This document shows positions 1-64,000 of a stretch of 64,000 bases of DNA, in pieces. Both the position numbers and the translations under genes were made by a program. The notes beneath the pieces were generated by a model that was not told where the DNA came from, ran no database searches, and saw nothing but the letters and a program-made list of their open reading frames with translations. The stretch is taken from contig NZ_CP036281.1 in NCBI RefSeq assembly GCF_007750395.1, positions 1,029,211 through 1,093,210 of the forward strand, written 5' to 3'. How positions within the stretch are numbered: position 1 is the stretch's first letter; every line of letters starts with the position of its first letter. The DNA comes from Polystyrenella longa (GTDB lineage Bacteria; Planctomycetota; Planctomycetia; Planctomycetales; Planctomycetaceae).

Positions 1-204
1 TTGCTCGTGGGAGCAATTTCGGAAACGAACCAGTTGGAATTGAGCGCGAACAATGCGATTGATCGCAGTTTGATCGGAGAGGATATCTCCCAGGTGGAAG
101 TCATGTCCGCAGTGAAAAAGGCAGACTTGTCGATGCGAATGCTCCTCCAGATGCGTAACAAGGTCATGGAAGCCTACCAGGAACTCCAGCAATTGCGGAT
201 GTAG
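1..204 (+). CDS. fliE: Flagellar hook-basal body protein FliE, C-terminal part
   Basis: The last 67 residues of FliE, cut by the window edge. FliE is the small adaptor that joins the MS ring to the proximal rod and opens rod export. What is seen is the family's C-terminal helix: alternating Leu/Met positions and the ending QMRNKVMEAYQELQQLRM, which is the characteristic FliE tail. The true start lies upstream of the window. fliF follows on the same strand after about 310 bp. In most flagellar loci flgB and flgC precede fliE, so they may lie just outside. Confidence 0.9.
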   Translation: MLVGAISETNQLELSANNAIDRSLIGEDISQVEVMSAVKKADLSMRMLLQMRNKVMEAYQELQQLRM

Positions 205-515
205 ATTCGATCGCCTGTATAACGCGAAAGGGCATTTGAAAACCTGGTTGTGGATGATCTGGATGCTACAAATAGAGAGGCAAGGTCACCCGTTAGAGGG
301 TTTTGAAACTGCTTGTAAATAGAGAAATGATCTCAGAAGTAGACGAAATAATCAGATAAAAATTCTCCCAAAACTCAGATAGACTCAAGTCGGCAATTCC
401 TTGTATAACTCCCGCCACTCTCTCCTGCATAAATTGTAAACAAGGCAAATCCTGTGGATCGACCCGTCACTGACGGATGGCTCCCGGTTTGCACAGTTGT
501 GGTATTGCCCGAGTT
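205..515. other. Intergenic region fliE-fliF, no gene seen
   Basis: About 310 bp without a supported coding region. It is A/T-richer than the flanking genes and includes a TATAAC-like hexamer near 401-406, but no well-spaced -35 element, so no promoter is called. No terminator-like hairpin with a T run was found after fliE. Confidence 0.4.
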
Positions 516-2162
516 ATGGAATCTCTCAAAAACACGCTGGCTCAGCTTCAGAAATTGTACCAGACGTTTACGCCCAGTCAGCGCGGAACGCTGGCCTTGG
601 TGACCTTAATGGTTCCACTCATCTTTTACTTCGTCGTCATGCGGGGTGAGGCGGGCGGAACGACCCCCGTTCTGTATGGTCGTCGATTCAATGTCGAAGA
701 GATGAATGTCGCTCAGACAGCTTTGTTCGACGCCAACCTGACCGATTTCGATACGAGAAGTGGCCAATTGCTCGTGCCGAGCGTCGACCTCGATCGATAT
801 AACTCGGCTTTGCTCAGCTCCACCGGCCTGACTGCATTCGGTGGTTCAGTTCAATCGGAAGAGGAAAAAGCATTAGGAAACCTGTCTGCGTTCACTAGCA
901 ATAAACAGTTCTCTGTCGCGATGGGGAGTGCCAAAGAAAAAGAATTGGCCAAGCTCATTGAAAGTTATGACGGAATCGACGTCGCGACGGTGAAATGGGC
1001 ACCTTCTGTTGGACGCAGCTGGCGGCAAACGGGTCCGGCAGGGACTGCATCTGTGTCCGTACGACCTCGTGCGGGCGTGCATTTGAATCGAGAACAAATC
1101 GATGGCATTCGCCTGATGGTGGCGAATTCACTGCCCGGCATTACCGCGCAGCACGTTTCGGTTCTCGATCTCGCTACCCTCCGCAATTACAGTTCCGATA
1201 ACGATAATGATCCTGCCAGCGATAAATTGCTACGCCTGAAAAACGAACATGAACGCACTATTCACCAGGAATTGCTCTCTGCTTTAAGTTATATCCCCGA
1301 CGTGAACGTGTCGGTTACGGTTGATCTATCGGAAATCAAACGGCAGACCCGTCGGGAACAGACGGTTGATAGCAAGCAAACGGTTGCGATTCAGCAATCG
1401 GTCAAAACTCGTCAGCAACAGTTTCAAAAACGACAGGTTCGACAGGAACCGGGCGTCGTGCCGAACGCCAGTTCGCTGAGCGTCGGTGGCGAACAGTCTC
1501 CGGATAGTAGTAGTACCCTGACCGAGGAAGATACCGAGACCTTAACCGTTCCCCGTTTTGAGATTTTGAACGAAGAGATTTTTGGCGCGACCCCCACGGC
1601 TACGCGGGTCTCAGTGACTATTCCCGAAGATTATCCTCGCACCTTATTGCTGCGCCGAAACCCGGATCTGGCTCAGACGCCGACGTCGGAAGATTTTCTG
1701 CAACAAATGGGAGTGGTCAAACTCGAAGTCGAAAATCAGGTCAAACAGCTGATCGCTACTCGTATCAATGTCGACCTGATCGAGAATCCGAATCCCAGCT
1801 CGATCTCTGTGCAGACGGTGATACCGCAGGAACCCGTCACTCCCGAATTTAACGTTCCCCTCACAGACAAGCTGATCGACTGGATCACGAACTGGGGTGG
1901 GGCCGTCATGCTGGTAGTACTGGCTCTGTGGGCACTGCGATCACTCAATAAAAGCATGCCGGCACTTCCCGACGTGGAAATGGAAGCAGCTACTTTGCAG
2001 GCAGCCCTGAGGCCTCATGTCGAAGAAGAGGCCGAAGAGAAGCACCACTCCTCATTTGTATTGCCGGAAGCAGGCGAGCGGGAAGACTTCCAGACGGTTG
2101 TTAAAGAAAACCCGGAAATGACCGCTGCCGTCATTAGCAACTGGATCCGTAATACTCGCTAA
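516..2162 (+). CDS. fliF: Flagellar MS-ring protein FliF
   Basis: Builds the inner-membrane MS ring that is the base for rod assembly, the export gate and the FliG switch ring. The 548-residue product has the FliF plan: a membrane segment near residues 24-42, a periplasmic ring-building half containing RPRAGVHLNREQIDGIRLMV and IPDVNVSVTVDL, a second membrane segment near 465-485, and an acidic C-terminal tail of the type that binds FliG. An in-frame start at 477 would add 13 residues (MAPGLHSCGIARV). The start at 516 (MESLKNTL) is preferred because it matches where FliF proteins usually begin, although neither start has a clear ribosome binding site. fliG follows. Confidence 0.93.
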   Translation: MESLKNTLAQLQKLYQTFTPSQRGTLALVTLMVPLIFYFVVMRGEAGGTTPVLYGRRFNVEEMNVAQTALFDANLTDFDTRSGQLLVPSVDLDRYNSALLSSTGLTAFGGSVQSEEEKALGNLSAFTSNKQFSVAMGSAKEKELAKLIESYDGIDVATVKWAPSVGRSWRQTGPAGTASVSVRPRAGVHLNREQIDGIRLMVANSLPGITAQHVSVLDLATLRNYSSDNDNDPASDKLLRLKNEHERTIHQELLSALSYIPDVNVSVTVDLSEIKRQTRREQTVDSKQTVAIQQSVKTRQQQFQKRQVRQEPGVVPNASSLSVGGEQSPDSSSTLTEEDTETLTVPRFEILNEEIFGATPTATRVSVTIPEDYPRTLLLRRNPDLAQTPTSEDFLQQMGVVKLEVENQVKQLIATRINVDLIENPNPSSISVQTVIPQEPVTPEFNVPLTDKLIDWITNWGGAVMLVVLALWALRSLNKSMPALPDVEMEAATLQAALRPHVEEEAEEKHHSSFVLPEAGEREDFQTVVKENPEMTAAVISNWIRNTR

Positions 2163-2380
2163 ACGACGTTTGCGGCACTAATTGGTGAAGCCAGTTAAGT
2201 TTGAATCGTGCGACTGGTGATCGATCCGTCTGAAATCGATCTTGATCCCAATGCCGTAAAAGGGTATTTAAAGGCCCTTCTTTCCGAAGGGATGTGCACT
2301 GGTGATCAGTGTGGAGGGGCGTCCGCCACAGTCGCCAGATCATCTTCTTCGTGATTCAACGACCTATTTTGTGAGGGGCA

Positions 2381-3406
2381 ATGCCCCCGCATTTTCATGA
2401 ACAGCTTCATATCATGGATGATATCGACAAAGCAGCTGTACTGATTCTGAGCCTGGATAAACCGGTCGCAGCGGAAGTTCTCAGCCTGCTGCCCAAACAT
2501 CTGGTCGAGGCGGTGACGTATCGTCTGGCCAAAATGGAAAACATCTCCAAGGAACAGCAGAAGACAGTCTTCACTGAGTTCTACAGCATGGCGAGCGAAA
2601 GCACGCAAATCGGCGGCGGAGGAATGGACTTCGCCGGTGAACTGCTGTCCCAATCACTGGGCGACGAGCACGCGGCTGAGATCCTGGACAATATCAAACA
2701 ATCTCTCAGCGCGGTTCCCTTTGGTTTTCTACATAAAGCTGAAGCAGAAAACCTGCTCGCATTTATCAGCGACGAACACCCCCAGACCATCGCGTTGATT
2801 CTTTCTCATCTGCCGGCTCAGTTATCTGCAGAGGTTGTTTCCGGATTGCCTTCAGTCAAGCAGATGGAAGTGATCCGCCGCGTCGCTCATATGGAGCAAA
2901 CCAGCCCGGAAGTCGTATCGGATATCGAAGCGAGCTTGGAAAGTCGTATGACCTCGCTCCTGTCGAGGCACTCTGAAAAAGCGGGTGGCGTGCCGATGGT
3001 GGCGCAGATTTTGAACGTCACCGATCGTACTACAAACAAAATGATTCTGGAAAAACTCGAAGAGGAAGACGTCGATCTGGCCGAAGAGATTAAACGATTG
3101 ATGTTCGTCTTCGACGATCTGATGAAACTCGACAGCAAAGCGATTCAAGCGTTGCTCAAAGAGGTCGACAATGCGCAATGGGCGATGTCACTCAAAGGGG
3201 CGTCGGATCAAATCAAAGACAAAGTGCTGGGCAACCTTTCCCAGCGAGCAGCAGATTTACTTCGCGAAGAAATGGAGTTCCTGGGGCCGGTCAAACTCAG
3301 CGACGTCGAAGCGATGCAGCAGCAGATCGTCGATGTAGTTCGTCGTCTCGAAGACGCTGGCGAGATCGAAGTCTCCGCCAACGAAGGGGATCGCATGATT
3401 ACTTAA
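2381..3406 (+). CDS. fliG: Flagellar motor switch protein FliG
   Basis: Rotor protein of the switch complex: its N domain binds FliF, its middle domain binds the C-ring proteins, and its C domain carries charged residues that meet the MotA stator. The 341-residue length is typical. Visible landmarks are the N-terminal KAAVLILSLDKPVAAEVLSL, the middle-domain EHPQTIALILSHLP (the EHPQ motif is diagnostic), and the C-terminal LMFVFDDLMKLDSKAIQALL with the torque-helix charges. GAGGGG lies just before the start at 2381. An alternative start at 2414 (MDDIDKAAV) would give a more standard N terminus. It lies between fliF and fliH, the usual order. Confidence 0.95.
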   Translation: MPPHFHEQLHIMDDIDKAAVLILSLDKPVAAEVLSLLPKHLVEAVTYRLAKMENISKEQQKTVFTEFYSMASESTQIGGGGMDFAGELLSQSLGDEHAAEILDNIKQSLSAVPFGFLHKAEAENLLAFISDEHPQTIALILSHLPAQLSAEVVSGLPSVKQMEVIRRVAHMEQTSPEVVSDIEASLESRMTSLLSRHSEKAGGVPMVAQILNVTDRTTNKMILEKLEEEDVDLAEEIKRLMFVFDDLMKLDSKAIQALLKEVDNAQWAMSLKGASDQIKDKVLGNLSQRAADLLREEMEFLGPVKLSDVEAMQQQIVDVVRRLEDAGEIEVSANEGDRMIT

Positions 3407-3482
3407 CGAGTGGGATGTCAGACCCTTCGTATGTAACCAGTTGAATCGTACCAATTTACCTCCCGGGGATGAGATTAACTCC

Positions 3483-4196
3483 ATGGCGTTTCAAGAATCA
3501 GATCGAGTGTTGAAAGCGGGATCCTTTCGCAATATGGGATCGAAGGTCGCGTTCAACTATCACGATCTTGAGAAGCAGGGGGAGTCCTACCTGGCGGATA
3601 TTAAGAAACAGGCCGACAAAATTCTGGACGATGCCAAGCAGCAAGCTGATGCCATCATCAGTAAGTCTCAAGCTGAAGGTCTGGAAAAAGGCTTAACGGA
3701 AGGTCGTCAGAACGCACAGCAGGAAATTGAGCAGAAGGCCAATCAACTTTCCGAACTGACGGTGCAGAACCGTGTTTCGACTGTCTTGCCTGCCCTCGAT
3801 AAAGTCGCCCAGACATTGCTGCAGGAGAAGGATAACTGGCTTTACACCTGGGAGAAGATCGCCATTGAACTGGCGGCAAGAATTGCCAGCAAAGTCGTAC
3901 ATCGCGCGATTGAACTCGATCCGGAATTGACCACCGAGATGCTCCGTTCCACGCTCGAGCTCGTCGCTGGCTCCCCCGAGGTGACGGTTTATCTCAGCCA
4001 GGACGACTACGAAACTCTCGGTGACGAACGGGACAACATTGTGAAATCGTTATCCAGCTGCGGAAAAGTCAACGTGCTGATGGATGAAAATCTGGGCCGG
4101 GGCGACAGTCGTGTGGAAACACAACATGGCTCAGTGGACGCCGGGCTGGAGACACAAATCGAACGCATCGCCAATGAATTAATCTCGGACAATTAA
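3483..4196 (+). CDS. fliH: Flagellar export regulator FliH
   Basis: Likely the FliH stator-like subunit of the type III export apparatus, which holds the FliI ATPase at the C ring and restrains its activity. The 237-residue protein has the family pattern: a basic N terminus, a long Gln/Lys/Glu-rich helix (about residues 40-90, with QQADAIISKSQAEGLEKGL), and a C-terminal domain resembling V/F-type ATPase peripheral stalk subunits (IAIELAARIASKVVHRAIE). An upstream TTG at 3441 is in frame, but the ATG at 3483 gives the expected length. Its place between fliG and fliI supports the call. Confidence 0.88.
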   Translation: MAFQESDRVLKAGSFRNMGSKVAFNYHDLEKQGESYLADIKKQADKILDDAKQQADAIISKSQAEGLEKGLTEGRQNAQQEIEQKANQLSELTVQNRVSTVLPALDKVAQTLLQEKDNWLYTWEKIAIELAARIASKVVHRAIELDPELTTEMLRSTLELVAGSPEVTVYLSQDDYETLGDERDNIVKSLSSCGKVNVLMDENLGRGDSRVETQHGSVDAGLETQIERIANELISDN

Positions 4197-4279
4197 CCAC
4201 CAATCAAAATGCTCTTTCGCCCTCACTGCGACCCTTAACCGCTCCGACAGCCTTCCATAAAACGAAACTCAATTTACCT

Positions 4280-5659
4280 ATGACCGCTATCGAGTTTAAA
4301 CTGGAATCACTTTCGAATCATCTCGATCGCATCATGTCGGTGGGGATGACAGGGAGCGTATTGAAAACCGTTGGACTGACGATATCGGTTTCCGGTCTAT
4401 CCGCACCTTTGGGGGCGCTCTGCCGAATCCATCGACATAATGGCAAGCCACTCGACGCGCAGGTCATCGGCTTTCATGGCGAAGAAACTTTCCTGCTTTC
4501 CCTGGGGAAGCTGGACGGAATTCGTCGTGGTAACCGGGTCGAGCTGGTCCAGTCGGTGCCAGCACTCCGAGTGGGAGACAAGCTCCTGGGAAGGATTGTT
4601 AACGGTCGAGGAGAATTTATCGACCAGCAACCTTCCGCCTTCCTGCCACACATTGCTCAGGTTCAGGCGACGCCGACGTCACCGTTAGAGCGGCCTCGAA
4701 TTGATGAAGTTCTGGAGACGGGTGTCCGCGTTATCGATGGTTTCCTGACCTGCGGCAAAGGACAACGCCTCGGTATCTTTGCCGGCAGTGGTGTCGGAAA
4801 AAGTACGTTAATGGGACAACTGGCTCGGTCCAGTTCTGCTGATGTGAACGTCGTCGTGCTCGTCGGAGAACGAGGTCGTGAGGTTCGCGAATTCCTTGAA
4901 CGAGACCTGGGACCGGAAGGACTAAAACGAAGTGTGGTCGTGGTTGCGACCAGTGATGAACCGGCCGTCCTTCGACTGCAGTCTGCCTTTCTGGGAACCG
5001 CGATTGCTGAATACTTCCGCGATCAGGGGAAAGACGTCCTGTTGATGATGGACAGCGTCACCCGCTTTGCCCTCGCCCAACGGGAAATCGGTCTGGCTGC
5101 GGGCGAGCCGCCTGCTACCCGAGGTTATCCCCCTTCGGTCTTTTCGTTGATGCCGCAACTGCTCGAACGCAGTGGCCGTACCAACAAAGGGAGCATCACC
5201 GGTTTTTACACTGTGCTGGTCGAAGGGGATGATACGAACGAACCCATCTCAGATACGGTTCGAGGTATTCTCGACGGACACATTGTGCTCTCGCGGAAAA
5301 TCGCCCACGAAGCGCATTTCCCTGCCATTGATGTTCTGGAAAGTATCAGCCGGAGTATGTCCGACATCACCACTCCCGACCACCGGCAGCATGCGAACAA
5401 CATTCGTCGGCTGATGGCTGCCTATCAACAGTCCGAAGACTTAATCAATATCGGTGCCTATCAGCAGGGAACGAATCCAGTAGTCGATTCGGCCATCAGT
5501 CTGCGGGGCGGGTTGCTCAAGTTCTTGCAGCAACCTCCGGGTGAAAGAACGAGTTGGGCAGATACTCAGAAACAGTTGAAACAGCTCGATACTTTGCCAG
5601 CGAGCGGAACAACGCTTCCGGGTGGGATGCGGCAAGGGGCACCCCCTAAAATGAAGTAA
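4280..5659 (+). CDS. fliI: Flagellum-specific export ATPase FliI
   Basis: Hexameric ATPase of the flagellar type III export system, homologous to F1 beta. It unloads chaperone-substrate complexes at the export gate. In the 459-residue product the P-loop AGSGVGKST is at residues 168-176, the Walker B strand LLMMD ends at Asp258, and the family-specific stretches GERGREVREF and SVTRFALAQREIGLAAGEPP are intact. The C-terminal YQQSEDLINIGAYQQGTNP region is also typical. It follows fliH by 83 bp and is followed by fliJ, its coiled-coil partner. Confidence 0.97.
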   Translation: MTAIEFKLESLSNHLDRIMSVGMTGSVLKTVGLTISVSGLSAPLGALCRIHRHNGKPLDAQVIGFHGEETFLLSLGKLDGIRRGNRVELVQSVPALRVGDKLLGRIVNGRGEFIDQQPSAFLPHIAQVQATPTSPLERPRIDEVLETGVRVIDGFLTCGKGQRLGIFAGSGVGKSTLMGQLARSSSADVNVVVLVGERGREVREFLERDLGPEGLKRSVVVVATSDEPAVLRLQSAFLGTAIAEYFRDQGKDVLLMMDSVTRFALAQREIGLAAGEPPATRGYPPSVFSLMPQLLERSGRTNKGSITGFYTVLVEGDDTNEPISDTVRGILDGHIVLSRKIAHEAHFPAIDVLESISRSMSDITTPDHRQHANNIRRLMAAYQQSEDLINIGAYQQGTNPVVDSAISLRGGLLKFLQQPPGERTSWADTQKQLKQLDTLPASGTTLPGGMRQGAPPKMK

Positions 5660-5759
5660 CGTTGGCGGTGCGTCAGGTGAATACCGTTCAAAGCCTAAAA
5701 AACGACTCAATGAAACCATGAAATAAAGTTGCTATGCGACTTCAGGAGTTAACCGTCGG

Positions 5760-6197
5760 TTGAAAAAGTTCCGTTATCAACTCGATCCCCTGTTGAACTA
5801 CCGGGAGAGCCGTCGGGATATCTGTCGTCAGGTATTGGCACAGGTTCTGGCAGCGGATGCAGAACAACTCCAGCACAAGAATGAGATTCAGCAGCAGTAC
5901 CAAGCAATTGAACAGGAAGTGAAGCAGATGGGGGTGGGTGGTCGTGTTGAGATCGACCGAATTTCTGCTCGTCGATTTCACCTTGGACAATTGAAGACGC
6001 AGATACGCGTCATCGATGAAAACCGACGACTGCTCGAGGAGAAGATCAAACATTGTCGGCAGGCGTTGGTTGAAGCGGACCAGGACGTCAAAGTCCTCGA
6101 GAAAATCAAATCACGAAAACTAACTGAACATACTAAGACTCAAATTCATCAGGAAAACCTGGAGCGGGAAGAAACCTGGCGTGCGACGCATCGGTAA
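5760..6197 (+). CDS. fliJ: Flagellar export protein FliJ
   Basis: The coiled-coil stalk of the export ATPase, comparable to the F1 gamma subunit, which also recycles export chaperones. The 145-residue product starts with KKFRYQLDPLLNYRESR, the usual FliJ N-terminal pattern, and is almost entirely charged helix rich in Gln, Glu and Lys. The start is TTG at 5760, preceded by AGGAG at 5744-5748. The position directly after fliI is diagnostic, since the sequence itself diverges quickly in this family. Confidence 0.88.
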   Translation: MKKFRYQLDPLLNYRESRRDICRQVLAQVLAADAEQLQHKNEIQQQYQAIEQEVKQMGVGGRVEIDRISARRFHLGQLKTQIRVIDENRRLLEEKIKHCRQALVEADQDVKVLEKIKSRKLTEHTKTQIHQENLEREETWRATHR

Positions 6198-6293
6198 CGC
6201 GGCGCAGAGGATACAGTTCCTCATTCCTGAACAAACTCGAAGAAGGGTCGCTCGACGGAGCGTACAACAGAAGGTAAGGGGAGTACACCAATT

Positions 6294-6953
6294 ATGTTAA
6301 GAACGCTGGGAGCGATCATCGGTGTGATGGCGGTAGCGACATTGATCACCGAAGGGGTGGTCGTTGCCTTTTACTGGAACCAAGGCACGCTGACGAACGA
6401 TAGTCTGCAGGACATTAAGATGATCATGCAGGGGATTGATCCTTCGGAGAATGACCCCATTATCGACGAAGAGGACAAAGAGTCGGAGGCTCCTTCCCAG
6501 AAGGAAATCTCCAATCTACGAGCCTTACGCGTTGTTGGAATTCACGAACGGGAGAATATCCTCAGTACCATAGGCGAAAACCTGCGAAAAGAAGCTCAGC
6601 GGATCGAAGAAGAAAAAACGAGCCTGGAACAGCTGCGAGACAAGTTTCAAAAGGAAATGGAAGAGATCACGCAGCGGAATACATCGACGGAAGTGGAGCG
6701 GGCACGCGGTGTTCTGCAGTCACTGAAACCTGACGCCATGAAGGTTGAACATTTGATGACACTTGACCTTGCAGATTGCGTAATCCTCATAAAAGAGATG
6801 GAAAACAAAGAAATCGCCAAGATTTTGACGGGATTTTCCGATTCTAATCAAGTAGAGGTACAGGAACGGGGCAAGCAGGTTTTCCAGAATATCTATCAGG
6901 GCGAACCGTTGAATTCCGTCGCCCAGAAAACGATGGGTGCTTCCCAACTATAA
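6294..6953 (+). CDS. MotE-like flagellar protein (MgtE_N-like domain)
   Basis: A 219-residue protein with one membrane segment (about residues 5-28), a long Glu/Lys/Arg coiled coil (about 95-135) and a C-terminal MgtE intracellular-domain-like helical repeat (LMTLDLADCVILIKEMENKEIAKIL). This architecture and the location between fliJ and fliK are those of MotE, which acts as a chaperone for the stator-associated protein MotC in some proteobacteria. Whether it has that role here is inferred; no motC is visible in the window. AAGGGGAG lies about 11 bp before the ATG. Confidence 0.72.
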   Translation: MLRTLGAIIGVMAVATLITEGVVVAFYWNQGTLTNDSLQDIKMIMQGIDPSENDPIIDEEDKESEAPSQKEISNLRALRVVGIHERENILSTIGENLRKEAQRIEEEKTSLEQLRDKFQKEMEEITQRNTSTEVERARGVLQSLKPDAMKVEHLMTLDLADCVILIKEMENKEIAKILTGFSDSNQVEVQERGKQVFQNIYQGEPLNSVAQKTMGASQL

Positions 6954-7041
6954 TAAGCTGGCTGTTTGCAGATGATTCCTGCCTCCTAAAAAGACTCAGT
7001 ACTGGTACTTACAGCGTTCATGGTGAACGCGTTGTGAAGCT

Positions 7042-7049
7042 GCCGATAA
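7042..7049 (+). promoter_or_regulatory. Possible sigma-28 (FliA-type) -10 element before fliK
   Basis: An exact GCCGATAA, the consensus -10 element for flagellar sigma-28, sits about 47 bp before the chosen fliK start. The expected -35 (TAAAGTTT, 11 bp further upstream) is poorly matched (GTGAACGC), so the call is weak. Confidence 0.3.
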
Positions 7050-7095
7050 TAATACTGAGTTAGCTCATCTCGATTTGAGGATGAAGAGGCGGGGA

Positions 7096-9285
7096 ATGGC
7101 CGGGAACGATATATCGAAACAGCTGCAAATCAACTTTCTGCCGGAGAACCTGCGTCCACAGGGAACTGAGCAGGGGTTGTTCGACGTAACCGGTTTGCGT
7201 CCCAGCGATTCGGTCTATCAAACCGCGCTTAAAAAGTCTCTCGACGTCGAAAATCGACGCACCGCGACTCCACCCCCAGAATCAAAAACACGCGAACAAT
7301 ATCAATCAGACAAAACTTCTTCGCGCGCAGAGGAACAAGGTCCTTCCCGATCGGAACGTTTCAGCCGGGAGACTCCCGAAGCGAAACAGCGTCAACGAAG
7401 CGAACCGGAACGTCCGGTAGACAGGCCAGCCCCGACGCAAACTCGACAATCCTCTGAAGAGAGTGCTCCAGCATCAACAGTGAGCACCGAGTCGCGAGTT
7501 GAAACGGATTCGACTCAGAAAATTCAAGAGTCGCAACCTGCTGACAATAGTTCCCTGACCAGTTTCGAAGAGTCTACAGAGAACTCCGCACCGTCCGCGC
7601 CTCCTGTAGAGGTCAATCAAGAAACCGTTGATCCGTCAGGCTCGGTCAATGATTCGCTGCTTGCCCTGAGCGAGGTTGTTGCCCAATTATTACAGGACTC
7701 TTCCGGTGCTCCGACCGAAGTCAAACCACCCACCAGTTTCGGCAAAGATTTTCTGCAACAGATTCATGCCTCGCAATCCGTAAATGAAGCGACCGCCAAT
7801 GCTCCCATCATTGAAGGAACTGGGGACGGCAAACTGAGTGTCCCGAGTGAACTCATCCTGGGGTTGATTGCGAATCAGGTCGGTAAACAGTCGAAGTCTG
7901 GAGCACCAGCGACACCAGTGGATCCAGCAGCGATTGCCGCTACGATTCAAAAAGTCGTTTCGGAGTTAGTGACTTCATCGACGGAAGCAGGTGCCGATCC
8001 GGCGACCGAACAAGTCCAAGCGATTGGAGAAGAACTGATCGAGCAGATCGTCGAGTCCTTTGGTGGAACAGGCGAGGATGACGAACAATCGACGGAAGTG
8101 ACCGCAGAGGGCTCGACAGTCGAAACTGCTGACATCGTATCGACCGCTACGGGAACGGAATCCAACACACAATCGAACAATGGAAATCAAGTAGTCGCGA
8201 ATGCGCCGCCCGTGTTGATCAACCCGGAATCAAATCCTGAGTCAACTTCGGGGACAAATCCCGATACGACCGAATCATCCTCGCAGAACGCTTCCGTAAC
8301 ATCAGTTGTCGCTCCTGAATCCCTAGACGGGATTTCTCCGTCTGAAGAAGGGGAAACCACTTCCGAAGCGAATGCGACGGAACAGTCAGAGGCCGCAGCC
8401 CGAATTGTTCCAGTGATTAAGGAAACAACGACAACCAAGTCGAATACGACCACAGAAGCAGGACAGTCTTCCGAGTCAACAACACCTTCGGTTACAGAGA
8501 TCAAACAGGGGGCAACCTCTGAAGTCTCACGTTCTGTAAAATCAGATTCGACAACTGCGAAACAGGGAACCACTGACGCTGCCCCACCGGTTGAAGAGGG
8601 AAATCGACTTGCTCAAACAAAACCAGTCACTGCCATCACCTCGGTTACTCCTTCGATCGGTCTTGAACAAGCCGCTTCCAAAGTGACAGCAGAGGGAGCC
8701 ACCGCGACGAAGACCGAAGTCGCCGCGCAGATCAATGGGATCGAAGCGTCTCCCTCCACAAGAACAGTAAGTACCGATCGTGCGGCCAGTCGCCCGGCAG
8801 TCCCACCCTCGACGTTGCCACCTGTTCAATCACAGGAGTTTCTCGAGAAGTTGTCAGACTCCGTACGAATCGCCGACAAAAACAATCAACAATTGAAAGT
8901 CCGACTGACTCCACCGCATCTGGGATCGATGAATATCGAAGTCACCCGGCACGATGGCGTGATCACCGCACGTTTGGAAGTTCAGAGTACCGCCGCCCAG
9001 CAGCAAGTACTCGACCAGATGGCGGGTCTGAAAGAATCATTACAACAGCAGGGACACCACATTGAACGCATCGAAGTGACGGTACAGGATCCCAATCGCC
9101 CTGATCAGAACCAGCAACAGTCGTCGCAACGGGACGATGATCAGGAACCACGACGAGAACCCCGACAACAACAGCAGCAGCAACAACAACGATCAAATCA
9201 ACAAGAGCAGGGGGATGAAGAAGCGGACGTGACGCTCCAATCCCGTGCTCCGTGGTCGATGGACAATATTGACGTTGAAATTTGA
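7096..9285 (+). CDS. fliK: Flagellar hook-length control protein FliK
   Basis: Secreted molecular ruler that ends hook growth and switches export to late substrates. The 729-residue protein has a very long low-complexity middle (about residues 50-580, rich in Ser, Thr, Glu, Ala and Gln) and a compact C-terminal hook-control domain (about 590-680) with LKVRLTPPHLGSMNIEVTRH and a following long helix. This domain is the FliK signature and contacts FlhB. A Gln/Arg-rich tail follows. TTG at 7075 and ATG at 7081 are also in frame, but the ATG at 7096 has GAGG about 6 bp upstream. At 729 residues it is much longer than the roughly 400-residue enterobacterial form. Confidence 0.9.
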   Translation: MAGNDISKQLQINFLPENLRPQGTEQGLFDVTGLRPSDSVYQTALKKSLDVENRRTATPPPESKTREQYQSDKTSSRAEEQGPSRSERFSRETPEAKQRQRSEPERPVDRPAPTQTRQSSEESAPASTVSTESRVETDSTQKIQESQPADNSSLTSFEESTENSAPSAPPVEVNQETVDPSGSVNDSLLALSEVVAQLLQDSSGAPTEVKPPTSFGKDFLQQIHASQSVNEATANAPIIEGTGDGKLSVPSELILGLIANQVGKQSKSGAPATPVDPAAIAATIQKVVSELVTSSTEAGADPATEQVQAIGEELIEQIVESFGGTGEDDEQSTEVTAEGSTVETADIVSTATGTESNTQSNNGNQVVANAPPVLINPESNPESTSGTNPDTTESSSQNASVTSVVAPESLDGISPSEEGETTSEANATEQSEAAARIVPVIKETTTTKSNTTTEAGQSSESTTPSVTEIKQGATSEVSRSVKSDSTTAKQGTTDAAPPVEEGNRLAQTKPVTAITSVTPSIGLEQAASKVTAEGATATKTEVAAQINGIEASPSTRTVSTDRAASRPAVPPSTLPPVQSQEFLEKLSDSVRIADKNNQQLKVRLTPPHLGSMNIEVTRHDGVITARLEVQSTAAQQQVLDQMAGLKESLQQQGHHIERIEVTVQDPNRPDQNQQQSSQRDDDQEPRREPRQQQQQQQQRSNQQEQGDEEADVTLQSRAPWSMDNIDVEI

Positions 9286-9361
9286 TCAATAGCGAGAGCC
9301 CGAAACGGAATTCGCGAAAACGAAACAACGACACATTCCTTCAAGGACGAAGTGAAGAACT

Positions 9362-9802
9362 ATGGAAATAGGCGCAACCACTGGTAAAACCAACGCGGGA
9401 AACGATTTTGTCGATACCGGAGATACCGGATTCAACGCGTTGACTCCGGAAGACTTCCTGCGAATGCTGATCACTCAGCTGCAAAACCAGGACCCAACAC
9501 AACCGACGTCGAACGAAGAGCTGCTTAGTCAGCTATCAATGATGCAATCATTGACGTCGAACCGCGATCTCTCCAATACGCTGGAAAAATTGAACAGCGC
9601 CCAACTCGATACACTGGCGACACAGCAGCTTAATAACGCCGCGTCGCTTATCGGGAAGAAAGTCCAGGGAAAAACCGAGAGTGGAGTACCTGTGGATGGA
9701 GTCGTCGATCGCGCTTTCATGAGCGACGGGGATGTGTACCTTGACGTGGGAGATGTCGAACTGCCGATGTCGTCCGTCAATGGTATCAATCTGGCTGCCT
9801 GA
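9362..9802 (+). CDS. flgD: Flagellar hook capping protein FlgD (short form)
   Basis: Forms the temporary cap under which FlgE hook subunits polymerise. The 146-residue product contains the conserved FlgD N-terminal block LTPEDFLRMLITQLQNQDP followed by SNEELLSQLSMMQSL, then a short beta-rich tail (VQGKTESGVPVDGVV). It is clearly shorter than the roughly 230-residue FlgD of enterobacteria and lacks most of the C-terminal FlgD immunoglobulin/Tudor-like region. It lies between fliK and flgE as expected. Confidence 0.92.
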   Translation: MEIGATTGKTNAGNDFVDTGDTGFNALTPEDFLRMLITQLQNQDPTQPTSNEELLSQLSMMQSLTSNRDLSNTLEKLNSAQLDTLATQQLNNAASLIGKKVQGKTESGVPVDGVVDRAFMSDGDVYLDVGDVELPMSSVNGINLAA

Positions 9803-10105
9803 CCAAATCCGACTGTCGTCGTATCTCAAACCCACTGTTAAAGCGGGCAGACTACGGCAAGTTTACCAGTCAATCCGGATTTGCTTATTTGGTAAAAGGT
9901 GGCGGGCCGATACCACAATATACATCACTTGCTACATCGGGTCGCAGACCGGAACCACTTTCTCGTCTGTATTTATTTGATGCCGAACGGCAACTGGTCG
10001 ATACCAATAATGGTTGTTGAATCGAATCCAAACAACGGACTTCAAACAGCAACTAAAACATCTGAATAATAACTATACCTGTACCACAGGCCTGGGGGGG
10101 CTTTC
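9803..10105. other. Intergenic region flgD-flgE, no gene seen
   Basis: About 300 bp without a convincing gene. A short open frame here (ending 9980) overlaps the flgD 3' end, has no family resemblance and is rejected. The region probably carries the control signals for the abundant hook protein, but I found no clear promoter pair. A run of seven G bases just before the flgE ATG may serve as the ribosome binding site. Confidence 0.4.
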
Positions 10106-11815
10106 ATGGGTCTTACATCTGCGCTAAATACGTCTCTGAACGGGTTGACTCTTAACGAAACCACGATCGACGTATTGGGTAACAATATCGCGAACGCAGG
10201 TACGAATGGTTTCAAAGCTTCAACCGTTCTGTTCACGACGCAGCTTTCTCGAACATTGAGCGTCGGTTCGCGACCTTCCTCCGAAAACGGAGGTACTAAC
10301 CCGCGACAGATCGGTCTCGGTGCAACAACTTCGACCATCGTGCGGGACTTCACGCAGGGGTCGGTGACGAACAGTACCTCTCCTTCCGACCTGGCGATCG
10401 AAGGGGACGGTTTCTTCGTCCTGGAAGGGGCAGACGGTAACGTATTCTCCCGTAATGGTAACTTTACCTTGAACAGTGAAAACCTGTTGGTGAATGCTCA
10501 GGGTTTGAAAATTCAGGGTTACGGAGTTGATGACGACTTCAACCTGATTAAAACCCAGCTCTCGGATATTGAAATTCCTCTCGGTGATTTAAATGTGGCT
10601 CAACAGACTCAAAGTATCGAGGTGAGCGGGGCGTTGCTTCCGACGGGAACGGTTGGCTCTCAAGGGTCGATCATCTCCACCGATACTCTTTACGATGCCA
10701 CAACGGGTCTCGTTGCGACAGGTGCAACCACTCTGCAGGATTTACGTTCGGGTGCTGCCAGTGGTGGTTCTTCAGTCACCTTGTTCGATACGATTCCTGA
10801 TGAACTCTCCTTCGCTGCCAAGAAAGGGGGACGTTCTACGGGAACTCGCTCACTGGCCCTCGATGCTACGACGACCGTCGATGACCTGATGCTCTTGATG
10901 AACGATACCCTCGGTATTGCTGACGCAACGGACGCTCCTTCGGCCGGCATTCCCGGAACTCCCGGCGTTACCATCACTGGCGGTGTGATCACCGTTGAAG
11001 GTAACTATGGAACGGTTAATGATATCACCATGGCTGTGGGCGATATGATTCAAACGTCGGATAGCTCTGCTGTTCCGCTCGCTTTTACGAAATCTCAGGC
11101 GTCAAACGGTGAGAGTACATTAACAGACTTCATTATCTTTGACTCACTTGGTCAGGCGGTGAACGTCAAGTTATCCGCTGTTCTTGAGTCTCAGAGTTCT
11201 ACTTCGACGACCTTCCGTTACTTCGTCGAAAGTGTCGACGACAGCGACCAGAACGTCTTTATCTCTTCCGGTTTAGTTACTTTTGACAGTAACGGAAAAG
11301 TCAGCGACGGAGCCGACGCTATTTTTGACGTGACACGTAATAACACAGCGGCCGTCAGCCCAATGCAGGTCACTGTCGACTTTAGGCAGCTTTCCGGTAT
11401 CTCCTCGGCATCAGCCGGTAGTTCCATCTCGCTCAGTTCACAGGACGGTTCGGACCCGGGTACTTTGACGAACTTTGTGATTGACGAAACCGGGATCATC
11501 AACGGGGTTTTCGACAACGGAATTATTCGAACCCTCGGTCAGGTGACGCTCGCTCGATTCTCAAACCCCCAAGGTTTACTCGAATCGGGTTCGGGTACCT
11601 TCCGCGAAGGAGTTAGTTCCGGTCCTCCGTTCCTGGCAACGCCTGGAAACTTTGGTGCCGGTACGATTCAGGCGGGGGCGATTGAGTTATCCAACACGGA
11701 CATCGGTCGAAACCTGGTCGACTTGATTGTGGCCTCTACAAACTATCGAGGGAACGCACGAGTGATCAGCTCGGTGCAGGAACTCGTTGATGAACTCTTG
11801 ATTTTGGGCCGATAA
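10106..11815 (+). CDS. flgE: Flagellar hook protein FlgE
   Basis: Major subunit of the flagellar hook. The 569-residue product starts with the axial-protein N-terminal signature (ALNTSLNGLTLNETTIDVLG, then NNIANAGTNGFK) and ends with the matching C-terminal coiled-coil motif (DLIVASTNYRGNARVISSVQ). The central region, with LTDFIIFDSLGQAVNVKL, is typical of FlgE. It is longer than the roughly 400-residue enterobacterial hook protein because of inserted surface domains around residues 180-330, one of which (ATTTVDDLMLLMNDTL) resembles the hook-IN type. Export is by the flagellar type III route, so no Sec signal is expected. Confidence 0.95.
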   Translation: MGLTSALNTSLNGLTLNETTIDVLGNNIANAGTNGFKASTVLFTTQLSRTLSVGSRPSSENGGTNPRQIGLGATTSTIVRDFTQGSVTNSTSPSDLAIEGDGFFVLEGADGNVFSRNGNFTLNSENLLVNAQGLKIQGYGVDDDFNLIKTQLSDIEIPLGDLNVAQQTQSIEVSGALLPTGTVGSQGSIISTDTLYDATTGLVATGATTLQDLRSGAASGGSSVTLFDTIPDELSFAAKKGGRSTGTRSLALDATTTVDDLMLLMNDTLGIADATDAPSAGIPGTPGVTITGGVITVEGNYGTVNDITMAVGDMIQTSDSSAVPLAFTKSQASNGESTLTDFIIFDSLGQAVNVKLSAVLESQSSTSTTFRYFVESVDDSDQNVFISSGLVTFDSNGKVSDGADAIFDVTRNNTAAVSPMQVTVDFRQLSGISSASAGSSISLSSQDGSDPGTLTNFVIDETGIINGVFDNGIIRTLGQVTLARFSNPQGLLESGSGTFREGVSSGPPFLATPGNFGAGTIQAGAIELSNTDIGRNLVDLIVASTNYRGNARVISSVQELVDELLILGR

Positions 11816-11909
11816 GTTTCGAAACGGAATATGAAATGAATTGATCGCGCCCGTTCGTGATCGAGAGAAACTGACCGGGCGTGACTCTTTTCAATTTAAA
11901 GGATCAGGG

Positions 11910-12107
11910 ATGATCAAACTGACACGATTGAATGGTGACGTAATCGTGGTGAATGCCAACTTGATTCAATTCGTTGAGCAACGTCCCGATACTTACGTCA
12001 CATTAACTACCGAAGACCGTTTCATCGTGAAGGAATCGGCCGAGGAGGTCGTTAAACGCACGATGGCCTATCAGCGGGCATTGCGTCTATTGTCGGTCGC
12101 CGGATAA
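11910..12107 (+). CDS. flbD: FlbD/SwrD family flagellar protein
   Basis: A 65-residue protein of the small FlbD family, called SwrD in Bacillus, where it raises flagellar motor power. It is not the Caulobacter response regulator of the same name. The whole protein matches the family: MIKLTRLNGDVIVVNANLIQ, then TLTTEDRFIVKESAEEVVKR. An upstream start at 11841 is in frame, but the ATG at 11910 begins exactly at the family N terminus and is preceded by AGGATCAGGG. Its place between flgE and motA agrees with a link to the stator. Confidence 0.9.
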   Translation: MIKLTRLNGDVIVVNANLIQFVEQRPDTYVTLTTEDRFIVKESAEEVVKRTMAYQRALRLLSVAG

Positions 12108-12191
12108 CGGATTCCGTCAACTCGATTTTCGTCTGATGACAGAAGTCAGCATTACCACTAAGACAGTTTCAAGGCAACAAGGGGCAGCAAG

Positions 12192-12971
12192 ATGGATAAA
12201 GCATCAGTAGGCGGTTTGCTTGCTGGTATTGCGCTGCTGTTGATTGCGATTGCAATTGCACCAGGTTCGAGCTTCGCCGCTTTCATCGACTATCCTTCGG
12301 CGGCAGTCGTCATCGGGGGGGCTTTCGCTGCGTGTATGATCGCATTCCCCATGGGGCCCTTCTTTGGCATGGGCAAAGTGTTGATGAAAGTCTTCTTTCC
12401 CAAAGCCCAGGATTTGGGACCCGTGGTGAGACAGCTGGTGGAATTCGCTGAAGTCGCTCGACGGGAAGGCATTCTGGCACTGGAAGGCAAAACCGCAGAT
12501 ATTGAAGACCCTTTCATTCTCATGGGAATTCAAATGGCGGTGGACGGAACCGATGCCGAGCTGATGGAAACCGTACTTCGTACTGAAATGGAAGCGGTTG
12601 CCGGTCGCCATAAGAATGGAAAATCATTACTGGATACCATGGGCCGCTATGCTCCTGCCTTCGGGATGATCGGGACCCTGATGGGGTTGATCATCATGTT
12701 GGGAAACATGGACGACCCCGAGGCGATTGGCCCTGGTATGGCGGTGGCGTTGATCACCACATTGTACGGGGCCATTGTATCCAACTTGCTCTTTCTTCCT
12801 TTTGCCGACAAATTGGCCTACTACTCCAAAAAGGAGTTGATGATTCGAGAGGTCATCGTGCGGGGGATCATTTCAATTCAAGAAGGGGATAACCCTCGCG
12901 TCTTGGAACAGAAACTGCAAACTTACCTGCCTAAAAACGAACGAGAAACAGATAAGGAAGATGCCGCTTAA
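12192..12971 (+). CDS. motA: Flagellar motor stator protein MotA
   Basis: Membrane subunit of the ion-driven stator. The 259-residue product shows four membrane segments (about 8-25, 32-55, 150-172, 182-202), a large cytoplasmic loop between the second and third (including LVEFAEVARREGILALE), and the channel sequence YAPAFGMIGTLMGLIIMLG with the conserved proline, followed by LITTLYGAIVSNLL. It is closer to the shorter MotA/PomA form than to long enterobacterial MotA. motB follows. Confidence 0.95.
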   Translation: MDKASVGGLLAGIALLLIAIAIAPGSSFAAFIDYPSAAVVIGGAFAACMIAFPMGPFFGMGKVLMKVFFPKAQDLGPVVRQLVEFAEVARREGILALEGKTADIEDPFILMGIQMAVDGTDAELMETVLRTEMEAVAGRHKNGKSLLDTMGRYAPAFGMIGTLMGLIIMLGNMDDPEAIGPGMAVALITTLYGAIVSNLLFLPFADKLAYYSKKELMIREVIVRGIISIQEGDNPRVLEQKLQTYLPKNERETDKEDAA

Positions 12972-13105
12972 TGAACTGAATAAAAACCGTGATGTTAGCT
13001 CAGTCTCGATATGAATGAATTGGCAAAGAAGAGCAACCGTCGTGGCGATTTGTGTTCATCTGATCTTTGAAATCTTCATGTTCACCTGGAAGGGAGTTTG
13101 TCGTT

Positions 13106-13849
13106 ATGGCGAAGAAAAATCCAAAACCACCTCCCGATGATCCCCCCCCCGGCGTACCGGAATGGGTGGTCACCTATGGTGATATGATGTCACTGTTGCT
13201 GACATTTTTCATCATGTTGGTCTCGATGAGTGAAATTCGAAGTGATTCGGGGGAAGCGCGTGCCGCGATGGACTCGATTCGTCAGTCTTTCGGGCCAAGT
13301 CTAGGAACGTTTGGCGTCCCCGGTCGATCCACAAACGAGAGAAGCTCGTACGGAAAAATGGCGTCCTCTGGACGGCGGTCGGAAGGGGGCGTTAAAGAAG
13401 CGAGTCATGATTCTGTGGGGCGAGGTGGTGCCTATGATCCAGTGCAACGAATTAGTAATGGCTCCCGCATTACTCTGGGGGGGCCGATTCTGTTTAAACC
13501 CTTCTCTGCGGAATTGACGAAAGCATTAAGGAATGACCTCGATACTCTAGCCGAGGTCATGAAAAAGAAAGAAATCATGATCATGATTCGTGGCCATGCC
13601 ACGCCAGAGCAGCCGCCTGCCTCTTCCGGGTATCGCGATCCGCTCGATCTTTCCTTTCAAAGAGCGAACAACGTCTACACGTATTTGGTCTCGAAAGGGA
13701 TCAAACCTTCACATATGCATGTCAACGCGGTTGGTTCCGCTGAACCCCGTTTTCTAACGAGTGATAGCAAGAAGCAGGCTTTCAATCGTCGGGTTGACGT
13801 ATTTTTAATGGATTCGTATATACAAAGCGATGATAAACCCCAGCAGTAA
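13106..13849 (+). CDS. motB: Flagellar motor stator protein MotB
   Basis: Stator subunit that anchors the motor to peptidoglycan. The 247-residue product has a proline-rich N terminus, one membrane segment (about 27-44) that follows the ion-binding Asp26 in TYGDMMSLLLTFFIML, a plug/linker region, and an OmpA-type peptidoglycan-binding domain (about 150-240; IMIRGHATPE, LSFQRANNVYTYLVSKGI, NAVGSAEPRF). A longer start at 13067 is open, but the ATG at 13106 has AAGGGAG upstream and matches the family N terminus. Confidence 0.95.
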   Translation: MAKKNPKPPPDDPPPGVPEWVVTYGDMMSLLLTFFIMLVSMSEIRSDSGEARAAMDSIRQSFGPSLGTFGVPGRSTNERSSYGKMASSGRRSEGGVKEASHDSVGRGGAYDPVQRISNGSRITLGGPILFKPFSAELTKALRNDLDTLAEVMKKKEIMIMIRGHATPEQPPASSGYRDPLDLSFQRANNVYTYLVSKGIKPSHMHVNAVGSAEPRFLTSDSKKQAFNRRVDVFLMDSYIQSDDKPQQ

Positions 13850-13912
13850 GCGGGTTGTTTATTTGCCCCGTTTTACCCTGTTTGTTGTTTGTCATCAGAG
13901 AGGATGGTCTCA

Positions 13913-14467
13913 ATGAGTACCGATGAAGCCTCAACCGAAGAAGAGATTGTCACAGAAACATCTGGTTCCAGTTCGAAGCTGATTAAAATTGGTGGACTGC
14001 TGGCCGTTGTGCTGGGTTTGCAGGTCGTCGTTGTGTGGTGGCTGCTTAGTCGCCCCAGCGTACCGGCGACCCCCCAGACGGACGGAGAACTAATCGAGAG
14101 CCAATTCTCGGACGATAACTTCGATAGTGGCGGAAGTTCGGTGACTGACGAAGAAGTGCCGATCGATTCGTTCAACTGTACGAATACTTCGGCGATCGAC
14201 GAAGGTGTCATCCATGTTTCGTTTCATCTGGCGGCGACGACCAGTCCGTCGAACAGGGCCGGTTTTGAGTTGGCCGTGACGCAGTCTGCCGAGCGGCGAG
14301 TCAAAGAAGCGGTGGAACGGGTAGCACGAAATGCTCCCTATGATGATTTGAAGGACCCGTATCTCGCCAGCATCAAACGGCAAATCAAGGATGAGATCAA
14401 TAAGGTTCTCAGGAAAAGTTACGTAAACGATATTCTGCTCACTGAATTTAAGATCATCGAGCAATAA
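13913..14467 (+). CDS. fliL: Flagellar basal body-associated protein FliL
   Basis: Single-pass membrane protein that surrounds or supports the stator. The 184-residue product has an acidic N terminus, a membrane segment (about 25-45, GGLLAVVLGLQVVVVWWLL), a Ser/Asp-rich linker and a C-terminal FliL domain with RQIKDEINKVLRKSYVNDIL then LTEFKIIEQ. Two further in-frame starts lie upstream (TTG 13889, ATG 13904); 13913 is best spaced from GAGAGG. Its position between motB and fliN is usual. Confidence 0.85.
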   Translation: MSTDEASTEEEIVTETSGSSSKLIKIGGLLAVVLGLQVVVVWWLLSRPSVPATPQTDGELIESQFSDDNFDSGGSSVTDEEVPIDSFNCTNTSAIDEGVIHVSFHLAATTSPSNRAGFELAVTQSAERRVKEAVERVARNAPYDDLKDPYLASIKRQIKDEINKVLRKSYVNDILLTEFKIIEQ

Positions 14468-14551
14468 AACGCGAGTCGGTCCCTGGCGACGATGGCGATG
14501 ATTGAACTGCAGTGACCGGATAATGAGTAGCATGCAGGAGGCAGCACTCTC

Positions 14552-15142
14552 ATGGGTGATGACGATATTCTTGATCCAAATGAAATCGAAGCACTGTTAA
14601 GCCAGACTGCTGGTGGTGGTGCTTCGGAACCCCCTCCATCCGAACCGGCGAGCGATTCAGGAGCGGGTGATTCTGCGGGTGGAAGCCCCATGCTCGACCC
14701 GGACGAGATCGCTGCGCTCATGGCGGGTGGTCCCGATACGGGAAATGCAGCCGAACAAAGCTTGAACGCCGCCCAATCCAATTTGGCCGCTGCGGTGGCG
14801 CCAGACATTTCCAGTTTTGGCAAAATTCCCAGTGAACTGGGAAACCCATCTCCATTTGCTCCGAATGATTTTGGAACGGGAGGAGACCGCTCTGCAGGAG
14901 GAGTCGGGCTTAACGCCCTTCGGGACGTCGAATTCGATCTGCATATTGAGCTGGGCCGAACCGACATGATGATGGAAGAGGTCCTTAGTATTAAAGAGGG
15001 AGCCGTTGTTCCTCTCGATAAACTGGCTGGAGACCCGGTTGACATCATCGCGAATGGGAGACTGATCGCCCGAGGTGAGGTTCTCGTGCTCAACGATAAC
15101 TTCTGCGTTCGCGTGGCGGAGATTCTCACCCCGAACTTCTAA
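14552..15142 (+). CDS. fliN: Flagellar motor switch protein FliN with two FliM-like N-terminal motifs
   Basis: C-ring switch protein. Residues about 115-196 form a standard SpoA/FliN domain (DVEFDLHIELGRTDMMMEEV, GEVLVLNDNFCVRVAEIL). The N terminus is unusual for FliN: residues 1-16 (MGDDDILDPNEIEALL) resemble the CheY-phosphate-binding start of FliM (ILSQ-EIDALL in E. coli), and residues 47-57 (MLDPDEIAALM) are a second copy. A Pro/Ser/Gly-rich linker joins the parts. No fliM is found in this locus, where it normally lies between fliL and fliN. The FliN domain call is firm; CheY binding is inferred. Confidence 0.92.
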   Translation: MGDDDILDPNEIEALLSQTAGGGASEPPPSEPASDSGAGDSAGGSPMLDPDEIAALMAGGPDTGNAAEQSLNAAQSNLAAAVAPDISSFGKIPSELGNPSPFAPNDFGTGGDRSAGGVGLNALRDVEFDLHIELGRTDMMMEEVLSIKEGAVVPLDKLAGDPVDIIANGRLIARGEVLVLNDNFCVRVAEILTPNF

Positions 15143-15354
15143 AGTGCATCGCAAAATGCAGCAGGTTTCGCTGAGAACCTGCTTTTCAGGGGTAATCTGT
15201 GGCAATGCACTGTCGCGGAAGCTCAAAAATGGGCTTCGCGGGCGTAATTTGGGCTGTTGCCGGGATCTGCTCTAGAGCCAAATTGTAAAATCTGCTAAAA
15301 ATCCGCACGAGTTGTTCTCTTTCTCCCAACGAGACGACCAAAGGATTGGTCAGC

Positions 15355-16362
15355 ATGAATTTACGCAATGGATTGTTATCCCTCGTCCGGTGCTGCGCAC
15401 TGGTAGGGCTGCTGTTACCCACGCTGTTACAGGCGGAGGATCAGTTTCAGCCCCCGCGCACCTCTTTCCCGCAACCGCAGAGCGGGCAAATTGCGCAGTC
15501 TCAGAATCTAAACAGGACTCAAAATTCAACCGGGACCCAGAATCCAACAGGGGTTCAAAATCCAAACGGGGTCCAGAATCCGAATGTGCCTCCCAATGGT
15601 TCCGGCGGATACCAAAACAGGCCTATTGGAGAGAATTTCGCTCCTTCTGCAGCCAACACGGGTGATCCGACAACGGATCCTCGCTTTTCCAACAATACAA
15701 ATTCGTTCGATCACCATTCCCATCAGCCCGGAATGACAGAAACGAGTCACGCAGTAACACCACCGGGGAGCACGGGGTTCAATGCTTCTTCGTCTCAAGT
15801 GAATTTGTCCAGTACTAATTCATCCCAGGTGAATTTATCCCAAGTGAACAAATTAGCGCCAGCGGAATCGAGGGTGATCGGGGGCAAATCGGTAGAGGGA
15901 GCTGAAGCTTCAGAGGCGGACGCAGATAATAAACTCACCTTAGTTTCCCCTGGAAAGCTTTTAACCGCCGTGATGTTTGTGATCGTGTTGATCCTCTTCA
16001 CCGCTCGATATTGGAAACGACATATTCCCGGAGCTTCCCTGCCCATTCCGGGAGAATCTCTCACCGTTCTGGGTGAGAGAAAACTGAACAAAAACCACTC
16101 CATCTGCCTTGTTCGACTCGGTTCGAGAGTCCTCGTGCTGGGGGCTTCGGCGGATGGCTTACGGACGCTGACTGAAATTACCGACCCCGTTGAGATTGAC
16201 TACCTTTCCGGGATGGCTCGTTCTTCGCAGCCCGAATCGGTATTCACTTCGGCTCTCGGTTCTCTTCTGAAAAAACCTTCATCCTCTCTGGGGGCCAAAG
16301 TGACTACGGGTGGCACTGTAACCCGATCGTCAAGCCGTTCTCAGGAGGTGCGCAGTGCTTAA
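15355..16362 (+). CDS. fliO: Flagellar export apparatus protein FliO
   Basis: Probable FliO, which helps the FliP ring assemble. The 335-residue product has a Sec-type signal peptide (about 1-25, ending LLQAE), a long extracytoplasmic Asn/Gln/Pro/Ser-rich region with an imperfect tandem hexapeptide (about 50-78), a membrane segment (about 204-222, [19 protein letters not shown]) and the C-terminal FliO domain ([40 protein letters not shown]). It is far longer than the roughly 100-residue classic FliO, mainly in the external part. The ATG at 15355 has AAGGA about 9 bp upstream. It overlaps fliP by 8 bp. Confidence 0.82.
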
Positions 16363-17338
16363 TAAGTTAAATGACACGACGAAGCTCTATCTGAAAAACG
16401 ACAGCCGAAAGTGGCATGTTCTTCAGGTGATGATCGTACTCTTAACGTTACTGCTCCCCGGCCCTCTATCCGCTCAGCAGGGGGGACAGGCAGCTGGCAT
16501 CCAGGAGCAAAACTCACCAGACCGCAGCGAAGGTTTCTCCGTGAACCAGACGCTTCCCAACTTGTTGCCACAACAAACAGGCACAGCGAACGGGAATCCA
16601 AACGGTCTTCAGTCTCCACAACTTCTGGATGTTGATCAGATGTTGTCGCCAGAAGGATTCAGTTCCACGCTGAAGGTGATGCTGCTGTTGACCGTCATCA
16701 GTCTGGCTCCGTCCATCATGATCATGACGACCAGCTTCATTCGGTTTGTCATCGTGTTTGGATTATTAAGACAGGCATTAGGTACACAACAACTTCCCCC
16801 GAACCAGGTCATTATTGCACTCTGTATGTTCATGACGTTTCTCGTCATGTCGCCTGTTTGGGAAGAGGCGTATAACAGTGGGATCAAACCTTATTCGAGT
16901 CCCGAACCGGGGCAGGCCTCTATCACCATCACGGAGGCGTACGAAAGAACGGCCAGTCCGATTCGGACGTTCATGATTGATCAGATCGAATACACGGGCA
17001 ACGGCGATACGGTCCTGCAATTGTGGGAGTACCAAAACCCTGGCACAGAAGGATTTCCTGCGCAACCGCCAGAGACTTACGAAGATGTCTCGCTGTCGAT
17101 TCTGTTGCCTGCTTATATGCTCAGCGAGTTGAAAACGGCGTTTGTTATTGGCTTCCAAGTCTATTTGCCTTTTCTCGTCATCGATATGGTCATCGCGACC
17201 ATCCTTATCAGTATGGGCATGATGATGCTACCACCGGTCTTGATTTCACTCCCCTTTAAACTTCTTCTGTTCGTGCTTATCGATGGATGGAGCTTGACGG
17301 TGGGCATGTTACTGGAAGGTGTGCAACCTTACTTGTAG
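16355..17338 (+). CDS. fliP: Flagellar export gate protein FliP
   Basis: Core subunit of the membrane export gate (five FliP with FliQ and FliR). The 327-residue product contains the two family blocks: [20 protein letters not shown] with [20 protein letters not shown], and [20 protein letters not shown] with [21 protein letters not shown] cleavable signal peptide (about 20-42, ending PLSAQQ) and a low-complexity stretch extend the N terminus. The start is GTG at 16355, overlapping fliO, with a strong AGGAGG at 16343-16348, so translation is probably coupled. Confidence 0.96.
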
Positions 17339-17454
17339 CGAACCCCATTTGTCGCACCTCATTTGTCGCAGTAGTTGAGTATAAAAATAAGCGTAATAAA
17401 AAGCCCCGTTAGAGAATTTAGGGACAACTTGTTGAATCAGTTGGAGACGTTTTT

Positions 17455-17721
17455 GTGAATGTGGATCAGTCGATTGAACTTGCCCGCGAAGCTGTCATTC
17501 TGACATTGGTGTTATCGACACCGGTGATGGTTGTGGCAGTTGTTGTGGGTTTGCTCATCAGCATTCTCCAGGCTGTTACTCAATTACAGGACCAGACGCT
17601 CAGTTTCGTTCCCAAAGTCATCGCCATGTTTCTGGCGACCTTATACATTCTTCCCTGGTCCATTCAGCAGGCGATGGAATACTCGATCACACTCTTTACA
17701 GAGATTCCCGGGAACTTATGA
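17455..17721 (+). CDS. fliQ: Flagellar export gate protein FliQ
   Basis: Small export gate subunit with two membrane helices. The 88-residue product is the full family length and shows ELAREAVILTLVLSTPVMVV, GLLISILQAVTQLQDQTLSF and VPKVIAMFLATLYILPW, which are the FliQ signatures. The start is GTG at 17455 with GGAG about 9 bp upstream. It follows fliP by 116 bp and precedes fliR. Confidence 0.96.
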   Translation: MNVDQSIELAREAVILTLVLSTPVMVVAVVVGLLISILQAVTQLQDQTLSFVPKVIAMFLATLYILPWSIQQAMEYSITLFTEIPGNL

Positions 17722-17825
17722 CGAGACAATGCTGATTTGATTCAGAGTTGTTCAGCGAATCACCGTTATTCGATATCCAAACAGACCATTAACAGTCTGA
17801 CCAAAACCAGACAGGAAAGCAGGCA

Positions 17826-18830
17826 GTGGAGACGTTTCTGCCGACATCATGGCAGCAGGATTTCGCCTCAGTTGCAAACCAGGCGTTGATCGCCTCTGCG
17901 CTGCACAGTTTTCATCTGTTTATCATGGTCGTGATTCGCATCAGCGGCTTGATGATCATCGGACCGCTATTCGGTCAGGTACTGGTCCCGTCCAACGTCC
18001 GCGTGTTACTCGTGCTGACCCTCAGTTTGATCGTCACACCGACTTTGTTTTCACAGGCCCATGTTGGTTTTGATCGCTGGGACGTGAATCACAATCAATA
18101 TCTCAGTCGCAACGAAGTCCCTCCCGATTTTCTATCGCGTTACGATACGATGCTCACGCAATATCAACGAGACCCGCAAGTCGGAGTCAACTTCGAGGAA
18201 TATCACCTCGGCCTGAAAATCTCGTCGACCCTCTACGATTTTGCCTGGAAAGCAGTCGGGGAATTATCTCTGGGGTTCAGTCTGGGCTTGGGAGTCATGA
18301 TCATTCTGTCCGGCCTGCAAATGGTGGGGGAGATGGTCGACCAGCAAATCGGGATCGCCCTCGGTGAAATCTTCAATCCGAGCCTTAACAGTTCCACATC
18401 GATCAACGGTCAGCTCTTCTTCATGATGGGCTCGACGATCTTCGTCCTACTGACGCCCATCAACGGGCACATCAGAATGTTAGGGACGTTGATTGAAACT
18501 TTTCAGACGATGCCGCCCGGTGAGGCGATACTGGGGCAATCGACCATTATGCTGCTGAGCGATCTTGTTCATCAATCCCTCGCTCTCGCAATACAAGTTG
18601 CGCTCCCTCTATTAGCGGCAACCTCGTTGTTGTCACTGACGATGGGATACCTGGGGCATTCCGTACCGCAAGTCAACGTGTTGATGATTGGTTTCGCCAT
18701 TCGTTCCGCCGTCAACTTGTTCGTATTATTGTTCTGTCTTTCTTCAGGGGGCGATACGATCGTGGAAATGCTCCCTCAAGTAATCGATCAAGTGGGTGAT
18801 AGTCTACACGGCCTGTACGAACCCGAATAG
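17826..18830 (+). CDS. fliR: Flagellar export gate protein FliR with an EF-hand-like insertion
   Basis: Export gate subunit that closes the FliP/FliQ helical ring. The 334-residue product shows the FliR pattern: IRISGLMIIGPLFGQVLVPS near residues 38-57, the LGEIFNPSLNSSTSINGQLF region near 179-198 and several hydrophobic segments. It is about 75 residues longer than usual because of a polar insertion at about 80-130, after the second membrane segment. That insertion contains DVNHNQYLSRNE (residues 86-97), which fits the 12-residue EF-hand calcium loop, and then VNFEEY (121-126), which resembles the end of a degenerate second loop. The start is GTG at 17826. Confidence 0.94.
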   Translation: METFLPTSWQQDFASVANQALIASALHSFHLFIMVVIRISGLMIIGPLFGQVLVPSNVRVLLVLTLSLIVTPTLFSQAHVGFDRWDVNHNQYLSRNEVPPDFLSRYDTMLTQYQRDPQVGVNFEEYHLGLKISSTLYDFAWKAVGELSLGFSLGLGVMIILSGLQMVGEMVDQQIGIALGEIFNPSLNSSTSINGQLFFMMGSTIFVLLTPINGHIRMLGTLIETFQTMPPGEAILGQSTIMLLSDLVHQSLALAIQVALPLLAATSLLSLTMGYLGHSVPQVNVLMIGFAIRSAVNLFVLLFCLSSGGDTIVEMLPQVIDQVGDSLHGLYEPE

Positions 18831-18902
18831 GTATTCCAATTTCTCCTGATGTATCCTGACCTCCTTCCAACTGTCAAATACCAAACATAATCAGCGAGCC
18901 CC

Positions 18903-19991
18903 ATGGCGTCCGACGATAGTGGTGACAAAACAGAAGACCCAACCGAGAGGAAGCGCTCGCAGGCCCGCGAACAAGGGAATGTGGCCAAAAGCGCTGACCT
19001 CAATGCGGCTGCGCTCATGTTGATGACGGCCGTGGTGATCTATTGGTACGCGATCCCACTCTGTGAATTCACCATGGATTTAATGCGGGCCAGTTTAAGC
19101 ACCGGAGTATCGTCCGACTCTGATCCCATCGTGCTGCTGGAACGGTTGCCTCAGACAGTAGAGGCGGTGGCCGCGGAAGTACTCCCGATTCTGTTGATGA
19201 TGTTTTCCACCGCCATCGCCATTAATCTATTACAGATCGGTTTTCTATTCTCACCCGAGGCGCTGCAACCGAAGATGTCTCGGTTAAACCCGCTGGAAGG
19301 GGTGAAACGGATCGTCTCTGTCCGGGCGTTGGCCAAACTGGCCACCAGCATTGGCAAATTGCTCGTGCTGATTGGAATCGCTTCTTACGTGATCTGGGGG
19401 GCAATCCCAGAATTTGGTGCACTTTCTCTGTTTGGAGTGGAGAGCACGCAGGTCCTGACGACGGTTAAGGACGAAACGGCGATGCTTGCCTTCAAGCTTT
19501 CAATGGCACTTCTTGTGATTGCGGGTCTCGATTATGCGTTCCAGAAATGGAAACATGAGGAAGACTTGAAGATGTCGAAGCAGGAAGTCCGGGAAGAGAT
19601 GAAGCAAATGGAAGGGGACCCGCACATCCGCGCTCGCCGCCGGGAAATCCACCGCCGTTTGGCGTCAGCGCAGGAAATGAGCCGCGTCCCCGAAGCTGAT
19701 GTCGTCATCACCAACCCGACTCACGTTTCCGTCGCCCTCAAATACGATCCTGAGACAATGCCTGCTCCCGTGGTGGTGGCGAAAGGGATGGGAGAAATCG
19801 CCCTGCGTATCCGCGAGATCGCCGCCCAGCACAAAATCCCCATTATCGAACGACCACCGCTTGCCCGGTCGCTCTACAAATCGGTGAAAGCAGGCCATCC
19901 GATTCCTGCCGATATGTATGAAGTCTTTGTGGAAATCATGGCCTACGTCTACCGATTGACGGGCAAAAAGCTTCCGGGTCAGCACTCCTGA
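18903..19991 (+). CDS. flhB: Flagellar export switch protein FlhB
   Basis: Export gate protein that changes substrate specificity from rod/hook to filament after self-cleavage. In the 362-residue product the start GDKTEDPTERKRSQAREQGN is typical, four membrane segments follow (about 38-60, 95-120, 145-170, 190-208), and the cytoplasmic domain has the cleavage motif NPTH at residues 271-274 in VVITNPTHVSVALKYD. The FliK seen earlier in the locus is its expected partner. flhA, often next to flhB, is not present downstream. Confidence 0.97.
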   Translation: MASDDSGDKTEDPTERKRSQAREQGNVAKSADLNAAALMLMTAVVIYWYAIPLCEFTMDLMRASLSTGVSSDSDPIVLLERLPQTVEAVAAEVLPILLMMFSTAIAINLLQIGFLFSPEALQPKMSRLNPLEGVKRIVSVRALAKLATSIGKLLVLIGIASYVIWGAIPEFGALSLFGVESTQVLTTVKDETAMLAFKLSMALLVIAGLDYAFQKWKHEEDLKMSKQEVREEMKQMEGDPHIRARRREIHRRLASAQEMSRVPEADVVITNPTHVSVALKYDPETMPAPVVVAKGMGEIALRIREIAAQHKIPIIERPPLARSLYKSVKAGHPIPADMYEVFVEIMAYVYRLTGKKLPGQHS

Positions 19992-20414
19992 TCAGAGGTT
20001 TCCCGATGAAACTCGTCGGCGAATGTTCTCGTGGTTGAAAAGCCAATGAGAGGCAGCCCATTATCGAGTTTCTGCTTACGTAAACTGCGCCAAGCGATTT
20101 ATTTTAACACCGTCTTGCCGGCTATAGTGCGTTTGCTGCTCGATTATGACGCAGTGATCCCCTCGATTCTGGGACGAACACTCCACTGGTTAGCAGGGTA
20201 GAATCGTCGTAAGTCATACCATTTGAATAAGATACAGTCAAAGTTTGCGCATTTTCACAGATTGGCACCAGTTTCGCTGCTGATCTGCATTTCAGCCCAA
20301 ATCGGCATTTTCGAACTGTTTTTGATCGATTTGCGGTTATACTGAGGCTTCTTAAGACAGCATATCTTTTATTTTTCTTATCCGTCTTATTTCTATTTTT
20401 TGGAGTTTTGTTTA
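19992..20414. other. Intergenic region flhB-STAS gene
   Basis: About 420 bp, A/T-rich toward the right end, with no supported gene. A minus-strand open frame over most of it is Lys/Arg/Ser-rich without any recognisable domain and is rejected. TATACT at 20338-20343 could be a -10 element for the STAS gene, but no -35 hexamer lies at the right distance. Confidence 0.35.
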
Positions 20415-20741
20415 ATGGAAACGAAACAGAGTACATTGCATGTCTATGAAGCGGGGACTTTAACAGTCGCTGGCTTTAATGGACACGATGTGCTTGAGCA
20501 CGTGAACATCGCCGAAGTGCGGAGTGAACTGCTGGAGCTCATCACAGAACACAATTGCGAGACTCTCGCGATTGACTTCACAGGAGTGAAACTGATTCCC
20601 AGTGGCTTATTGGGTCTGTTAGCTTCTCTACGCCAGCAAGGCGTTGATGTTCACCTTTACAATCCCTCTGATGATATACGAGAGGTGATGGAAATCACTA
20701 ATCTTCATAAGGTGATGCCGATGTATGAGGTCGAACTCTAA
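20415..20741 (+). CDS. Single STAS-domain protein (anti-sigma antagonist type)
   Basis: A 108-residue protein that is one STAS domain. The central strand-loop ETLAIDFTGVKLIPSGLLGL contains Ser in the loop where SpoIIAA-type antagonists are phosphorylated, and the C-terminal strand-helix VDVHLYNPSDDIREVMEI fits the fold. Such proteins bind anti-sigma factors or kinases. No partner kinase or phosphatase is adjacent, and the gene interrupts the flagellar locus between flhB and flgF. It has GGAG about 9 bp upstream and its own terminator, so it is probably transcribed separately. The start at 20415 is preferred over a TTG at 20400. Confidence 0.75.
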   Translation: METKQSTLHVYEAGTLTVAGFNGHDVLEHVNIAEVRSELLELITEHNCETLAIDFTGVKLIPSGLLGLLASLRQQGVDVHLYNPSDDIREVMEITNLHKVMPMYEVEL

Positions 20742-20770
20742 GAGTTCACCATCATCTCCAAACGACACAG

Positions 20771-20801
20771 AACTCCCGGCTGAAAGGTCGGGAGTTTTTT
20801 T
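20771..20801 (+). terminator. Intrinsic terminator after the STAS gene
   Basis: Perfect inverted repeat AACTCCCG / CGGGAGTT around a short loop, followed by a run of seven T. It lies 30 bp after the STAS stop codon and separates that gene from flgF. Confidence 0.9.
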
Positions 20802-20891
20802 GCGCGCTAAGCTTATGGTGAATAGGTGGAGTGGGTTGAGAAGGGTGATTGGGTTGCTGTTTCCGGTTGCGAAGAATTTGCCGATTTTGGT

Positions 20892-20919
20892 TAAGGAATC
20901 GATCGCGCGCTGCCGATAT
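20892..20919 (+). promoter_or_regulatory. Probable sigma-28 (FliA-type) promoter before flgF
   Basis: TAAGGAAT at 20892-20899 and GCCGATAT at 20912-20919, 12 bp apart, closely match the flagellar sigma-28 consensus (TAAAGTTT, 11 bp, GCCGATAA). The site lies 40 bp before flgF and after the STAS terminator, where a new promoter is needed for the rod/ring genes. Confidence 0.5.
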
Positions 20920-20959
20920 TAATCAGATAGCGGGGGCGCTTTGAATCGGGATCAATCAC

Positions 20960-21730
20960 ATGTTGTACGGGCTTTACTTATCTGCCCAGGGAGCCAACGC
21001 TCAATCACAGCGGTTGGACGTTATTGCGAACAACATCGCGAATGCCTCTACCACGGGATTCAAACGGGATCTGGCCATCTTTCGCCAGATGGACCCGCAT
21101 GACAAAGCGCTCGGACTGGATGAAGACCTCCCTCGCAACCTGAATGATCACACGGGCGGTTTAGTCCTCGACGAAGTCGCCACTGATTTCGCGAATGGTC
21201 CGTTGAGCGATACGGGGTCGAATCTCGATATTGCGATCACCGGCCCCGGTTTTCTGCAGGTGTCTGATGGTCAGAAACAATTCCTGACACGTGACGGGCA
21301 GATGTCGCTTAATGGCAATGGTGAACTGGTTACTCAGGAAGGCAGCATGCGTGTACTGAACGCTGCCGGCGTTCCCGTCACCTTGCCCCCCAATACAACG
21401 GACGTCTCCATTTCGGACACCGGAGCGGTCAGTATCTCCGTCGATAACAAAACGATGGTTCCCCTGACACAACTTGGTCTGGTCACTCCGCAGGATTTCA
21501 AATTGCTTGAAAAGCAAGGAGAGAACCTGTTTACGAGTCACGGACCGGTGGACCCCGCCGCTGCTAACGTCTCAGTCAAACAAGGATATCTGGAAGAGTC
21601 GAGTGTCGAACCCGTTTCAGAAATGCTGCAAATGATCGAGACATCCCGTGCTTTTGAATCGAACTTGAACATGGCGAAGTATCAGGATGAATCGCTAGGT
21701 CTGCTCCTCGGTTCACTTGCCCGCGTCTAA
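20960..21730 (+). CDS. flgF: Flagellar proximal/distal rod protein FlgF
   Basis: Rod subunit of the FlgF/FlgG family. The 256-residue product has the axial N-terminal motif (YLSAQGANAQSQRLDVIANN, IANASTTGFKRD), the mid-protein FLQVSDGQKQFLTRDGQMSL and the C-terminal rod motif (GYLEESSVEPVSEMLQMIET). FlgF rather than FlgG is assigned because it lies first of two paired rod genes and is less close to the FlgG consensus. Confidence 0.9.
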   Translation: MLYGLYLSAQGANAQSQRLDVIANNIANASTTGFKRDLAIFRQMDPHDKALGLDEDLPRNLNDHTGGLVLDEVATDFANGPLSDTGSNLDIAITGPGFLQVSDGQKQFLTRDGQMSLNGNGELVTQEGSMRVLNAAGVPVTLPPNTTDVSISDTGAVSISVDNKTMVPLTQLGLVTPQDFKLLEKQGENLFTSHGPVDPAAANVSVKQGYLEESSVEPVSEMLQMIETSRAFESNLNMAKYQDESLGLLLGSLARV

Positions 21731-21872
21731 GCCAGAACGGCACAGTATTACGGTCTCCAATTAATACAGCGAACAAACATAGTACGACTCTTCCAAAACA
21801 AGTTCAAACAGTCTCTGTTCTGCAGACCCGAGAACAGCTGACCGACAAGACCCTCTAGAGGGATGTAAAACC

Positions 21873-22676
21873 ATGAGTTTAAGATCATTACATTCTGCTG
21901 CCTCCGGTATGCAGGCAAATAACTTTCAGCTCGACGTGATCGCGAACAATATCGCGAACTCCGGGACGACAGGTTTTAAACAATCGCGTGCGAACTTTGA
22001 GGACGTCTACTACGAGCACTTAAAGCTTCCCGGCGTTCCAGACGCTCAGGGCAACCTGACTCCCATCGGGAAATCAGTCGGACTGGGTACCAAAGTCTCC
22101 GGTACGCAAATCGATTTTACTCAGGGGCCCTTAAACGTCACTGAAGGTCAGTTGGACCTGGCGATCGCAGGTGAAGGATTCTTTGAAGTCGTCAATCCTG
22201 ATGGCGGTCAGGGATTCACCCGAAACGGTGCTTTCACTTTGAATTCCAATGGTCAGGTCGTACTCGCCTCGTCCGACGTTGGTCGTGTATTGCAACCAAA
22301 TATTACGATCCCGCTCAACGCGCAGGATGTTTCGATCGGTAGCGACGGTCAGGTTACCTATCGTCTGGCTGGGGATACCGCGTTGACTCAGGCAGGGCAG
22401 ATTCAAACCACTCGATTCGCCAACTCAGGAGGATTATTGCAGGTTGGCGATTCTATCTACGTACCGACTGACGCTTCTGGTGCTCCTGTTCAAGGTATTC
22501 CTGGTACCGATGGTTACGGTCAGATTCGTCAGAACTATCTGGAGGAATCCAACGTCGAGCCTGTTAAAGAACTGGTCGGCCTGATCAAGACTCAGAGAAA
22601 CTTCGAACTGAACAGTCAGGTCGTTCAGGCTGCCGACCAGGCTCTGCAGTTGCTTGCCAACCTGCGACGATTCTAA
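21873..22676 (+). CDS. flgG: Flagellar distal rod protein FlgG
   Basis: Distal rod subunit that crosses the periplasm inside the P and L rings. The 267-residue product is a close match to the family: SLRSLHSAASGMQANNFQLD and VIANNIANSGTTGFKQSRAN, then a FFEVVNPDGGQGFTRNGAFT block and the C-terminal QNYLEESNVEPVKELVGLIK. GAGGG precedes the ATG. It lies directly between flgF and flgA, the standard order. Confidence 0.95.
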   Translation: MSLRSLHSAASGMQANNFQLDVIANNIANSGTTGFKQSRANFEDVYYEHLKLPGVPDAQGNLTPIGKSVGLGTKVSGTQIDFTQGPLNVTEGQLDLAIAGEGFFEVVNPDGGQGFTRNGAFTLNSNGQVVLASSDVGRVLQPNITIPLNAQDVSIGSDGQVTYRLAGDTALTQAGQIQTTRFANSGGLLQVGDSIYVPTDASGAPVQGIPGTDGYGQIRQNYLEESNVEPVKELVGLIKTQRNFELNSQVVQAADQALQLLANLRRF

Positions 22677-22744
22677 ATGATCTCGCGATTATCGATCTAC
22701 GTTCAGAAATTATTCTTTCGTTTAAGTGAAATGGAAACTGAGTG

Positions 22745-23824
22745 ATGTCTTCTTCTTTCAGAGACAACCGAAACTGGAACGGTGGCCTGTTGCTGGCGAG
22801 CACAATGCTCTGCTTCGCACTGACCAGCGTAACCCAGGCCGCGACCATTCAGTTCCGATCACAGTCCAGTGTTTCTACCGACGTGGTGACTCTCGGAGAT
22901 GTCGCGACTGTTTACGATCTCAATCCTCAAGTTGCCGTACGATTGCAGCAGATTGTGCTTCGTCCCGCTCCACCTGCAGGAGTGAAGATTCGTCTGTCCG
23001 TCGACGAAATTCGTTCTCGTTTGAAAGCCAGCGGCGTCAATATGCTGGCGGTTGAGATGCAGGGAAGCAGTACAATTGAAGTCATGAGTTCCGCAGCAAG
23101 CAGTCCAATTCAGCAGGCAAGTTACACCGCCCCCAATCCAGAAGCTAATGCACGACAGTTACAGCAGGCGGCTAAAGCCCTGAAACAGGCAATCCAGCAA
23201 TATCTAAAATCACAAAAGATCGAAGCCAAAATTGAACAGATCGAACTCGAAGTCAGCAAACAGGACATTCGTCTGTTGAAGTTCAACAGTGCTGCTGCCT
23301 ATCACGTGCAGGGGGGGCAGGCTCCCTGGTCTGCTCCACAGCATTTGAAAATCAGTCTGCTGGACGACAATCAGGCCATGCAGACGATGGTCGTCATTGT
23401 CACAGTGAAATCAGGTCCCACTGCTCTTGTCCCCCGGTACCAGATTCCTCGGGGTCAGGCTTTAACAGTAGATGACTTTGAATTCGTTCCCGTGGACCGA
23501 CTCTCGGTTAACATGCTGACCACTTATGAAGAAATTGAAGGAAAAGAGGCAGTGCAACCTCTCGCTGCAGGACGACCAGTCCTGGAGACGCAACTCAAGC
23601 CACTCGTTCTCGTTCGTCGCAACGCGATGGTAAAGGTGCATGCCCGAGTCGGTGGTGTCGAAGTGAACTCGTACTTCAAAGCATTAAAAGATGGCAGCCA
23701 CGGAGACTTGATCCAGGTTGAACCGCAATGGAAAACAAAAACACGACCGACTCCCATCAATGTTCGAATCAATGGTGTGAATGAAGCGGTCGTGGATACT
23801 GGCTCTGCTTCAGCGAGCCGTTAA
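22745..23824 (+). CDS. flgA: Flagellar P-ring assembly chaperone FlgA
   Basis: Periplasmic chaperone for FlgI polymerisation. The 359-residue product has a signal peptide (about 10-32, LLASTMLCFALTSVTQA), a middle region, and a C-terminal SAF domain (about 220-345; ALVPRYQIPRGQALTVDDFE, AGRPVLETQLKPLVLVRRNA). It is longer than the 219-residue enterobacterial protein because of the N-terminal half. GTG at 22742 is also possible, one codon upstream. Neighbours flgG and flgH support the call. Confidence 0.88.
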   Translation: MSSSFRDNRNWNGGLLLASTMLCFALTSVTQAATIQFRSQSSVSTDVVTLGDVATVYDLNPQVAVRLQQIVLRPAPPAGVKIRLSVDEIRSRLKASGVNMLAVEMQGSSTIEVMSSAASSPIQQASYTAPNPEANARQLQQAAKALKQAIQQYLKSQKIEAKIEQIELEVSKQDIRLLKFNSAAAYHVQGGQAPWSAPQHLKISLLDDNQAMQTMVVIVTVKSGPTALVPRYQIPRGQALTVDDFEFVPVDRLSVNMLTTYEEIEGKEAVQPLAAGRPVLETQLKPLVLVRRNAMVKVHARVGGVEVNSYFKALKDGSHGDLIQVEPQWKTKTRPTPINVRINGVNEAVVDTGSASASR

Positions 23825-23928
23825 GTTGATACGAAATAACAGCCAGAAATAAAAGAAAGACAGAACACGAAAAGACCGGTAAGACGGTCAACGGTTCAAA
23901 TCAACAAGAGTCTTCCGGGGGCGAAAAT

Positions 23929-24792
23929 ATGTGGGCGTTCAATTTCAAGACAAGAACTATGAATCACAAACAATCAACAATCCAGTCCACCATTGCTAGT
24001 TGCGGGAAAGTCATGTCCGGCAGCCTGTCGAGCACACTGTTGGCCGCATTGATCTGCCTGGCTCCTACGTCTGAGTTGAAAGCCCAATCTGCCCAACCAG
24101 TAGCCACTGCGAAGTCTGCTTCAGCGAATGTCGTCCTACGGGCGTCGGGTCAGCAGACCAAACGGAACGGAAAAATTCAACCCGTCGCTCAGCAGATGTT
24201 AGGACCGACCGGAATAGGTTACCCGCATGTAGAACGCCCACGCACCATTCGCGACTTCTCCTGGATTTATATTGAAGAGCCCGAACTGGAAGAGATTCGA
24301 CAGCACGACATTATTACTATTCTGGTCGACAAGAAATATCAGGATCGCGTGAATTCCAATTTCAACCGGACGCGGACTTCAACTTTCAAAGCGGAACTAA
24401 AGGAATTCTTACGAATCAGCGAAGATGGTAATCTAACCAACGCCGCCGAGAACCAACCTACGATCGATACGAATCTTCAGGGCAAACTAAACTCAACCGG
24501 AGCGACGAGCAATCAGGAAGGGATTCAATACCGAATTGCGGCCATCGTTGTCGAAGTCCTACCGAACGGTAACCTGGTTCTGGAAGCCCGGGACCGAATT
24601 GAAATTAACGGCGACGTATTCGTCTACACGCTCACGGGAATTCTGCCCAGCGATAAAGTGGCTGCTAACATGACTGCTACCAGCGAAAATATCTACAACC
24701 TGGACGTATCTAAAGATATGAAGGGGAAAGTGAGCGACAGCGTCAAGCGGCCCTGGGGCGTATGGCTGTACGACAAGTTCTCACCATTCTAA
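23929..24792 (+). CDS. flgH: Flagellar L-ring protein FlgH
   Basis: Outer-membrane L-ring subunit; its presence implies an outer membrane. The 287-residue product has an N-terminal export signal (about 30-52, STLLAALICLAPTSELKAQ), and the FlgH core: LEEIRQHDIITILVDKKY, a Thr/Asn-rich middle, and VVEVLPNGNLVLEARDRIEI with the ending WGVWLYDKFSPF. A clean lipobox like that of enterobacterial FlgH is not seen; Cys near residue 43 is not in a good context. GGGGGCG lies before the ATG. flgI follows. Confidence 0.9.
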   Translation: MWAFNFKTRTMNHKQSTIQSTIASCGKVMSGSLSSTLLAALICLAPTSELKAQSAQPVATAKSASANVVLRASGQQTKRNGKIQPVAQQMLGPTGIGYPHVERPRTIRDFSWIYIEEPELEEIRQHDIITILVDKKYQDRVNSNFNRTRTSTFKAELKEFLRISEDGNLTNAAENQPTIDTNLQGKLNSTGATSNQEGIQYRIAAIVVEVLPNGNLVLEARDRIEINGDVFVYTLTGILPSDKVAANMTATSENIYNLDVSKDMKGKVSDSVKRPWGVWLYDKFSPF

Positions 24793-24855
24793 GCGACATT
24801 AATTCATTCGAAAACTGATTCAACTTAACTTCTTCTCTAAATCGATCATCCACCA

Positions 24856-26010
24856 ATGGCAACAGGTTTTTTCATGTTCGAAATGTCTGAAAAACAATGG
24901 CGACGACTGGGCAACAGCCTGCTGGTGTGCCTGTTGCTATTGCAATTTACAGGTCGCTCAGAAGCGGCCAAAGTGGGCGATATCTGCCGGTTGGAAGGAA
25001 AAGAAGAAGTTGAATTGATGGGCCTGGGTCTGGTTATTGGTTTACAGGGAACAGGTGATGGGGGAGACAGCGCGACGACGATGCGTTCCCTCGCCACTGC
25101 TCTGACGTTGATGAACAATCCGATCGGTGTGCCAGATTTAAAAGATGCCGACAACGTTGCCGTAGTGATGATCACCGCGACGATTCCTGCGACTGGCTTA
25201 CGTCGCGGGCAGCATGTCGATTGCCACGTCAGTTCGATCCTGGGGGCGAAAAGTTTACGAGGAGGTCGCCTGCTCGCGGCCCCACTCGAAAACACATTAA
25301 TCTCGGACGACCAGGCGTTGGCGAAAGCTTCAGGCGGAATTGTCATTGAAGACGAAAAAAATCTGGTCAGCGGCAAAATCCCCAACGGAGTCCGGCTTCT
25401 ACAGGATGTCAGTTCTTTGGGCGGATTTCGTCTGGGACAAAAAACGGTGACTTTAATCATCGACAAGAACAAAGCCGACTACCGCACCGCTGATGCGATT
25501 GCCAAAAAGATTCATGACACGTTCAGTTATGTACGCATGAGTGAATTTACTGATTCGGCTCAGGGTGAAAATCAAAATGCCAACTTCGGCGAGTATGACA
25601 AATGGATTGATATCACGGAGACAACACTCACGATTGAAATTCCCGGGGCTTATCAAGAAGCTCCCAAACAGTTCATCTCGGAGTTGTTGAATATCTCGGT
25701 TGAAAACCCGAACTCTGCTGCGAGAGTGATCGTGAACAATTCAACGAAAACGATCATCATCACTGGTGAAGTTGAAATTTCACCAGTGGCCATTACGCAT
25801 AAGAACATGATTAACATCAATGTTGGCGGCGACACCTCGAGTGGTGCATTTGTCAAAATTGATTCTTCTAATCCGGACGAACAGTCGCCGCAGTTGAATG
25901 AGCTGAAACGGGCACTGGATCTGTTACAGGTTCCGGCCGAAGACAAAATTGACATCATTCGTGCTCTTGATGCGAGCGGCAAGCTGAATGCGACATTGAT
26001 TGAAAACTAA
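24856..26010 (+). CDS. flgI: Flagellar P-ring protein FlgI
   Basis: Periplasmic P-ring subunit that acts as the rod bushing. The 384-residue product has a signal peptide (about 14-38, NSLLVCLLLLQFTGRSEA) and the diagnostic early block GKEEVELMGLGLVIGLQGTG, GDGGDSATTMRSLATAL, then TIPATGLRRGQHVDCHVSS and the conserved C terminus (ALDLLQVPAEDKIDIIRALD). An internal start at 24874 is possible. A 15-bp tandem duplication spans its stop codon. Confidence 0.96.
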   Translation: MATGFFMFEMSEKQWRRLGNSLLVCLLLLQFTGRSEAAKVGDICRLEGKEEVELMGLGLVIGLQGTGDGGDSATTMRSLATALTLMNNPIGVPDLKDADNVAVVMITATIPATGLRRGQHVDCHVSSILGAKSLRGGRLLAAPLENTLISDDQALAKASGGIVIEDEKNLVSGKIPNGVRLLQDVSSLGGFRLGQKTVTLIIDKNKADYRTADAIAKKIHDTFSYVRMSEFTDSAQGENQNANFGEYDKWIDITETTLTIEIPGAYQEAPKQFISELLNISVENPNSAARVIVNNSTKTIIITGEVEISPVAITHKNMININVGGDTSSGAFVKIDSSNPDEQSPQLNELKRALDLLQVPAEDKIDIIRALDASGKLNATLIEN

Positions 26011-26026
26011 GTTGATTGAAAACTAA
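25996..26026 (+). repeat. 15-bp tandem duplication over the flgI stop codon
   Basis: TTGATTGAAAACTAA occurs at 25996-26010 (the last four codons and stop of flgI) and again at 26012-26026, one base apart. The second copy is untranslated if the first stop is used. Confidence 0.95.
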
Positions 26027-26084
26027 ACAGCGTTACTTTTCCTGGGGGGGAAAACAAACACAGAATTGAAGACAGGATAGAGTT

Positions 26085-26504
26085 ATGGAATCCATTTCCG
26101 CATTGAACAACCTGGGGGCGTTACAGAATTCTCGTGATCTCAATCAATTCACTCATACGCTACAAGCAGCGGGAGTGGGAGAGAAACCTGCTCTCGGCAT
26201 GGCGGCCAAACAGGCTGAGTCTGTCGAGGAAATGAAGACTGTCTTTCAGGAGTTCGTCGCCGGTACGTTCTACTCCACCATGCTGAAGTCGATGCACGCC
26301 ATGCACGACAAGCCTGCCTTCATGCACGGGGGCCAGGCGGAAGAAATGTTCCAGAACCAACTAGACCAGCACATCACCCGCGACCTTGCAGCCGAACATG
26401 GCGAAGACTTAGTCGCTCCTCTCTTACCTGCCTTCGCCCGTGAAGTGAAAAGCGATGTCCTCGCCAACGCTGTCAAAGGGCCGGGCATGCTTCCCCGACT
26501 ATAA
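26085..26504 (+). CDS. flgJ: FlgJ-like rod-binding protein (no muramidase domain)
   Basis: Rod scaffold or cap. The 139-residue product has only the N-terminal rod-binding domain: VEEMKTVFQEFVAGTFYSTM followed by LKSMHAMHDKPAFMHGGQAE and MFQNQLDQHITRDLA. The peptidoglycan hydrolase domain found in enterobacterial FlgJ is absent, as in many other phyla where a separate enzyme is used. It follows flgI and precedes the flgN/flgK genes. Confidence 0.85.
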   Translation: MESISALNNLGALQNSRDLNQFTHTLQAAGVGEKPALGMAAKQAESVEEMKTVFQEFVAGTFYSTMLKSMHAMHDKPAFMHGGQAEEMFQNQLDQHITRDLAAEHGEDLVAPLLPAFAREVKSDVLANAVKGPGMLPRL

Positions 26505-26902
26505 GATCCTGCAATGGAAGATCCTGCACTGAAAGTCCCTGAACTGACTAGGTCTGGACACCGTTTCCTGGCTAAATTGAACTCGGCAGAACGATGCCAT
26601 CTTCTTCGCGCCCCAATTTAATCTAATCCGGCGACCTTCCTCGGAAATGCCAATCTTTTGTAATTCGGTACTGAAAAGCAAAAGGTGGAAGAGTTGCGCG
26701 ATGATGCGGGCCGATTTAGAAGAATGGCGATTTTCCCGATATTCTTGTGGAAAGAGAACCATCGTTGTCACGGTTGCCATCAGAGCCTTTTTTCTGGTTC
26801 GGCAATCGAATCGACACCCTTGGCACGCAATACATCGGGAAGACATTATGAATTTGTGGGAAGTGGAAACTTCCCGGCAGCAACAGGCAGGGGGGCCTCA
26901 TT
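26505..26902. other. Intergenic region flgJ-flgN, no gene seen
   Basis: About 400 bp without a convincing gene. It opens with an 11-bp direct repeat AAGATCCTGCA (26503-26513 and 26518-26528). Open frames on both strands (for example 26647 and 26685 on plus, 26499-26846 on minus) have no recognisable domain and overlap real genes. G-rich AGGGGGG just before 26903 is the likely ribosome binding site for the next gene. Confidence 0.4.
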
Positions 26903-27391
26903 ATGGCTGCGGAAATCGCGGAGAAAATCCGCGCTTATCTGACCGAACTGGTCAATACGCAAACGGAACTGATGACTTTGTTCCGTGATCGTGGGTCTTA
27001 TCTCTATGGAGATAACCCCCAGCTGATTAATCAGTTTTTACAGAGTAAGACAGAACTGGTACAGAAATTAAGCCTCAAGCTTCAGCAACGCGAGCAGCTA
27101 CTTCAGCAGGCAAGCGTAGCGGGTTTTACGGCGAACTCGCTCCAGGAAGTCGTCTCTCGTTTCACCGGGATCGACACCTCTGAACTTTCCAAGCTGGTTG
27201 ATCTGTCGATGCGACTGACTTTGCATCTGCGACAGGAAATCTGGAAACAGTGGGTCTTTTTACAGCGTAGTCATCAGCACTACAGCGAAGTGCTCGACCT
27301 GATTGCGTTCCAGGGTAAAACGTCGCCCACCTACCATGCCCGATCTAATCAGGAAGCTTCAGGCGGAGCGATACTGGATGCTTCAGCCTGA
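26903..27391 (+). CDS. Probable FlgN-family export chaperone
   Basis: A 162-residue, almost fully helical protein (IRAYLTELVNTQTELMTLFR, then Gln/Lys/Leu-rich helices with LQQREQLLQQ). FlgN keeps the hook-junction proteins FlgK and FlgL unfolded until export, and its gene usually sits just before flgK, as here. FlgN sequences are poorly conserved, so the call rests on fold type, length and position more than on motifs. A non-homologous flagellar helper is possible. Confidence 0.65.
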   Translation: MAAEIAEKIRAYLTELVNTQTELMTLFRDRGSYLYGDNPQLINQFLQSKTELVQKLSLKLQQREQLLQQASVAGFTANSLQEVVSRFTGIDTSELSKLVDLSMRLTLHLRQEIWKQWVFLQRSHQHYSEVLDLIAFQGKTSPTYHARSNQEASGGAILDASA

Positions 27392-27676
27392 TTCGAATGC
27401 CTGCCCATTCACGAACTGGGTTTGACCCACCCTCAAGTCGTGCTTGGCAATCGTAGTCTCACTTGAACGATATTGAAACGGATTTTGATAAGACGACCTG
27501 TCGGACTGAATAGTAACGAAAAGAAACATTTGCTGTTTCTTCGTTCATCATCAGTTCGGTTTTCACAACGGACCTGTACGAAGAGTAAGCCGACTTGGAT
27601 GTAGACCTGATGGTCTCACGAGTGCTGAATCTCTTCAAACTCCGGGAAGCCCACACTTCACCCGGGGAGGAACAAG

Positions 27677-29377
27677 ATGGGATTAAATTCCGCCTTACAG
27701 ATGAGCTCGCGCTCATTAGAAATCTTTACGACTGGCATTCAAGTCGCGGGACAAAACGTCGCGAATGCCAATACGCCCGGGTACGTCCGTGAAGAAATCT
27801 TACTCGAACCAGCAAATCCATACCGGCAGGGTTCACTTGTTCTGGGTACGGGTGCCAAAATCGGTGGTGTCCGGCAGTCGATAGATCTTTTCCTCGAGAA
27901 AAGACTTCACAATGCAAATTCGGACTATGCCGCCGCCGATGCCACCCGGTTGATTTACGAACAACTTCAGGCAGAAATCAATGAACTCGGTTCTAATGAC
28001 TTGTCGACCAAGCTCAATGAATTCGTTGCTGCCCTCGATGAGGCAACCAATCAGCCCGATTCCGCTGCTCTGCGTTCTCTCGTTGCTGTTCGAGGGGAGA
28101 CATTGGCAAACGATATTGTCGCCCTGCGTGATCGCGTGAATTCGCTCCGATCGGCACAGAGCGTCAAAGTGGAATCACTGACTGAAGAAGCAAATCAACT
28201 GATCAATGAAATCGCTCACCTCAATCCGCAAATTACGAAACTCGAAGCTTCAGGGCTGCTGCAAAGTGACGCCGGTGCGCTCCGTACGCAACGATACAAC
28301 GCTTTGAACAGGCTGTCTGAAATCGTTCCCATTAAATTTCAGGAACGCTCCGATGGCTCCGTCGATGTTTACTCGGGAACGAATTACCTGATTCTCACCG
28401 GCCATACTCAACAGCTGGAACTGGAAGCGCGGGGAGACCGTCAAGTTGTCATCCACGATGTGAGTCTTTCCGAAACTGATGCGTTAATCAATGGTTCCGG
28501 TGGCGAACTTCAAGGCGTCATTCAGGGAAGAGATGAAGTCATTGGAGCCTTCATCGATCAACTCGATCAATTGACGTCGAGTTTCATCTTTGAGTTCAAC
28601 AAGATACACAGTTCGGGAGAAGGGCTGAGTGGTTACACTGAAATTGAATCGTTCAATGGTGTGGATGATACCTCGGCAGCATTGAATAGCGATGAGGCCG
28701 GTCTCTTCTTTGAGGTCGAGCATGGTAGCTTTCAATTAAAAGTGACGAATGCATTAACAGGCATCACACAGACGACTAATATCGCGATTGATCTGGACGG
28801 CGTGGGAACCGATACGTCGCTGGATTCTCTTCAAGCTTCGCTGGACGCCGTCGGTAATATCTCTGCGTCGATCAGCACCGATGGTCACCTGCAGTTGAAT
28901 GCAGCGGACGGATATGAGATCAAATTCGGAAATGACACGAGTGGTGTGCTGGCTTCGCTGGGGATCAATACCTTCTTTACTGGTACTGATACCTCGAACT
29001 TGAAGATCAACGAGATCGTCAAGAATGATCAGAACTTCCTAGCGACAGGGCGGGGCGGAGGTCCGGCCGACAACTCGAACATGCTCTCCTTATCCGGAAT
29101 TCTGGATAAAGGCCTGACTGGTCTGAATGGGAGTTCGATTAATCAGTTCTACGACACCACGATTACTAACATTGCCCAGAAGACTGCCGCCACGGCGACT
29201 CTCGCTTCCGGAACAGAAGCCTACCGGGGTGGATTACAGAATCAGAGAGAGCAGTTCTCGGGAGTCAGTCTGGACGAAGAAGCGATCAAGATTATGAACT
29301 TCCAAAACTCCTATCAGGCAGCCGCTCGACTTGTCACGATCATTGATGAACTTTATAGCGTCCTCTTAAACATGTGA
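27677..29377 (+). CDS. flgK: Flagellar hook-associated protein FlgK
   Basis: First hook-filament junction protein. The 566-residue product begins with the family signature (SALQMSSRSLEIFTTGIQVA, GQNVANANTPGYVREEI) and continues into LQAEINELGSNDLSTKLNEF. The C terminus (VSLDEEAIKIMNFQNSYQAA) is the typical axial coiled-coil end. Around residues 350-440 there is a hook-IN-like inserted domain. GGGGAGGAAC lies upstream of the ATG, a strong ribosome binding site. flgL follows by 75 bp. Confidence 0.95.
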   Translation: MGLNSALQMSSRSLEIFTTGIQVAGQNVANANTPGYVREEILLEPANPYRQGSLVLGTGAKIGGVRQSIDLFLEKRLHNANSDYAAADATRLIYEQLQAEINELGSNDLSTKLNEFVAALDEATNQPDSAALRSLVAVRGETLANDIVALRDRVNSLRSAQSVKVESLTEEANQLINEIAHLNPQITKLEASGLLQSDAGALRTQRYNALNRLSEIVPIKFQERSDGSVDVYSGTNYLILTGHTQQLELEARGDRQVVIHDVSLSETDALINGSGGELQGVIQGRDEVIGAFIDQLDQLTSSFIFEFNKIHSSGEGLSGYTEIESFNGVDDTSAALNSDEAGLFFEVEHGSFQLKVTNALTGITQTTNIAIDLDGVGTDTSLDSLQASLDAVGNISASISTDGHLQLNAADGYEIKFGNDTSGVLASLGINTFFTGTDTSNLKINEIVKNDQNFLATGRGGGPADNSNMLSLSGILDKGLTGLNGSSINQFYDTTITNIAQKTAATATLASGTEAYRGGLQNQREQFSGVSLDEEAIKIMNFQNSYQAAARLVTIIDELYSVLLNM

Positions 29378-29452
29378 TTTTAGTCAGTTATGTCGTTCCC
29401 AGTTTTAAAATGATCTGGGAGTAATTATCGTTATCCCTTCAGGATGCAGACA

Positions 29453-31378
29453 ATGAGTATCGGTCCTATTCTTAGCGGTCGTTTACCGGGATCGCTTGCG
29501 ACCAGACAGTTGCAGTCCGATATAGCTTCGGCGAATCAATTGATTTACCGCATGCAAAATCAGGTTGCGACGGGTCAAAAATACTTTCTGCCTTCTGAAG
29601 CACCCGCCTCGGCCATCCGTACGATGGGATTACAGAAGCAGTTGGAGCGTAATGTACAGATCCAGAAGAACATCAACACGGATCTCTCGTTCCTCGAAGT
29701 TTCTGAATCTTCTTTGGGTACAGTGAATGAAGCATTAAACAGAGCGAAGTCGTATATCATCTCTGGTTTGGGTGCTGCATCAAGTCCAGCAGAAAAACAG
29801 GCGATGGCAACAGAGCTCTCGTCGTTAATCACCGCATCACTCAACTCGGCCAATGCGACCCACAGCGGACGTTATCTCTTCGGAGGAAGCGAAACCGGGG
29901 CGCCTCCATTTCAGACACGGGTCGATGGATCTGTTGTTTATAATGGTGATGAATTTAACATCAATTCGACTATCGGAGTCGGCTTTCTTGAAGCCAACAA
30001 CGTGAACGGGAACGACGCGTTCCAGGCTTTCACTGATCCCATCACGAGTGACATCAATCCAGCCCTGACCAACCAGTCCCGTGTGGAAGACTTCCTTGGT
30101 GGACGAGGGGTGAAACTGGGTCGGGTGCAGCTGACGCTGGATAACGGAGGAACACCGCAGACGGCGACGGTTGATCTGTCCAAGGCCGAAACGGTTGCCG
30201 ACATTGAAGCCTTACTGGAAAACGCGTTCGCCGGTGGACCGCTGACGTTGGATGTCGATATTGATCCATCCACCTCCAGCGGTCTCAGACTTACACCCTC
30301 GGCAGGTACCGTCTCCGTAAGTGATATCACCGGTAGTTACGTCGCCCGCGATCTGGGAATCGCCAGTGCAGCCACCGCGCAGGTGACAGGGAGTAATCTG
30401 AATCCGGCAGTGACATTAAACACGGAACTGGCTTCGCTGAATGGCGGGGCGGGCATTGGATCGGTTTCCGGAACGGGATTGCAAATCAAACTGGGAGCCG
30501 AAACAGCCACTATCGATTTGAATGGACTTACCACTGTCGAAGATCTCTTCAATGCGATTAAAGGGACTGGTCTCGATCTCGATACGGACATCAACAGCGC
30601 GGGCAACGGAATTGCCATACGTAGTCGCCGTAGTGGGGCTGATTTCTCTATTGGAGAAAATGGAGGCACGAACGCAACCGCCCTGGGTATCCGCACATTC
30701 TCGGCCTCAACCAAGCTAACGAGCCTGAATCACAATACGGGGGTGAATGTCGATGGCGATGTCGATCTGCAGATTACCCGCCGCGACGGAACGGATATCG
30801 AAATCGATCTAGCCGGCACAAAAACCGTGCAGGATGTGTTGGATGCCATTAATGCTGTGGACCCTGGAAATCTGGTTGCCTCTTTGAATTCGACTGGCAA
30901 CGGTATTTCTATCACAGACAATTCTGGCACGGGGCCGTTCGTAATTCCGGACAGTTCATTGTCTGTGGGTTTAGGAATAAATGGAACCGAATCGGGAACG
31001 GATAACACGGTTGCCCTCGTCGGATCGGATCCTAATCCGCAGGATACCGAAGGGACCTTCTCCATTCTGGTCGGCATCCAGCGGGCCTTGGCTGCGGGTG
31101 ACGATATCGAATTGAACCGGTTAGGGGCCATCATTGATGGCGAAATCGAACGTTTCACTTTGGTTCGTAGTGAGATTGGTTCGCGATTGCAGTCGCTGGA
31201 GAACGAAGCCAGCCGATTGGAAGATCATCGGATCAGCCTCGAAGAAACTCTGTCAGATGAATTCGATACCGACATCGCCGAGATCATTACGAATCTCCAG
31301 TACACCCAGACGGTGTTACAGGCGACGCTCCAGATTGCCGCGTCTCTCCAACAGTTGAACCTGTTCAACATGCTTTGA
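29453..31378 (+). CDS. flgL: Flagellar hook-associated protein FlgL with tandem internal repeats
   Basis: Second hook-filament junction protein, flagellin-related. The 641-residue product has the flagellin-type N domain (RQLQSDIASANQLIYRMQNQ, VATGQKYFLPSEAP) and C domain (EIITNLQYTQTVLQATLQIA). Between them, at about 215-300, 329-420 and 424-510, are three copies of a hook-IN-type domain, e.g. TVEDLFNAIKGTGLDLDTDI and TVQDVLDAINAVDPGNLVAS, each ending in a GNGIxI strand. Typical FlgL has 300-420 residues. A start at 29444 is possible, but the ATG at 29453 is better placed from CAGGA. This is the last flagellar gene of the cluster. Confidence 0.92.
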   Translation: MSIGPILSGRLPGSLATRQLQSDIASANQLIYRMQNQVATGQKYFLPSEAPASAIRTMGLQKQLERNVQIQKNINTDLSFLEVSESSLGTVNEALNRAKSYIISGLGAASSPAEKQAMATELSSLITASLNSANATHSGRYLFGGSETGAPPFQTRVDGSVVYNGDEFNINSTIGVGFLEANNVNGNDAFQAFTDPITSDINPALTNQSRVEDFLGGRGVKLGRVQLTLDNGGTPQTATVDLSKAETVADIEALLENAFAGGPLTLDVDIDPSTSSGLRLTPSAGTVSVSDITGSYVARDLGIASAATAQVTGSNLNPAVTLNTELASLNGGAGIGSVSGTGLQIKLGAETATIDLNGLTTVEDLFNAIKGTGLDLDTDINSAGNGIAIRSRRSGADFSIGENGGTNATALGIRTFSASTKLTSLNHNTGVNVDGDVDLQITRRDGTDIEIDLAGTKTVQDVLDAINAVDPGNLVASLNSTGNGISITDNSGTGPFVIPDSSLSVGLGINGTESGTDNTVALVGSDPNPQDTEGTFSILVGIQRALAAGDDIELNRLGAIIDGEIERFTLVRSEIGSRLQSLENEASRLEDHRISLEETLSDEFDTDIAEIITNLQYTQTVLQATLQIAASLQQLNLFNML

Positions 31379-31396
31379 GAACGACAGGCTTTCTGC

Positions 31397-31425
31397 TTGA
31401 TTTACGGAATTCGCGGCGCTACAAT
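31397..31425 (+). promoter_or_regulatory. Sigma-70-type promoter of the leucine-rich-repeat gene
   Basis: TTGATT at 31397-31402 and TACAAT at 31420-31425, with the ideal 17-bp spacing, 49 bp before the start codon. This marks the start of a new unit after the flagellar cluster. Confidence 0.6.
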
Positions 31426-31473
31426 ACGGACTGCTAAAAAAACATCCTCAGTGTCCGTAGGTGAGCATCTCAT

Positions 31474-33435
31474 ATGAAGCGAATTCTGAACCGCCACATT
31501 CTCTGGTCATCCTTGATTATATTGTCAATCATCGCTGGCGGCATCATTCGCATAAAACATCATGAGATCGCCCAGTCGGACTTCCGGGAACTGAACCCAG
31601 ATGTCTCGCTGCATCGAGAACTTGTCGCTCCAGATTGGTTAATCAAAACAATACCTGAAGGGACTCTCCGTTGGTTGGGTTACGAAAAGATCACGGAGAT
31701 AAGGGTTCCCAACGACGCCAAGTTTATAAAGGTCTACGAACTGTTTGATCTGGGAAATGTTCGCTTTGCTCACTTAGCGAACTCAGAGGTTACCGATGAC
31801 TCTATGCCCTATATTACTGAAATGTCGGAACTGAAATCGCTCTATCTGGATGGGGCTGAAGTTACCGATGCCGCGATTCCTTACATCGCTCAATTAGATG
31901 AACTTGAAGAACTCTCCCTCTGCGCGACGAAAATCACGGGCGTCGGGCTGAGTCTCTTCAAGGAAGGCCACACGCCGCAGAAAATTACGATCGATGAGCG
32001 ATTCGAATTGCACGAAACATGGAAGTCGCTCACTCAATTGCCTCCGCTGGCACTGATCGATCCGAGCGGAGGTTTCGGAGCCGATGCCACACTGACCGAC
32101 GAAGATCTGGAGTTAATACAGACTCCTCTGTTGATGAAGTATCTTCCTTGTAAGGAGCTCGTCGTCAGCGACAGTGGTATGAGTCATCTGCGGAATCTGC
32201 CCAACTTGATCGGACTAACTCTGAGAAGTAGCACTAAAGGGGCGATTACCGATGCCGGAATGAAGAACCTGAAAAATCATACCTGGCTCACAAGTATGTC
32301 TCTGAAAGAGGTCAATCTTTCGGACGCCGGAATGAAAGTGTTCGATACGTTACCGGCGTTGCAGTATTTCGAGCTGAGTAACCCGGTTCATGCCGAGAAG
32401 CTTACCGCGGAAGGCTGGAATCATCTGCGGAAATGTCAAGAATTGAATAACTTACGTCTGGAGGGAGTGCGTTTGGATTCCGGGGAGTTCGAGAGTCTTT
32501 CTCGAATACCTTTGCTGAATAGAATTTGGCTCAAAAACTGCACTCTCACAGAGAATACATTAGCATCATTATCTCAATTTCAAGGTTTGGAAACCCTCCA
32601 ATTTGATAACATGGAGCTATCCGACCTGCAGTTACAAAAAGTGATTAATTGCCCAACGCTGAAAACTCTATCGCTATGGAAATGCGATTTTAATGAATCG
32701 GAGTTACTCGCACTTCGGAATCATAAGAGCCTGGAAACACTTCAATTGAAAGGGGGCACCGTCTCTCCAGAACTGCTGCAAACGTTATCAACGATTCCGA
32801 GACTTTCCAGAATTGCGCTCATTAATTGTGAGTTAGACCGGGAGGGTATTCAGTATCTTGGACAAATGAAAAAGTGCCTACACCTCGCGTTAGAGGGTTC
32901 GAATATTGAAGATGATGATCTGGATTTCCTGACTGGAATCCCGACATTGCAAGACTTGAACCTGTCCCAGACAGCCGTGACGAATGCGGGAATGAAATCG
33001 ATCACGAAGCACCCCCATCTTCAAAGCTTATCGTTGGCCGGAACGAAAATTACCGACGAAGGGGTGATGGTTCTGGCCGATGCGGGTATATCTTTTCTTC
33101 ATTTGGATCTTGCGGGAACCAGGATTACCGATGAATCAATGTCACTCATGCCTCAATTAACAATGCGGGGAATGTACAAGCTTAATTTGGCTGACACAGC
33201 AATTACGGACGCGGGAATCAAATCATTTGTAAGCACTCCGACGAACGAAACGTACGTAAGGTTAACTTTCTCCGGCACACAGATCACGGCGGCATCGATT
33301 GAGGATTTAAATTCACTCGACTTCCGTGTATTGGAAATTCAAAACACACGGATCAACAGTGAAGACGCTGGTGAAATTAGCCGTCAAAAGGGTGTGAGAA
33401 TGGATGGAACTATGATCCGTCAGGTCAAATATTAA
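31474..33435 (+). CDS. Membrane-anchored leucine-rich-repeat protein
   Basis: A 653-residue protein with one N-terminal membrane segment (about 9-27) and then leucine-rich repeats to the end. The repeats are about 24 residues, of the type LxSLxLxGxxITDxGMxxL (for example LQDLNLSQTAVTNAGMKSIT and HLQSLSLAGTKITDEGVMVL), the class common in planctomycete cell-surface proteins. The repeats probably sit outside the cytoplasmic membrane and bind protein; no partner can be named. The stop at 33435 directly abuts the stop of the convergent msrB at 33436. Confidence 0.82.
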   Translation: MKRILNRHILWSSLIILSIIAGGIIRIKHHEIAQSDFRELNPDVSLHRELVAPDWLIKTIPEGTLRWLGYEKITEIRVPNDAKFIKVYELFDLGNVRFAHLANSEVTDDSMPYITEMSELKSLYLDGAEVTDAAIPYIAQLDELEELSLCATKITGVGLSLFKEGHTPQKITIDERFELHETWKSLTQLPPLALIDPSGGFGADATLTDEDLELIQTPLLMKYLPCKELVVSDSGMSHLRNLPNLIGLTLRSSTKGAITDAGMKNLKNHTWLTSMSLKEVNLSDAGMKVFDTLPALQYFELSNPVHAEKLTAEGWNHLRKCQELNNLRLEGVRLDSGEFESLSRIPLLNRIWLKNCTLTENTLASLSQFQGLETLQFDNMELSDLQLQKVINCPTLKTLSLWKCDFNESELLALRNHKSLETLQLKGGTVSPELLQTLSTIPRLSRIALINCELDREGIQYLGQMKKCLHLALEGSNIEDDDLDFLTGIPTLQDLNLSQTAVTNAGMKSITKHPHLQSLSLAGTKITDEGVMVLADAGISFLHLDLAGTRITDESMSLMPQLTMRGMYKLNLADTAITDAGIKSFVSTPTNETYVRLTFSGTQITAASIEDLNSLDFRVLEIQNTRINSEDAGEISRQKGVRMDGTMIRQVKY

Positions 33436-33999
33436 TCACTCCGCTTTTTCGTCTTGCGATTTAAACTTCAATGCAGCGGAATTCATGCAATAGCGCAGAT
33501 GAGTCGGTTCGGGACCGTCGTTGAAGACGTGACCCAGGTGAGCCTCGCAGCGGGCACAGACGATTTCGGTTCGCTTCATGAACCAGGTATCGTCCGAGAC
33601 TTCAGTGACGTACTCCGCTCGAATCGGTTGCCAGAAGCTAGGCCAGCCTGTACCGGAATCGTATTTCGTTTTGGAGTCGAACAGGGGCAGCTCGCAACAG
33701 ACGCATTGATAATTCCCTTTCTCTTTGTTGTCATGATACTCGCCAGAAAAGGCGACTTCCGTCCCTTTCTCCCGCGTGACATGATATTGCTCTTCCGTCA
33801 GTTGCTCTTTCCACTCGGATTCACTTTTCGTGATCTTCTTGAGGTCGATGCTATCTGTGTCGACCGTTTCTCCTTCGGAGGAAGTCGTGGAGAGCACCGT
33901 CCGCGTGGATTCCACTCCCGGAGACGAAGAGTAACATCCCACGAGTCCAATTCCGACGAGCATTAAACCAGCAGCGATTCCATAGGTGGTTTTAATCAT
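33436..33999 (-). CDS. msrB: Lipoprotein peptide-methionine (R)-S-oxide reductase MsrB
   Basis: Repairs oxidised methionine (R-sulfoxide form) in envelope proteins. The 187-residue product starts with a lipoprotein signal ([22 protein letters not shown], lipobox LVGC), then a Ser/Thr-rich spacer and a complete MsrB domain: two CxxC zinc pairs (CVCC, CARC), [22 protein letters not shown] and the catalytic cysteine in [10 protein letters not shown] longer start at 34116 is open, but the ATG at 33999 gives the correct lipoprotein signal. It is divergent from the cupredoxin-like gene at 34330. Confidence 0.93.
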
Positions 34000-34329
34000 A
34001 GTAGTAGGGGCGAAGTTCTCGCCTTCTTCCGTGAGAAACAGGATTGATTGAAGAGGATCCGTAGAATGTTTACTCCGCTCACATCCTTTGAAGGGAGGGG
34101 AGTTTCCAACAGTCATTTTAGACAGAAAATAGCGGACAGACCATACTCTGCCACTCGGGTTCTCGCAGAACTCTTTTGAGAGAGGCGAATCAAGTCACTT
34201 TTCATTGCCTTCCCAGCAGATTATCGTAGGAGAACACATTGCCTTCCTGTCCGAGACTTTTCGTCCGGATCCGGGGCTTCAGTAGTCCCAACGAGTAGTC
34301 GGATTCAGGTCGTAAAAGGATATTTTCTG
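34000..34329. other. Divergent intergenic region msrB / cupredoxin-like gene
   Basis: About 330 bp that must hold the promoters of two divergent genes. No well-spaced -35/-10 pair was identified by eye, and no gene is supported within it. Confidence 0.35.
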
Positions 34330-35139
34330 TTGAAATTGTCAGCCATTATTAAGCTTTTATTCGTGTTCAGCCTCTGTTTAAGTGGGGGGTTGGTGGCCGA
34401 TTCTGCCTTTGGAGACGAACCGTCCTGGGGAAACTTCAAAGGGAGGTTTGTTTATCAAGGGGATTTTCCTGAAACTGAAGAACTGGTCTTAAACAAAGAC
34501 ATCGAATACTGTGCCCCGCGCGAACCCAAGTCAGAAAAACTGATCGTCAACAAAGAGAATATGGGCCTTTCGAATGTCGTGATCTACCTCTATCAGAAAC
34601 GGGACGAACCGGCTCCTCCCATTCATCCGGACTATCAGGAGACCGCTGAGGAAAAGGTGCTGATCGATAATATTGACTGTACTTTCAAACCACATGTCTC
34701 AATGTTGCGTACTTCACAAACATTGAAGATTACCAACAGCGACGATGTCGCTCATAATACTGCTGCCTTTCTAAACCGCAACAATCCGTTCAACGCCGTC
34801 ACCCCGATTGGCGACACCGTGCTCAAAAACCTGGAGCAGGGCGAACGATTGCCGGTGCAGATCAGTTGCTCAATCCATCCCTGGATGCAAGGATGGTTAC
34901 TCGTTCAGGAGCATCCTTACATGGCGGTTTCCGACGCAGATGGTAATTTTGAAATCAAAAACCTGCCCGCCGGCGAGTGGACTTTTCAATTCTGGCACGA
35001 GTCTGCCGGCTACGTGGCCGACGTGACCATCGATGATCAACCCGTCGAATGGAAGCGAGGTCGCCTGACGACCACAATCTCGGAAGAGACCTACGATCTC
35101 GGTACCGTTAACGTCGCCGCTGAAAAATTCGGTCGTTAG
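34330..35139 (+). CDS. Exported cupredoxin-like protein with carboxypeptidase-regulatory-like domain
   Basis: A 269-residue secreted protein with a signal peptide (about 1-28, ending ADSAFGDE), a cupredoxin-like domain (about 75-195) and a beta-sandwich domain (about 197-245, VSDADGNFEIKNLPAGEWTF). Likely copper ligands are His in SDDVAHNTAAF and the Cys-His pair with Met in CSIHPWM, the order expected for a blue-copper site. This resembles proteins annotated as methylamine utilisation or plastocyanin-like in planctomycetes. Electron transfer is inferred; the partner is unknown. The start is TTG at 34330. Confidence 0.72.
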   Translation: MKLSAIIKLLFVFSLCLSGGLVADSAFGDEPSWGNFKGRFVYQGDFPETEELVLNKDIEYCAPREPKSEKLIVNKENMGLSNVVIYLYQKRDEPAPPIHPDYQETAEEKVLIDNIDCTFKPHVSMLRTSQTLKITNSDDVAHNTAAFLNRNNPFNAVTPIGDTVLKNLEQGERLPVQISCSIHPWMQGWLLVQEHPYMAVSDADGNFEIKNLPAGEWTFQFWHESAGYVADVTIDDQPVEWKRGRLTTTISEETYDLGTVNVAAEKFGR

Positions 35140-35154
35140 ACAACTTATCATTTT

Positions 35155-35198
35155 AAAATAGATGGCTGGTCGGCATAGCTCGACAGTCTATTTTCAAT
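35155..35198 (+). terminator. Probable terminator after the cupredoxin-like gene
   Basis: AAAATAGA (35155-35162) pairs with TCTATTTT (35187-35194), with an inner stem CTG-TCG / CGACAG. The T tract is interrupted, so strength is uncertain. It separates the gene from the downstream dehydrogenase. Confidence 0.55.
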
Positions 35199-35240
35199 AT
35201 TTCCTGTTACAGCACTACTTATAAGCAAGAGACCTCATCC

Positions 35241-36422
35241 ATGAAATTACTTAGTACCTGCTTCGCGCTGCTCACTCTGGTCCTCGGAATGGGGACGATG
35301 AATGCCGCAGAGATCGATACCACTCCCCTGGCGATCAAACCGGTCCGCGTCTTCTCCGAAATCATGGTCGACCGACCTATCGTCGTGACTTATGCCAACG
35401 ATGGCACTGACCGCGTTTTCGTGGCGTCGCAAAAAGGGAAGATTCACGTCTTCGAAAATGATGCCGATGTGGAAGAGGACGACATCTTCTTTGACCTGAC
35501 CAGCAAAGTGGTTTACAACGACGATAAAAACGAAGAAGGACTGCTCGGTTTCGCCTTCCATCCTAATTACAAAGAGACGGGCGAAATCTTCATCTACTAC
35601 ACGACGACCGACGCCCCGAATACTTCCGTCATTTCGAAGTTTAAAGTCTCTGCTGACGATCCGGGTAAAATTGATCCCGCATCCGAAGTCGAAATCTGGC
35701 GTCTGCCCCAACCTTACTGGAACCACAATGGCGGAACGATTGCCTTCGGTCCCGACGGGTATCTGTACATCGGCCTGGGTGATGGGGGCAAAGGGGGAGA
35801 CCCTCACAAAAACGGTCAGAATCTCGGAACCTGGCTCGGTTCTATTCTGCGAATTGATGTCGATAAAACCAGCGGCAAGAAAGAGTATTCTATTCCTAAG
35901 GACAACCCCTTCATCAATACCAATGGGGCCAAACCTGAAATTTACGCCTATGGTTTACGTAACGTCTGGCGTTTGGCGTTCGACCGGAAGACCGGCGTGT
36001 GCTGGGCCGGCGATGTCGGTCAGAACCTGTGGGAAGAGATCGATATCATCGTTAAAGGTGGCAACTACGGTTGGAACGATCGGGAAGGGATGCATCAGTA
36101 TGAGAACAGTGGAGTTGATGCGAACGATGAAATGATCGAACCGATCTGGGAATACCATCACGACATCGGCAAATCGATCACTGGTGGATTAGTCTATCGC
36201 GGAACCAAGCTGCCCGAACTGGAAGGGGCCTACATCTACGCCGATTACGTGACTGGTAAAATTTGGGCTTTGTGGTACGACTTCGATAAGAAAGAAGTCG
36301 TTGCTAACCGCGAAATCCAAAGCGAAAACCTGCCCATCATGTCTTTCGGCGATGACGCCGCCGGCGAGATCTACTTCACCACCCCCTTCGGTGCGATGTA
36401 CACGTTCGAAAAAGCGGAATAA
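35241..36422 (+). CDS. Exported glucose/sorbosone dehydrogenase family protein (PQQ-dependent type)
   Basis: A 393-residue secreted beta-propeller of the soluble glucose dehydrogenase (GSDH) family, which oxidises aldose sugars with pyrroloquinoline quinone. Visible are a signal peptide (1-22, ending MNAAE), EEGLLGFAFHPNYKETGEIF, HNGGTIAFGPDGYLYIGLGD with the catalytic-type His, AYGLRNVWRLAFDRKTG, and WAGDVGQNLWEEIDIIVKGG followed by NYGW. These are core motifs of the family. The natural substrate cannot be told. It is followed by a terminator, so it is probably monocistronic. Confidence 0.9.
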   Translation: MKLLSTCFALLTLVLGMGTMNAAEIDTTPLAIKPVRVFSEIMVDRPIVVTYANDGTDRVFVASQKGKIHVFENDADVEEDDIFFDLTSKVVYNDDKNEEGLLGFAFHPNYKETGEIFIYYTTTDAPNTSVISKFKVSADDPGKIDPASEVEIWRLPQPYWNHNGGTIAFGPDGYLYIGLGDGGKGGDPHKNGQNLGTWLGSILRIDVDKTSGKKEYSIPKDNPFINTNGAKPEIYAYGLRNVWRLAFDRKTGVCWAGDVGQNLWEEIDIIVKGGNYGWNDREGMHQYENSGVDANDEMIEPIWEYHHDIGKSITGGLVYRGTKLPELEGAYIYADYVTGKIWALWYDFDKKEVVANREIQSENLPIMSFGDDAAGEIYFTTPFGAMYTFEKAE

Positions 36423-36452
36423 CCAACAACAGAGTTAAATATCATCTCAATT

Positions 36453-36490
36453 AAAAACCGCAACGAGCAATAGTTCGTCGCGGTTTTTTT
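36453..36490 (+). terminator. Intrinsic terminator after the dehydrogenase gene
   Basis: AAAAACCGC pairs with GCGGTTTTT around an inner ACGA/TCGT stem and is followed by seven T. It lies about 30 bp after the stop codon. Confidence 0.88.
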
Positions 36491-36710
36491 GTTGTTTAAA
36501 CCACTAAGTCAGGAAGGGCACGAAGCATCAAAGGTGAAAAGTTAGATTACACAAGCATTCTAATATGAAGGTACAAATGAAATGGAAAAAGAGTGTAGGA
36601 ACCGGTAGATATGGTCTACAACCTGAGTGTTTCAAAAGTTGCGCTGGGGGGCTGTTGTATCAGCGTCGAATCAATCGTATACCCGACAACAGAAATAAAG
36701 AAAGCTGGGC

Positions 36711-37400
36711 ATGCTCAATAATCCTTGGATCAATCTCCCTGTAACACCACCTCATGTTCTGCAGATAGATCAGGACATCGTCGAACAGTTCAACAGCCAT
36801 CGGAGCACGCAAGAGAAGTTTAAACTGCAAACGCACCTTTATCCTGAACCGTTCATTGGCGATCCCGATAGCCCAGTCTATTTTCTCAGCTTAAACCCGG
36901 GGTATTCCTCTGGCGACGATCTCTGGCACCGTAAGCCTGATTTTACGAAGACGTTGCTTCTGAATCTCCAGCACAATCTCAATGACTATCCATTCTATTT
37001 CTTCGATCCTCGGTACAGCGAATCGCCAGGAGCAGGTTGGTGGCGGAGGAAGTCCCGGTGGTTGCAGGAAGAGATAGGTGCAGAACAGCTTTCAAATAAG
37101 GTATTCTGGGTTGAACTCTTTCCTTATCATTCCAATAACTACAAACCAATTCCGCGATCGATATCACCCGACGGACTTGTTCCTTCGGTTGCTTACAATA
37201 TGAAGCTGGTACGCGAGGCGATGTTACAGCAGAAATTGATTGTCGCCATGCGTTCGTGGAGTCACTGGAAACGACAGATACCTGAACTCGAGACCTACCC
37301 AAACCTGCTCCGCCTTCGGAGCCCGCAGAACGTAGCCTTGCCGCCAAACAATGTCATCGGTTACGACAAGCTAGTACAGAAACTGAAAGAGGAGATTTAA
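36711..37400 (+). CDS. Hypothetical protein, 229 residues
   Basis: Not recognised with confidence. The protein is soluble, without signal peptide or membrane segment, and rich in Trp, Tyr and Pro. Two stretches stand out: PVYFLSLNPGYSSGDDLWHR (residues 55-74) and VFWVELFPYHSNNY. A strand followed by NPG is also seen in motif 1 of uracil-DNA glycosylase superfamily members, and a late RLRSPQNVALPPNN loop might be the second active-site loop, but this is only a resemblance. Codon use looks normal for the window. It stands alone between two terminator/convergent boundaries. Confidence 0.6.
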   Translation: MLNNPWINLPVTPPHVLQIDQDIVEQFNSHRSTQEKFKLQTHLYPEPFIGDPDSPVYFLSLNPGYSSGDDLWHRKPDFTKTLLLNLQHNLNDYPFYFFDPRYSESPGAGWWRRKSRWLQEEIGAEQLSNKVFWVELFPYHSNNYKPIPRSISPDGLVPSVAYNMKLVREAMLQQKLIVAMRSWSHWKRQIPELETYPNLLRLRSPQNVALPPNNVIGYDKLVQKLKEEI

Positions 37401-37614
37401 CCGGCTCGTCGTATTTTGATCCAATAGATGTCTTGCTCTCTACTTTCTTTCTGAAATGAGCAAGGAATTATGGTCACCCTGGTTGTCGGCCATTCCAAAT
37501 AGATCCCAGGCTTCTAACTCATCTCTTTACCACTTGGTGTCTTCGAGTCTTTGTGTTGAACAGAAACCCCGATTTCTCCAAAGCCGAGAGAGAATTCTTC
37601 TCTCGACAATCGTC

Positions 37615-38778
37615 CTACTCTTGCTCCGACAACTTTTTCAGTTCCTCCGGAGTCTCCGGTGGGGCCATCATTGAGAAGAGTTTCGGCGACCATTGATTGA
37701 CGCGGGTGAACCCTTCCGGCAGCGATTGTTTGAATTGCACATAAGCGGTGACTTGCCCGCTGAGAGAATACGTAAGAGCCTTCGCGTCCGGCCCGGGAGT
37801 AAAGACGCTGTAACCGGCGAGCGAGCAGTCTTCCAGGTCGACGTGCAGTTTGCCGGTATCTTTGTGTCCCTGCGTGCAGAGGATGCCGGTCGACTTGCCT
37901 CCCATTTCGGGTTGGGTGAAGTTGAGCACGATCATACGGCAATTCTTGAAGCTCGCGCGGGCACAGTCGCTCGCGTAGGAGATCGCAACCGCGTTGTCGG
38001 CATGGACCAAGGTACAATCTTCAAATATCGCGTGAGGTGCTTCGGGCATTTCCTGCTCGCGACCACCCAGGAGGACGGCGGCGGTATCACCCACCCAGTC
38101 GAGCGCCAGGAAATAACTGCGACGAAACACGCTCGGTTCATCCGGTCTGACGGTGGGATAGACGACACCTCCACCAAATGCGCGGCCAATACCGACGCAG
38201 TCTTCGATGATGACTGTGAATCCGTTTCCACTCTGGTCGGTTAAATCAAAGAAGAGTCCTGCGTCCCCTCCAGAGACATACAGGTTGTTTAATTTCCAAC
38301 GATCCCAGACAAGGCTGGAAAAAGTCTTCTCGTTATTACCGTGAGGCCAATGTTTGTCTGAAGCTCTGATCGTGGACCACCAGTCCCAGCTTTTGAATCC
38401 TTTTTCCGGGTCGCCACTGTCGATCATCACCCAGCCCGTAGCACCCGATCCCAGGCTTCCGTCGAAGTCTCCTATCAAGCTGTTGTACGCATCGGCGGCC
38501 CCCTTGTGAGAGGGAGCCAGGTTTGATTCCATATAGGTGTCCGGACGAATGGCGATGGTGTATCCACCCATTTCATCGGGAATCGCACTGAGTGCCGACT
38601 GGATCGTGTGAAACCCATTCGCCCAGCTTTGACCATCGGAGTTGTCACCCACTTTGGAGACGTACAATGTCTTCGTCGCATCCGCACTCTTCGATTCTGC
38701 TTCGGCTGTCTGTGCAGAGCAGAGGATCAATATAAGCAGCAGCATGCAGACGAGGAGGCTGTCGACTTTACTTGGCAT
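37615..38778 (-). CDS. Secreted right-handed beta-helix-like protein
   Basis: A 387-residue protein with a signal peptide (about 5-27, ending AQTAEAE) and then the motif [20 protein letters not shown] followed by [10 protein letters not shown], which marks the start of many pectate-lyase-like parallel beta-helix proteins. Later parts ([48 protein letters not shown]) repeat a strand pattern with F/xxC at regular intervals, as in a beta-helix. Enzyme activity or ligand is unknown. Its start overlaps the rny stop by 11 bp, so the two may be co-translated. Confidence 0.7.
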
Positions 38779-40309
38779 ACTCGGTGATCCTTGTTTCTCG
38801 CAGGACGGTCACTTTGATCTCGCCCGGATAAGTTAAAGACTGTTCAATCGCCGTGGCCATGTCTCGGCACATTTTGGCCGATTCGCGGTCGTCGACCTGT
38901 TGAGCATCGACGATGACTCGAATTTCGCGACCCGCCTGCACGGCGTAAGCTTGTTCGACACCGGGGAAACCACAAGCGACTGCTTCCAGTTCCTCTAATC
39001 GTCGGACGTACTTCTCCAACGTTTCGCGTCGAGCACCCGGTCGGGCGGCGCTGACGGCGTCTGCCGCAGCGACGAGGACGGTATAGATGTAGTCCGCACG
39101 AATGTCATCATGATGGCCCAGTGCCGCATGAACGACTTCGGGCCCTTCGGTGTATCGTTTGAGAAGTTCCGCTCCGACAGCCGGGTGTCCCCCCTCCATC
39201 TCGTGGTCGGCCGCTTTACCGATGTCGTGGAAGAATCCACAGCGGCGTGCCAGGTTTCCATCGAGACCCAGTTGCTCGGCCATCAGGCCGGTGAGCGAAG
39301 AGACTTCGATCGAGTGACGTAGTACGTTCTGGCTGTAACTCGTACGGAAGCTCAGGCGTCCCATCAGTTCGACCAGTTTCGGATGGACATCGTGAACAGT
39401 CGCTTCCTGAATGGCTTCCTGACCCAGGCGACGGATGTTTTCGTCCATCTCTTTTCGAGTCTCTTCGACCAGCTCTTCGATTCGTGTGGGATGAATACGG
39501 CCATCCTGAATCAGCTTTTCGAGGGAGAGCTTCGCCACCTGTCGGCGAACATTATCGAACGCCGACACAATCACGACGCCGGGAGTATCATCGACGATCA
39601 CGTCGGCCCCGGTCGCTTTTTCGAATGCGCGGATGTTTCGTCCTTCACGACCGATAATCCGTCCTTTCATTTCATCAGAAGGAATATCGACAGTAGCGAC
39701 GGTCGATTCGGACGTGTGGGCCGAGGCGTATCGCTGGACTGCCATACCGATGACTTCCTGGGCTTCCTTGTCGCAAATCTCTTTGAGTTCATTGCGATGC
39801 TTCAGGATCAGCGCACCCGTTTCCGATTTTAGTTCTCGACCCAGTCGGTTGAGCAGCATTTCTTTGGCGTCTTCTTTGGAGAGACTGCTGATTTTGTATA
39901 GCTCTTCCTGCTCTTCTTTGAGAATGCGATCGAGTTGTTTGTCTTTCGCTTCCACTGATTTGGTACGCTCGGTCAGCTTCAGTTGCGTGGCCTCCAGCAT
40001 CCGTTCCTGTTTGTTCTGGTTCGATTCCCGTTCTTTAAACTGCATCTCCCGTTCGTCGAGTTTCCGTTCTGAATCGCGCAGTTTTTCACGGTCTTTATTT
40101 AATTCCCGGTCGAGCTGTTCACGACGTTTCAACAATTCTTCCCGGTCGGCCAGTTCCATTTCCCGTTTTTTGTTTTCGGCTTCTTTTTTGGCCTGTTCGA
40201 TAATCTCGTCTCGGGTTTTATACGCGGCCCCGGAACGCAGTTTTTCAAAATAGAGTCCGATCAGAAGCCCTGCCACGACTCCGATGACAGCTCCAATTAT
40301 GTATTCCAT
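38768..40309 (-). CDS. rny: Ribonuclease Y
   Basis: Membrane-anchored endoribonuclease that begins mRNA decay. The 513-residue product has an N-terminal membrane helix ([20 protein letters not shown]), a long charged coiled coil (about 25-190), a KH domain ([20 protein letters not shown]) and an HD domain (about 320-420) with [20 protein letters not shown] holding the metal-binding His-Asp pair. Length and order are standard. A longer open start at 40354 is rejected in favour of the ATG at 40309, where the family N terminus begins. Confidence 0.96.
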
Positions 40310-41586
40310 AGGAATGACTTTCTCTACAGAGAACGCTCTACGCAGAAAAAGCATCGCTTTTCCAACAGCGCGAGCGGAAAATATGGTTAAACAAGACGTA
40401 TCGTGAACCGGGAGCGGAAATCACTCGATTAGATCAACAGACAGGCGCAAAACGCCTATCGGAAATGATGCCATTTCCTGTGATCAAAACGTCTTTCAGC
40501 AGAGAGTCCCGGCAGAGGGCCGGTGAGCAGTGGACAGTTATCTGCCTATCAACCTGTTTGAGAATGTCCAGATGAAATCGCTGTAGGAGCTTCGATTTGA
40601 TATTGAGCGCCGAATGCAGGAACAGGGGAGGAGAATTCTCCAGCGAAATAACTGGCATGAACCACTTCAGGGCATGATGAAAACAAAATGCTCTGGTTTG
40701 CATAATGCTGCAAACGGTCGTTGCCGAATCGGTTCGTGAAGTCCTCTTCTCCAGCCCAGGTTCACCAGCAGTAAAAGGGGCCTGCAGAAACTGCAGTATG
40801 CCCACCAACAGTCGACACAACCCGGAGGGTAGTGTACTGATCGTTGTATTCTGGTTTGGCTCAAAGGAATGAAACATCTGACGGACGCGATTATTCAGGA
40901 CGAGGGAAACGGTTGATTAACAGTAGGAACTGACAACTGATCCAGGACTTCCACCGAAATGATTTCGTATCCGGAAGTAATCAATTGCATATACTTTCCT
41001 GCGAGCGGTAGTAACCAGAATGGCTTTTGCCGTTCGGAGGGAGTCGATTGAGAAAGTGCGAGCCGAAATTCAATCGCCACAGATTCGCCACAGATCTGGA
41101 ATGATAAACCCTTTGCTTAACCAGCAGGATTTATGGCCCGATCCAATTGGTGAAATGGATGAATGCAGAGACTGGAGATCGGCGAGTTTTCAGGAAGGAA
41201 AGAACCTGATCTGGCATGGGGCTCACTGTCACCAGCGATTCCCATAAGCTGAACCAGGTTTGGATATCGTTCAGCAGATCAAATTTTGTTCAGTGTGAAC
41301 AGAAATGGCGTTAGCCGGCCGCTGTACCTGAATCGATATCTACTTAGACAATACCAAGATCCGAATCGGAGCGAAACGGAGGGGCTAAGTTTTGGAGGAG
41401 GAGTTCAGATAAGTTTCCAACAGTCTGGAAAAGCCCTTAAGCAGCCGATTTACTTCGGATCGCCCTTTACGGAGGGTCCTCGCCTCCTTGCTGTATGCTC
41501 GAAAATCATGGTAGCATGCACTCATTGATTCACCTCCTCTTTACCAGTATTCTTTCGTCCCTCTTTGACATTCTTTCGAGACCACG
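40310..41586. other. 1.3-kb region without a supported gene
   Basis: Several short open frames occur (40434-40877 and 40895-41080 on minus; 41020-41247 and 41286-41528 on plus) but none has a recognisable domain, good start context or plausible composition. Short hairpins are present (for example AGGCG-CAAAA-CGCCT at 40443-40457) without T tracts. It may hold the rny promoter, the uxaA promoter or a small RNA; the sequence alone does not decide. Confidence 0.4.
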
Positions 41587-43143
41587 ATGAAGCTCAACGA
41601 TTCTGCTTTTTTACTGCTCCATGCCGACGACAATCTGGTAATTGCTAAACGACAGGTCTCTCCAGGTGAGACCATCGTCGAGTCCAACGGAGCTCCCCCA
41701 ATTGCGACCACAGCCTCGATCGATATGGGGCATAAAATCGCGCGGTCATCCATCGCTGTCGGGGATCCGGTTCGCAAATTCGGGCAGATTATTGGTTTCG
41801 CCTCTCATCCCATCGCGCCGGGAGAATGGATTCACTCTCATAATCTGACTGCGGGTCACCTCAGTCTCGATTACGCGTTCAGTTCCGACATTCCCGCTCC
41901 TCCCGAGCCAGTGGAAGGCCGCGTGTTTCAGGGATTCCGTCGTGCTGACGGTCGGGCCGCAACCCGAAATTACGTGGGAATCATCAGTACGGTCAACTGT
42001 TCCGCGTCCGTATCGAAATACGCGGTAGATCAAATTCGAAGAGACATTCTCGAACAATATCCCAATGTCGACGGCGTGGTCGCGCTCACCCATAAAGGGG
42101 GCTGCGCTATGCAGTACGACGGAGAAGATCATCATCAATTGGCGCGAGTTCTCGGCGGCTTTGCCAAACATCCGAACATTGGGGCGTATGTCATCGTCGG
42201 TTTGGGGTGCGAAACTGGGCAGACTGGTTTCCTGGTTGACGATCAAAGTCTCGTCCAGCTAAAAGGAGCCAGCCAGCCTCAGACCGGTTCACCTCTGGTG
42301 CTGACGATTCAGGAAACAGGAGGAACGGCCAAAACCGTTAATCGGACAGTCGAGTTGATTAAGGAGTTGCTTCCCGAAGCGAATAAAGTCCAACGTGAAG
42401 CAATACCTGTTTCAGAAATCATGCTCGGCTGCGAGTGCGGTGGATCGGACGGATACAGTGGAATCACGGCTAACCCGGCTCTGGGGATTGCGAGTGACCT
42501 ACTCGTCGCTCATGGAGCGACCTCGATTCTGGGAGAGACTCCCGAGATTTACGGTGGCGAACATTTGCTGACCCGCCGGGCCATTACCCCCGAAGTTGGT
42601 CAGAAACTCGTCGATCTGATGCATTGGTGGGAAGACTACACGGGTAAGTTCGGTACGCAGATTGATAACAATCCTTCCCCGGGCAATAAAAAGGGCGGGC
42701 TGACCACCATCTACGAAAAATCACTTGGTGCCATCGCAAAGGGAGGCAGCACCGCTTTGCAAGGTGTTTTCAAATACGCGGAACCGGTCACCTCACGCGG
42801 TTTCGTCGTGATGGACACTCCTGGTTACGACCCCGCTTCTGTGACCGGTATGGTGGCAGGAGGAGCGAATGTGGTCGCCTTCACCACGGGCCGGGGAAGT
42901 TGCTTTGGTTGTAAGCCCGTTCCCAGTATCAAAATCGCTACCAATACGCCGCTGTATGAGCGTATGAGCGACGACATGGACTTCAATGCGGGCAAAATTG
43001 TCGATGGTGCCTCGGTTGAAGAGGTGGGTCGGGAGTTGTTTGAGAAGGTCATCGCCGTTGCCAGTGGCGAAAAGACCAAGAGTGAATTGCAGGGACTCGG
43101 AGACGAAGAGTTTTGCCCCTGGAGCATCGGTCCCACTCTCTAA
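41587..43143 (+). CDS. UxaA-family altronate/galactarate-type dehydratase
   Basis: A 518-residue enzyme of the UxaA family, which dehydrates sugar acids such as D-altronate (to 2-keto-3-deoxygluconate) or galactarate. It has an N-terminal SAF domain (about 1-85, NLVIAKRQVSPGETIVESNG) and the large UxaA domain beginning GFRRADGRAATRNYVGIIST, with VALTHKGGCAMQYDGEDHHQ, SEIMLGCECGGSDGYSGITA and TTGRGSCFGCKPVPSIKIAT. Conserved Cys and His residues for the iron site are present. Both domains are in one chain, as in E. coli UxaA. No other hexuronate pathway gene is adjacent, so the substrate is open. Confidence 0.9.
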   Translation: MKLNDSAFLLLHADDNLVIAKRQVSPGETIVESNGAPPIATTASIDMGHKIARSSIAVGDPVRKFGQIIGFASHPIAPGEWIHSHNLTAGHLSLDYAFSSDIPAPPEPVEGRVFQGFRRADGRAATRNYVGIISTVNCSASVSKYAVDQIRRDILEQYPNVDGVVALTHKGGCAMQYDGEDHHQLARVLGGFAKHPNIGAYVIVGLGCETGQTGFLVDDQSLVQLKGASQPQTGSPLVLTIQETGGTAKTVNRTVELIKELLPEANKVQREAIPVSEIMLGCECGGSDGYSGITANPALGIASDLLVAHGATSILGETPEIYGGEHLLTRRAITPEVGQKLVDLMHWWEDYTGKFGTQIDNNPSPGNKKGGLTTIYEKSLGAIAKGGSTALQGVFKYAEPVTSRGFVVMDTPGYDPASVTGMVAGGANVVAFTTGRGSCFGCKPVPSIKIATNTPLYERMSDDMDFNAGKIVDGASVEEVGRELFEKVIAVASGEKTKSELQGLGDEEFCPWSIGPTL

Positions 43144-43577
43144 ATGGTAATGACTACTTAGAGTGGTCGATTTTTGTTGCGAGACCATCCTAGTTGGCCC
43201 TGTCTACCGATGTCTCTCAAGTGTCCCATTTTGGATTTGTTAGCGTATTTGTTTGTAAGTCCTATTTCTGTATGTATTTAGGGTAATGTTGTGCTGCCTC
43301 GGTTTCGATTTTGTTGAGGCCCGAATATCTGTGATAACTGTAAAAAAGCGGAAGATCGGAATAACCGCTACAGATTACCAATCGTCACAACCGATATTAC
43401 CCGCAGGCCAAGTTTTCTGCGCTCATCATTGTGAGCTCATTTAGCTGGCCTTTAATAACTGCATTCAGCTGTTAAAAAGCGATTTCAAAGGTTCGGTTCA
43501 GAATAGTTCGATCTCCATTTGGATGGAGGCAACTGTTCTCGATCTGCTTTGAGACTGTTCGATTCAAGGACTTACTC
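43144..43577. other. Intergenic region, no gene seen
   Basis: About 430 bp, A/T-rich, upstream of the exported barrel-like gene. No supported open frame. AGCTGTTAAAAAGCG near 43467 partly repeats TAACTGTAAAAAAGCG near 43335. No clear promoter or terminator was found. Confidence 0.35.
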
Positions 43578-45287
43578 ATGCGGGTACAACTCTGGTTGTC
43601 ATTAATCGCCGGTTTGCTGATTCTGTCAGCCGCAACGAACGTGCATGCTCAATACGGTGGCTATCCAGCACCTGTTACGGGTTCCTACGGTAATGAGTCT
43701 GGGACTTATTACCAAGGGGGTGTAAGAGGAGCAGATGGAGCCTCGTATTACGAGAACTCGTTGCCTGCCGGGTACGAGATCGCACCGAATCCCTATGCGA
43801 CTGGCGGTTACGGCGGTGCTCCATTGCCGGATCGCAACGTATTCGAACGAATTTTAGGGGCTCCATTTGAAATGCCCTTCCAATTAAACGCCTCGTTTAC
43901 GCGAACACGAACGAAATCACCCGATTCGGCTGTGATTGGGGATTCGCGAGTTTCCACGAAAGTTCACTTCGCCGTCGGTGATGACGACGAAGATGATGGT
44001 GGTGACGATGACGATGACGATGACGGTGGCGACCCCGACGTGGACTTTGGAGATACAGACAATAACGTTGTCTTCATTACCACCCCGCCAGGCCCCGGAA
44101 CCGTGCAGGACTTATATTTGGACGGTACAGACCCTTGGGCCCCTGTTACGGTTGACGAAATTTACGACGAAGGTCCAGCAGGCGGCTTGAAATTGTATTT
44201 AGGGCTGGGCGATTCCGGCGTCGGTGGTGTGATGCTCCGTGGTTTCTGGAACCAGAACTATCAAACAGGAAGAAATTGGGGAGACCGCTCCAATCTGGGA
44301 GTCGACTTTGGCTCAACTCCAATTCAACGACGATCTGAAACCGGAATTGGGTACCCCATTGACGAAGAAATCGACTATCGACTGAGTGTGTTTAATCCAG
44401 GTCTTCCATTCTACACAGGAATTCCTCTGGAATTGGATCCAGACAACTCTCTCGGAGACGCGATCCCCTGGGACGTTTATGTTGAAATGAAGTTTGAAAC
44501 GCAGAGCTACGGAGCAGAGATTACGCAACAACTCTCTGCTGTTTACGAAAGTGATAACATCGCGATTCGCCCCATCTTAGGGGTCCAGTATATGGGTATT
44601 CGTGAAGGGTTCAGTCTCTTCGGACGCCAATCCGGTTTGGCCTACTCGGTTACTTTTCCAGAAGGGACGATCACTCCTCTAGAGGTAACCATTGACGACG
44701 GTGATGACGACGGTGATGACGACGACGATGACGACGGTGATGACGACGACGATGACGCTGATGCGGTTGTCTCGGTTCCAGGGCAATCGGACTGGTTTCA
44801 CTTCAGCGATATGGTCGACACCGTTGTTGATTCGAAAGTGAACTCTAATCTGATTGGTCCGGAAGCGGGTTTCGCCACCACGATTGGGGGTAGAAACTTC
44901 CGGATTGTCACGGAGTCTACATTTGGTCTGATGGCGAACCGTGAAGAGATTAAGTTGAGAGGCTCAAACGTTTACAACAGTCGCACCTACTTTGGTCCCG
45001 ACTTGCTGTTTGACCAGACGAAAACGACGACGCACTTATCCCCCATGATTTCGACTTCAATCAAGGCCCAGAGTAATGTACTCCGTAGCGTGCCTGTTCT
45101 GAGAGACATTGATCTCTTTGACGAGGCCGTGGTTTCGGTCGGATACAACTACACTCACATCTGGGAAGTTGCTCGACCAGGCTCGACGATCGAATGGAAC
45201 GGAGCTCCTTTGACACCCAAAATCGATGTGAATCGAGAACAGTTCTGGATCGGCGGATGGGAATTCGGCTTGAGCTGGAATTACTAA
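43578..45287 (+). CDS. Exported outer-membrane barrel-like protein (BBP7-type) with two poly-Asp tracts
   Basis: A 569-residue secreted protein of a planctomycete outer-membrane type. It has a signal peptide (1-24, ending NVHAQ), a Gly/Tyr-rich N region, and alternating beta-strand-like segments ending in an aromatic residue (GWEFGLSWNY), as in outer-membrane barrels. Two acidic tracts interrupt it: residues 135-156 and about 373-396, almost only Asp with some Gly, encoded by GAY-repeat DNA. These could be flexible calcium-binding loops. The family name is a best match by layout, not by firm motif. It is followed by a strong terminator and has no operon partner. Confidence 0.68.
   Translation: MRVQLWLSLIAGLLILSAATNVHAQYGGYPAPVTGSYGNESGTYYQGGVRGADGASYYENSLPAGYEIAPNPYATGGYGGAPLPDRNVFERILGAPFEMPFQLNASFTRTRTKSPDSAVIGDSRVSTKVHFAVGDDDEDDGGDDDDDDDGGDPDVDFGDTDNNVVFITTPPGPGTVQDLYLDGTDPWAPVTVDEIYDEGPAGGLKLYLGLGDSGVGGVMLRGFWNQNYQTGRNWGDRSNLGVDFGSTPIQRRSETGIGYPIDEEIDYRLSVFNPGLPFYTGIPLELDPDNSLGDAIPWDVYVEMKFETQSYGAEITQQLSAVYESDNIAIRPILGVQYMGIREGFSLFGRQSGLAYSVTFPEGTITPLEVTIDDGDDDGDDDDDDDGDDDDDDADAVVSVPGQSDWFHFSDMVDTVVDSKVNSNLIGPEAGFATTIGGRNFRIVTESTFGLMANREEIKLRGSNVYNSRTYFGPDLLFDQTKTTTHLSPMISTSIKAQSNVLRSVPVLRDIDLFDEAVVSVGYNYTHIWEVARPGSTIEWNGAPLTPKIDVNREQFWIGGWEFGLSWNY
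43979..44039 (+). repeat. GAY trinucleotide repeat (first poly-Asp tract)
   Basis: Imperfect run of GAT/GAC codons broken by GGT, encoding residues 135-156 of the barrel-like protein. Tracts of this kind can change length by slippage. Confidence 0.9.
44694..44763 (+). repeat. GAY trinucleotide repeat (second poly-Asp tract)
   Basis: Imperfect GAC-GAC-GGT-GAT-type repeat encoding residues about 373-396. It contains higher-order copies of a GACGACGGTGAT unit, a sign of expansion by duplication or slippage. Confidence 0.9.
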
Positions 45288-45319
45288 ACGGCATTACAAA
45301 CGTAGTAGAGACATAAATA

Positions 45320-45356
45320 AAAAGGGCGATGCTTACAAAGCATCGCCCTTTTTTAT
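45320..45356 (+). terminator. Intrinsic terminator after the barrel-like gene
   Basis: AAAGGGCGATGC / GCATCGCCCTTT perfect 12-bp stem with a 7-base loop, ending in a T run. It starts 33 bp after the stop codon and is the strongest terminator in the window. Confidence 0.95.
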
Positions 45357-46065
45357 TTGTACTAAAAGAATGCAGCAGAATTGAGCATTTTAGAGGAGGG
45401 TGGCGGGCAGACTCCTCAGCAATCAGGGTGTTACCTTAGAGACCAGTAAAAGGACCTTCTGCTGGAACACGCGGGGATGAAACGAATTAAAAGAAAAAAA
45501 TACAACAAAAGTGTTACAAATTTCACAGAAGTCCGCCTGTAGAGTTAGTCATCATAGGTAAGAATCCTGAAATGTTCAGGTTTTATACACAAATGTGTTC
45601 GGATGTCCATTTTTTAAAAAAACTGTTTGCATGCGAACCTTTTTATTCATCGCTACGTCCAAAATACACGTACTGAATGATAGAGAACCATCAGACTCCT
45701 TTAAACAAGGTCGAAAAACAGCTGAGAATGCCATTTCGGTACATTGCAGCAAACGGGTATGTCACCAGGGCCGAGGTGAACTACTTCTTTTCCAAAATTC
45801 TGCTGATATCCGAGTACGATAAACGAACTTCAGTAGTAGCAAAACGGATTGTTTTTCCATAAGAGTCTCTTTTCTCTAACAAAGGCATCGATCTTGCACT
45901 CTTTTAGAGTTGCCATCAGAGATCAGATTATTGCCTTTGGAGGATCAGGTTTTATGAGGGTGTTCCACAGATTCGGACACCGAATAGTCAGTAAAACGAT
46001 TTGACCTGAATTATTTGAATGAGTCAAAACTGAGTTCCCCACGGCTGAAAGGTCAGGAGGTTATT
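45357..46065. other. Region upstream of the sigma factor gene, no gene seen
   Basis: About 700 bp. Two short overlapping frames (45595-45822, 45677-45862) have no family likeness and unusual composition, so no gene is called. Near the right end, ATTCGG-ACA-CCGAAT (45971-45985) is a perfect 6-bp inverted repeat that could be an operator for the downstream gene. AGGAGG at 46054-46059 is the ribosome binding site for the sigma factor. Confidence 0.4.
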
Positions 46066-47730
46066 ATGTCCCGCTATCATCACCCCGCGATCAAACTTTT
46101 GACGGATCAGCAGGTACGGTATGCGCCCGTCGAAGCCCGATTAAAACAGGTGGAGCGAGCGGAGAAATTCCTGGCTGAGCTTGATCGAGAAGTCGTCTAC
46201 TTGTACCCCCAGGTCAGCGAACATGTTCTGGGATACAAAGGAGAGCATTACCCGAATCTCGAACTGAGCGGTGAAGAACTTGCGCACGATCTGCGTCTGT
46301 TTATTGAAGATCTTTCCGGTTCGGCCAACATTAATGCCGAGAGCGTCGGCGAGCCTGTGCTAACAGTGAAAGACGTCAGCCACCGTTACAACGTATCCAC
46401 CAAAACAGTAGACCGCTGGAGAGATCAAGGTCTCGTCAGTCGTCGGTTCAAATTCGGCAATCGAAAACGGATCGGTTTCTTGAAATCGTCTGTGGAACGC
46501 TTCGTTTCTCAGTTCGGTGATAAGGTCGAACGGGGAATGAATTTCAGTCAGCTTACGGATGAGGAACGCGAAGAAATTATCCAGCGTGCCCGCCGTCTGG
46601 CCCGCGTCGGAGGTTGTCCTACGGAGATATCCAAACGCTTGGCCGAACGTCTTGGACGGTCTCAGGAAGCGATTCGTTACACACTGAAAAACTACGATAT
46701 CGAAAATCCCGAAAACGCCATTTTCCCTTCAGCACACAGCGCGCTGACAGAAGATGAAAAGGTCGAGATTTACCGTCGCTTCAAGCAGGGTGATTCTGTT
46801 GCAGATCTGAGTCGTCGTTACTGCCGCAAACGTAATTCTATCTATCGAATTCTCAATGAAGTTCGGGCAGAAAGATTACTCGAGCAGAAGATCGACTACA
46901 TGGACAGTCCCGAATTCGAAGAAAGAAAAGCAGACGAAATCATTCTGGGGCCACCTCCTACCACGGACAAAAAGAAATCTGCGGTGAAAGTTCCACCGGG
47001 ACTTCCCCCGTATTTGGCGAGTCTGTACTCCGTACCGCTGTTAACGCGGGAAGAGGAAGCACACTTCTTCCGAAAAATGAACTACCTCAAATTCAAAGCC
47101 AACAAGCTGCGTGAGGAATTGGAAGTTCGCCACCTTGATACGGGCAAAATGGATCAGATCGAAGAATGTCTGGAACAATCCCAAACCGTCAAGAATTTCC
47201 TGACTCGGAGTAATTTGCGCTTGGTCGTTTCGATTGCCAAGAAGCACGTTAAACCGGAGGTGAATTTCTTTGAAATGATCAGCGATGGCAATATGTCCTT
47301 GATTCGCGCAATCGAGAAGTTTGATTACACCAAAGGTTTCAAATTCTCAACATACGCAAGTTGGGCCATCATGAAAAACTACGCTCGTTCGATTCCTGCC
47401 GAGCACACGCATCGGGATCGATATCGTACGGGTAAAGAGGAGATGTTCAGTCAATCTCACGACGATGGATCGAACCCCTTCCAACAGGAAATGGACCACA
47501 AGAAACAACGTCTTGCAGTACTGGACATTCTGGAGCGATTGGATGAACGAGAAAAAGGTATCCTCGTCAGTCGATACGGTCTGGAAAAAGGATCGGAACC
47601 GCAGACACTCGAACAGGTGGGCCGCGAGTTTGGCGTAACCAAAGAGCGTATTCGCCAACTTGAGTCCCGTGCCCTGCAGAAACTACGAAAGATCGCTACA
47701 GCAGAACCTATCGATGTTCCCGGTGTTTAG
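46066..47730 (+). CDS. Sigma-70 family factor with three N-terminal helix-turn-helix modules
   Basis: A 554-residue transcription factor. The C-terminal half is a sigma-70 factor: region 1.2-like PLLTREEEAHFFRKM near residue 320, region 2 (about 382-450; NLRLVVSIAKKHVK, FEMISDGNMSLIRAIEKFDY, KFSTYASWAIMKNYARS) and region 4 (about 490-545; TLEQVGREFGVTKERIRQLE). Region 3 is very short. The N-terminal half is unlike primary sigma factors: a MerR/excisionase-like module (about 98-147, VKDVSHRYNVSTKTVDRWRD), then two further helix-turn-helix segments (about 163-210 and 227-275). AGGAGG is well placed before the ATG at 46066; TTG at 46015 is rejected. Target promoters are unknown. Confidence 0.88.
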   Translation: MSRYHHPAIKLLTDQQVRYAPVEARLKQVERAEKFLAELDREVVYLYPQVSEHVLGYKGEHYPNLELSGEELAHDLRLFIEDLSGSANINAESVGEPVLTVKDVSHRYNVSTKTVDRWRDQGLVSRRFKFGNRKRIGFLKSSVERFVSQFGDKVERGMNFSQLTDEEREEIIQRARRLARVGGCPTEISKRLAERLGRSQEAIRYTLKNYDIENPENAIFPSAHSALTEDEKVEIYRRFKQGDSVADLSRRYCRKRNSIYRILNEVRAERLLEQKIDYMDSPEFEERKADEIILGPPPTTDKKKSAVKVPPGLPPYLASLYSVPLLTREEEAHFFRKMNYLKFKANKLREELEVRHLDTGKMDQIEECLEQSQTVKNFLTRSNLRLVVSIAKKHVKPEVNFFEMISDGNMSLIRAIEKFDYTKGFKFSTYASWAIMKNYARSIPAEHTHRDRYRTGKEEMFSQSHDDGSNPFQQEMDHKKQRLAVLDILERLDEREKGILVSRYGLEKGSEPQTLEQVGREFGVTKERIRQLESRALQKLRKIATAEPIDVPGV

Positions 47731-47816
47731 GGGGGGCTTAGCTGCATCCGGCAGAGGTTTTGCTTTAATCCGGAGGGGGAAGGGACGCCTTAACCTGATC
47801 GGTTTATCATAAACGA

Positions 47817-47854
47817 ACGGCTTGTTCACGGGAGACCATGAACAAGCCGTTTTT
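47817..47854 (+). terminator. Intrinsic terminator after the sigma factor gene
   Basis: ACGGCTTGTTCA / TGAACAAGCCGT perfect 12-bp stem with a 10-base loop followed by five T. It lies about 87 bp after the stop codon. Confidence 0.92.
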
Positions 47855-48126
47855 CTGCGCGCGAGTGTGTGTCCTTCTTTGCTGAAGCTCGTAAGGTCAC
47901 TATTGTGAACTCGCTAGCTCCTACGGGCTCGAAACTCGGTCTTGCTTCAAAATGCAGATTTTCTTAGATTCCGCCCACTTTCTCTAAAGTTGGCGCCAGT
48001 TTCCGGCAACGCATCGATTTCGCGAGTGGTCAGATCGTACTCAGTACGTTCGGAGGAATGGTTCTCCAGATGACCCTCGACAAGGCCTAAAGCGTTGTGC
48101 CCAACTGGATTGATGTGGACAAAAGC

Positions 48127-49995
48127 ATGATGAAAATGAAGAGCGACATATTATGTCTGGCGGTGCTCTGCCTGACGGGGTGTGCCTCCGTCGTGGAGAC
48201 TTCCCGCTTTGCGCTCTTCGTTCCACCAGCTACAGACCAAGCTGTTACGCAGAAAGAGGAAGAAAGTAATCCGTTTTTACGCAACCAAACAAACGAATCG
48301 AAGACTTCAGAACCAAACAAATCTTCTGCAGAGAACGTCCCTTCGTCCAGCTCCGAGTCGAGCGACCCCGCTTTGGCAGGTTTCAATTTTGATCCCGAAA
48401 CGACCCGCTTGATCTCTGAGCGACTATCGGAATTGCCTCCCGATCCCAAACTGCGAGCAGAACGCATTGCGGCTTGGAAAAAACTTTCGGCGACAGAAGT
48501 CAAACAGATCATTCGCGTGGAGCGATTAGCTGCATCCGTTAGCCAGCAGGAACAAAGTCTGGCGATGGCTAATGGGATGACTGGCGGCATTCAAACCGTA
48601 TCAGTTCAAAAGCCTCCCGAAGAGGAGGTTCGTTTTGTTCCCAATCCCGAAGGGGGCCATTCTGGTCTTCCCGATCGGAGTCCTTTCCGAACGACCACCG
48701 CAGGATCAGTCGGCAACGCGATGCCCGGGGCTGCGAATCAGTTCCAAAGTACGCTCCCGGGACAAAATCTTCCCGTGACTTTTGTTCCCTCAGGGAACCC
48801 TCAGCCATTAACTCCGCTGGGAGCTTCGTTGAATCAAAACCAGCAGCTGAATCCAGCGGTCACTTCAGGGTCACCGCCTGGGGAAAATCCATTCATGCAG
48901 CAGACCGTTTCGGTGCCACCACTTCCACGGGCGGACACCGTCGTTCTGGTGCCTCAGCAGACAGTGAATTCACCCGGTCCCGCAAATGGCATGGTGGGAG
49001 CCCCGGCACAATTTGGCGGCCCAACCAGCATGATGGACTCGCAGAATCAGCAGATGCTGAACAATCCGGCTCTCGGAGAGACGCCCGGTGCCATTCCAAA
49101 CGGAAACGATCCGAACACCGGAGGGTTTGTACGAGGTTTAACAACCGCACCGCAATCTCTGCGGCAATTCGGAGCCATGCTGACACGACCTTTCAATGGT
49201 CAGACCGGAGAGCAGGCCACGATACCGCAATTCGCAGAAGCACAGGCGCCGCTCAACGGAGCCCCTCCCGAGAACCTGATGGGGAATCGGGATGCGTTAC
49301 TGGCACAGTTGATCTCGATAACCGAGCAGGAACTGGCCCAGTTAACTCCGGAACAACGGCATGACTATGTGCAGAAGAACGTCTACCTACGGATGCTCTA
49401 TTTGATGTCGCAACAGGAAGAACGTTCGTTGCAGTACATACCGGGATTGGAACCTGCCAACCAGGAATTCTGGCAACAACTTTTCTGGGCGATGTCGAAC
49501 TACTTCGATCAACAAGCCATTCCGGATGCACAGGCGAGAGCGACGCAGACGGTGGCACAATTACAAACAGCATCACAACGACTTCAAGAACAGGCGAACC
49601 TGGAATTACGAAACGTGAATTTCTGTCAGGAGATCAACAGCTTCGGGGATTACAAGAAGTTCGCCGAGGATGAATTTACGCCAGGCGAGCGGGTTCTGAT
49701 TTATGCCGAGATTGCCAACTTCAAAAGCGAACTGACTTCCGATGCTCGCTACCGTACTTTGTTGAAAACAACCATCGAGTACTACCGGGTGAGTGACAAT
49801 GGTGGCCCCGTCGCGACGGAAACGATTCAACCGAAAGAAGACCTCTGTCGCAATTACCGCCGGGACTTTTTCAACGGCTACAATCTCCACATTCCAGACA
49901 ATCTTACGTCGGGCGAATATTACATGCGATTGCGGTTGGAAGACCAGCTAAGCGATAAGTTCGCCACCGAGACGATCAAGTTCCGCGTACCGTAA
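48127..49995 (+). CDS. Large Gln/Pro-rich lipoprotein, function unknown
   Basis: A 622-residue predicted lipoprotein. The chosen start at 48127 gives a short signal MMKMKSDILCLAVLCLTGC with lipobox LTGC; a GTG at 48097 would add ten residues. After the acylated cysteine comes a Ser/Glu-rich stretch, a long Pro/Gln/Asn/Gly-rich disordered region (about 150-390), and a folded C-terminal half (about 400-622) with helices (LISITEQELAQLTPEQRHDY) and a beta-rich end (FTPGERVLIYAEIANFKSEL, YYMRLRLEDQLSDKFATETI). The C-terminal part resembles a substrate- or surface-binding beta-sandwich; no family is recognised. It converges with the DUF1501 gene. Confidence 0.75.
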   Translation: MMKMKSDILCLAVLCLTGCASVVETSRFALFVPPATDQAVTQKEEESNPFLRNQTNESKTSEPNKSSAENVPSSSSESSDPALAGFNFDPETTRLISERLSELPPDPKLRAERIAAWKKLSATEVKQIIRVERLAASVSQQEQSLAMANGMTGGIQTVSVQKPPEEEVRFVPNPEGGHSGLPDRSPFRTTTAGSVGNAMPGAANQFQSTLPGQNLPVTFVPSGNPQPLTPLGASLNQNQQLNPAVTSGSPPGENPFMQQTVSVPPLPRADTVVLVPQQTVNSPGPANGMVGAPAQFGGPTSMMDSQNQQMLNNPALGETPGAIPNGNDPNTGGFVRGLTTAPQSLRQFGAMLTRPFNGQTGEQATIPQFAEAQAPLNGAPPENLMGNRDALLAQLISITEQELAQLTPEQRHDYVQKNVYLRMLYLMSQQEERSLQYIPGLEPANQEFWQQLFWAMSNYFDQQAIPDAQARATQTVAQLQTASQRLQEQANLELRNVNFCQEINSFGDYKKFAEDEFTPGERVLIYAEIANFKSELTSDARYRTLLKTTIEYYRVSDNGGPVATETIQPKEDLCRNYRRDFFNGYNLHIPDNLTSGEYYMRLRLEDQLSDKFATETIKFRVP

Positions 49996-50019
49996 GAGAA
50001 TCTCTCACCGAAGGCCTGC

Positions 50020-51351
50020 TTAGCTGACCAACTCGTCGATCACCGAGGCGCCCAGTGGGACCAGCGGAATGCGGCCTCCGGAGACTTCTTCCAGACGGGC
50101 ATCGGGTTCAATACCCATGTTGTGATAAATGGTCGCCAGGATATCGGTAAAGTGGATCGGGCGGTCAACCGCTTCGCCGGCGATTTTATCTGTTTTGCCG
50201 AGGGCAAATCCAACATTCATACCGCCACCAGCCATCATCGCGCAATTAACGCGAGCCCAGTGATCGCGTCCGGCGTTGGCGTTGATCTGTGGCTTACGGC
50301 CAAACTCGCTACACACAACGACGGTTACATCTTTATCCAGACCTCGTTCGTAGATGTCTTCGATCAAAGCAGCGACTCCTTGATCGAATAGAGGGAGATG
50401 CTTCTTCAAGTGGTTGAAGTTATTACCATGCGTATCCCAGAAACCATAGGCGACGGTCACACAGCGGACGCCCGCTTCGACGAGCCGCCTTGCCTGTAGC
50501 AACTGGTCGTTCCACATAGGGGCACCATCGCCCAAGTGATTCGGGCTCCCTTTGCCGTATCGTTCGCGGGTTTTTAGATCCGCTTTTTCGACATCGAGTG
50601 CATCGACCAGCTTACTGGAAGTTAATACATCGAAGGCTTTCTGGTATGTCGAGTCCATCGCGGCGAGGGATTCGTCTGTATGTGCTCGTCGGACGTTGTC
50701 CATTCTTTCAAGCAATGCTTTACGGGAGCGAAAGCGTGCCTCGTCAACGAAGCGAAGTTTCATTCCCGCCAAGTCTTCACCATCTGCCCGTACTCCTCGC
50801 ATACCAGCACCGAGTGATCCGGCGCCCGGAATATTGTAAGGACGATGTCGCATGGTCGGAAAAAGGTCGATGAAGGGAGGGACAACCGGGTCGGCGGGAC
50901 CTTTGAGTTTGGCAATGACGGAGCCGAAGTTCGGCCGTGCGTCTCGTAATGCTTCGGATTGCGGATAACCAGTTAAATTCTGAAAGCTGCTGTGTTCATC
51001 GCGTTGACCGACAATGGTACGAAGAATCGCCATGCGGTCGGTCACGTTAGCCAGATTTGGTAGTAATTCGCAAACCTGAACGTCCGGTACTGCGGAACTG
51101 ATTGGGGAGAACTCACCCCGGATTCCATCGGGAGCGTCGGGTTTCAGATCGACGGTGTCCTGATGCGGCAGGCCCCCGGTCAGGTAAACCATGATGACCG
51201 ATTTTTCTGAACTTTTCTGCTGACCGGATTGTTCGGCTTTGAGCAATTGCGGGAGGGCCAACCCTCCCATCGCGAGGGAGCCAATCTGAAGAAACGATCG
51301 GCGGGTTACGCCGTCGCAATATTTGTGGCCGTCTCCTAGTAATGTCAGCAT
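50020..51351 (-). CDS. DUF1501 family protein with twin-arginine signal
   Basis: A 443-residue exported protein of the DUF1501 family, a sulfatase/alkaline-phosphatase-related group greatly expanded in planctomycetes. The Tat signal is VTRRSFLQIGSLAMGG. Landmarks are VIMVYLTGGLPHQDTVDLKP, ILRTIVGQRDEHSSFQNLTG, VTVAYGFWDTHGNNFNHLKK and VTVVVCSEFGRKPQINANAG with GRDHW near the C terminus. DUF1501 genes often pair with DUF1549/DUF1553 cytochrome-type genes; none is here. The open frame runs to 51453, but the ATG at 51351 is best because it places the twin arginine near the N terminus. Confidence 0.92.
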   Translation of the reverse strand: MLTLLGDGHKYCDGVTRRSFLQIGSLAMGGLALPQLLKAEQSGQQKSSEKSVIMVYLTGGLPHQDTVDLKPDAPDGIRGEFSPISSAVPDVQVCELLPNLANVTDRMAILRTIVGQRDEHSSFQNLTGYPQSEALRDARPNFGSVIAKLKGPADPVVPPFIDLFPTMRHRPYNIPGAGSLGAGMRGVRADGEDLAGMKLRFVDEARFRSRKALLERMDNVRRAHTDESLAAMDSTYQKAFDVLTSSKLVDALDVEKADLKTRERYGKGSPNHLGDGAPMWNDQLLQARRLVEAGVRCVTVAYGFWDTHGNNFNHLKKHLPLFDQGVAALIEDIYERGLDKDVTVVVCSEFGRKPQINANAGRDHWARVNCAMMAGGGMNVGFALGKTDKIAGEAVDRPIHFTDILATIYHNMGIEPDARLEEVSGGRIPLVPLGASVIDELVS

Positions 51352-51497
51352 CAGGCAGGTCTTTACTCTGAGGGAGGACCAGTCGAGTCCGTGGGGAGCA
51401 ATCGGGCTGAGGACTGGAGGCATACAGGTTGGGAAAGAGGATGGGACGGACACCCAGAAGATGAAATCAGGATGTCTCGTTTAATCCGGAAGGATTT

Positions 51498-51524
51498 CGT
51501 CACTCGGGGAAAAGTCGAGTGACG
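51498..51524. repeat. Perfect inverted repeat between DUF1501 and AhpD-like genes
   Basis: CGTCACTCG and CGAGTGACG are separated by nine bases, and the stem can be extended by two A/T pairs. There is no adjoining T run on either strand, so it is not a normal terminator. It could be an operator or an mRNA hairpin. Confidence 0.6.
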
Positions 51525-51606
51525 AATAATACATCAATTGTGATTGATGTTCGTCCTCCGGTCAAGTAAATCCATACCTGAAGCGAGGTTGTAACGATTA
51601 ATAGGT

Positions 51607-52233
51607 TCAGGGAGTGACCGAGTTCAAAAACTGAACTCCCGCCAGCATGGTGGCGGTACACTGGATTGCTTCCAGAATCGCTTCGTCTTTCACCTGCAGT
51701 GAACGTGCTTTTGCCAAGTGTCCTGTAACACAGGGTTTACAAGCATTTAAGTCACTCAATGCGATGTTAATCAGCTCAATGGTGGTTTCGTCGAGCGACG
51801 TGTTTGTGAAGGTGTGTGCTCGCAAACCGACTGGCAATCCCTCGAAGAGGTCGCTGCCGCTGATGTCGCGGAATTTGAAGAAGGTGTTGTACATGCTATT
51901 GGTCGCAGCGACGGCCAGAACTTCCTGAAGTTGCTGCTCGGTTGCTCCCAGCTTCAGGGCACGCTGGTCAAAGAAGTCGATCCACGGTTTGCAGCGATAC
52001 AGGGAACTGACAGAGAGCCCGAGGTAGGCCTTCATTAATGGATCGAGTTTTCCCTCTTTGATGACGAACTTCTTGAAGTTCATGAAGAAGTCCTGCAGGA
52101 AAGGAGGGACCCGGGCATAAACCAGAAAAGGTTCGGGAACGGCGTCCAACTCCAGCATGTCTTTGATGCGGTCGTAAGTCTGTGCGATTTTGTCCTGTGC
52201 TTCGGATTCAGGTAAGGGGATGATGGTCGTCAT
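51607..52233 (-). CDS. Carboxymuconolactone decarboxylase / AhpD-like protein
   Basis: A 208-residue protein of the CMD/AhpD superfamily (thiol peroxidase partners and related enzymes). The C-terminal half has the active-site motif CKPCVTGHLAKAR with two Cys and His. The N-terminal half has a related segment YRCKPWIDFFDQRALKLGAT, where the second Cys is replaced by Trp, followed by the same helix pattern, so the chain looks like an internal duplication with one live site. The ATG at 52233 gives a normal cytoplasmic start; the frame extends to 52332. Redox function is inferred. Confidence 0.85.
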   Translation of the reverse strand: MTTIIPLPESEAQDKIAQTYDRIKDMLELDAVPEPFLVYARVPPFLQDFFMNFKKFVIKEGKLDPLMKAYLGLSVSSLYRCKPWIDFFDQRALKLGATEQQLQEVLAVAATNSMYNTFFKFRDISGSDLFEGLPVGLRAHTFTNTSLDETTIELINIALSDLNACKPCVTGHLAKARSLQVKDEAILEAIQCTATMLAGVQFLNSVTP

Positions 52234-52394
52234 GAAATCAAAAGTCCAAATCAATAAAGTCAGAAAAAGGGAAGACACGGACAGCTGTGGAGAAACAGAT
52301 GTGGAGGAGGAGATCGCTCTCTTCGCTGCCATTATAGTCGAGGGCGGCGCGAAGTCGAGGAATGGGACGATTGGGATTCATTCGATGTCGCGCA

Positions 52395-52421
52395 TAAAAA
52401 AGCCCACCGGGAGGGCGGGCT
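52395..52421 (-). terminator. Intrinsic terminator at the end of the MoxR/VWA operon
   Basis: On the minus strand AGCCCGCC / GGTGGGCT forms a stem (with one G-T pair) followed by six T. It lies about 40 bp past the last operon gene and in front of the AhpD-like gene. Confidence 0.85.
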
Positions 52422-52458
52422 GAGGGCGAATGCTCGTTTGAAATGAGAACCCCTTTTC

Positions 52459-54021
52459 TTACGGCGTTTCGGCGGTTCCCTCTTCCGGATGAAGTTCTGA
52501 TTGTCCGGGGCGGATCAGCTCGAAATATCGCTGGATGGTTTGGCGGTGACCAAGCGGAATCGGTTCGCTATCCAGAACGGTCTCAGAGATTTTCTGATAC
52601 TCCTCGTAGACTTCGTTGTAAGAGCGACCGGCCATCTCACGACCTTCAGGAGAGTTGGACGTTTCTGTTTCTGTCGGACCATCGCCTGCCTGGCCTTTGA
52701 TTTCCTGACGGTTCCGGTTGGTGTTGATTTTGGTGGCGTCTCCAAACAGATTGCCGCTGGTCGCTTTCCCGAAGGTGTTCGATGGGCTGGTTGACTTCTT
52801 TTTATTCATCCCTTCGGCCATAGAGTTTTTAGTACCATTGCAGCTACCTGAGCAACTGGAACTACCGCATTTGGAGCACATGCCACTCTGACATGCTTTG
52901 CACTGTGATTTGTTCATATTGAGTTTTGACATTTGCATTGCGAGCAGTCGACTCAGATTGTTTCTCAGGGAATGGCGTTTTAATTGATTGGCCATATCCT
53001 TGCTGGCTTTGCCGAGGGCTCCGGATTGTCCGCTGTTCAGAGCGTCTGACATTTCGGAGGTGGTCTGGGAAAGTTGTCCCTGTCCGGCGTCTTTCATTTG
53101 TTTGGAGAGCTTCTTCAACTTTTCGGCAACGGCTTTGGCTTCTTTGCGTTCCAGTTCGACGTTTTCCAGTTTTTCAAATTCATCGGCGGCCCCTTTGAAG
53201 TCTTGAGCTTCCAGTTTCTGGGCGGCTGCTTTCATAGCGTCGGCAGCCATCAGTGCAGCTCCCATCGCCTTCATCTGAGCGTTGACGGCGTCCGGATTGT
53301 ATTCTGCCTGTTCTGCGGCAAGTGCTGCCTGCATTTCAGAGATGTTGGCGAGAGCCTCTTTCACATCGACTTCAGGCTGTTCCATCTCTTCTACTTGTTC
53401 TTTGAGTTGTTCGACGAGTTCTTTCATCTCGTCGGTCATCTCATTCTCTTGCGACCATTCCTCCAGCTCTTTGATATCTTTTTTCATCTCTTCGGCAACT
53501 GCGAGCAGCCCGGGGTTGGGTTCGGCGATGGAGGCAGAGAGTTGCTGGTCTTCACCGGGGAACATCACAAACAAACCGACGACGGCCAGCAGCGCGAGGG
53601 CGTAGGGGAAGGCGCGAGGCGTGCGGAAAGGAACGACCTGTTTAGCATTGATGTTATCGATTTTATTCAGTGTATCTGCAACCTGCAGTTTTTCGAGAGT
53701 GACATCCTGCGTGTGCTGGGAGAATTCCAAGGCGGAGAGGGTGTGGTCCTTGAGTTTGTAAAAGCGGTCCACAGCACTAGCAGCGACGGCCCAGGGGAGA
53801 AACCGAAAATAACCGATGAGAAAACCGAGGATCGGTCCTGCGATCACGGTGCTCCAGATGGCATACTGAGAGAGGAGACCGGGCGAGAGCCAGAGCGCGA
53901 TGTACGCCAGCACGGCAAAGGTATTACCGGCAAACATGCCGACCGCTGCGAGTTGAAAACCCGATTGCAGACGTTGTCGTTGACGAACGTTCTGCAATTT
54001 CTCAAGCAGGAGATTCTCCAT
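52459..54021 (-). CDS. Membrane coiled-coil protein with cysteine cluster
   Basis: Last gene of the MoxR/VWA operon. The 520-residue protein has two N-terminal membrane segments (about 22-48 and 55-75), a third (about 137-155), a long Glu/Lys/Met/Ala coiled coil (about 175-340), a Ser/Gly linker, and at residues 374-394 the pattern CxxC-x4-CxxC-x4-C-x3-C, compatible with metal binding or disulfides. Family not recognised, but proteins of this layout are likely partners of the VWA proteins upstream. The end is acidic and Pro/Glu-rich. Confidence 0.72.
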   Translation of the reverse strand: MENLLLEKLQNVRQRQRLQSGFQLAAVGMFAGNTFAVLAYIALWLSPGLLSQYAIWSTVIAGPILGFLIGYFRFLPWAVAASAVDRFYKLKDHTLSALEFSQHTQDVTLEKLQVADTLNKIDNINAKQVVPFRTPRAFPYALALLAVVGLFVMFPGEDQQLSASIAEPNPGLLAVAEEMKKDIKELEEWSQENEMTDEMKELVEQLKEQVEEMEQPEVDVKEALANISEMQAALAAEQAEYNPDAVNAQMKAMGAALMAADAMKAAAQKLEAQDFKGAADEFEKLENVELERKEAKAVAEKLKKLSKQMKDAGQGQLSQTTSEMSDALNSGQSGALGKASKDMANQLKRHSLRNNLSRLLAMQMSKLNMNKSQCKACQSGMCSKCGSSSCSGSCNGTKNSMAEGMNKKKSTSPSNTFGKATSGNLFGDATKINTNRNRQEIKGQAGDGPTETETSNSPEGREMAGRSYNEVYEEYQKISETVLDSEPIPLGHRQTIQRYFELIRPGQSELHPEEGTAETP

Positions 54022-54112
54022 GGTGTTTCTCCAAAGGATGGTTGTTTATTTCCGGTTGCGCGTAACCTTAGATATTAGTTTACGAAATGGTGCCGAATTA
54101 GCAAACAGTGTT

Positions 54113-56806
54113 TCAGGAACTTGCCTGCTTTCCAACCCATCCGGGAAGGAACAGGGAGAGGTCGATTCTTCGTAACGCAACGTCAATCAGAAACAGAAGT
54201 AATGCAGCGGCAAGCAGATAGGGCCACAAGGGGGTCGGGCGTCCAACCGTCTGAGTCTTATTTTGGAAGATTTCCTCGACAGTAGGGTCGTATTTGCCAC
54301 CGGACATTTCCGCCAGAGATTCGAGTAACTCGGTGTTGGTCGGTTTCAGGCGGAGTTCATCAGGGTAACCGACGATCAAACCGCGAGATTGCTGAAACTG
54401 AATCTGCCCCGATTGTTTTTGAGTCAACTCCAGGTGATAAGCTCCTGGTTTGAGTACATCGAAACTGGTTTTGTATTTTCCTGGACCAATTTGATCGAGA
54501 GAGATGTTCTGCTTTTTAAGGAGTGGGTCGATCAAAGTCAGTTCGGTTTCCGCGTTGTTCAGGAACTGTCCCATCAGGTTGACAGCGTCAATTTCGAGAG
54601 AGGCCGTCTGGTCTTGTCGGGTCAGGTCAACATTCACTCCGCGGTTTTCGCTTTTACGCATCGTGTGACGAACCAGTTGTGCCCAGAATTTACTGTAACC
54701 GGGCCAACTGAGCCATTCTGCCGCCCAGCGGGAATTGGCATCCGATGTGAACGCGACTGACATTCCCAGGCCATACCGCCACCAGACGAGTAGGGGGTCG
54801 CCCGCCTCGGAGCTGAGGATGATTTCGGAGGTTGCTTTAGGGCGAGTGATGACGTAACCGAGCAGGAAGGGAGCGTTGCCAATGTCGGTGTCATCCAGTA
54901 CGGGCGTCGAACGGATTTGCTGCGGAATGAAGGGTTCTTCATTGATGGCCGACTTACTGGCCGTCATGGTTTCTTTGGCGAAAATCTGCGGGATAGAGGC
55001 CGGGTCGGTCGTGAAGTAATACCGGCCTTTGCCGATCTGGGCGATCTCCTGCAACATATTTTGGTCTGCTCCATCACCCACGCCCACGGTGGAGAGAGTG
55101 ATTCGAGATGAAGCCATTGTTTGCGAAATGCCGGCGAAGTCACCCGGTGAAGAATGGCCGTCGGTAAGGATGATGACATGTTTCAGTTTGGCGGCGACGG
55201 ACTGCAGCCCGGTGTAAGCCATGTCCATCGCAGGATACATCGTGGTGCCCCCTCCCGCTTCAATCGAGCGAATGCTATTCACTAATGTCGACTTTTCGGA
55301 ACGGGGACGAATTTCACTTGCCCAATAGGAACTTCCTTCGAAGGCAATGACACCAATCTGGTCCCGAGGACCTAACAGTTCGACCGCGCTGACGGCCGCC
55401 TCTTTAGCGAGTTCGATTTTCTGTCCTCCCATCGAGCCCGATTTGTCGATGATGAGCACCATTGCGAGTGATGGTTTCTCTTTCTCTTTTTCAAAGTCAC
55501 TGCGAACAGGGAGGACTTCTTCCATGACTGTCTTGTAGTAGCCCCCAAGTCCGAACGACTGGTCTCCACCGAGCATGATCAGTCCGCCACCCAGTTCGGA
55601 GACATACGTCCGGATGATGTCCATCTTATGCGTGGAGAGATCGGTAGCGGGAACATTGGAGATTAGGATGGCTTCGTAGTTTTGCAAATCAGAGAGGGTG
55701 TCGGGCAAGCCTTCGGGCGGGCGGGTATCGACGTTGATTCCTTCTTCTTCGAGAGCCCAGGCGAGAAACTGGGATTGTTCGGGCTGGCTGTCGACTAACA
55801 AAACCCTGGGTTTACCAATGGCATAGACCAGGCCGGAAGCCTGATTGTTGTCGACGAAGGTGTCCTGCTTCGGTTGAATGGCGGCGGAAAACTCAGCCAG
55901 ACGTTCGCGTTCGACTGTCTGCCGGAACCGAAAACGGTTTTCACCGGCGGTGATCTTTTGAGTTTCTTCAACGACTTTGTGGGGACCACGAAACATCTGA
56001 ATGTCGATTTCGTCATCGTGATTTGAGTTGATCACCACTTCGACATAAAACGGTTCTCCCTGCGCGACTTGGGCAGGTACGAGAACTTCCGAAACCTGCA
56101 CTTCCGGATCGTCGCGACCGGGAAGGGGGACAGTGTAAATCGGGATGTCGGAATAGGCGGCCGTCTCCAACGCAGAACCCGCTGTTTCGTTTCCTTCGGT
56201 TAGAATGACGATGCGGGGAACATAGTGAGGAGGAATCGCGGCGCGGGCTGTTTCTATCGCCTGCGCAATGTTGGTCCCTCTTCGTGGATCGGTCGGTGGA
56301 TCCCGTTTGTCAGGAATTGATGTAGGAGAAGAATCGGTCTCAGGAGCCTCGTCATCGATTTCGTTGTCGGTCTTGGGACGTTCTTCGTCAGACGTAGCAG
56401 GTTGGTTCTGAATGGAGCCAGGAGGCACCAGTTGTTTGAGTTCCGTTTGTACCAGACCGGGATGATTGGCGAAGGGAACGAACCGAATCTGTTGGTCGCT
56501 CTGGAGGTTATTCGTCTTTTGCAGGAACTCGGCCGTGGCCGCTTCGGCCTCTTTACCGACGCTGAGACTTTGGTCGACAGCGACGACGACGAACAGTTCT
56601 TTTGAGGGAGTGAGAATCGTTAACCCGGCTAAGGCCAATACAAGAAGGAGAACGATGCCTGCCCGAGTGAGGAGCGAGAGAAGACGCTGCCGGTGAGTGA
56701 AATCGACCAGGCTGCGATAGAAAAAGAGAACGAGGAGCGGCAGCCCAAACAAGAGCATCAGCCAGAGCGGGTGAGTCAATTCGAGTTGCAGGTCGCTGTT
56801 CCACAT
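54113..56806 (-). CDS. VWA-domain and glutamine-amidotransferase-like membrane protein
   Basis: An 897-residue membrane protein. It has two N-terminal membrane segments (about 14-30 and 41-61), a degenerate VWA-like segment (VVAVDQSLSVGKEAE), a beta-rich region, a class I glutamine-amidotransferase-like domain (about 330-440; RVLLVDSQPEQSQFLAWALE, GGGLIMLGGDQSFGLGGYY) without an obvious catalytic triad, a full VWA domain (about 450-620; LIIDKSGSMGGQ with the metal-site DxSxS), and a C-terminal membrane segment (about 860-880). Such proteins accompany MoxR and DUF58 and are thought to act in metal- or chaperone-dependent envelope processes; the exact role is unknown. Confidence 0.85.
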   Translation of the reverse strand: MWNSDLQLELTHPLWLMLLFGLPLLVLFFYRSLVDFTHRQRLLSLLTRAGIVLLLVLALAGLTILTPSKELFVVVAVDQSLSVGKEAEAATAEFLQKTNNLQSDQQIRFVPFANHPGLVQTELKQLVPPGSIQNQPATSDEERPKTDNEIDDEAPETDSSPTSIPDKRDPPTDPRRGTNIAQAIETARAAIPPHYVPRIVILTEGNETAGSALETAAYSDIPIYTVPLPGRDDPEVQVSEVLVPAQVAQGEPFYVEVVINSNHDDEIDIQMFRGPHKVVEETQKITAGENRFRFRQTVERERLAEFSAAIQPKQDTFVDNNQASGLVYAIGKPRVLLVDSQPEQSQFLAWALEEEGINVDTRPPEGLPDTLSDLQNYEAILISNVPATDLSTHKMDIIRTYVSELGGGLIMLGGDQSFGLGGYYKTVMEEVLPVRSDFEKEKEKPSLAMVLIIDKSGSMGGQKIELAKEAAVSAVELLGPRDQIGVIAFEGSSYWASEIRPRSEKSTLVNSIRSIEAGGGTTMYPAMDMAYTGLQSVAAKLKHVIILTDGHSSPGDFAGISQTMASSRITLSTVGVGDGADQNMLQEIAQIGKGRYYFTTDPASIPQIFAKETMTASKSAINEEPFIPQQIRSTPVLDDTDIGNAPFLLGYVITRPKATSEIILSSEAGDPLLVWWRYGLGMSVAFTSDANSRWAAEWLSWPGYSKFWAQLVRHTMRKSENRGVNVDLTRQDQTASLEIDAVNLMGQFLNNAETELTLIDPLLKKQNISLDQIGPGKYKTSFDVLKPGAYHLELTQKQSGQIQFQQSRGLIVGYPDELRLKPTNTELLESLAEMSGGKYDPTVEEIFQNKTQTVGRPTPLWPYLLAAALLLFLIDVALRRIDLSLFLPGWVGKQASS

Positions 56807-56883
56807 GATGATATCAATTTTGTCCGTCAGGAAGTTTCCTCAATGAGGAGTGATTATCCGTTCGTCGGGGCGTGCTTGAGTTG

Positions 56884-58860
56884 TTAATCGATCCAGCGTC
56901 GTTGATAGAGGTACCATTCCACACAAGTGAAAATCGTGGCGAAGAGAATCAGGTAAAACCAGAAGGGACTGAAAGAGAACCCTGCTTGTTGTAGTTTCCG
57001 TAAAGAGTCCGAAAGTTCCGCAACTCGCAAATCAGACTCCCGGCTGTTCGACAGATTGCAGGCAATCTCAATAGTGGTGTCTGGCTTGGATGCGGTTGTG
57101 TCTGCTGACTCGCTGTTGGAGTCGTCCATTATTTCTGTTGAAGAAGGAATCGCTGCCAGTTTCCACAGACCGACCTGGTTCAACGGGCCCAACCACAATT
57201 GATTGTTCTGGGCGATTAATTCTTCTTCTGTTTTCTCCGGACTCGTCAAGCGGATTTTAGTGACTTTACTTGTAACGCGTTCGGAACTGGCCACCGTGCT
57301 GGCCTCGATGGGAGTTGTCGTTGATGTTGGTTCTGCCTGATGCGGTTCCAGTCGAGAGACGTTTATCTGTTTTACGGAACCGGTGGCGACTGACTCCAAA
57401 AACTCCGATTCTGTACCGCTGAACCAGTTCAGAGCGTTACTCATTAGAATGGGAAAGGCTGTTCGTAGCGGAAGGTCACCTTCCTCCAGGCTGGCATTCA
57501 GCACAATCACTTTCTGGTAGTCGTCTTCATGACTGAAGAAGATCGGGATTTCTCCGACAGACGAGGCGAGTTCTTCAATTTCTGTTTTAAGTTCAATCTG
57601 ACGGGCTTCGGATAGCAGCACATTGTCCAGACGAACATGGGCCATCAGCTTCGATTCTTTGTTTTGACTGGCGATGAGAGGAGAGGATTCTTTTTCACCG
57701 ATAGTCCATAGATTGGTCGAACTAATCGGCTCGATTACCAGTACGTTCCCGGAAGGAATTGTATCTGGTGTTTGTCGATGAAACACGAGGATGCTGTTCT
57801 CGGGGACGAATTTGGGCTGTTTATTAACCAGTTCGAGTTCCACGAGGGGGATCGCATTAAAAACCTGTTCGAGGTAGCGATTGCCTTCCGAAACCAGAAT
57901 TACTTCCTGTGGTCGCAGTTGAGAAAGAATGGCATAGGCTTCGTTGTCGCTTGCGAGAGCATCCTCCTGGTCGAGAGTCGCAGTCAGAATTCCGCCAGTG
58001 GAGGATGTATATTCGAGGACTTTGGACCAGGTCTGGTTCGGTTCGAGCTTGAGAGGAATGACATCGACGATGTCGTTTTCGAGTTCCATTTCCAAACGGG
58101 TTTCAGCAGCCTTGTCGGACTGGTTAACGACTTCCACCAGAACTTCGTAACCGACGGGATCCATCAAATTGCGACGAATCTGAAACTGGGTGATTCCGAT
58201 ATTTGATGTGTCCGTTTTGCCATACAACTGAGTGAAGACCTGCTCCTGAGCAGCGAGTTCTTCAAACTTGGCAAATCCCCCGTCGGTCATCAGGACGATG
58301 TCGCCGTTGGGATGTCCTTCGATCAGACTACGGGCCAGTTCGAGTGCTTCGTTGAAGTCGGTGGGTTGGTCGGTTGGAGCAATATTATCAACGGCCCGAT
58401 GTAATGTGCGGTGATGGCCAGTCAGTCCCGTGACGACTTCGGCTGTGGCTCCTACAGCGATCAACGCCATGTCGTCGCGACTGCGGAGAGTCCGGATCAT
58501 GTCGTGGATGTCGTCTTTGGCCGCGTCGAGTCGGTTGCTGGAACTGACGTCATTCGCCTGCATACTGGCAGAGTGGTCGAGCAGAATTACTAATCGTCGT
58601 TTCTGGTTTGTTTCCCAGAAGAAGAGGGGATCCGTTAAGGCGAGGGCGAGTAACGCGAGGAAAAGAAGTTGCAACAGGAGTGAGAGCAGGTGCCGCAACT
58701 GTTGCCAGATGGAACGAGGTTTCTTTTCTTCGTAGATCTGATTCCAGAACATCGTCGTCGAGACCGGTACGCGTCGTAACCGGATCTTCAGCAGGTAGAA
58801 GACCACGATCGGAATCGCAAGCAAAAACCAGAACAATGCTGCAGGGGATGTCAGAGTCAT
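56884..58860 (-). CDS. BatA-like VWA membrane protein
   Basis: A 658-residue protein with the BatA N-terminal module (about 1-80; LTSPAALFWFLLAIPIVVFY, then RRVPVSTTMFW), a second membrane segment (about 54-77), a VWA domain (about 85-260; RRLVILLDHSASMQAND with DxSxS and a later TDGG), an Ig-like region (about 220-330), a long region with GATase-type strands, and a C-terminal membrane segment (about 632-652). It lies between DUF58 and the 897-residue protein with short gaps, so co-transcription is very likely. Confidence 0.88.
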   Translation of the reverse strand: MTLTSPAALFWFLLAIPIVVFYLLKIRLRRVPVSTTMFWNQIYEEKKPRSIWQQLRHLLSLLLQLLFLALLALALTDPLFFWETNQKRRLVILLDHSASMQANDVSSSNRLDAAKDDIHDMIRTLRSRDDMALIAVGATAEVVTGLTGHHRTLHRAVDNIAPTDQPTDFNEALELARSLIEGHPNGDIVLMTDGGFAKFEELAAQEQVFTQLYGKTDTSNIGITQFQIRRNLMDPVGYEVLVEVVNQSDKAAETRLEMELENDIVDVIPLKLEPNQTWSKVLEYTSSTGGILTATLDQEDALASDNEAYAILSQLRPQEVILVSEGNRYLEQVFNAIPLVELELVNKQPKFVPENSILVFHRQTPDTIPSGNVLVIEPISSTNLWTIGEKESSPLIASQNKESKLMAHVRLDNVLLSEARQIELKTEIEELASSVGEIPIFFSHEDDYQKVIVLNASLEEGDLPLRTAFPILMSNALNWFSGTESEFLESVATGSVKQINVSRLEPHQAEPTSTTTPIEASTVASSERVTSKVTKIRLTSPEKTEEELIAQNNQLWLGPLNQVGLWKLAAIPSSTEIMDDSNSESADTTASKPDTTIEIACNLSNSRESDLRVAELSDSLRKLQQAGFSFSPFWFYLILFATIFTCVEWYLYQRRWID

Positions 58861-59125
58861 ATGGAAATCTGGGGAGTAGTGTTTTCAGAGAATTACGAAC
58901 AGGGCTCGCGAGGGATAATTGTTAAAGAAAGAATTTATTGTTGTCTGGTGTGACCATCATTTTCTTTCAGCACCAAGGCAAGAAGGATTTAATGGTGGCT
59001 GGGTACTGATGACGTAAGTTGGCTAAACGATTTTTAAAAGAAATTTTCTTCTTAGTGTTTTTCTTCGAGTCTTCGAGTTTAAAAAAAACTGAACTCAATC
59101 AGCGTGTTGAATTGAACTGACAGCA

Positions 59126-60007
59126 TCAGCTTCGGACGATGTTGGATTCTTTAAGCATACGGAGAATCAATTCATCGAAAGGGACGTCCGCAGGGGAGAC
59201 GGTGCAGCCCATGCCGTATTGACGACAGTACTTCTGAACTCGTTCCATAAATTCACCGTAAATCTTTTTGTATTGTTTTAATCCGCGTTCGGTGATGGTG
59301 ACTTTATTGACGATGTTCGACTCCATGTCGAGGAGTTCGAGTTCACCACGAAGGGGCGGGTCGGCTTCTTTAGCGTCGAATAGTTGTAATACGTGGGGTT
59401 CATAATGATGGTGTCTCAGGATGTTCAACCCTTCTTCGAACCCATGCGGGTCGTACAGGTCGCTGATTACGATCACGACGCCACGTCGCTGTTGACGTTG
59501 GACGAACGACTTCACCAGGTGAACCAGGCTGGTGTTATTCCCTGCCGGTTGTAAATTCTCGAGGAATCGCATCAGTCCCAATATCTGTGCTTTTCCTCGA
59601 GTGAGTGGGTAATCAGCCAGGATGCCATCCGCAAAGCCCATAATGGCAATGCGGTCGAGGTTGGACAGCGCCATATACGCGAGCCCGGCCGTCATCTGAC
59701 GAGCGAGATCGAATTTCGGTGGCGTTCCAAACCCCATACTGGGAGAGCAATCAAGCATCAGATAGAGGTGTAAGTCTTCCTCTTCCTGAAAACGTTTCAA
59801 CAGCAGTTCATCATGACGCGCGTACAGAGACCAGTCGATATGCCGGAAGTCGTCGCCCGGTGTGTAATCCCGGTGGTCGGCGAACTCGACTCCCGTACCG
59901 AGTTGGCGCGTTCGTTGCTGTGCCAGCAGTTGACCGCGAAAGACACGACGGGAAACGATCGCCAGGTATTCGAGCTTTTTCAAAAAGTCGGTATCAAACA
60001 AAGGCAT
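59126..60007 (-). CDS. DUF58 domain protein
   Basis: A 293-residue cytoplasmic protein of the DUF58 family, always linked to MoxR. Landmarks are the DUF58 signature FADHRDYTPGDDFRHIDWSL followed by YARHDELLLKRFQEEED, and a VWA-like DxSxS in LYLMLDCSPSMGFG. The family is thought to work with the MoxR ATPase, perhaps to remodel or load substrates of the membrane VWA proteins. The frame extends to 60037 with TTG; the ATG at 60007 (MPLFDTDFLKKLEYL) is preferred. Confidence 0.92.
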   Translation of the reverse strand: MPLFDTDFLKKLEYLAIVSRRVFRGQLLAQQRTRQLGTGVEFADHRDYTPGDDFRHIDWSLYARHDELLLKRFQEEEDLHLYLMLDCSPSMGFGTPPKFDLARQMTAGLAYMALSNLDRIAIMGFADGILADYPLTRGKAQILGLMRFLENLQPAGNNTSLVHLVKSFVQRQQRRGVVIVISDLYDPHGFEEGLNILRHHHYEPHVLQLFDAKEADPPLRGELELLDMESNIVNKVTITERGLKQYKKIYGEFMERVQKYCRQYGMGCTVSPADVPFDELILRMLKESNIVRS

Positions 60008-60089
60008 CGCGAGGGGGCTCAACTTGGTGAAAGTCAAAGAAAACAGGATTCATTCAGAGCGACATTAACCGGTCGAATGGAAGAGATCG

Positions 60090-61127
60090 TCAGGAGGCGC
60101 CGACGGTAGTCTGTTTTCCAAGTGTGACGAGAATGTGGTCAATCACATTGTCCGGGAGCACATTTTCCGCTTGACCTTCGAAGTTCAGAATCATGCGATG
60201 CCGCAATGTCGGATGAGCGACCGAACGGATATCGTCGCGCGAGACGTGGAAACGACAGTCTAATATCGCTTTGATCTTGGCTCCGAGAATGAGCGCCTGT
60301 GCTCCACGTGGGCTGGAACCATACCGAACAAATCGACGCACCGTTTCGGGGGCGATTTCCTGATCGGGATGGGTGGCCAGCACGAGGTCGATCGCATATT
60401 GACGGACTTCGTCGGCGATTGGGATCTGCCGGGCGAGGGCTCGCATCTCCAGAATTCGATCTCCCTGAAGAACCGCTTTAGCGAAAGGAACATCGATCTC
60501 GGTTGTTCGCTGCAGGATTTCGGCGATTTCCTCCGAGGTCGGGAAGGGGACCAGTAGCTTCTGGAAGAACCGGTCGAGTTGGGCCTCGGGAAGGGGATAA
60601 GTTCCTTCCATCTCAAGTGGGTTCTGCGTCGCCAGGACAAGGAAGGGCTGCGGTAGAATGTGAGTCGTTCCGGCGACCGTGACGGAATGTTCCTGCATCG
60701 ACTCGAGCAGGGCTGATTGTGTTTTAGGCGTTGCCCGATTGATTTCATCGGCCAGGACGATGTTCGAGAAGATCGGTCCTTTCTGGAAATCAAATTCCCG
60801 ACGACCATCGGGAGTTTCCATAACAACGTTCGTACCGATGAGATCGGCCGGCATCAGGTCGGGAGTAAACTGGACGCGGCTGAATTGCAGGTGCAAGGCA
60901 TCGGCCAGAGTGCGGACCAGCAATGTTTTACCAAGGCCGGGAACGCCTTCCAGTAGAACATGGCCTCCTGCGATGAGAGCCATGATTGTTCCTTCGACGA
61001 TCTCTTCATGGCCGACGATCACCTTGGATACTTCCCGCATCAACTTACTGAAGTCTTTGCGGAAGTCTTCCAGGTTTTGTTGGACTTCATCGGAAGGGGG
61101 ACTCGTAGAAGAAGTCGATTCACTCAT
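60090..61127 (-). CDS. MoxR-family AAA+ ATPase
   Basis: A 345-residue AAA+ ATPase of the MoxR family and probably the first gene of the operon. The Walker A motif is EGVPGLGKTLL (about residues 59-69), Walker B is in NIVLADEINRATPKTQSALL, and QEHSVTVAGTTHILPQPFLV with ATQNPLEMEGTYPLPEAQLD and RF is the MoxR-specific sensor region. MoxR proteins act as chaperones for maturation of VWA-containing or metal-containing enzymes, here presumably the two downstream VWA membrane proteins. The ATP site is intact. Confidence 0.95.
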   Translation of the reverse strand: MSESTSSTSPPSDEVQQNLEDFRKDFSKLMREVSKVIVGHEEIVEGTIMALIAGGHVLLEGVPGLGKTLLVRTLADALHLQFSRVQFTPDLMPADLIGTNVVMETPDGRREFDFQKGPIFSNIVLADEINRATPKTQSALLESMQEHSVTVAGTTHILPQPFLVLATQNPLEMEGTYPLPEAQLDRFFQKLLVPFPTSEEIAEILQRTTEIDVPFAKAVLQGDRILEMRALARQIPIADEVRQYAIDLVLATHPDQEIAPETVRRFVRYGSSPRGAQALILGAKIKAILDCRFHVSRDDIRSVAHPTLRHRMILNFEGQAENVLPDNVIDHILVTLGKQTTVGAS

Positions 61128-62026
61128 TATGTATTGCTCCAGAGGAAAGGAGTAGTTTGCTCGATGTTGCTGTCCGTTTCTACCAGGTTCGAAAGACGTA
61201 CTCTTCAGCTTATCCCAAGAAGAGGACTGTTCGATAGGGAGGCAGAATTACGGGCTGGCAAGCGGGAAGAATTTTAGAACGATTATTGATTAATGGTTCC
61301 TGCAACTAACCGACTGCCATGTGGAGAGGACCAAACGAAGGGGCCTCTCCGGGTGAGTGAATGTGATGAGCAGAAGTGATATTGCGTTCCCTCGATATGG
61401 AAAAATAACGAGAGAATATTGAACTTGATGACCGACTTCGTGTTGATGAAGGCGAAACCGATGAATTTCAAGTCGCCTCTTTTATGTCGAATGAATGAAG
61501 GAGAGTCAATGTCACTCGATTTGATGTTTGCTACTTTTTGTGGAAGTTGTTTTAAAATTAGCAATCCCCAGTGGACAATTCCCGGGTACAATCAGAGAAT
61601 GGTTTTCGGCAGTCTTTGTCTCTGTGCATTTTCCGGTGTGAAACCGTCGCCGTAACTGAAGTTAGCGAAGCTGGTTTGGGAAAATACAGGACACTATCTA
61701 TCTGTGAAAATAGACTTCAGTAAATGCGAAATTGCAATCGTTTCTTTGGTCTGTTCACTAAATCGGCTGCCATCGCATACACTCGTTGAAAGTTTGTAGG
61801 TAATCAATTCTGTTCAGTCGTTGGGGGCCACACCTGTCCGAAGGAAGTTCTTAAATGTTTCACTTCGGGCTGCCGGTTTTCTCGAACGAAAGCGGACTAA
61901 AACGCATCAAATAACTATATGAATAGAGAACGGCCCAATATTGCCTCGGGGCCTGTTTTGATTGACGCTCAAAAGAATTACATCCTCCAACGAGACTCAT
62001 TGAATATCGAAAAGGACGGAATCCTG
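61128..62026. other. Divergent intergenic region moxR / TPR gene, no gene seen
   Basis: About 900 bp between divergent genes. No open frame with recognisable content. GGAGAGG (61323-61329) and CCTCTCC (61344-61350) form a small hairpin. The region should contain the promoters of both the moxR operon and the TPR lipoprotein gene, but no reliable -35/-10 pair was found by eye. Confidence 0.4.
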
Positions 62027-64000
62027 ATGCCCGTTTTGAATCGCCTGATTCGTGTGACGCCTCTTCGCTTCTCTTGCTCCCAACTTACCGCAATCGTGTT
62101 TTCGACAGCCTTGTTCCTGTCGCTGACTTCCTGTGGTGTTCCTGCCCGCTCTTTCTTGATAGCTGAGGAACCTCCTGTAGAAGAGCTTTCCGAGGAGGAG
62201 CAACGCCAGAACCTGATCATGGAGCGGTATCTGTCCATCCTGGAACGGAACCCGCAGCAGGGAACCGCCTTCAGTCGCATCTACTCGATGTACGTCGAGC
62301 AAGGGAGGTTGGACGAATTTGTCGAATCGTATCAGGACAAAGTTGAACAGAATCCGGAGGATGGCGCCGCCTGGAAAGTCCTCGGGCTGATCGAGTCGCA
62401 GCGTGGGCAGGAAGCAGAAGCGAGTAAAGCCTACGAGAAGGCGGAAGAGTTGCGACCGGAGGATGCCTCTGCCTCGTACTACCTGGGCCAGTCGTTACTG
62501 TTGCAGGGACAACAAGCCGCCGCCGTCGAGGCGTTCGAGCGGGCGATCAAGCGAAACCCGCCCGCGAATGAGTTGCTGGAGGTTTATCAGTCGCTGGGAA
62601 AAGTTTATCAGCGGATGCAGGAGACCGAAAAGGCACTCGAAGTTTGGAAGCGTTTGGATGAAGAATTCCCCAACAGTCAACGTGTGCAGGAACAGATTGC
62701 GATTACGCTTGTGGAGGAATCGGAGTTTGAGGAAGCCCTGAAACGTTATCAGCAGATGGAAAAAGAGACGACCGACGATTACCGGAAAGTCACTTACGGG
62801 ATCAAAGTCGCGGAAATGCAGCTTAAGCTGGCTCAGCGCGAAGAAGCATTGGCACAGTTTGAAACTTTAATGAACAATCTAAACCCGAGCAGTTGGTTGT
62901 ATCGCCAGGTTCGGGACCGGATTGAAAACATTTTTCTGCGCAATAGCGATCAAGCTGGCTTGGCCGCTTACTACGAACAATGGTTGGAGAAAAATCCGCG
63001 CGATATTGATGCGATGGCCCGTTTAAGTCAGGTTCACTTTCAGCAGGATCGGGAAGAAGACTCGGAGAAGATGTTGCGGAAAGCGATTGAACTCGCCCCG
63101 TCTGATACCGATTTACGGAATCGGCTGATTTCACAATTGATTCAGTCGCGCGAAAATGAGGCGGCGATTGCCGAATATAAGAAACTGAACGAAATTGAAC
63201 CCAATAATCCCGAAACCATTCGTGACTGGGGATTTCTGATTGTTCTTGATCGTTCTCAAAAGAAAGCCGAACGACAGGCAGCGGCGACCGCCGTGTGGGA
63301 GCAGATACTGAAGGAACGGAGCGACGATCCTGTGATTGTTTCTCAGGTCGCCGACTGGCACCGTGAAGCCGAAATGGAAGACAAAGCAATCGCGCTCTAT
63401 AAAAAAGCGATTGAGCTTGCTCCTGAAAATGTGCAGTACCGGGAATACCTGGGCGAATACTATCATCAGCTTGAGCGGAAAGAAGAGGCACTGGCGACCT
63501 GGAAGGAACTGGTCGCGGGGGAGAACCGAACGACACGAAACCTGATTCGACTGGCGGAAGTTCTGCGTGGCTTCGGTTATCAGGAGGAAGGGTTGGCCTA
63601 TATGGAGGAGGCCTGTCAGGACGATGTGGAATACGCTGACCGATTGAACTATTCCCGTATGCTGATGGAAGACGAACAGGCCGAGCCAGCGCTGGCTCAA
63701 CTGGATCTCGCTTTGCCTCTGGCCGAGAACGACGAAGAACGGCATAACATTCTCCGAGAACGAATTCGCGTTTTTCAAGTTGCCGAAACGTTGGTCGAAA
63801 AAAGAACTCAGCTGCAGAAAGAACTGGAAGACGAAGCGAATCAGACGTCAGAAAAATGGACTCGGCTTGCGTTGTACTATGAGGCAGAGGGCAATGCGGA
63901 TGAATCCTACAATGCGGTGCGTGAGGCATTGAAATATGACGACCTGAAATTACCGACGTTGGTCTCGGCAGCACGTATCGCCGAGACGGTGGGTGACTTG
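62027..64000 (+). CDS. TPR-repeat lipoprotein, C terminus beyond the window
   Basis: At least 658 residues in one open frame, running off the right edge with no stop. The start is ATG at 62027 with AAGGACGGA upstream. The N terminus has a signal with a likely lipobox (STALFLSLTSC), then tetratricopeptide repeats from about residue 65 to the edge. Examples of the 34-residue pattern are AAWKVLGLIESQRGQEAEAS with KAYEKAEELRPED, and ASYYLGQSLLLQGQQAAAVE with AFERAIKRNP. TPR arrays bind proteins and scaffold complexes; a periplasmic or outer-membrane assembly role is likely, but the partner is unknown. Confidence 0.88.
   Translation, partial: MPVLNRLIRVTPLRFSCSQLTAIVFSTALFLSLTSCGVPARSFLIAEEPPVEELSEEEQRQNLIMERYLSILERNPQQGTAFSRIYSMYVEQGRLDEFVESYQDKVEQNPEDGAAWKVLGLIESQRGQEAEASKAYEKAEELRPEDASASYYLGQSLLLQGQQAAAVEAFERAIKRNPPANELLEVYQSLGKVYQRMQETEKALEVWKRLDEEFPNSQRVQEQIAITLVEESEFEEALKRYQQMEKETTDDYRKVTYGIKVAEMQLKLAQREEALAQFETLMNNLNPSSWLYRQVRDRIENIFLRNSDQAGLAAYYEQWLEKNPRDIDAMARLSQVHFQQDREEDSEKMLRKAIELAPSDTDLRNRLISQLIQSRENEAAIAEYKKLNEIEPNNPETIRDWGFLIVLDRSQKKAERQAAATAVWEQILKERSDDPVIVSQVADWHREAEMEDKAIALYKKAIELAPENVQYREYLGEYYHQLERKEEALATWKELVAGENRTTRNLIRLAEVLRGFGYQEEGLAYMEEACQDDVEYADRLNYSRMLMEDEQAEPALAQLDLALPLAENDEERHNILRERIRVFQVAETLVEKRTQLQKELEDEANQTSEKWTRLALYYEAEGNADESYNAVREALKYDDLKLPTLVSAARIAETVGDL

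Follow-up and report, generated by a model that had tools for sequence, protein, structure and literature searches.

The flagellar export gate subunit FliR of Polystyrenella longa carries, in place of the short tip of its R-loop, an insert that in all probability is an EF-hand. The insert loop very likely binds calcium, judging from its sequence, and the EF-hand pair to which it belongs probably entered the R-loop of FliR once, in the ancestor of one planctomycete family. FliR and the EF-hand are each of a known kind, and their combination is unreported among the open-access papers listed, as judged by titles and abstract openings. As to what the insert does, we lean towards a calcium-stapled EF-hand module at the FliE entry site of FliR.

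The gene lies in a flagellar cluster of the analyzed window, by which we mean the whole stretch of 64,000 nucleotides. The gate genes are arranged in the window as follows:

15346..16362, forward strand: fliO (PF04347, 34 bits, over the cut-off of 22; TIGR03500, 35.5 bits, below the cut-off of 55.25)
16355..17338, forward strand: fliP, gate subunit (TIGR01103, 241 bits, over the cut-off; PF00813)
17455..17721, forward strand: fliQ (TIGR01402, 92 bits, over the cut-off)
17826..18830, forward strand: fliR, export gate subunit with the EF-hand insert (334-codon ORF; PF01311)
18903..19991, forward strand: flhB (TIGR00328, 389.5 bits, over the cut-off)

FliF, FliG, FliI, FliK, FlgE, MotA, MotB, FliN, FliO, FliP and FliQ are encoded upstream of fliR, while FlhB, FlgF, FlgG, FlgA, FlgH, FlgI, FlgK and flagellin are encoded downstream. 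The gene thus has the operon context of a flagellar FliR (FliO, FliP, FliQ, FlhB, FlgF–FlgI, MotA and MotB nearby). The family assignment is given by PF01311 (Bac_export_1), with 132.9 bits against a cut-off of 27.8 (E 1.8e-38). The best NCBIfam match is TIGR01400 (fliR), which scores above SctT (86.1). Its 119 bits lie under the cut-off of 168.6, which serves detection and does not define the family, and come in two stretches, the best of which spans residues 132–321, presumably because the insert splits the profile match. We also considered that the protein might be SctT of an injectisome; this was ruled out by the NCBIfam and Pfam matches of the gene and its neighbors. When the full FliR model was compared with solved structures using Foldseek, the best matches were 6s3l_F (E 2.0e-6) and 9k29_F (E 2.9e-6), and TM-scores by target were 0.70–0.76 for 6s3l_F, 6s3r_F, 9k29_F, 6s3s_F and 8z5s_8. 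The FliR subunits of the Salmonella (9K29), Vibrio and Pseudomonas FliPQR complexes have the same fold, with the R-loop at the same position. As a separate observation, about 110 residues precede the conserved core of FliP (16355–17338; profile match from residue 111), which exceeds the need of a signal peptide.

Compared with the Salmonella FliR chain (264 aa), the FliR of the window is 70 residues longer, of which about 53 belong to the insert and about 16 to the N-terminus, as counted from the profile alignment. The first-pass annotation had correctly recognized the protein as longer than normal, the excess being 70 relative to Salmonella FliR rather than the approximately 75 residues given there. 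The R-loop tip has 58 residues in the window FliR versus 5 in Salmonella FliR (residues 64–68, i.e. between Salmonella residues 63 and 69). By hand count, P72 corresponds to Salmonella P56, H79 to T63 and D138 to A69. The insert and the elements around it are:

18063..18236, forward strand: insert, residues 80–137, replacing the R-loop tip (profile alignment to 36hu/9k29 FliR)
17991..18080, forward strand: helix 56–85, the second hydrophobic helix, running unbroken into the predicted entering helix of the EF-hand (AlphaFold2 model, DSSP)
18081..18116, forward strand: canonical 12-residue EF-hand loop DVNHNQYLSRNE, residues 86–97 (ligand pattern, site rates)
18123..18161, forward strand: predicted exiting helix, residues 100–112 (AlphaFold2 model)
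18165..18200, forward strand: second, degenerate EF-hand loop, residues 114–125 (model strands, superposition, EF-hand pair of the genome)

In DVNHNQYLSRNE, the ligand positions are occupied by D86, N88, N90, Y92 (through its backbone) and E97, and L93 is the hydrophobic residue. Ligands 1, 3, 5 and 12 together with a hydrophobic position 8 were found in the window and in 44 relatives. The degenerate loop retains D116 (position 3), V121 (position 8) and E125 (position 12), whereas positions 1 and 5 are lost; the second hand therefore lacks the binding set of ligands 1, 3, 5 and 12, and by eye it looks degenerate in the other A3 rows too. A single hand is enough for a protein to count as an EF-hand. 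The motif VNFEEY makes up residues 121–126 and is separated from DVNHNQYLSRNE by 23 residues; the first-pass annotation had placed both exactly.

A loose EF-hand pattern, run over the six frames of the window, matches six ORFs, namely FliR and five others. A single match of this kind therefore means little, and the proof lies in conservation. The loose pattern also matches FliF (477–2162), at DVNVSVTVDLSE, probably by chance. In the Pfam search suggested in the first-pass annotation, the FliR segment alone matches EF-hand_6 with 13.8 bits, under the curated cut-off of 25, which is a limit for detection and no definition of an EF-hand. A scan of full-length FliR at E <= 10 gave no EF-hand match; the module emerged from the alignment, the insert profile and the predicted structure. 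In a search performed insert by insert at E <= 0.1, EF-hand_6 was found in 15 of 33 and EF-hand_7 in 14 of 33 inserts (best E-values 2.3e-4 and 2.7e-4, respectively). Four unrelated Pfam families match one or two inserts at the same threshold, presumably by chance.

Conservation was analyzed in the GTDB family of the window (Planctomycetaceae), where a FliR search of 120 genomes produced matches in 96. For the conservation set, a single FliR-family ORF was taken from each of 76 genomes. Left out were L002 (a duplicate of L001), the fragments L078 and L079, the weak matches L081 and L082, L080, which had no ORF match, and the remaining weak matches of the search. The loop is ungapped in 49 of the 76 rows and gapped in the other 27. 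The pattern D.[DN].[DN]..[ILV]...E is present at the loop site in 45 of the 49 ungapped rows, and it occurs nowhere else in these 49 ORFs, which total 17,017 residues; none of the 27 loop-gapped rows contains it. A PROSITE-style pattern fits only 27 of the 49 ungapped rows, so the ligand pattern was used for scoring. The four ungapped rows without the pattern (L054, L057, L059 and L065) are placed by the tree outside the clades that bear the insert, and their inserts are taken as unrelated to the EF-hand insert. One of them, L054, which shares its contig with L151, has a GGDGRLHRNE insert at the same place, perhaps a decayed EF-hand or perhaps unrelated. The gapped row L048 (genome G045) is a contig fragment, the other half of which, L078, has the loop. 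In genome G058 there is a second, partial FliR copy at a contig end (L079) with an EF-hand loop of its own. Among named FliR ORFs, 32 of 77 have the loop; a 78th locus, L116, contains only a short gene end.

Calling rows insert-bearing by the pattern brings some circularity into these counts, and for this reason the site rates and the tree are important. When the 334 sites were ranked from the slowest upward in 45 sequences, D86 came third and E97 fifth. L93 (rank 67), N90 (89) and N88 (92) are slow as well, N88 and N90 not being extreme; in individual rows, asparagine is found mostly at position 3 of the loop and at times at position 5. In alignment A1 (43 insert-bearing sequences, the others being 34–80% identical to that of the window), D86 and E97 are among the 18 invariant columns. 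Their conservation equals that of the best-conserved positions in FliR. The invariant glutamate at position 12 also bears on the nature of the metal, because glutamate at this position is the bidentate Ca2+ ligand of canonical EF-hand loops. It speaks against an EF-hand-like fold that holds no Ca2+ in vivo, being either empty or occupied by Mg2+ or Mn2+. Such a fold would suit a single intact loop adjoining a degenerate one, yet we consider it quite improbable.

Overall, the insert evolves rapidly, with a median rate of 1.55 (residues 76–136) versus 0.54 for the FliR core, i.e. about three times faster. This is what might be expected of a hydrophilic insertion that is tolerated in an exposed loop and has no function, and two flagellated relatives without the insert could be cited in the same sense. 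However, D86 and E97 belong to the five sites that evolve most slowly in the whole protein and, within the insert-bearing clades, not a single row with the whole insert has lost a ligand. A functionless passenger is therefore hardly credible. Apart from L93 and the ligands, the more slowly evolving insert sites are P99, S/P133, R105, T135, F82 and F102 (ranks 63–117), whereas V121 (rank 169 of 334) and Y126 (rank 157) are slow only relative to the insert. With the exception of the exit residues 133 and 135, the slower sites mostly follow the EF-hand grammar of the genome (see below), which fits a constraint imposed by the fold or the metal.

The AlphaFold2 model of FliR was based on an alignment of 45 sequences, 33 with and 12 without the insert. 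Its pLDDT is 82.9, with blocks of 83–89 over residues 71–120 and 75 over residues 121–130. According to DSSP, the modeled region includes helices 56–85, 100–112 and 123–127 as well as strands 92–93 and 121–122, so that helix 56–85, loop 86–97 and helix 100–112 form a predicted helix-loop-helix. The insert modeled alone (62 residues) is again a helix-loop-helix with two short strands (pLDDT 83.3). In the prediction, a short beta-bridge at position 8 of the loops pairs the two hands. On the strength of the model, we read the insert as two paired EF-hands, the second of which has lost ligands 1 and 5 from its loop (114–125). The 50 Foldseek matches listed for the 62-residue module are EF-hand proteins, as judged by their titles, all of them at E 0.046 or worse. 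With VIA-align, the best match is NCS-1 (4ov2; Z 8.6, rmsd 2.0 over 56 residues), and calmodulin and calcineurin are matched too, keeping in mind that Z in this range can reflect a common arrangement only. The entire pair superposes on pairs of the calmodulin superfamily (NCS-1/frequenin, calmodulin, calcineurin B). It differs from them in sequence (23% identity) and in that FliR has one inserted pair, one dead loop and no known target. The insert profile matches 436 PDB sequences at E <= 1, the best at 9.9e-11, although the best single domain of the top match has E 0.25. Whole-sequence E-values are inflated here by repeated hands, so we put weight on protein names instead; the best 60 of the 436 are calmodulins and other calcium-binding EF-hand proteins.

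The genome of the window offers a likely source of the module. A search of it with the insert profile gave 16 matches at E <= 1, FliR among them. Five of these ORFs were examined, and by eye most of them start with a signal peptide or look envelope-type; one contains FFKRLDKDEDGKLSEAELPERMKERLAKLDKDSDGTISKEEF. The EF-hand pairs of the genome (e.g. in the 579-codon ORF of L222) have the grammar FxxLDxdxDGxLsxxElPxxmxxRlxxL...xIskeEF in common with the FliR insert, and the degenerate FliR loop 114–125 is at the same place as the second hand of the genome pair. In the 579-codon ORF both loops are intact and the hands are repeated, whereas FliR has one pair, with a degenerate second loop, between two helices. 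As the insert follows the grammar of the genome with a decayed second loop, it is likely to be a captured extracytoplasmic EF-hand pair.

Taken with the ligand pattern in 45 of 49 rows, the slow D86 and E97 and the predicted fold, this shared grammar bears out the EF-hand proposed in the first-pass annotation. The degenerate second hand that it had suspected is recovered in the model strands and in the superposition on EF-hand pairs, and a helix-loop-helix, which it had named as the fold to look for, is predicted both for full FliR and for the insert alone. Free variation of the loop residues in relatives, which it had named as evidence to the contrary, was not seen, D86 and E97 hardly varying.

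Searches for the distribution of the insert covered the phylum of the window, in which PF01311 is present in 243 of 392 genomes; a class-wide profile search gave matches in 193 of 297. Among the matches listed in the phylum search, PF01311 matches outside the family of the window span at most 741 nt, and those in G033, G074 and G001 of this family span 846–885 nt. No insert of such size occurs outside the family among the matches listed in the phylum- and class-wide searches. The class-wide matches listed include 34 that extend over the insert columns. Every one comes from the family of the window, and 33 have E 5e-113 or better; the 34th is G075 (L059, with the unrelated insert) at E 1.1e-51. 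The loop is present in all 30 class-wide loci taken, nine of which come from genomes outside the 76, and in none of 30 other-family loci from the phylum search, all of them outside the class. Of the relatives known by name, Gimesia and Alienimonas chondri are among those that have the loop, and it is absent from the Bythopirellula, Adhaeretor, Aeoliella and Phycisphaerae rows. The presence of the insert in all planctomycetes is thus ruled out, since the other-family matches listed lack an insert of this size and the 30 other-family loci lack the loop. An assembly artefact is likewise ruled out, the insert having been found in dozens of genomes.

The history of the insert was examined on a tree of 116 rows (50 with the loop) from which the insert columns had been removed (quick IQ-TREE, SH-aLRT only; modest backbone support). 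On this tree, the loop state changes five times versus 38 times in shuffles (0 of 500 as low), and starred branches force three changes. This history fits a single gain followed by a few losses of the whole insert. Possible losses are L051, within the insert clade, and L049 and L050, which adjoin insert rows. L047, which groups with other-family rows, may predate the gain.

Association with other flagellar genes was counted in 75 of the 76 genomes, those with a clear insert state (G045 was set aside). FliE is present in 44 of 45 insert-bearing genomes versus 8 of 30 without the insert, an association confounded by shared ancestry (relatives are not independent) and by divergent, possibly non-flagellar FliR-family genes; a diverged FliE could also escape detection. 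Because of this dependence among relatives, the Fisher value calculated from the counts does not amount to a test. At least two FlgE/F/G matches are found in 43 of 45 genomes with the insert versus 9 of 30 without it, and zero matches in 0 of 45 versus 12 of 30. Six of the eight insert-free genomes with FliE (G028, G036, G040, G049, G095 and G102) have more than one FliR-family match. G057 (L051), inside the insert clade, is without the insert, FliE and rod matches, whereas G084 (L042) of the same genus has all three; the two make a natural pair bearing on the role of the insert. On the other hand, FliE and rod genes are present and the insert is absent in G052 and G002, so a flagellum can do without the insert.

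The genomes negative for both insert and FliE number 22 of 30 (loci L049, L051, L052, L054–L062, L064, L066–L071, L074, L075 and L077). Among the loci viewed with their flanks, FliO-P-Q-R-FlhB-like clusters are kept in L112, L127, L141, L144 and L151. FlhB ORFs are short in L112 (276 aa), L151 (290) and L123 (250; its genome, G049, has FliE), and FlhB in L127, L141 and L144 shows an identity of only 25–28%. Insert-free clusters are possibly non-flagellar or rod-less export gates in the family of the window.

The site of the insert in the gate can be related to solved structures. According to the profile alignment, it takes the place of P64-L65-F66, which in Salmonella FliR form the tip of the R-loop next to FliE. 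In each of the 11 solved FliR/SpaR sequences that were matched, the best stretch starts behind the EF-hand, at profile position 143 or later. In Kinoshita et al. (2025, PMC12403130), the R-loop (55–68) of closed FliPQR (9K29) is described as entering the pore of the periplasmic beta-cap, where its P64-L65-F66 clash with alpha3, a helix of the first FliE. According to their proposal, the R-loop may keep FlgD and FlgE from being secreted too early, before FliE has assembled. An interaction between FliR Phe66 and Met84 of FliE, the first rod protein to go through the gate, is described in a basal-body structure paper (PMC8546590). By homology to solved FliPQR, the insert would face the periplasm, the side assigned to it in the first-pass annotation, and the planctomycete module may likewise be near FliE or FliF, a contact suggested by homology only.

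Structural homology between FliP and FliR covers residues 64–100/18–55 and 173–245/71–155, and the periplasm-facing level is formed by five FliP and the N-terminal part of FliR (PMC8239009). It follows that the FliP periplasmic domain (about residues 101–172) and the R-loop of FliR are located at equivalent positions, where the FliR of the window likewise has a domain. The FliP domain (p-loop/HTH alpha3-alpha4) is alike in its homologous place between helices (PMC8239009, PMC12403130). It differs in having no EF-hand loop, about 72 residues and a p-loop that touches the FliF i-loop (PMC12403130). Our FliR-FliP profile alignment pairs the insert with the FliP domain; it is weak (probability 4.9%, E 0.008), and with insert-free FliR as query the insert region is not covered. 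Because it is too weak to establish homology between insert and FliP domain, the published structural homology was used instead. By eye, no insert-linked change was found in FliP. The homologous site (PMC8239009), together with the position of FliR as the sixth member of the FliP5-FliR1 ring, might suggest that the module is FliR's own periplasmic domain, touching the MS ring, with calcium holding the fold and FliE uninvolved. The pairing in the profile alignment agrees with this, but its weakness and the missing coverage with the insert-free query tell against it, and we regard such a role as unlikely.

In the calcium-stapled module towards which we lean, a planctomycete-type EF-hand pair with the first loop intact and the second degenerate would sit in the periplasmic R-loop of FliR and bind one Ca2+ in the periplasm. 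The ion would staple the mobile loop into a rigid helix-loop-helix unit atop the gate. The stapled unit may then help FliR to seat FliE, or touch the MS-ring wall, as the periplasmic gate opens, much like the five FliP subunits, each with a periplasmic domain of its own at the equivalent position. The gate would then depend on periplasmic Ca2+ for its assembly or opening, the ion most likely serving as a permanent structural cofactor rather than a varying signal. As a periplasmic site faces environmental calcium, it could stay filled always, acting as a structural staple.

Alternatively, the insert might be a calcium switch, in which binding or loss of Ca2+ moves the R-loop and opens or blocks the passage of FliE, making export respond to external calcium. 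This presupposes that the affinity of the module falls within the range of environmental Ca2+ changes. The presence of an EF-hand loop at an R-loop proposed to gate FliE is in keeping with a switch, and one intact loop, with asparagine as described above, suggests a modest affinity. Yet there is no strongly conserved surface beyond the EF-hand grammar and the exit residues, and in seawater and many fresh waters the site would often be occupied. We therefore see a switch as possible but not likely.

In pathogens, calcium is known to affect type III secretion, and a study of EscP, by its title, reportedly concerns calcium sensing in type III secretion. No title or abstract opening among the papers listed on this subject locates the calcium site to the gate core. 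The FliPQR core is common to flagella and type III injectisomes, and an R-loop that is proposed to gate FliE and carries a metal-binding module provides a natural probe of the loop's role. It also makes it possible to test, in a non-pathogen, whether a type III export gate depends directly on calcium. If the insert does act as a switch, these planctomycetes would have calcium control built into the core of their type III secretion gate.
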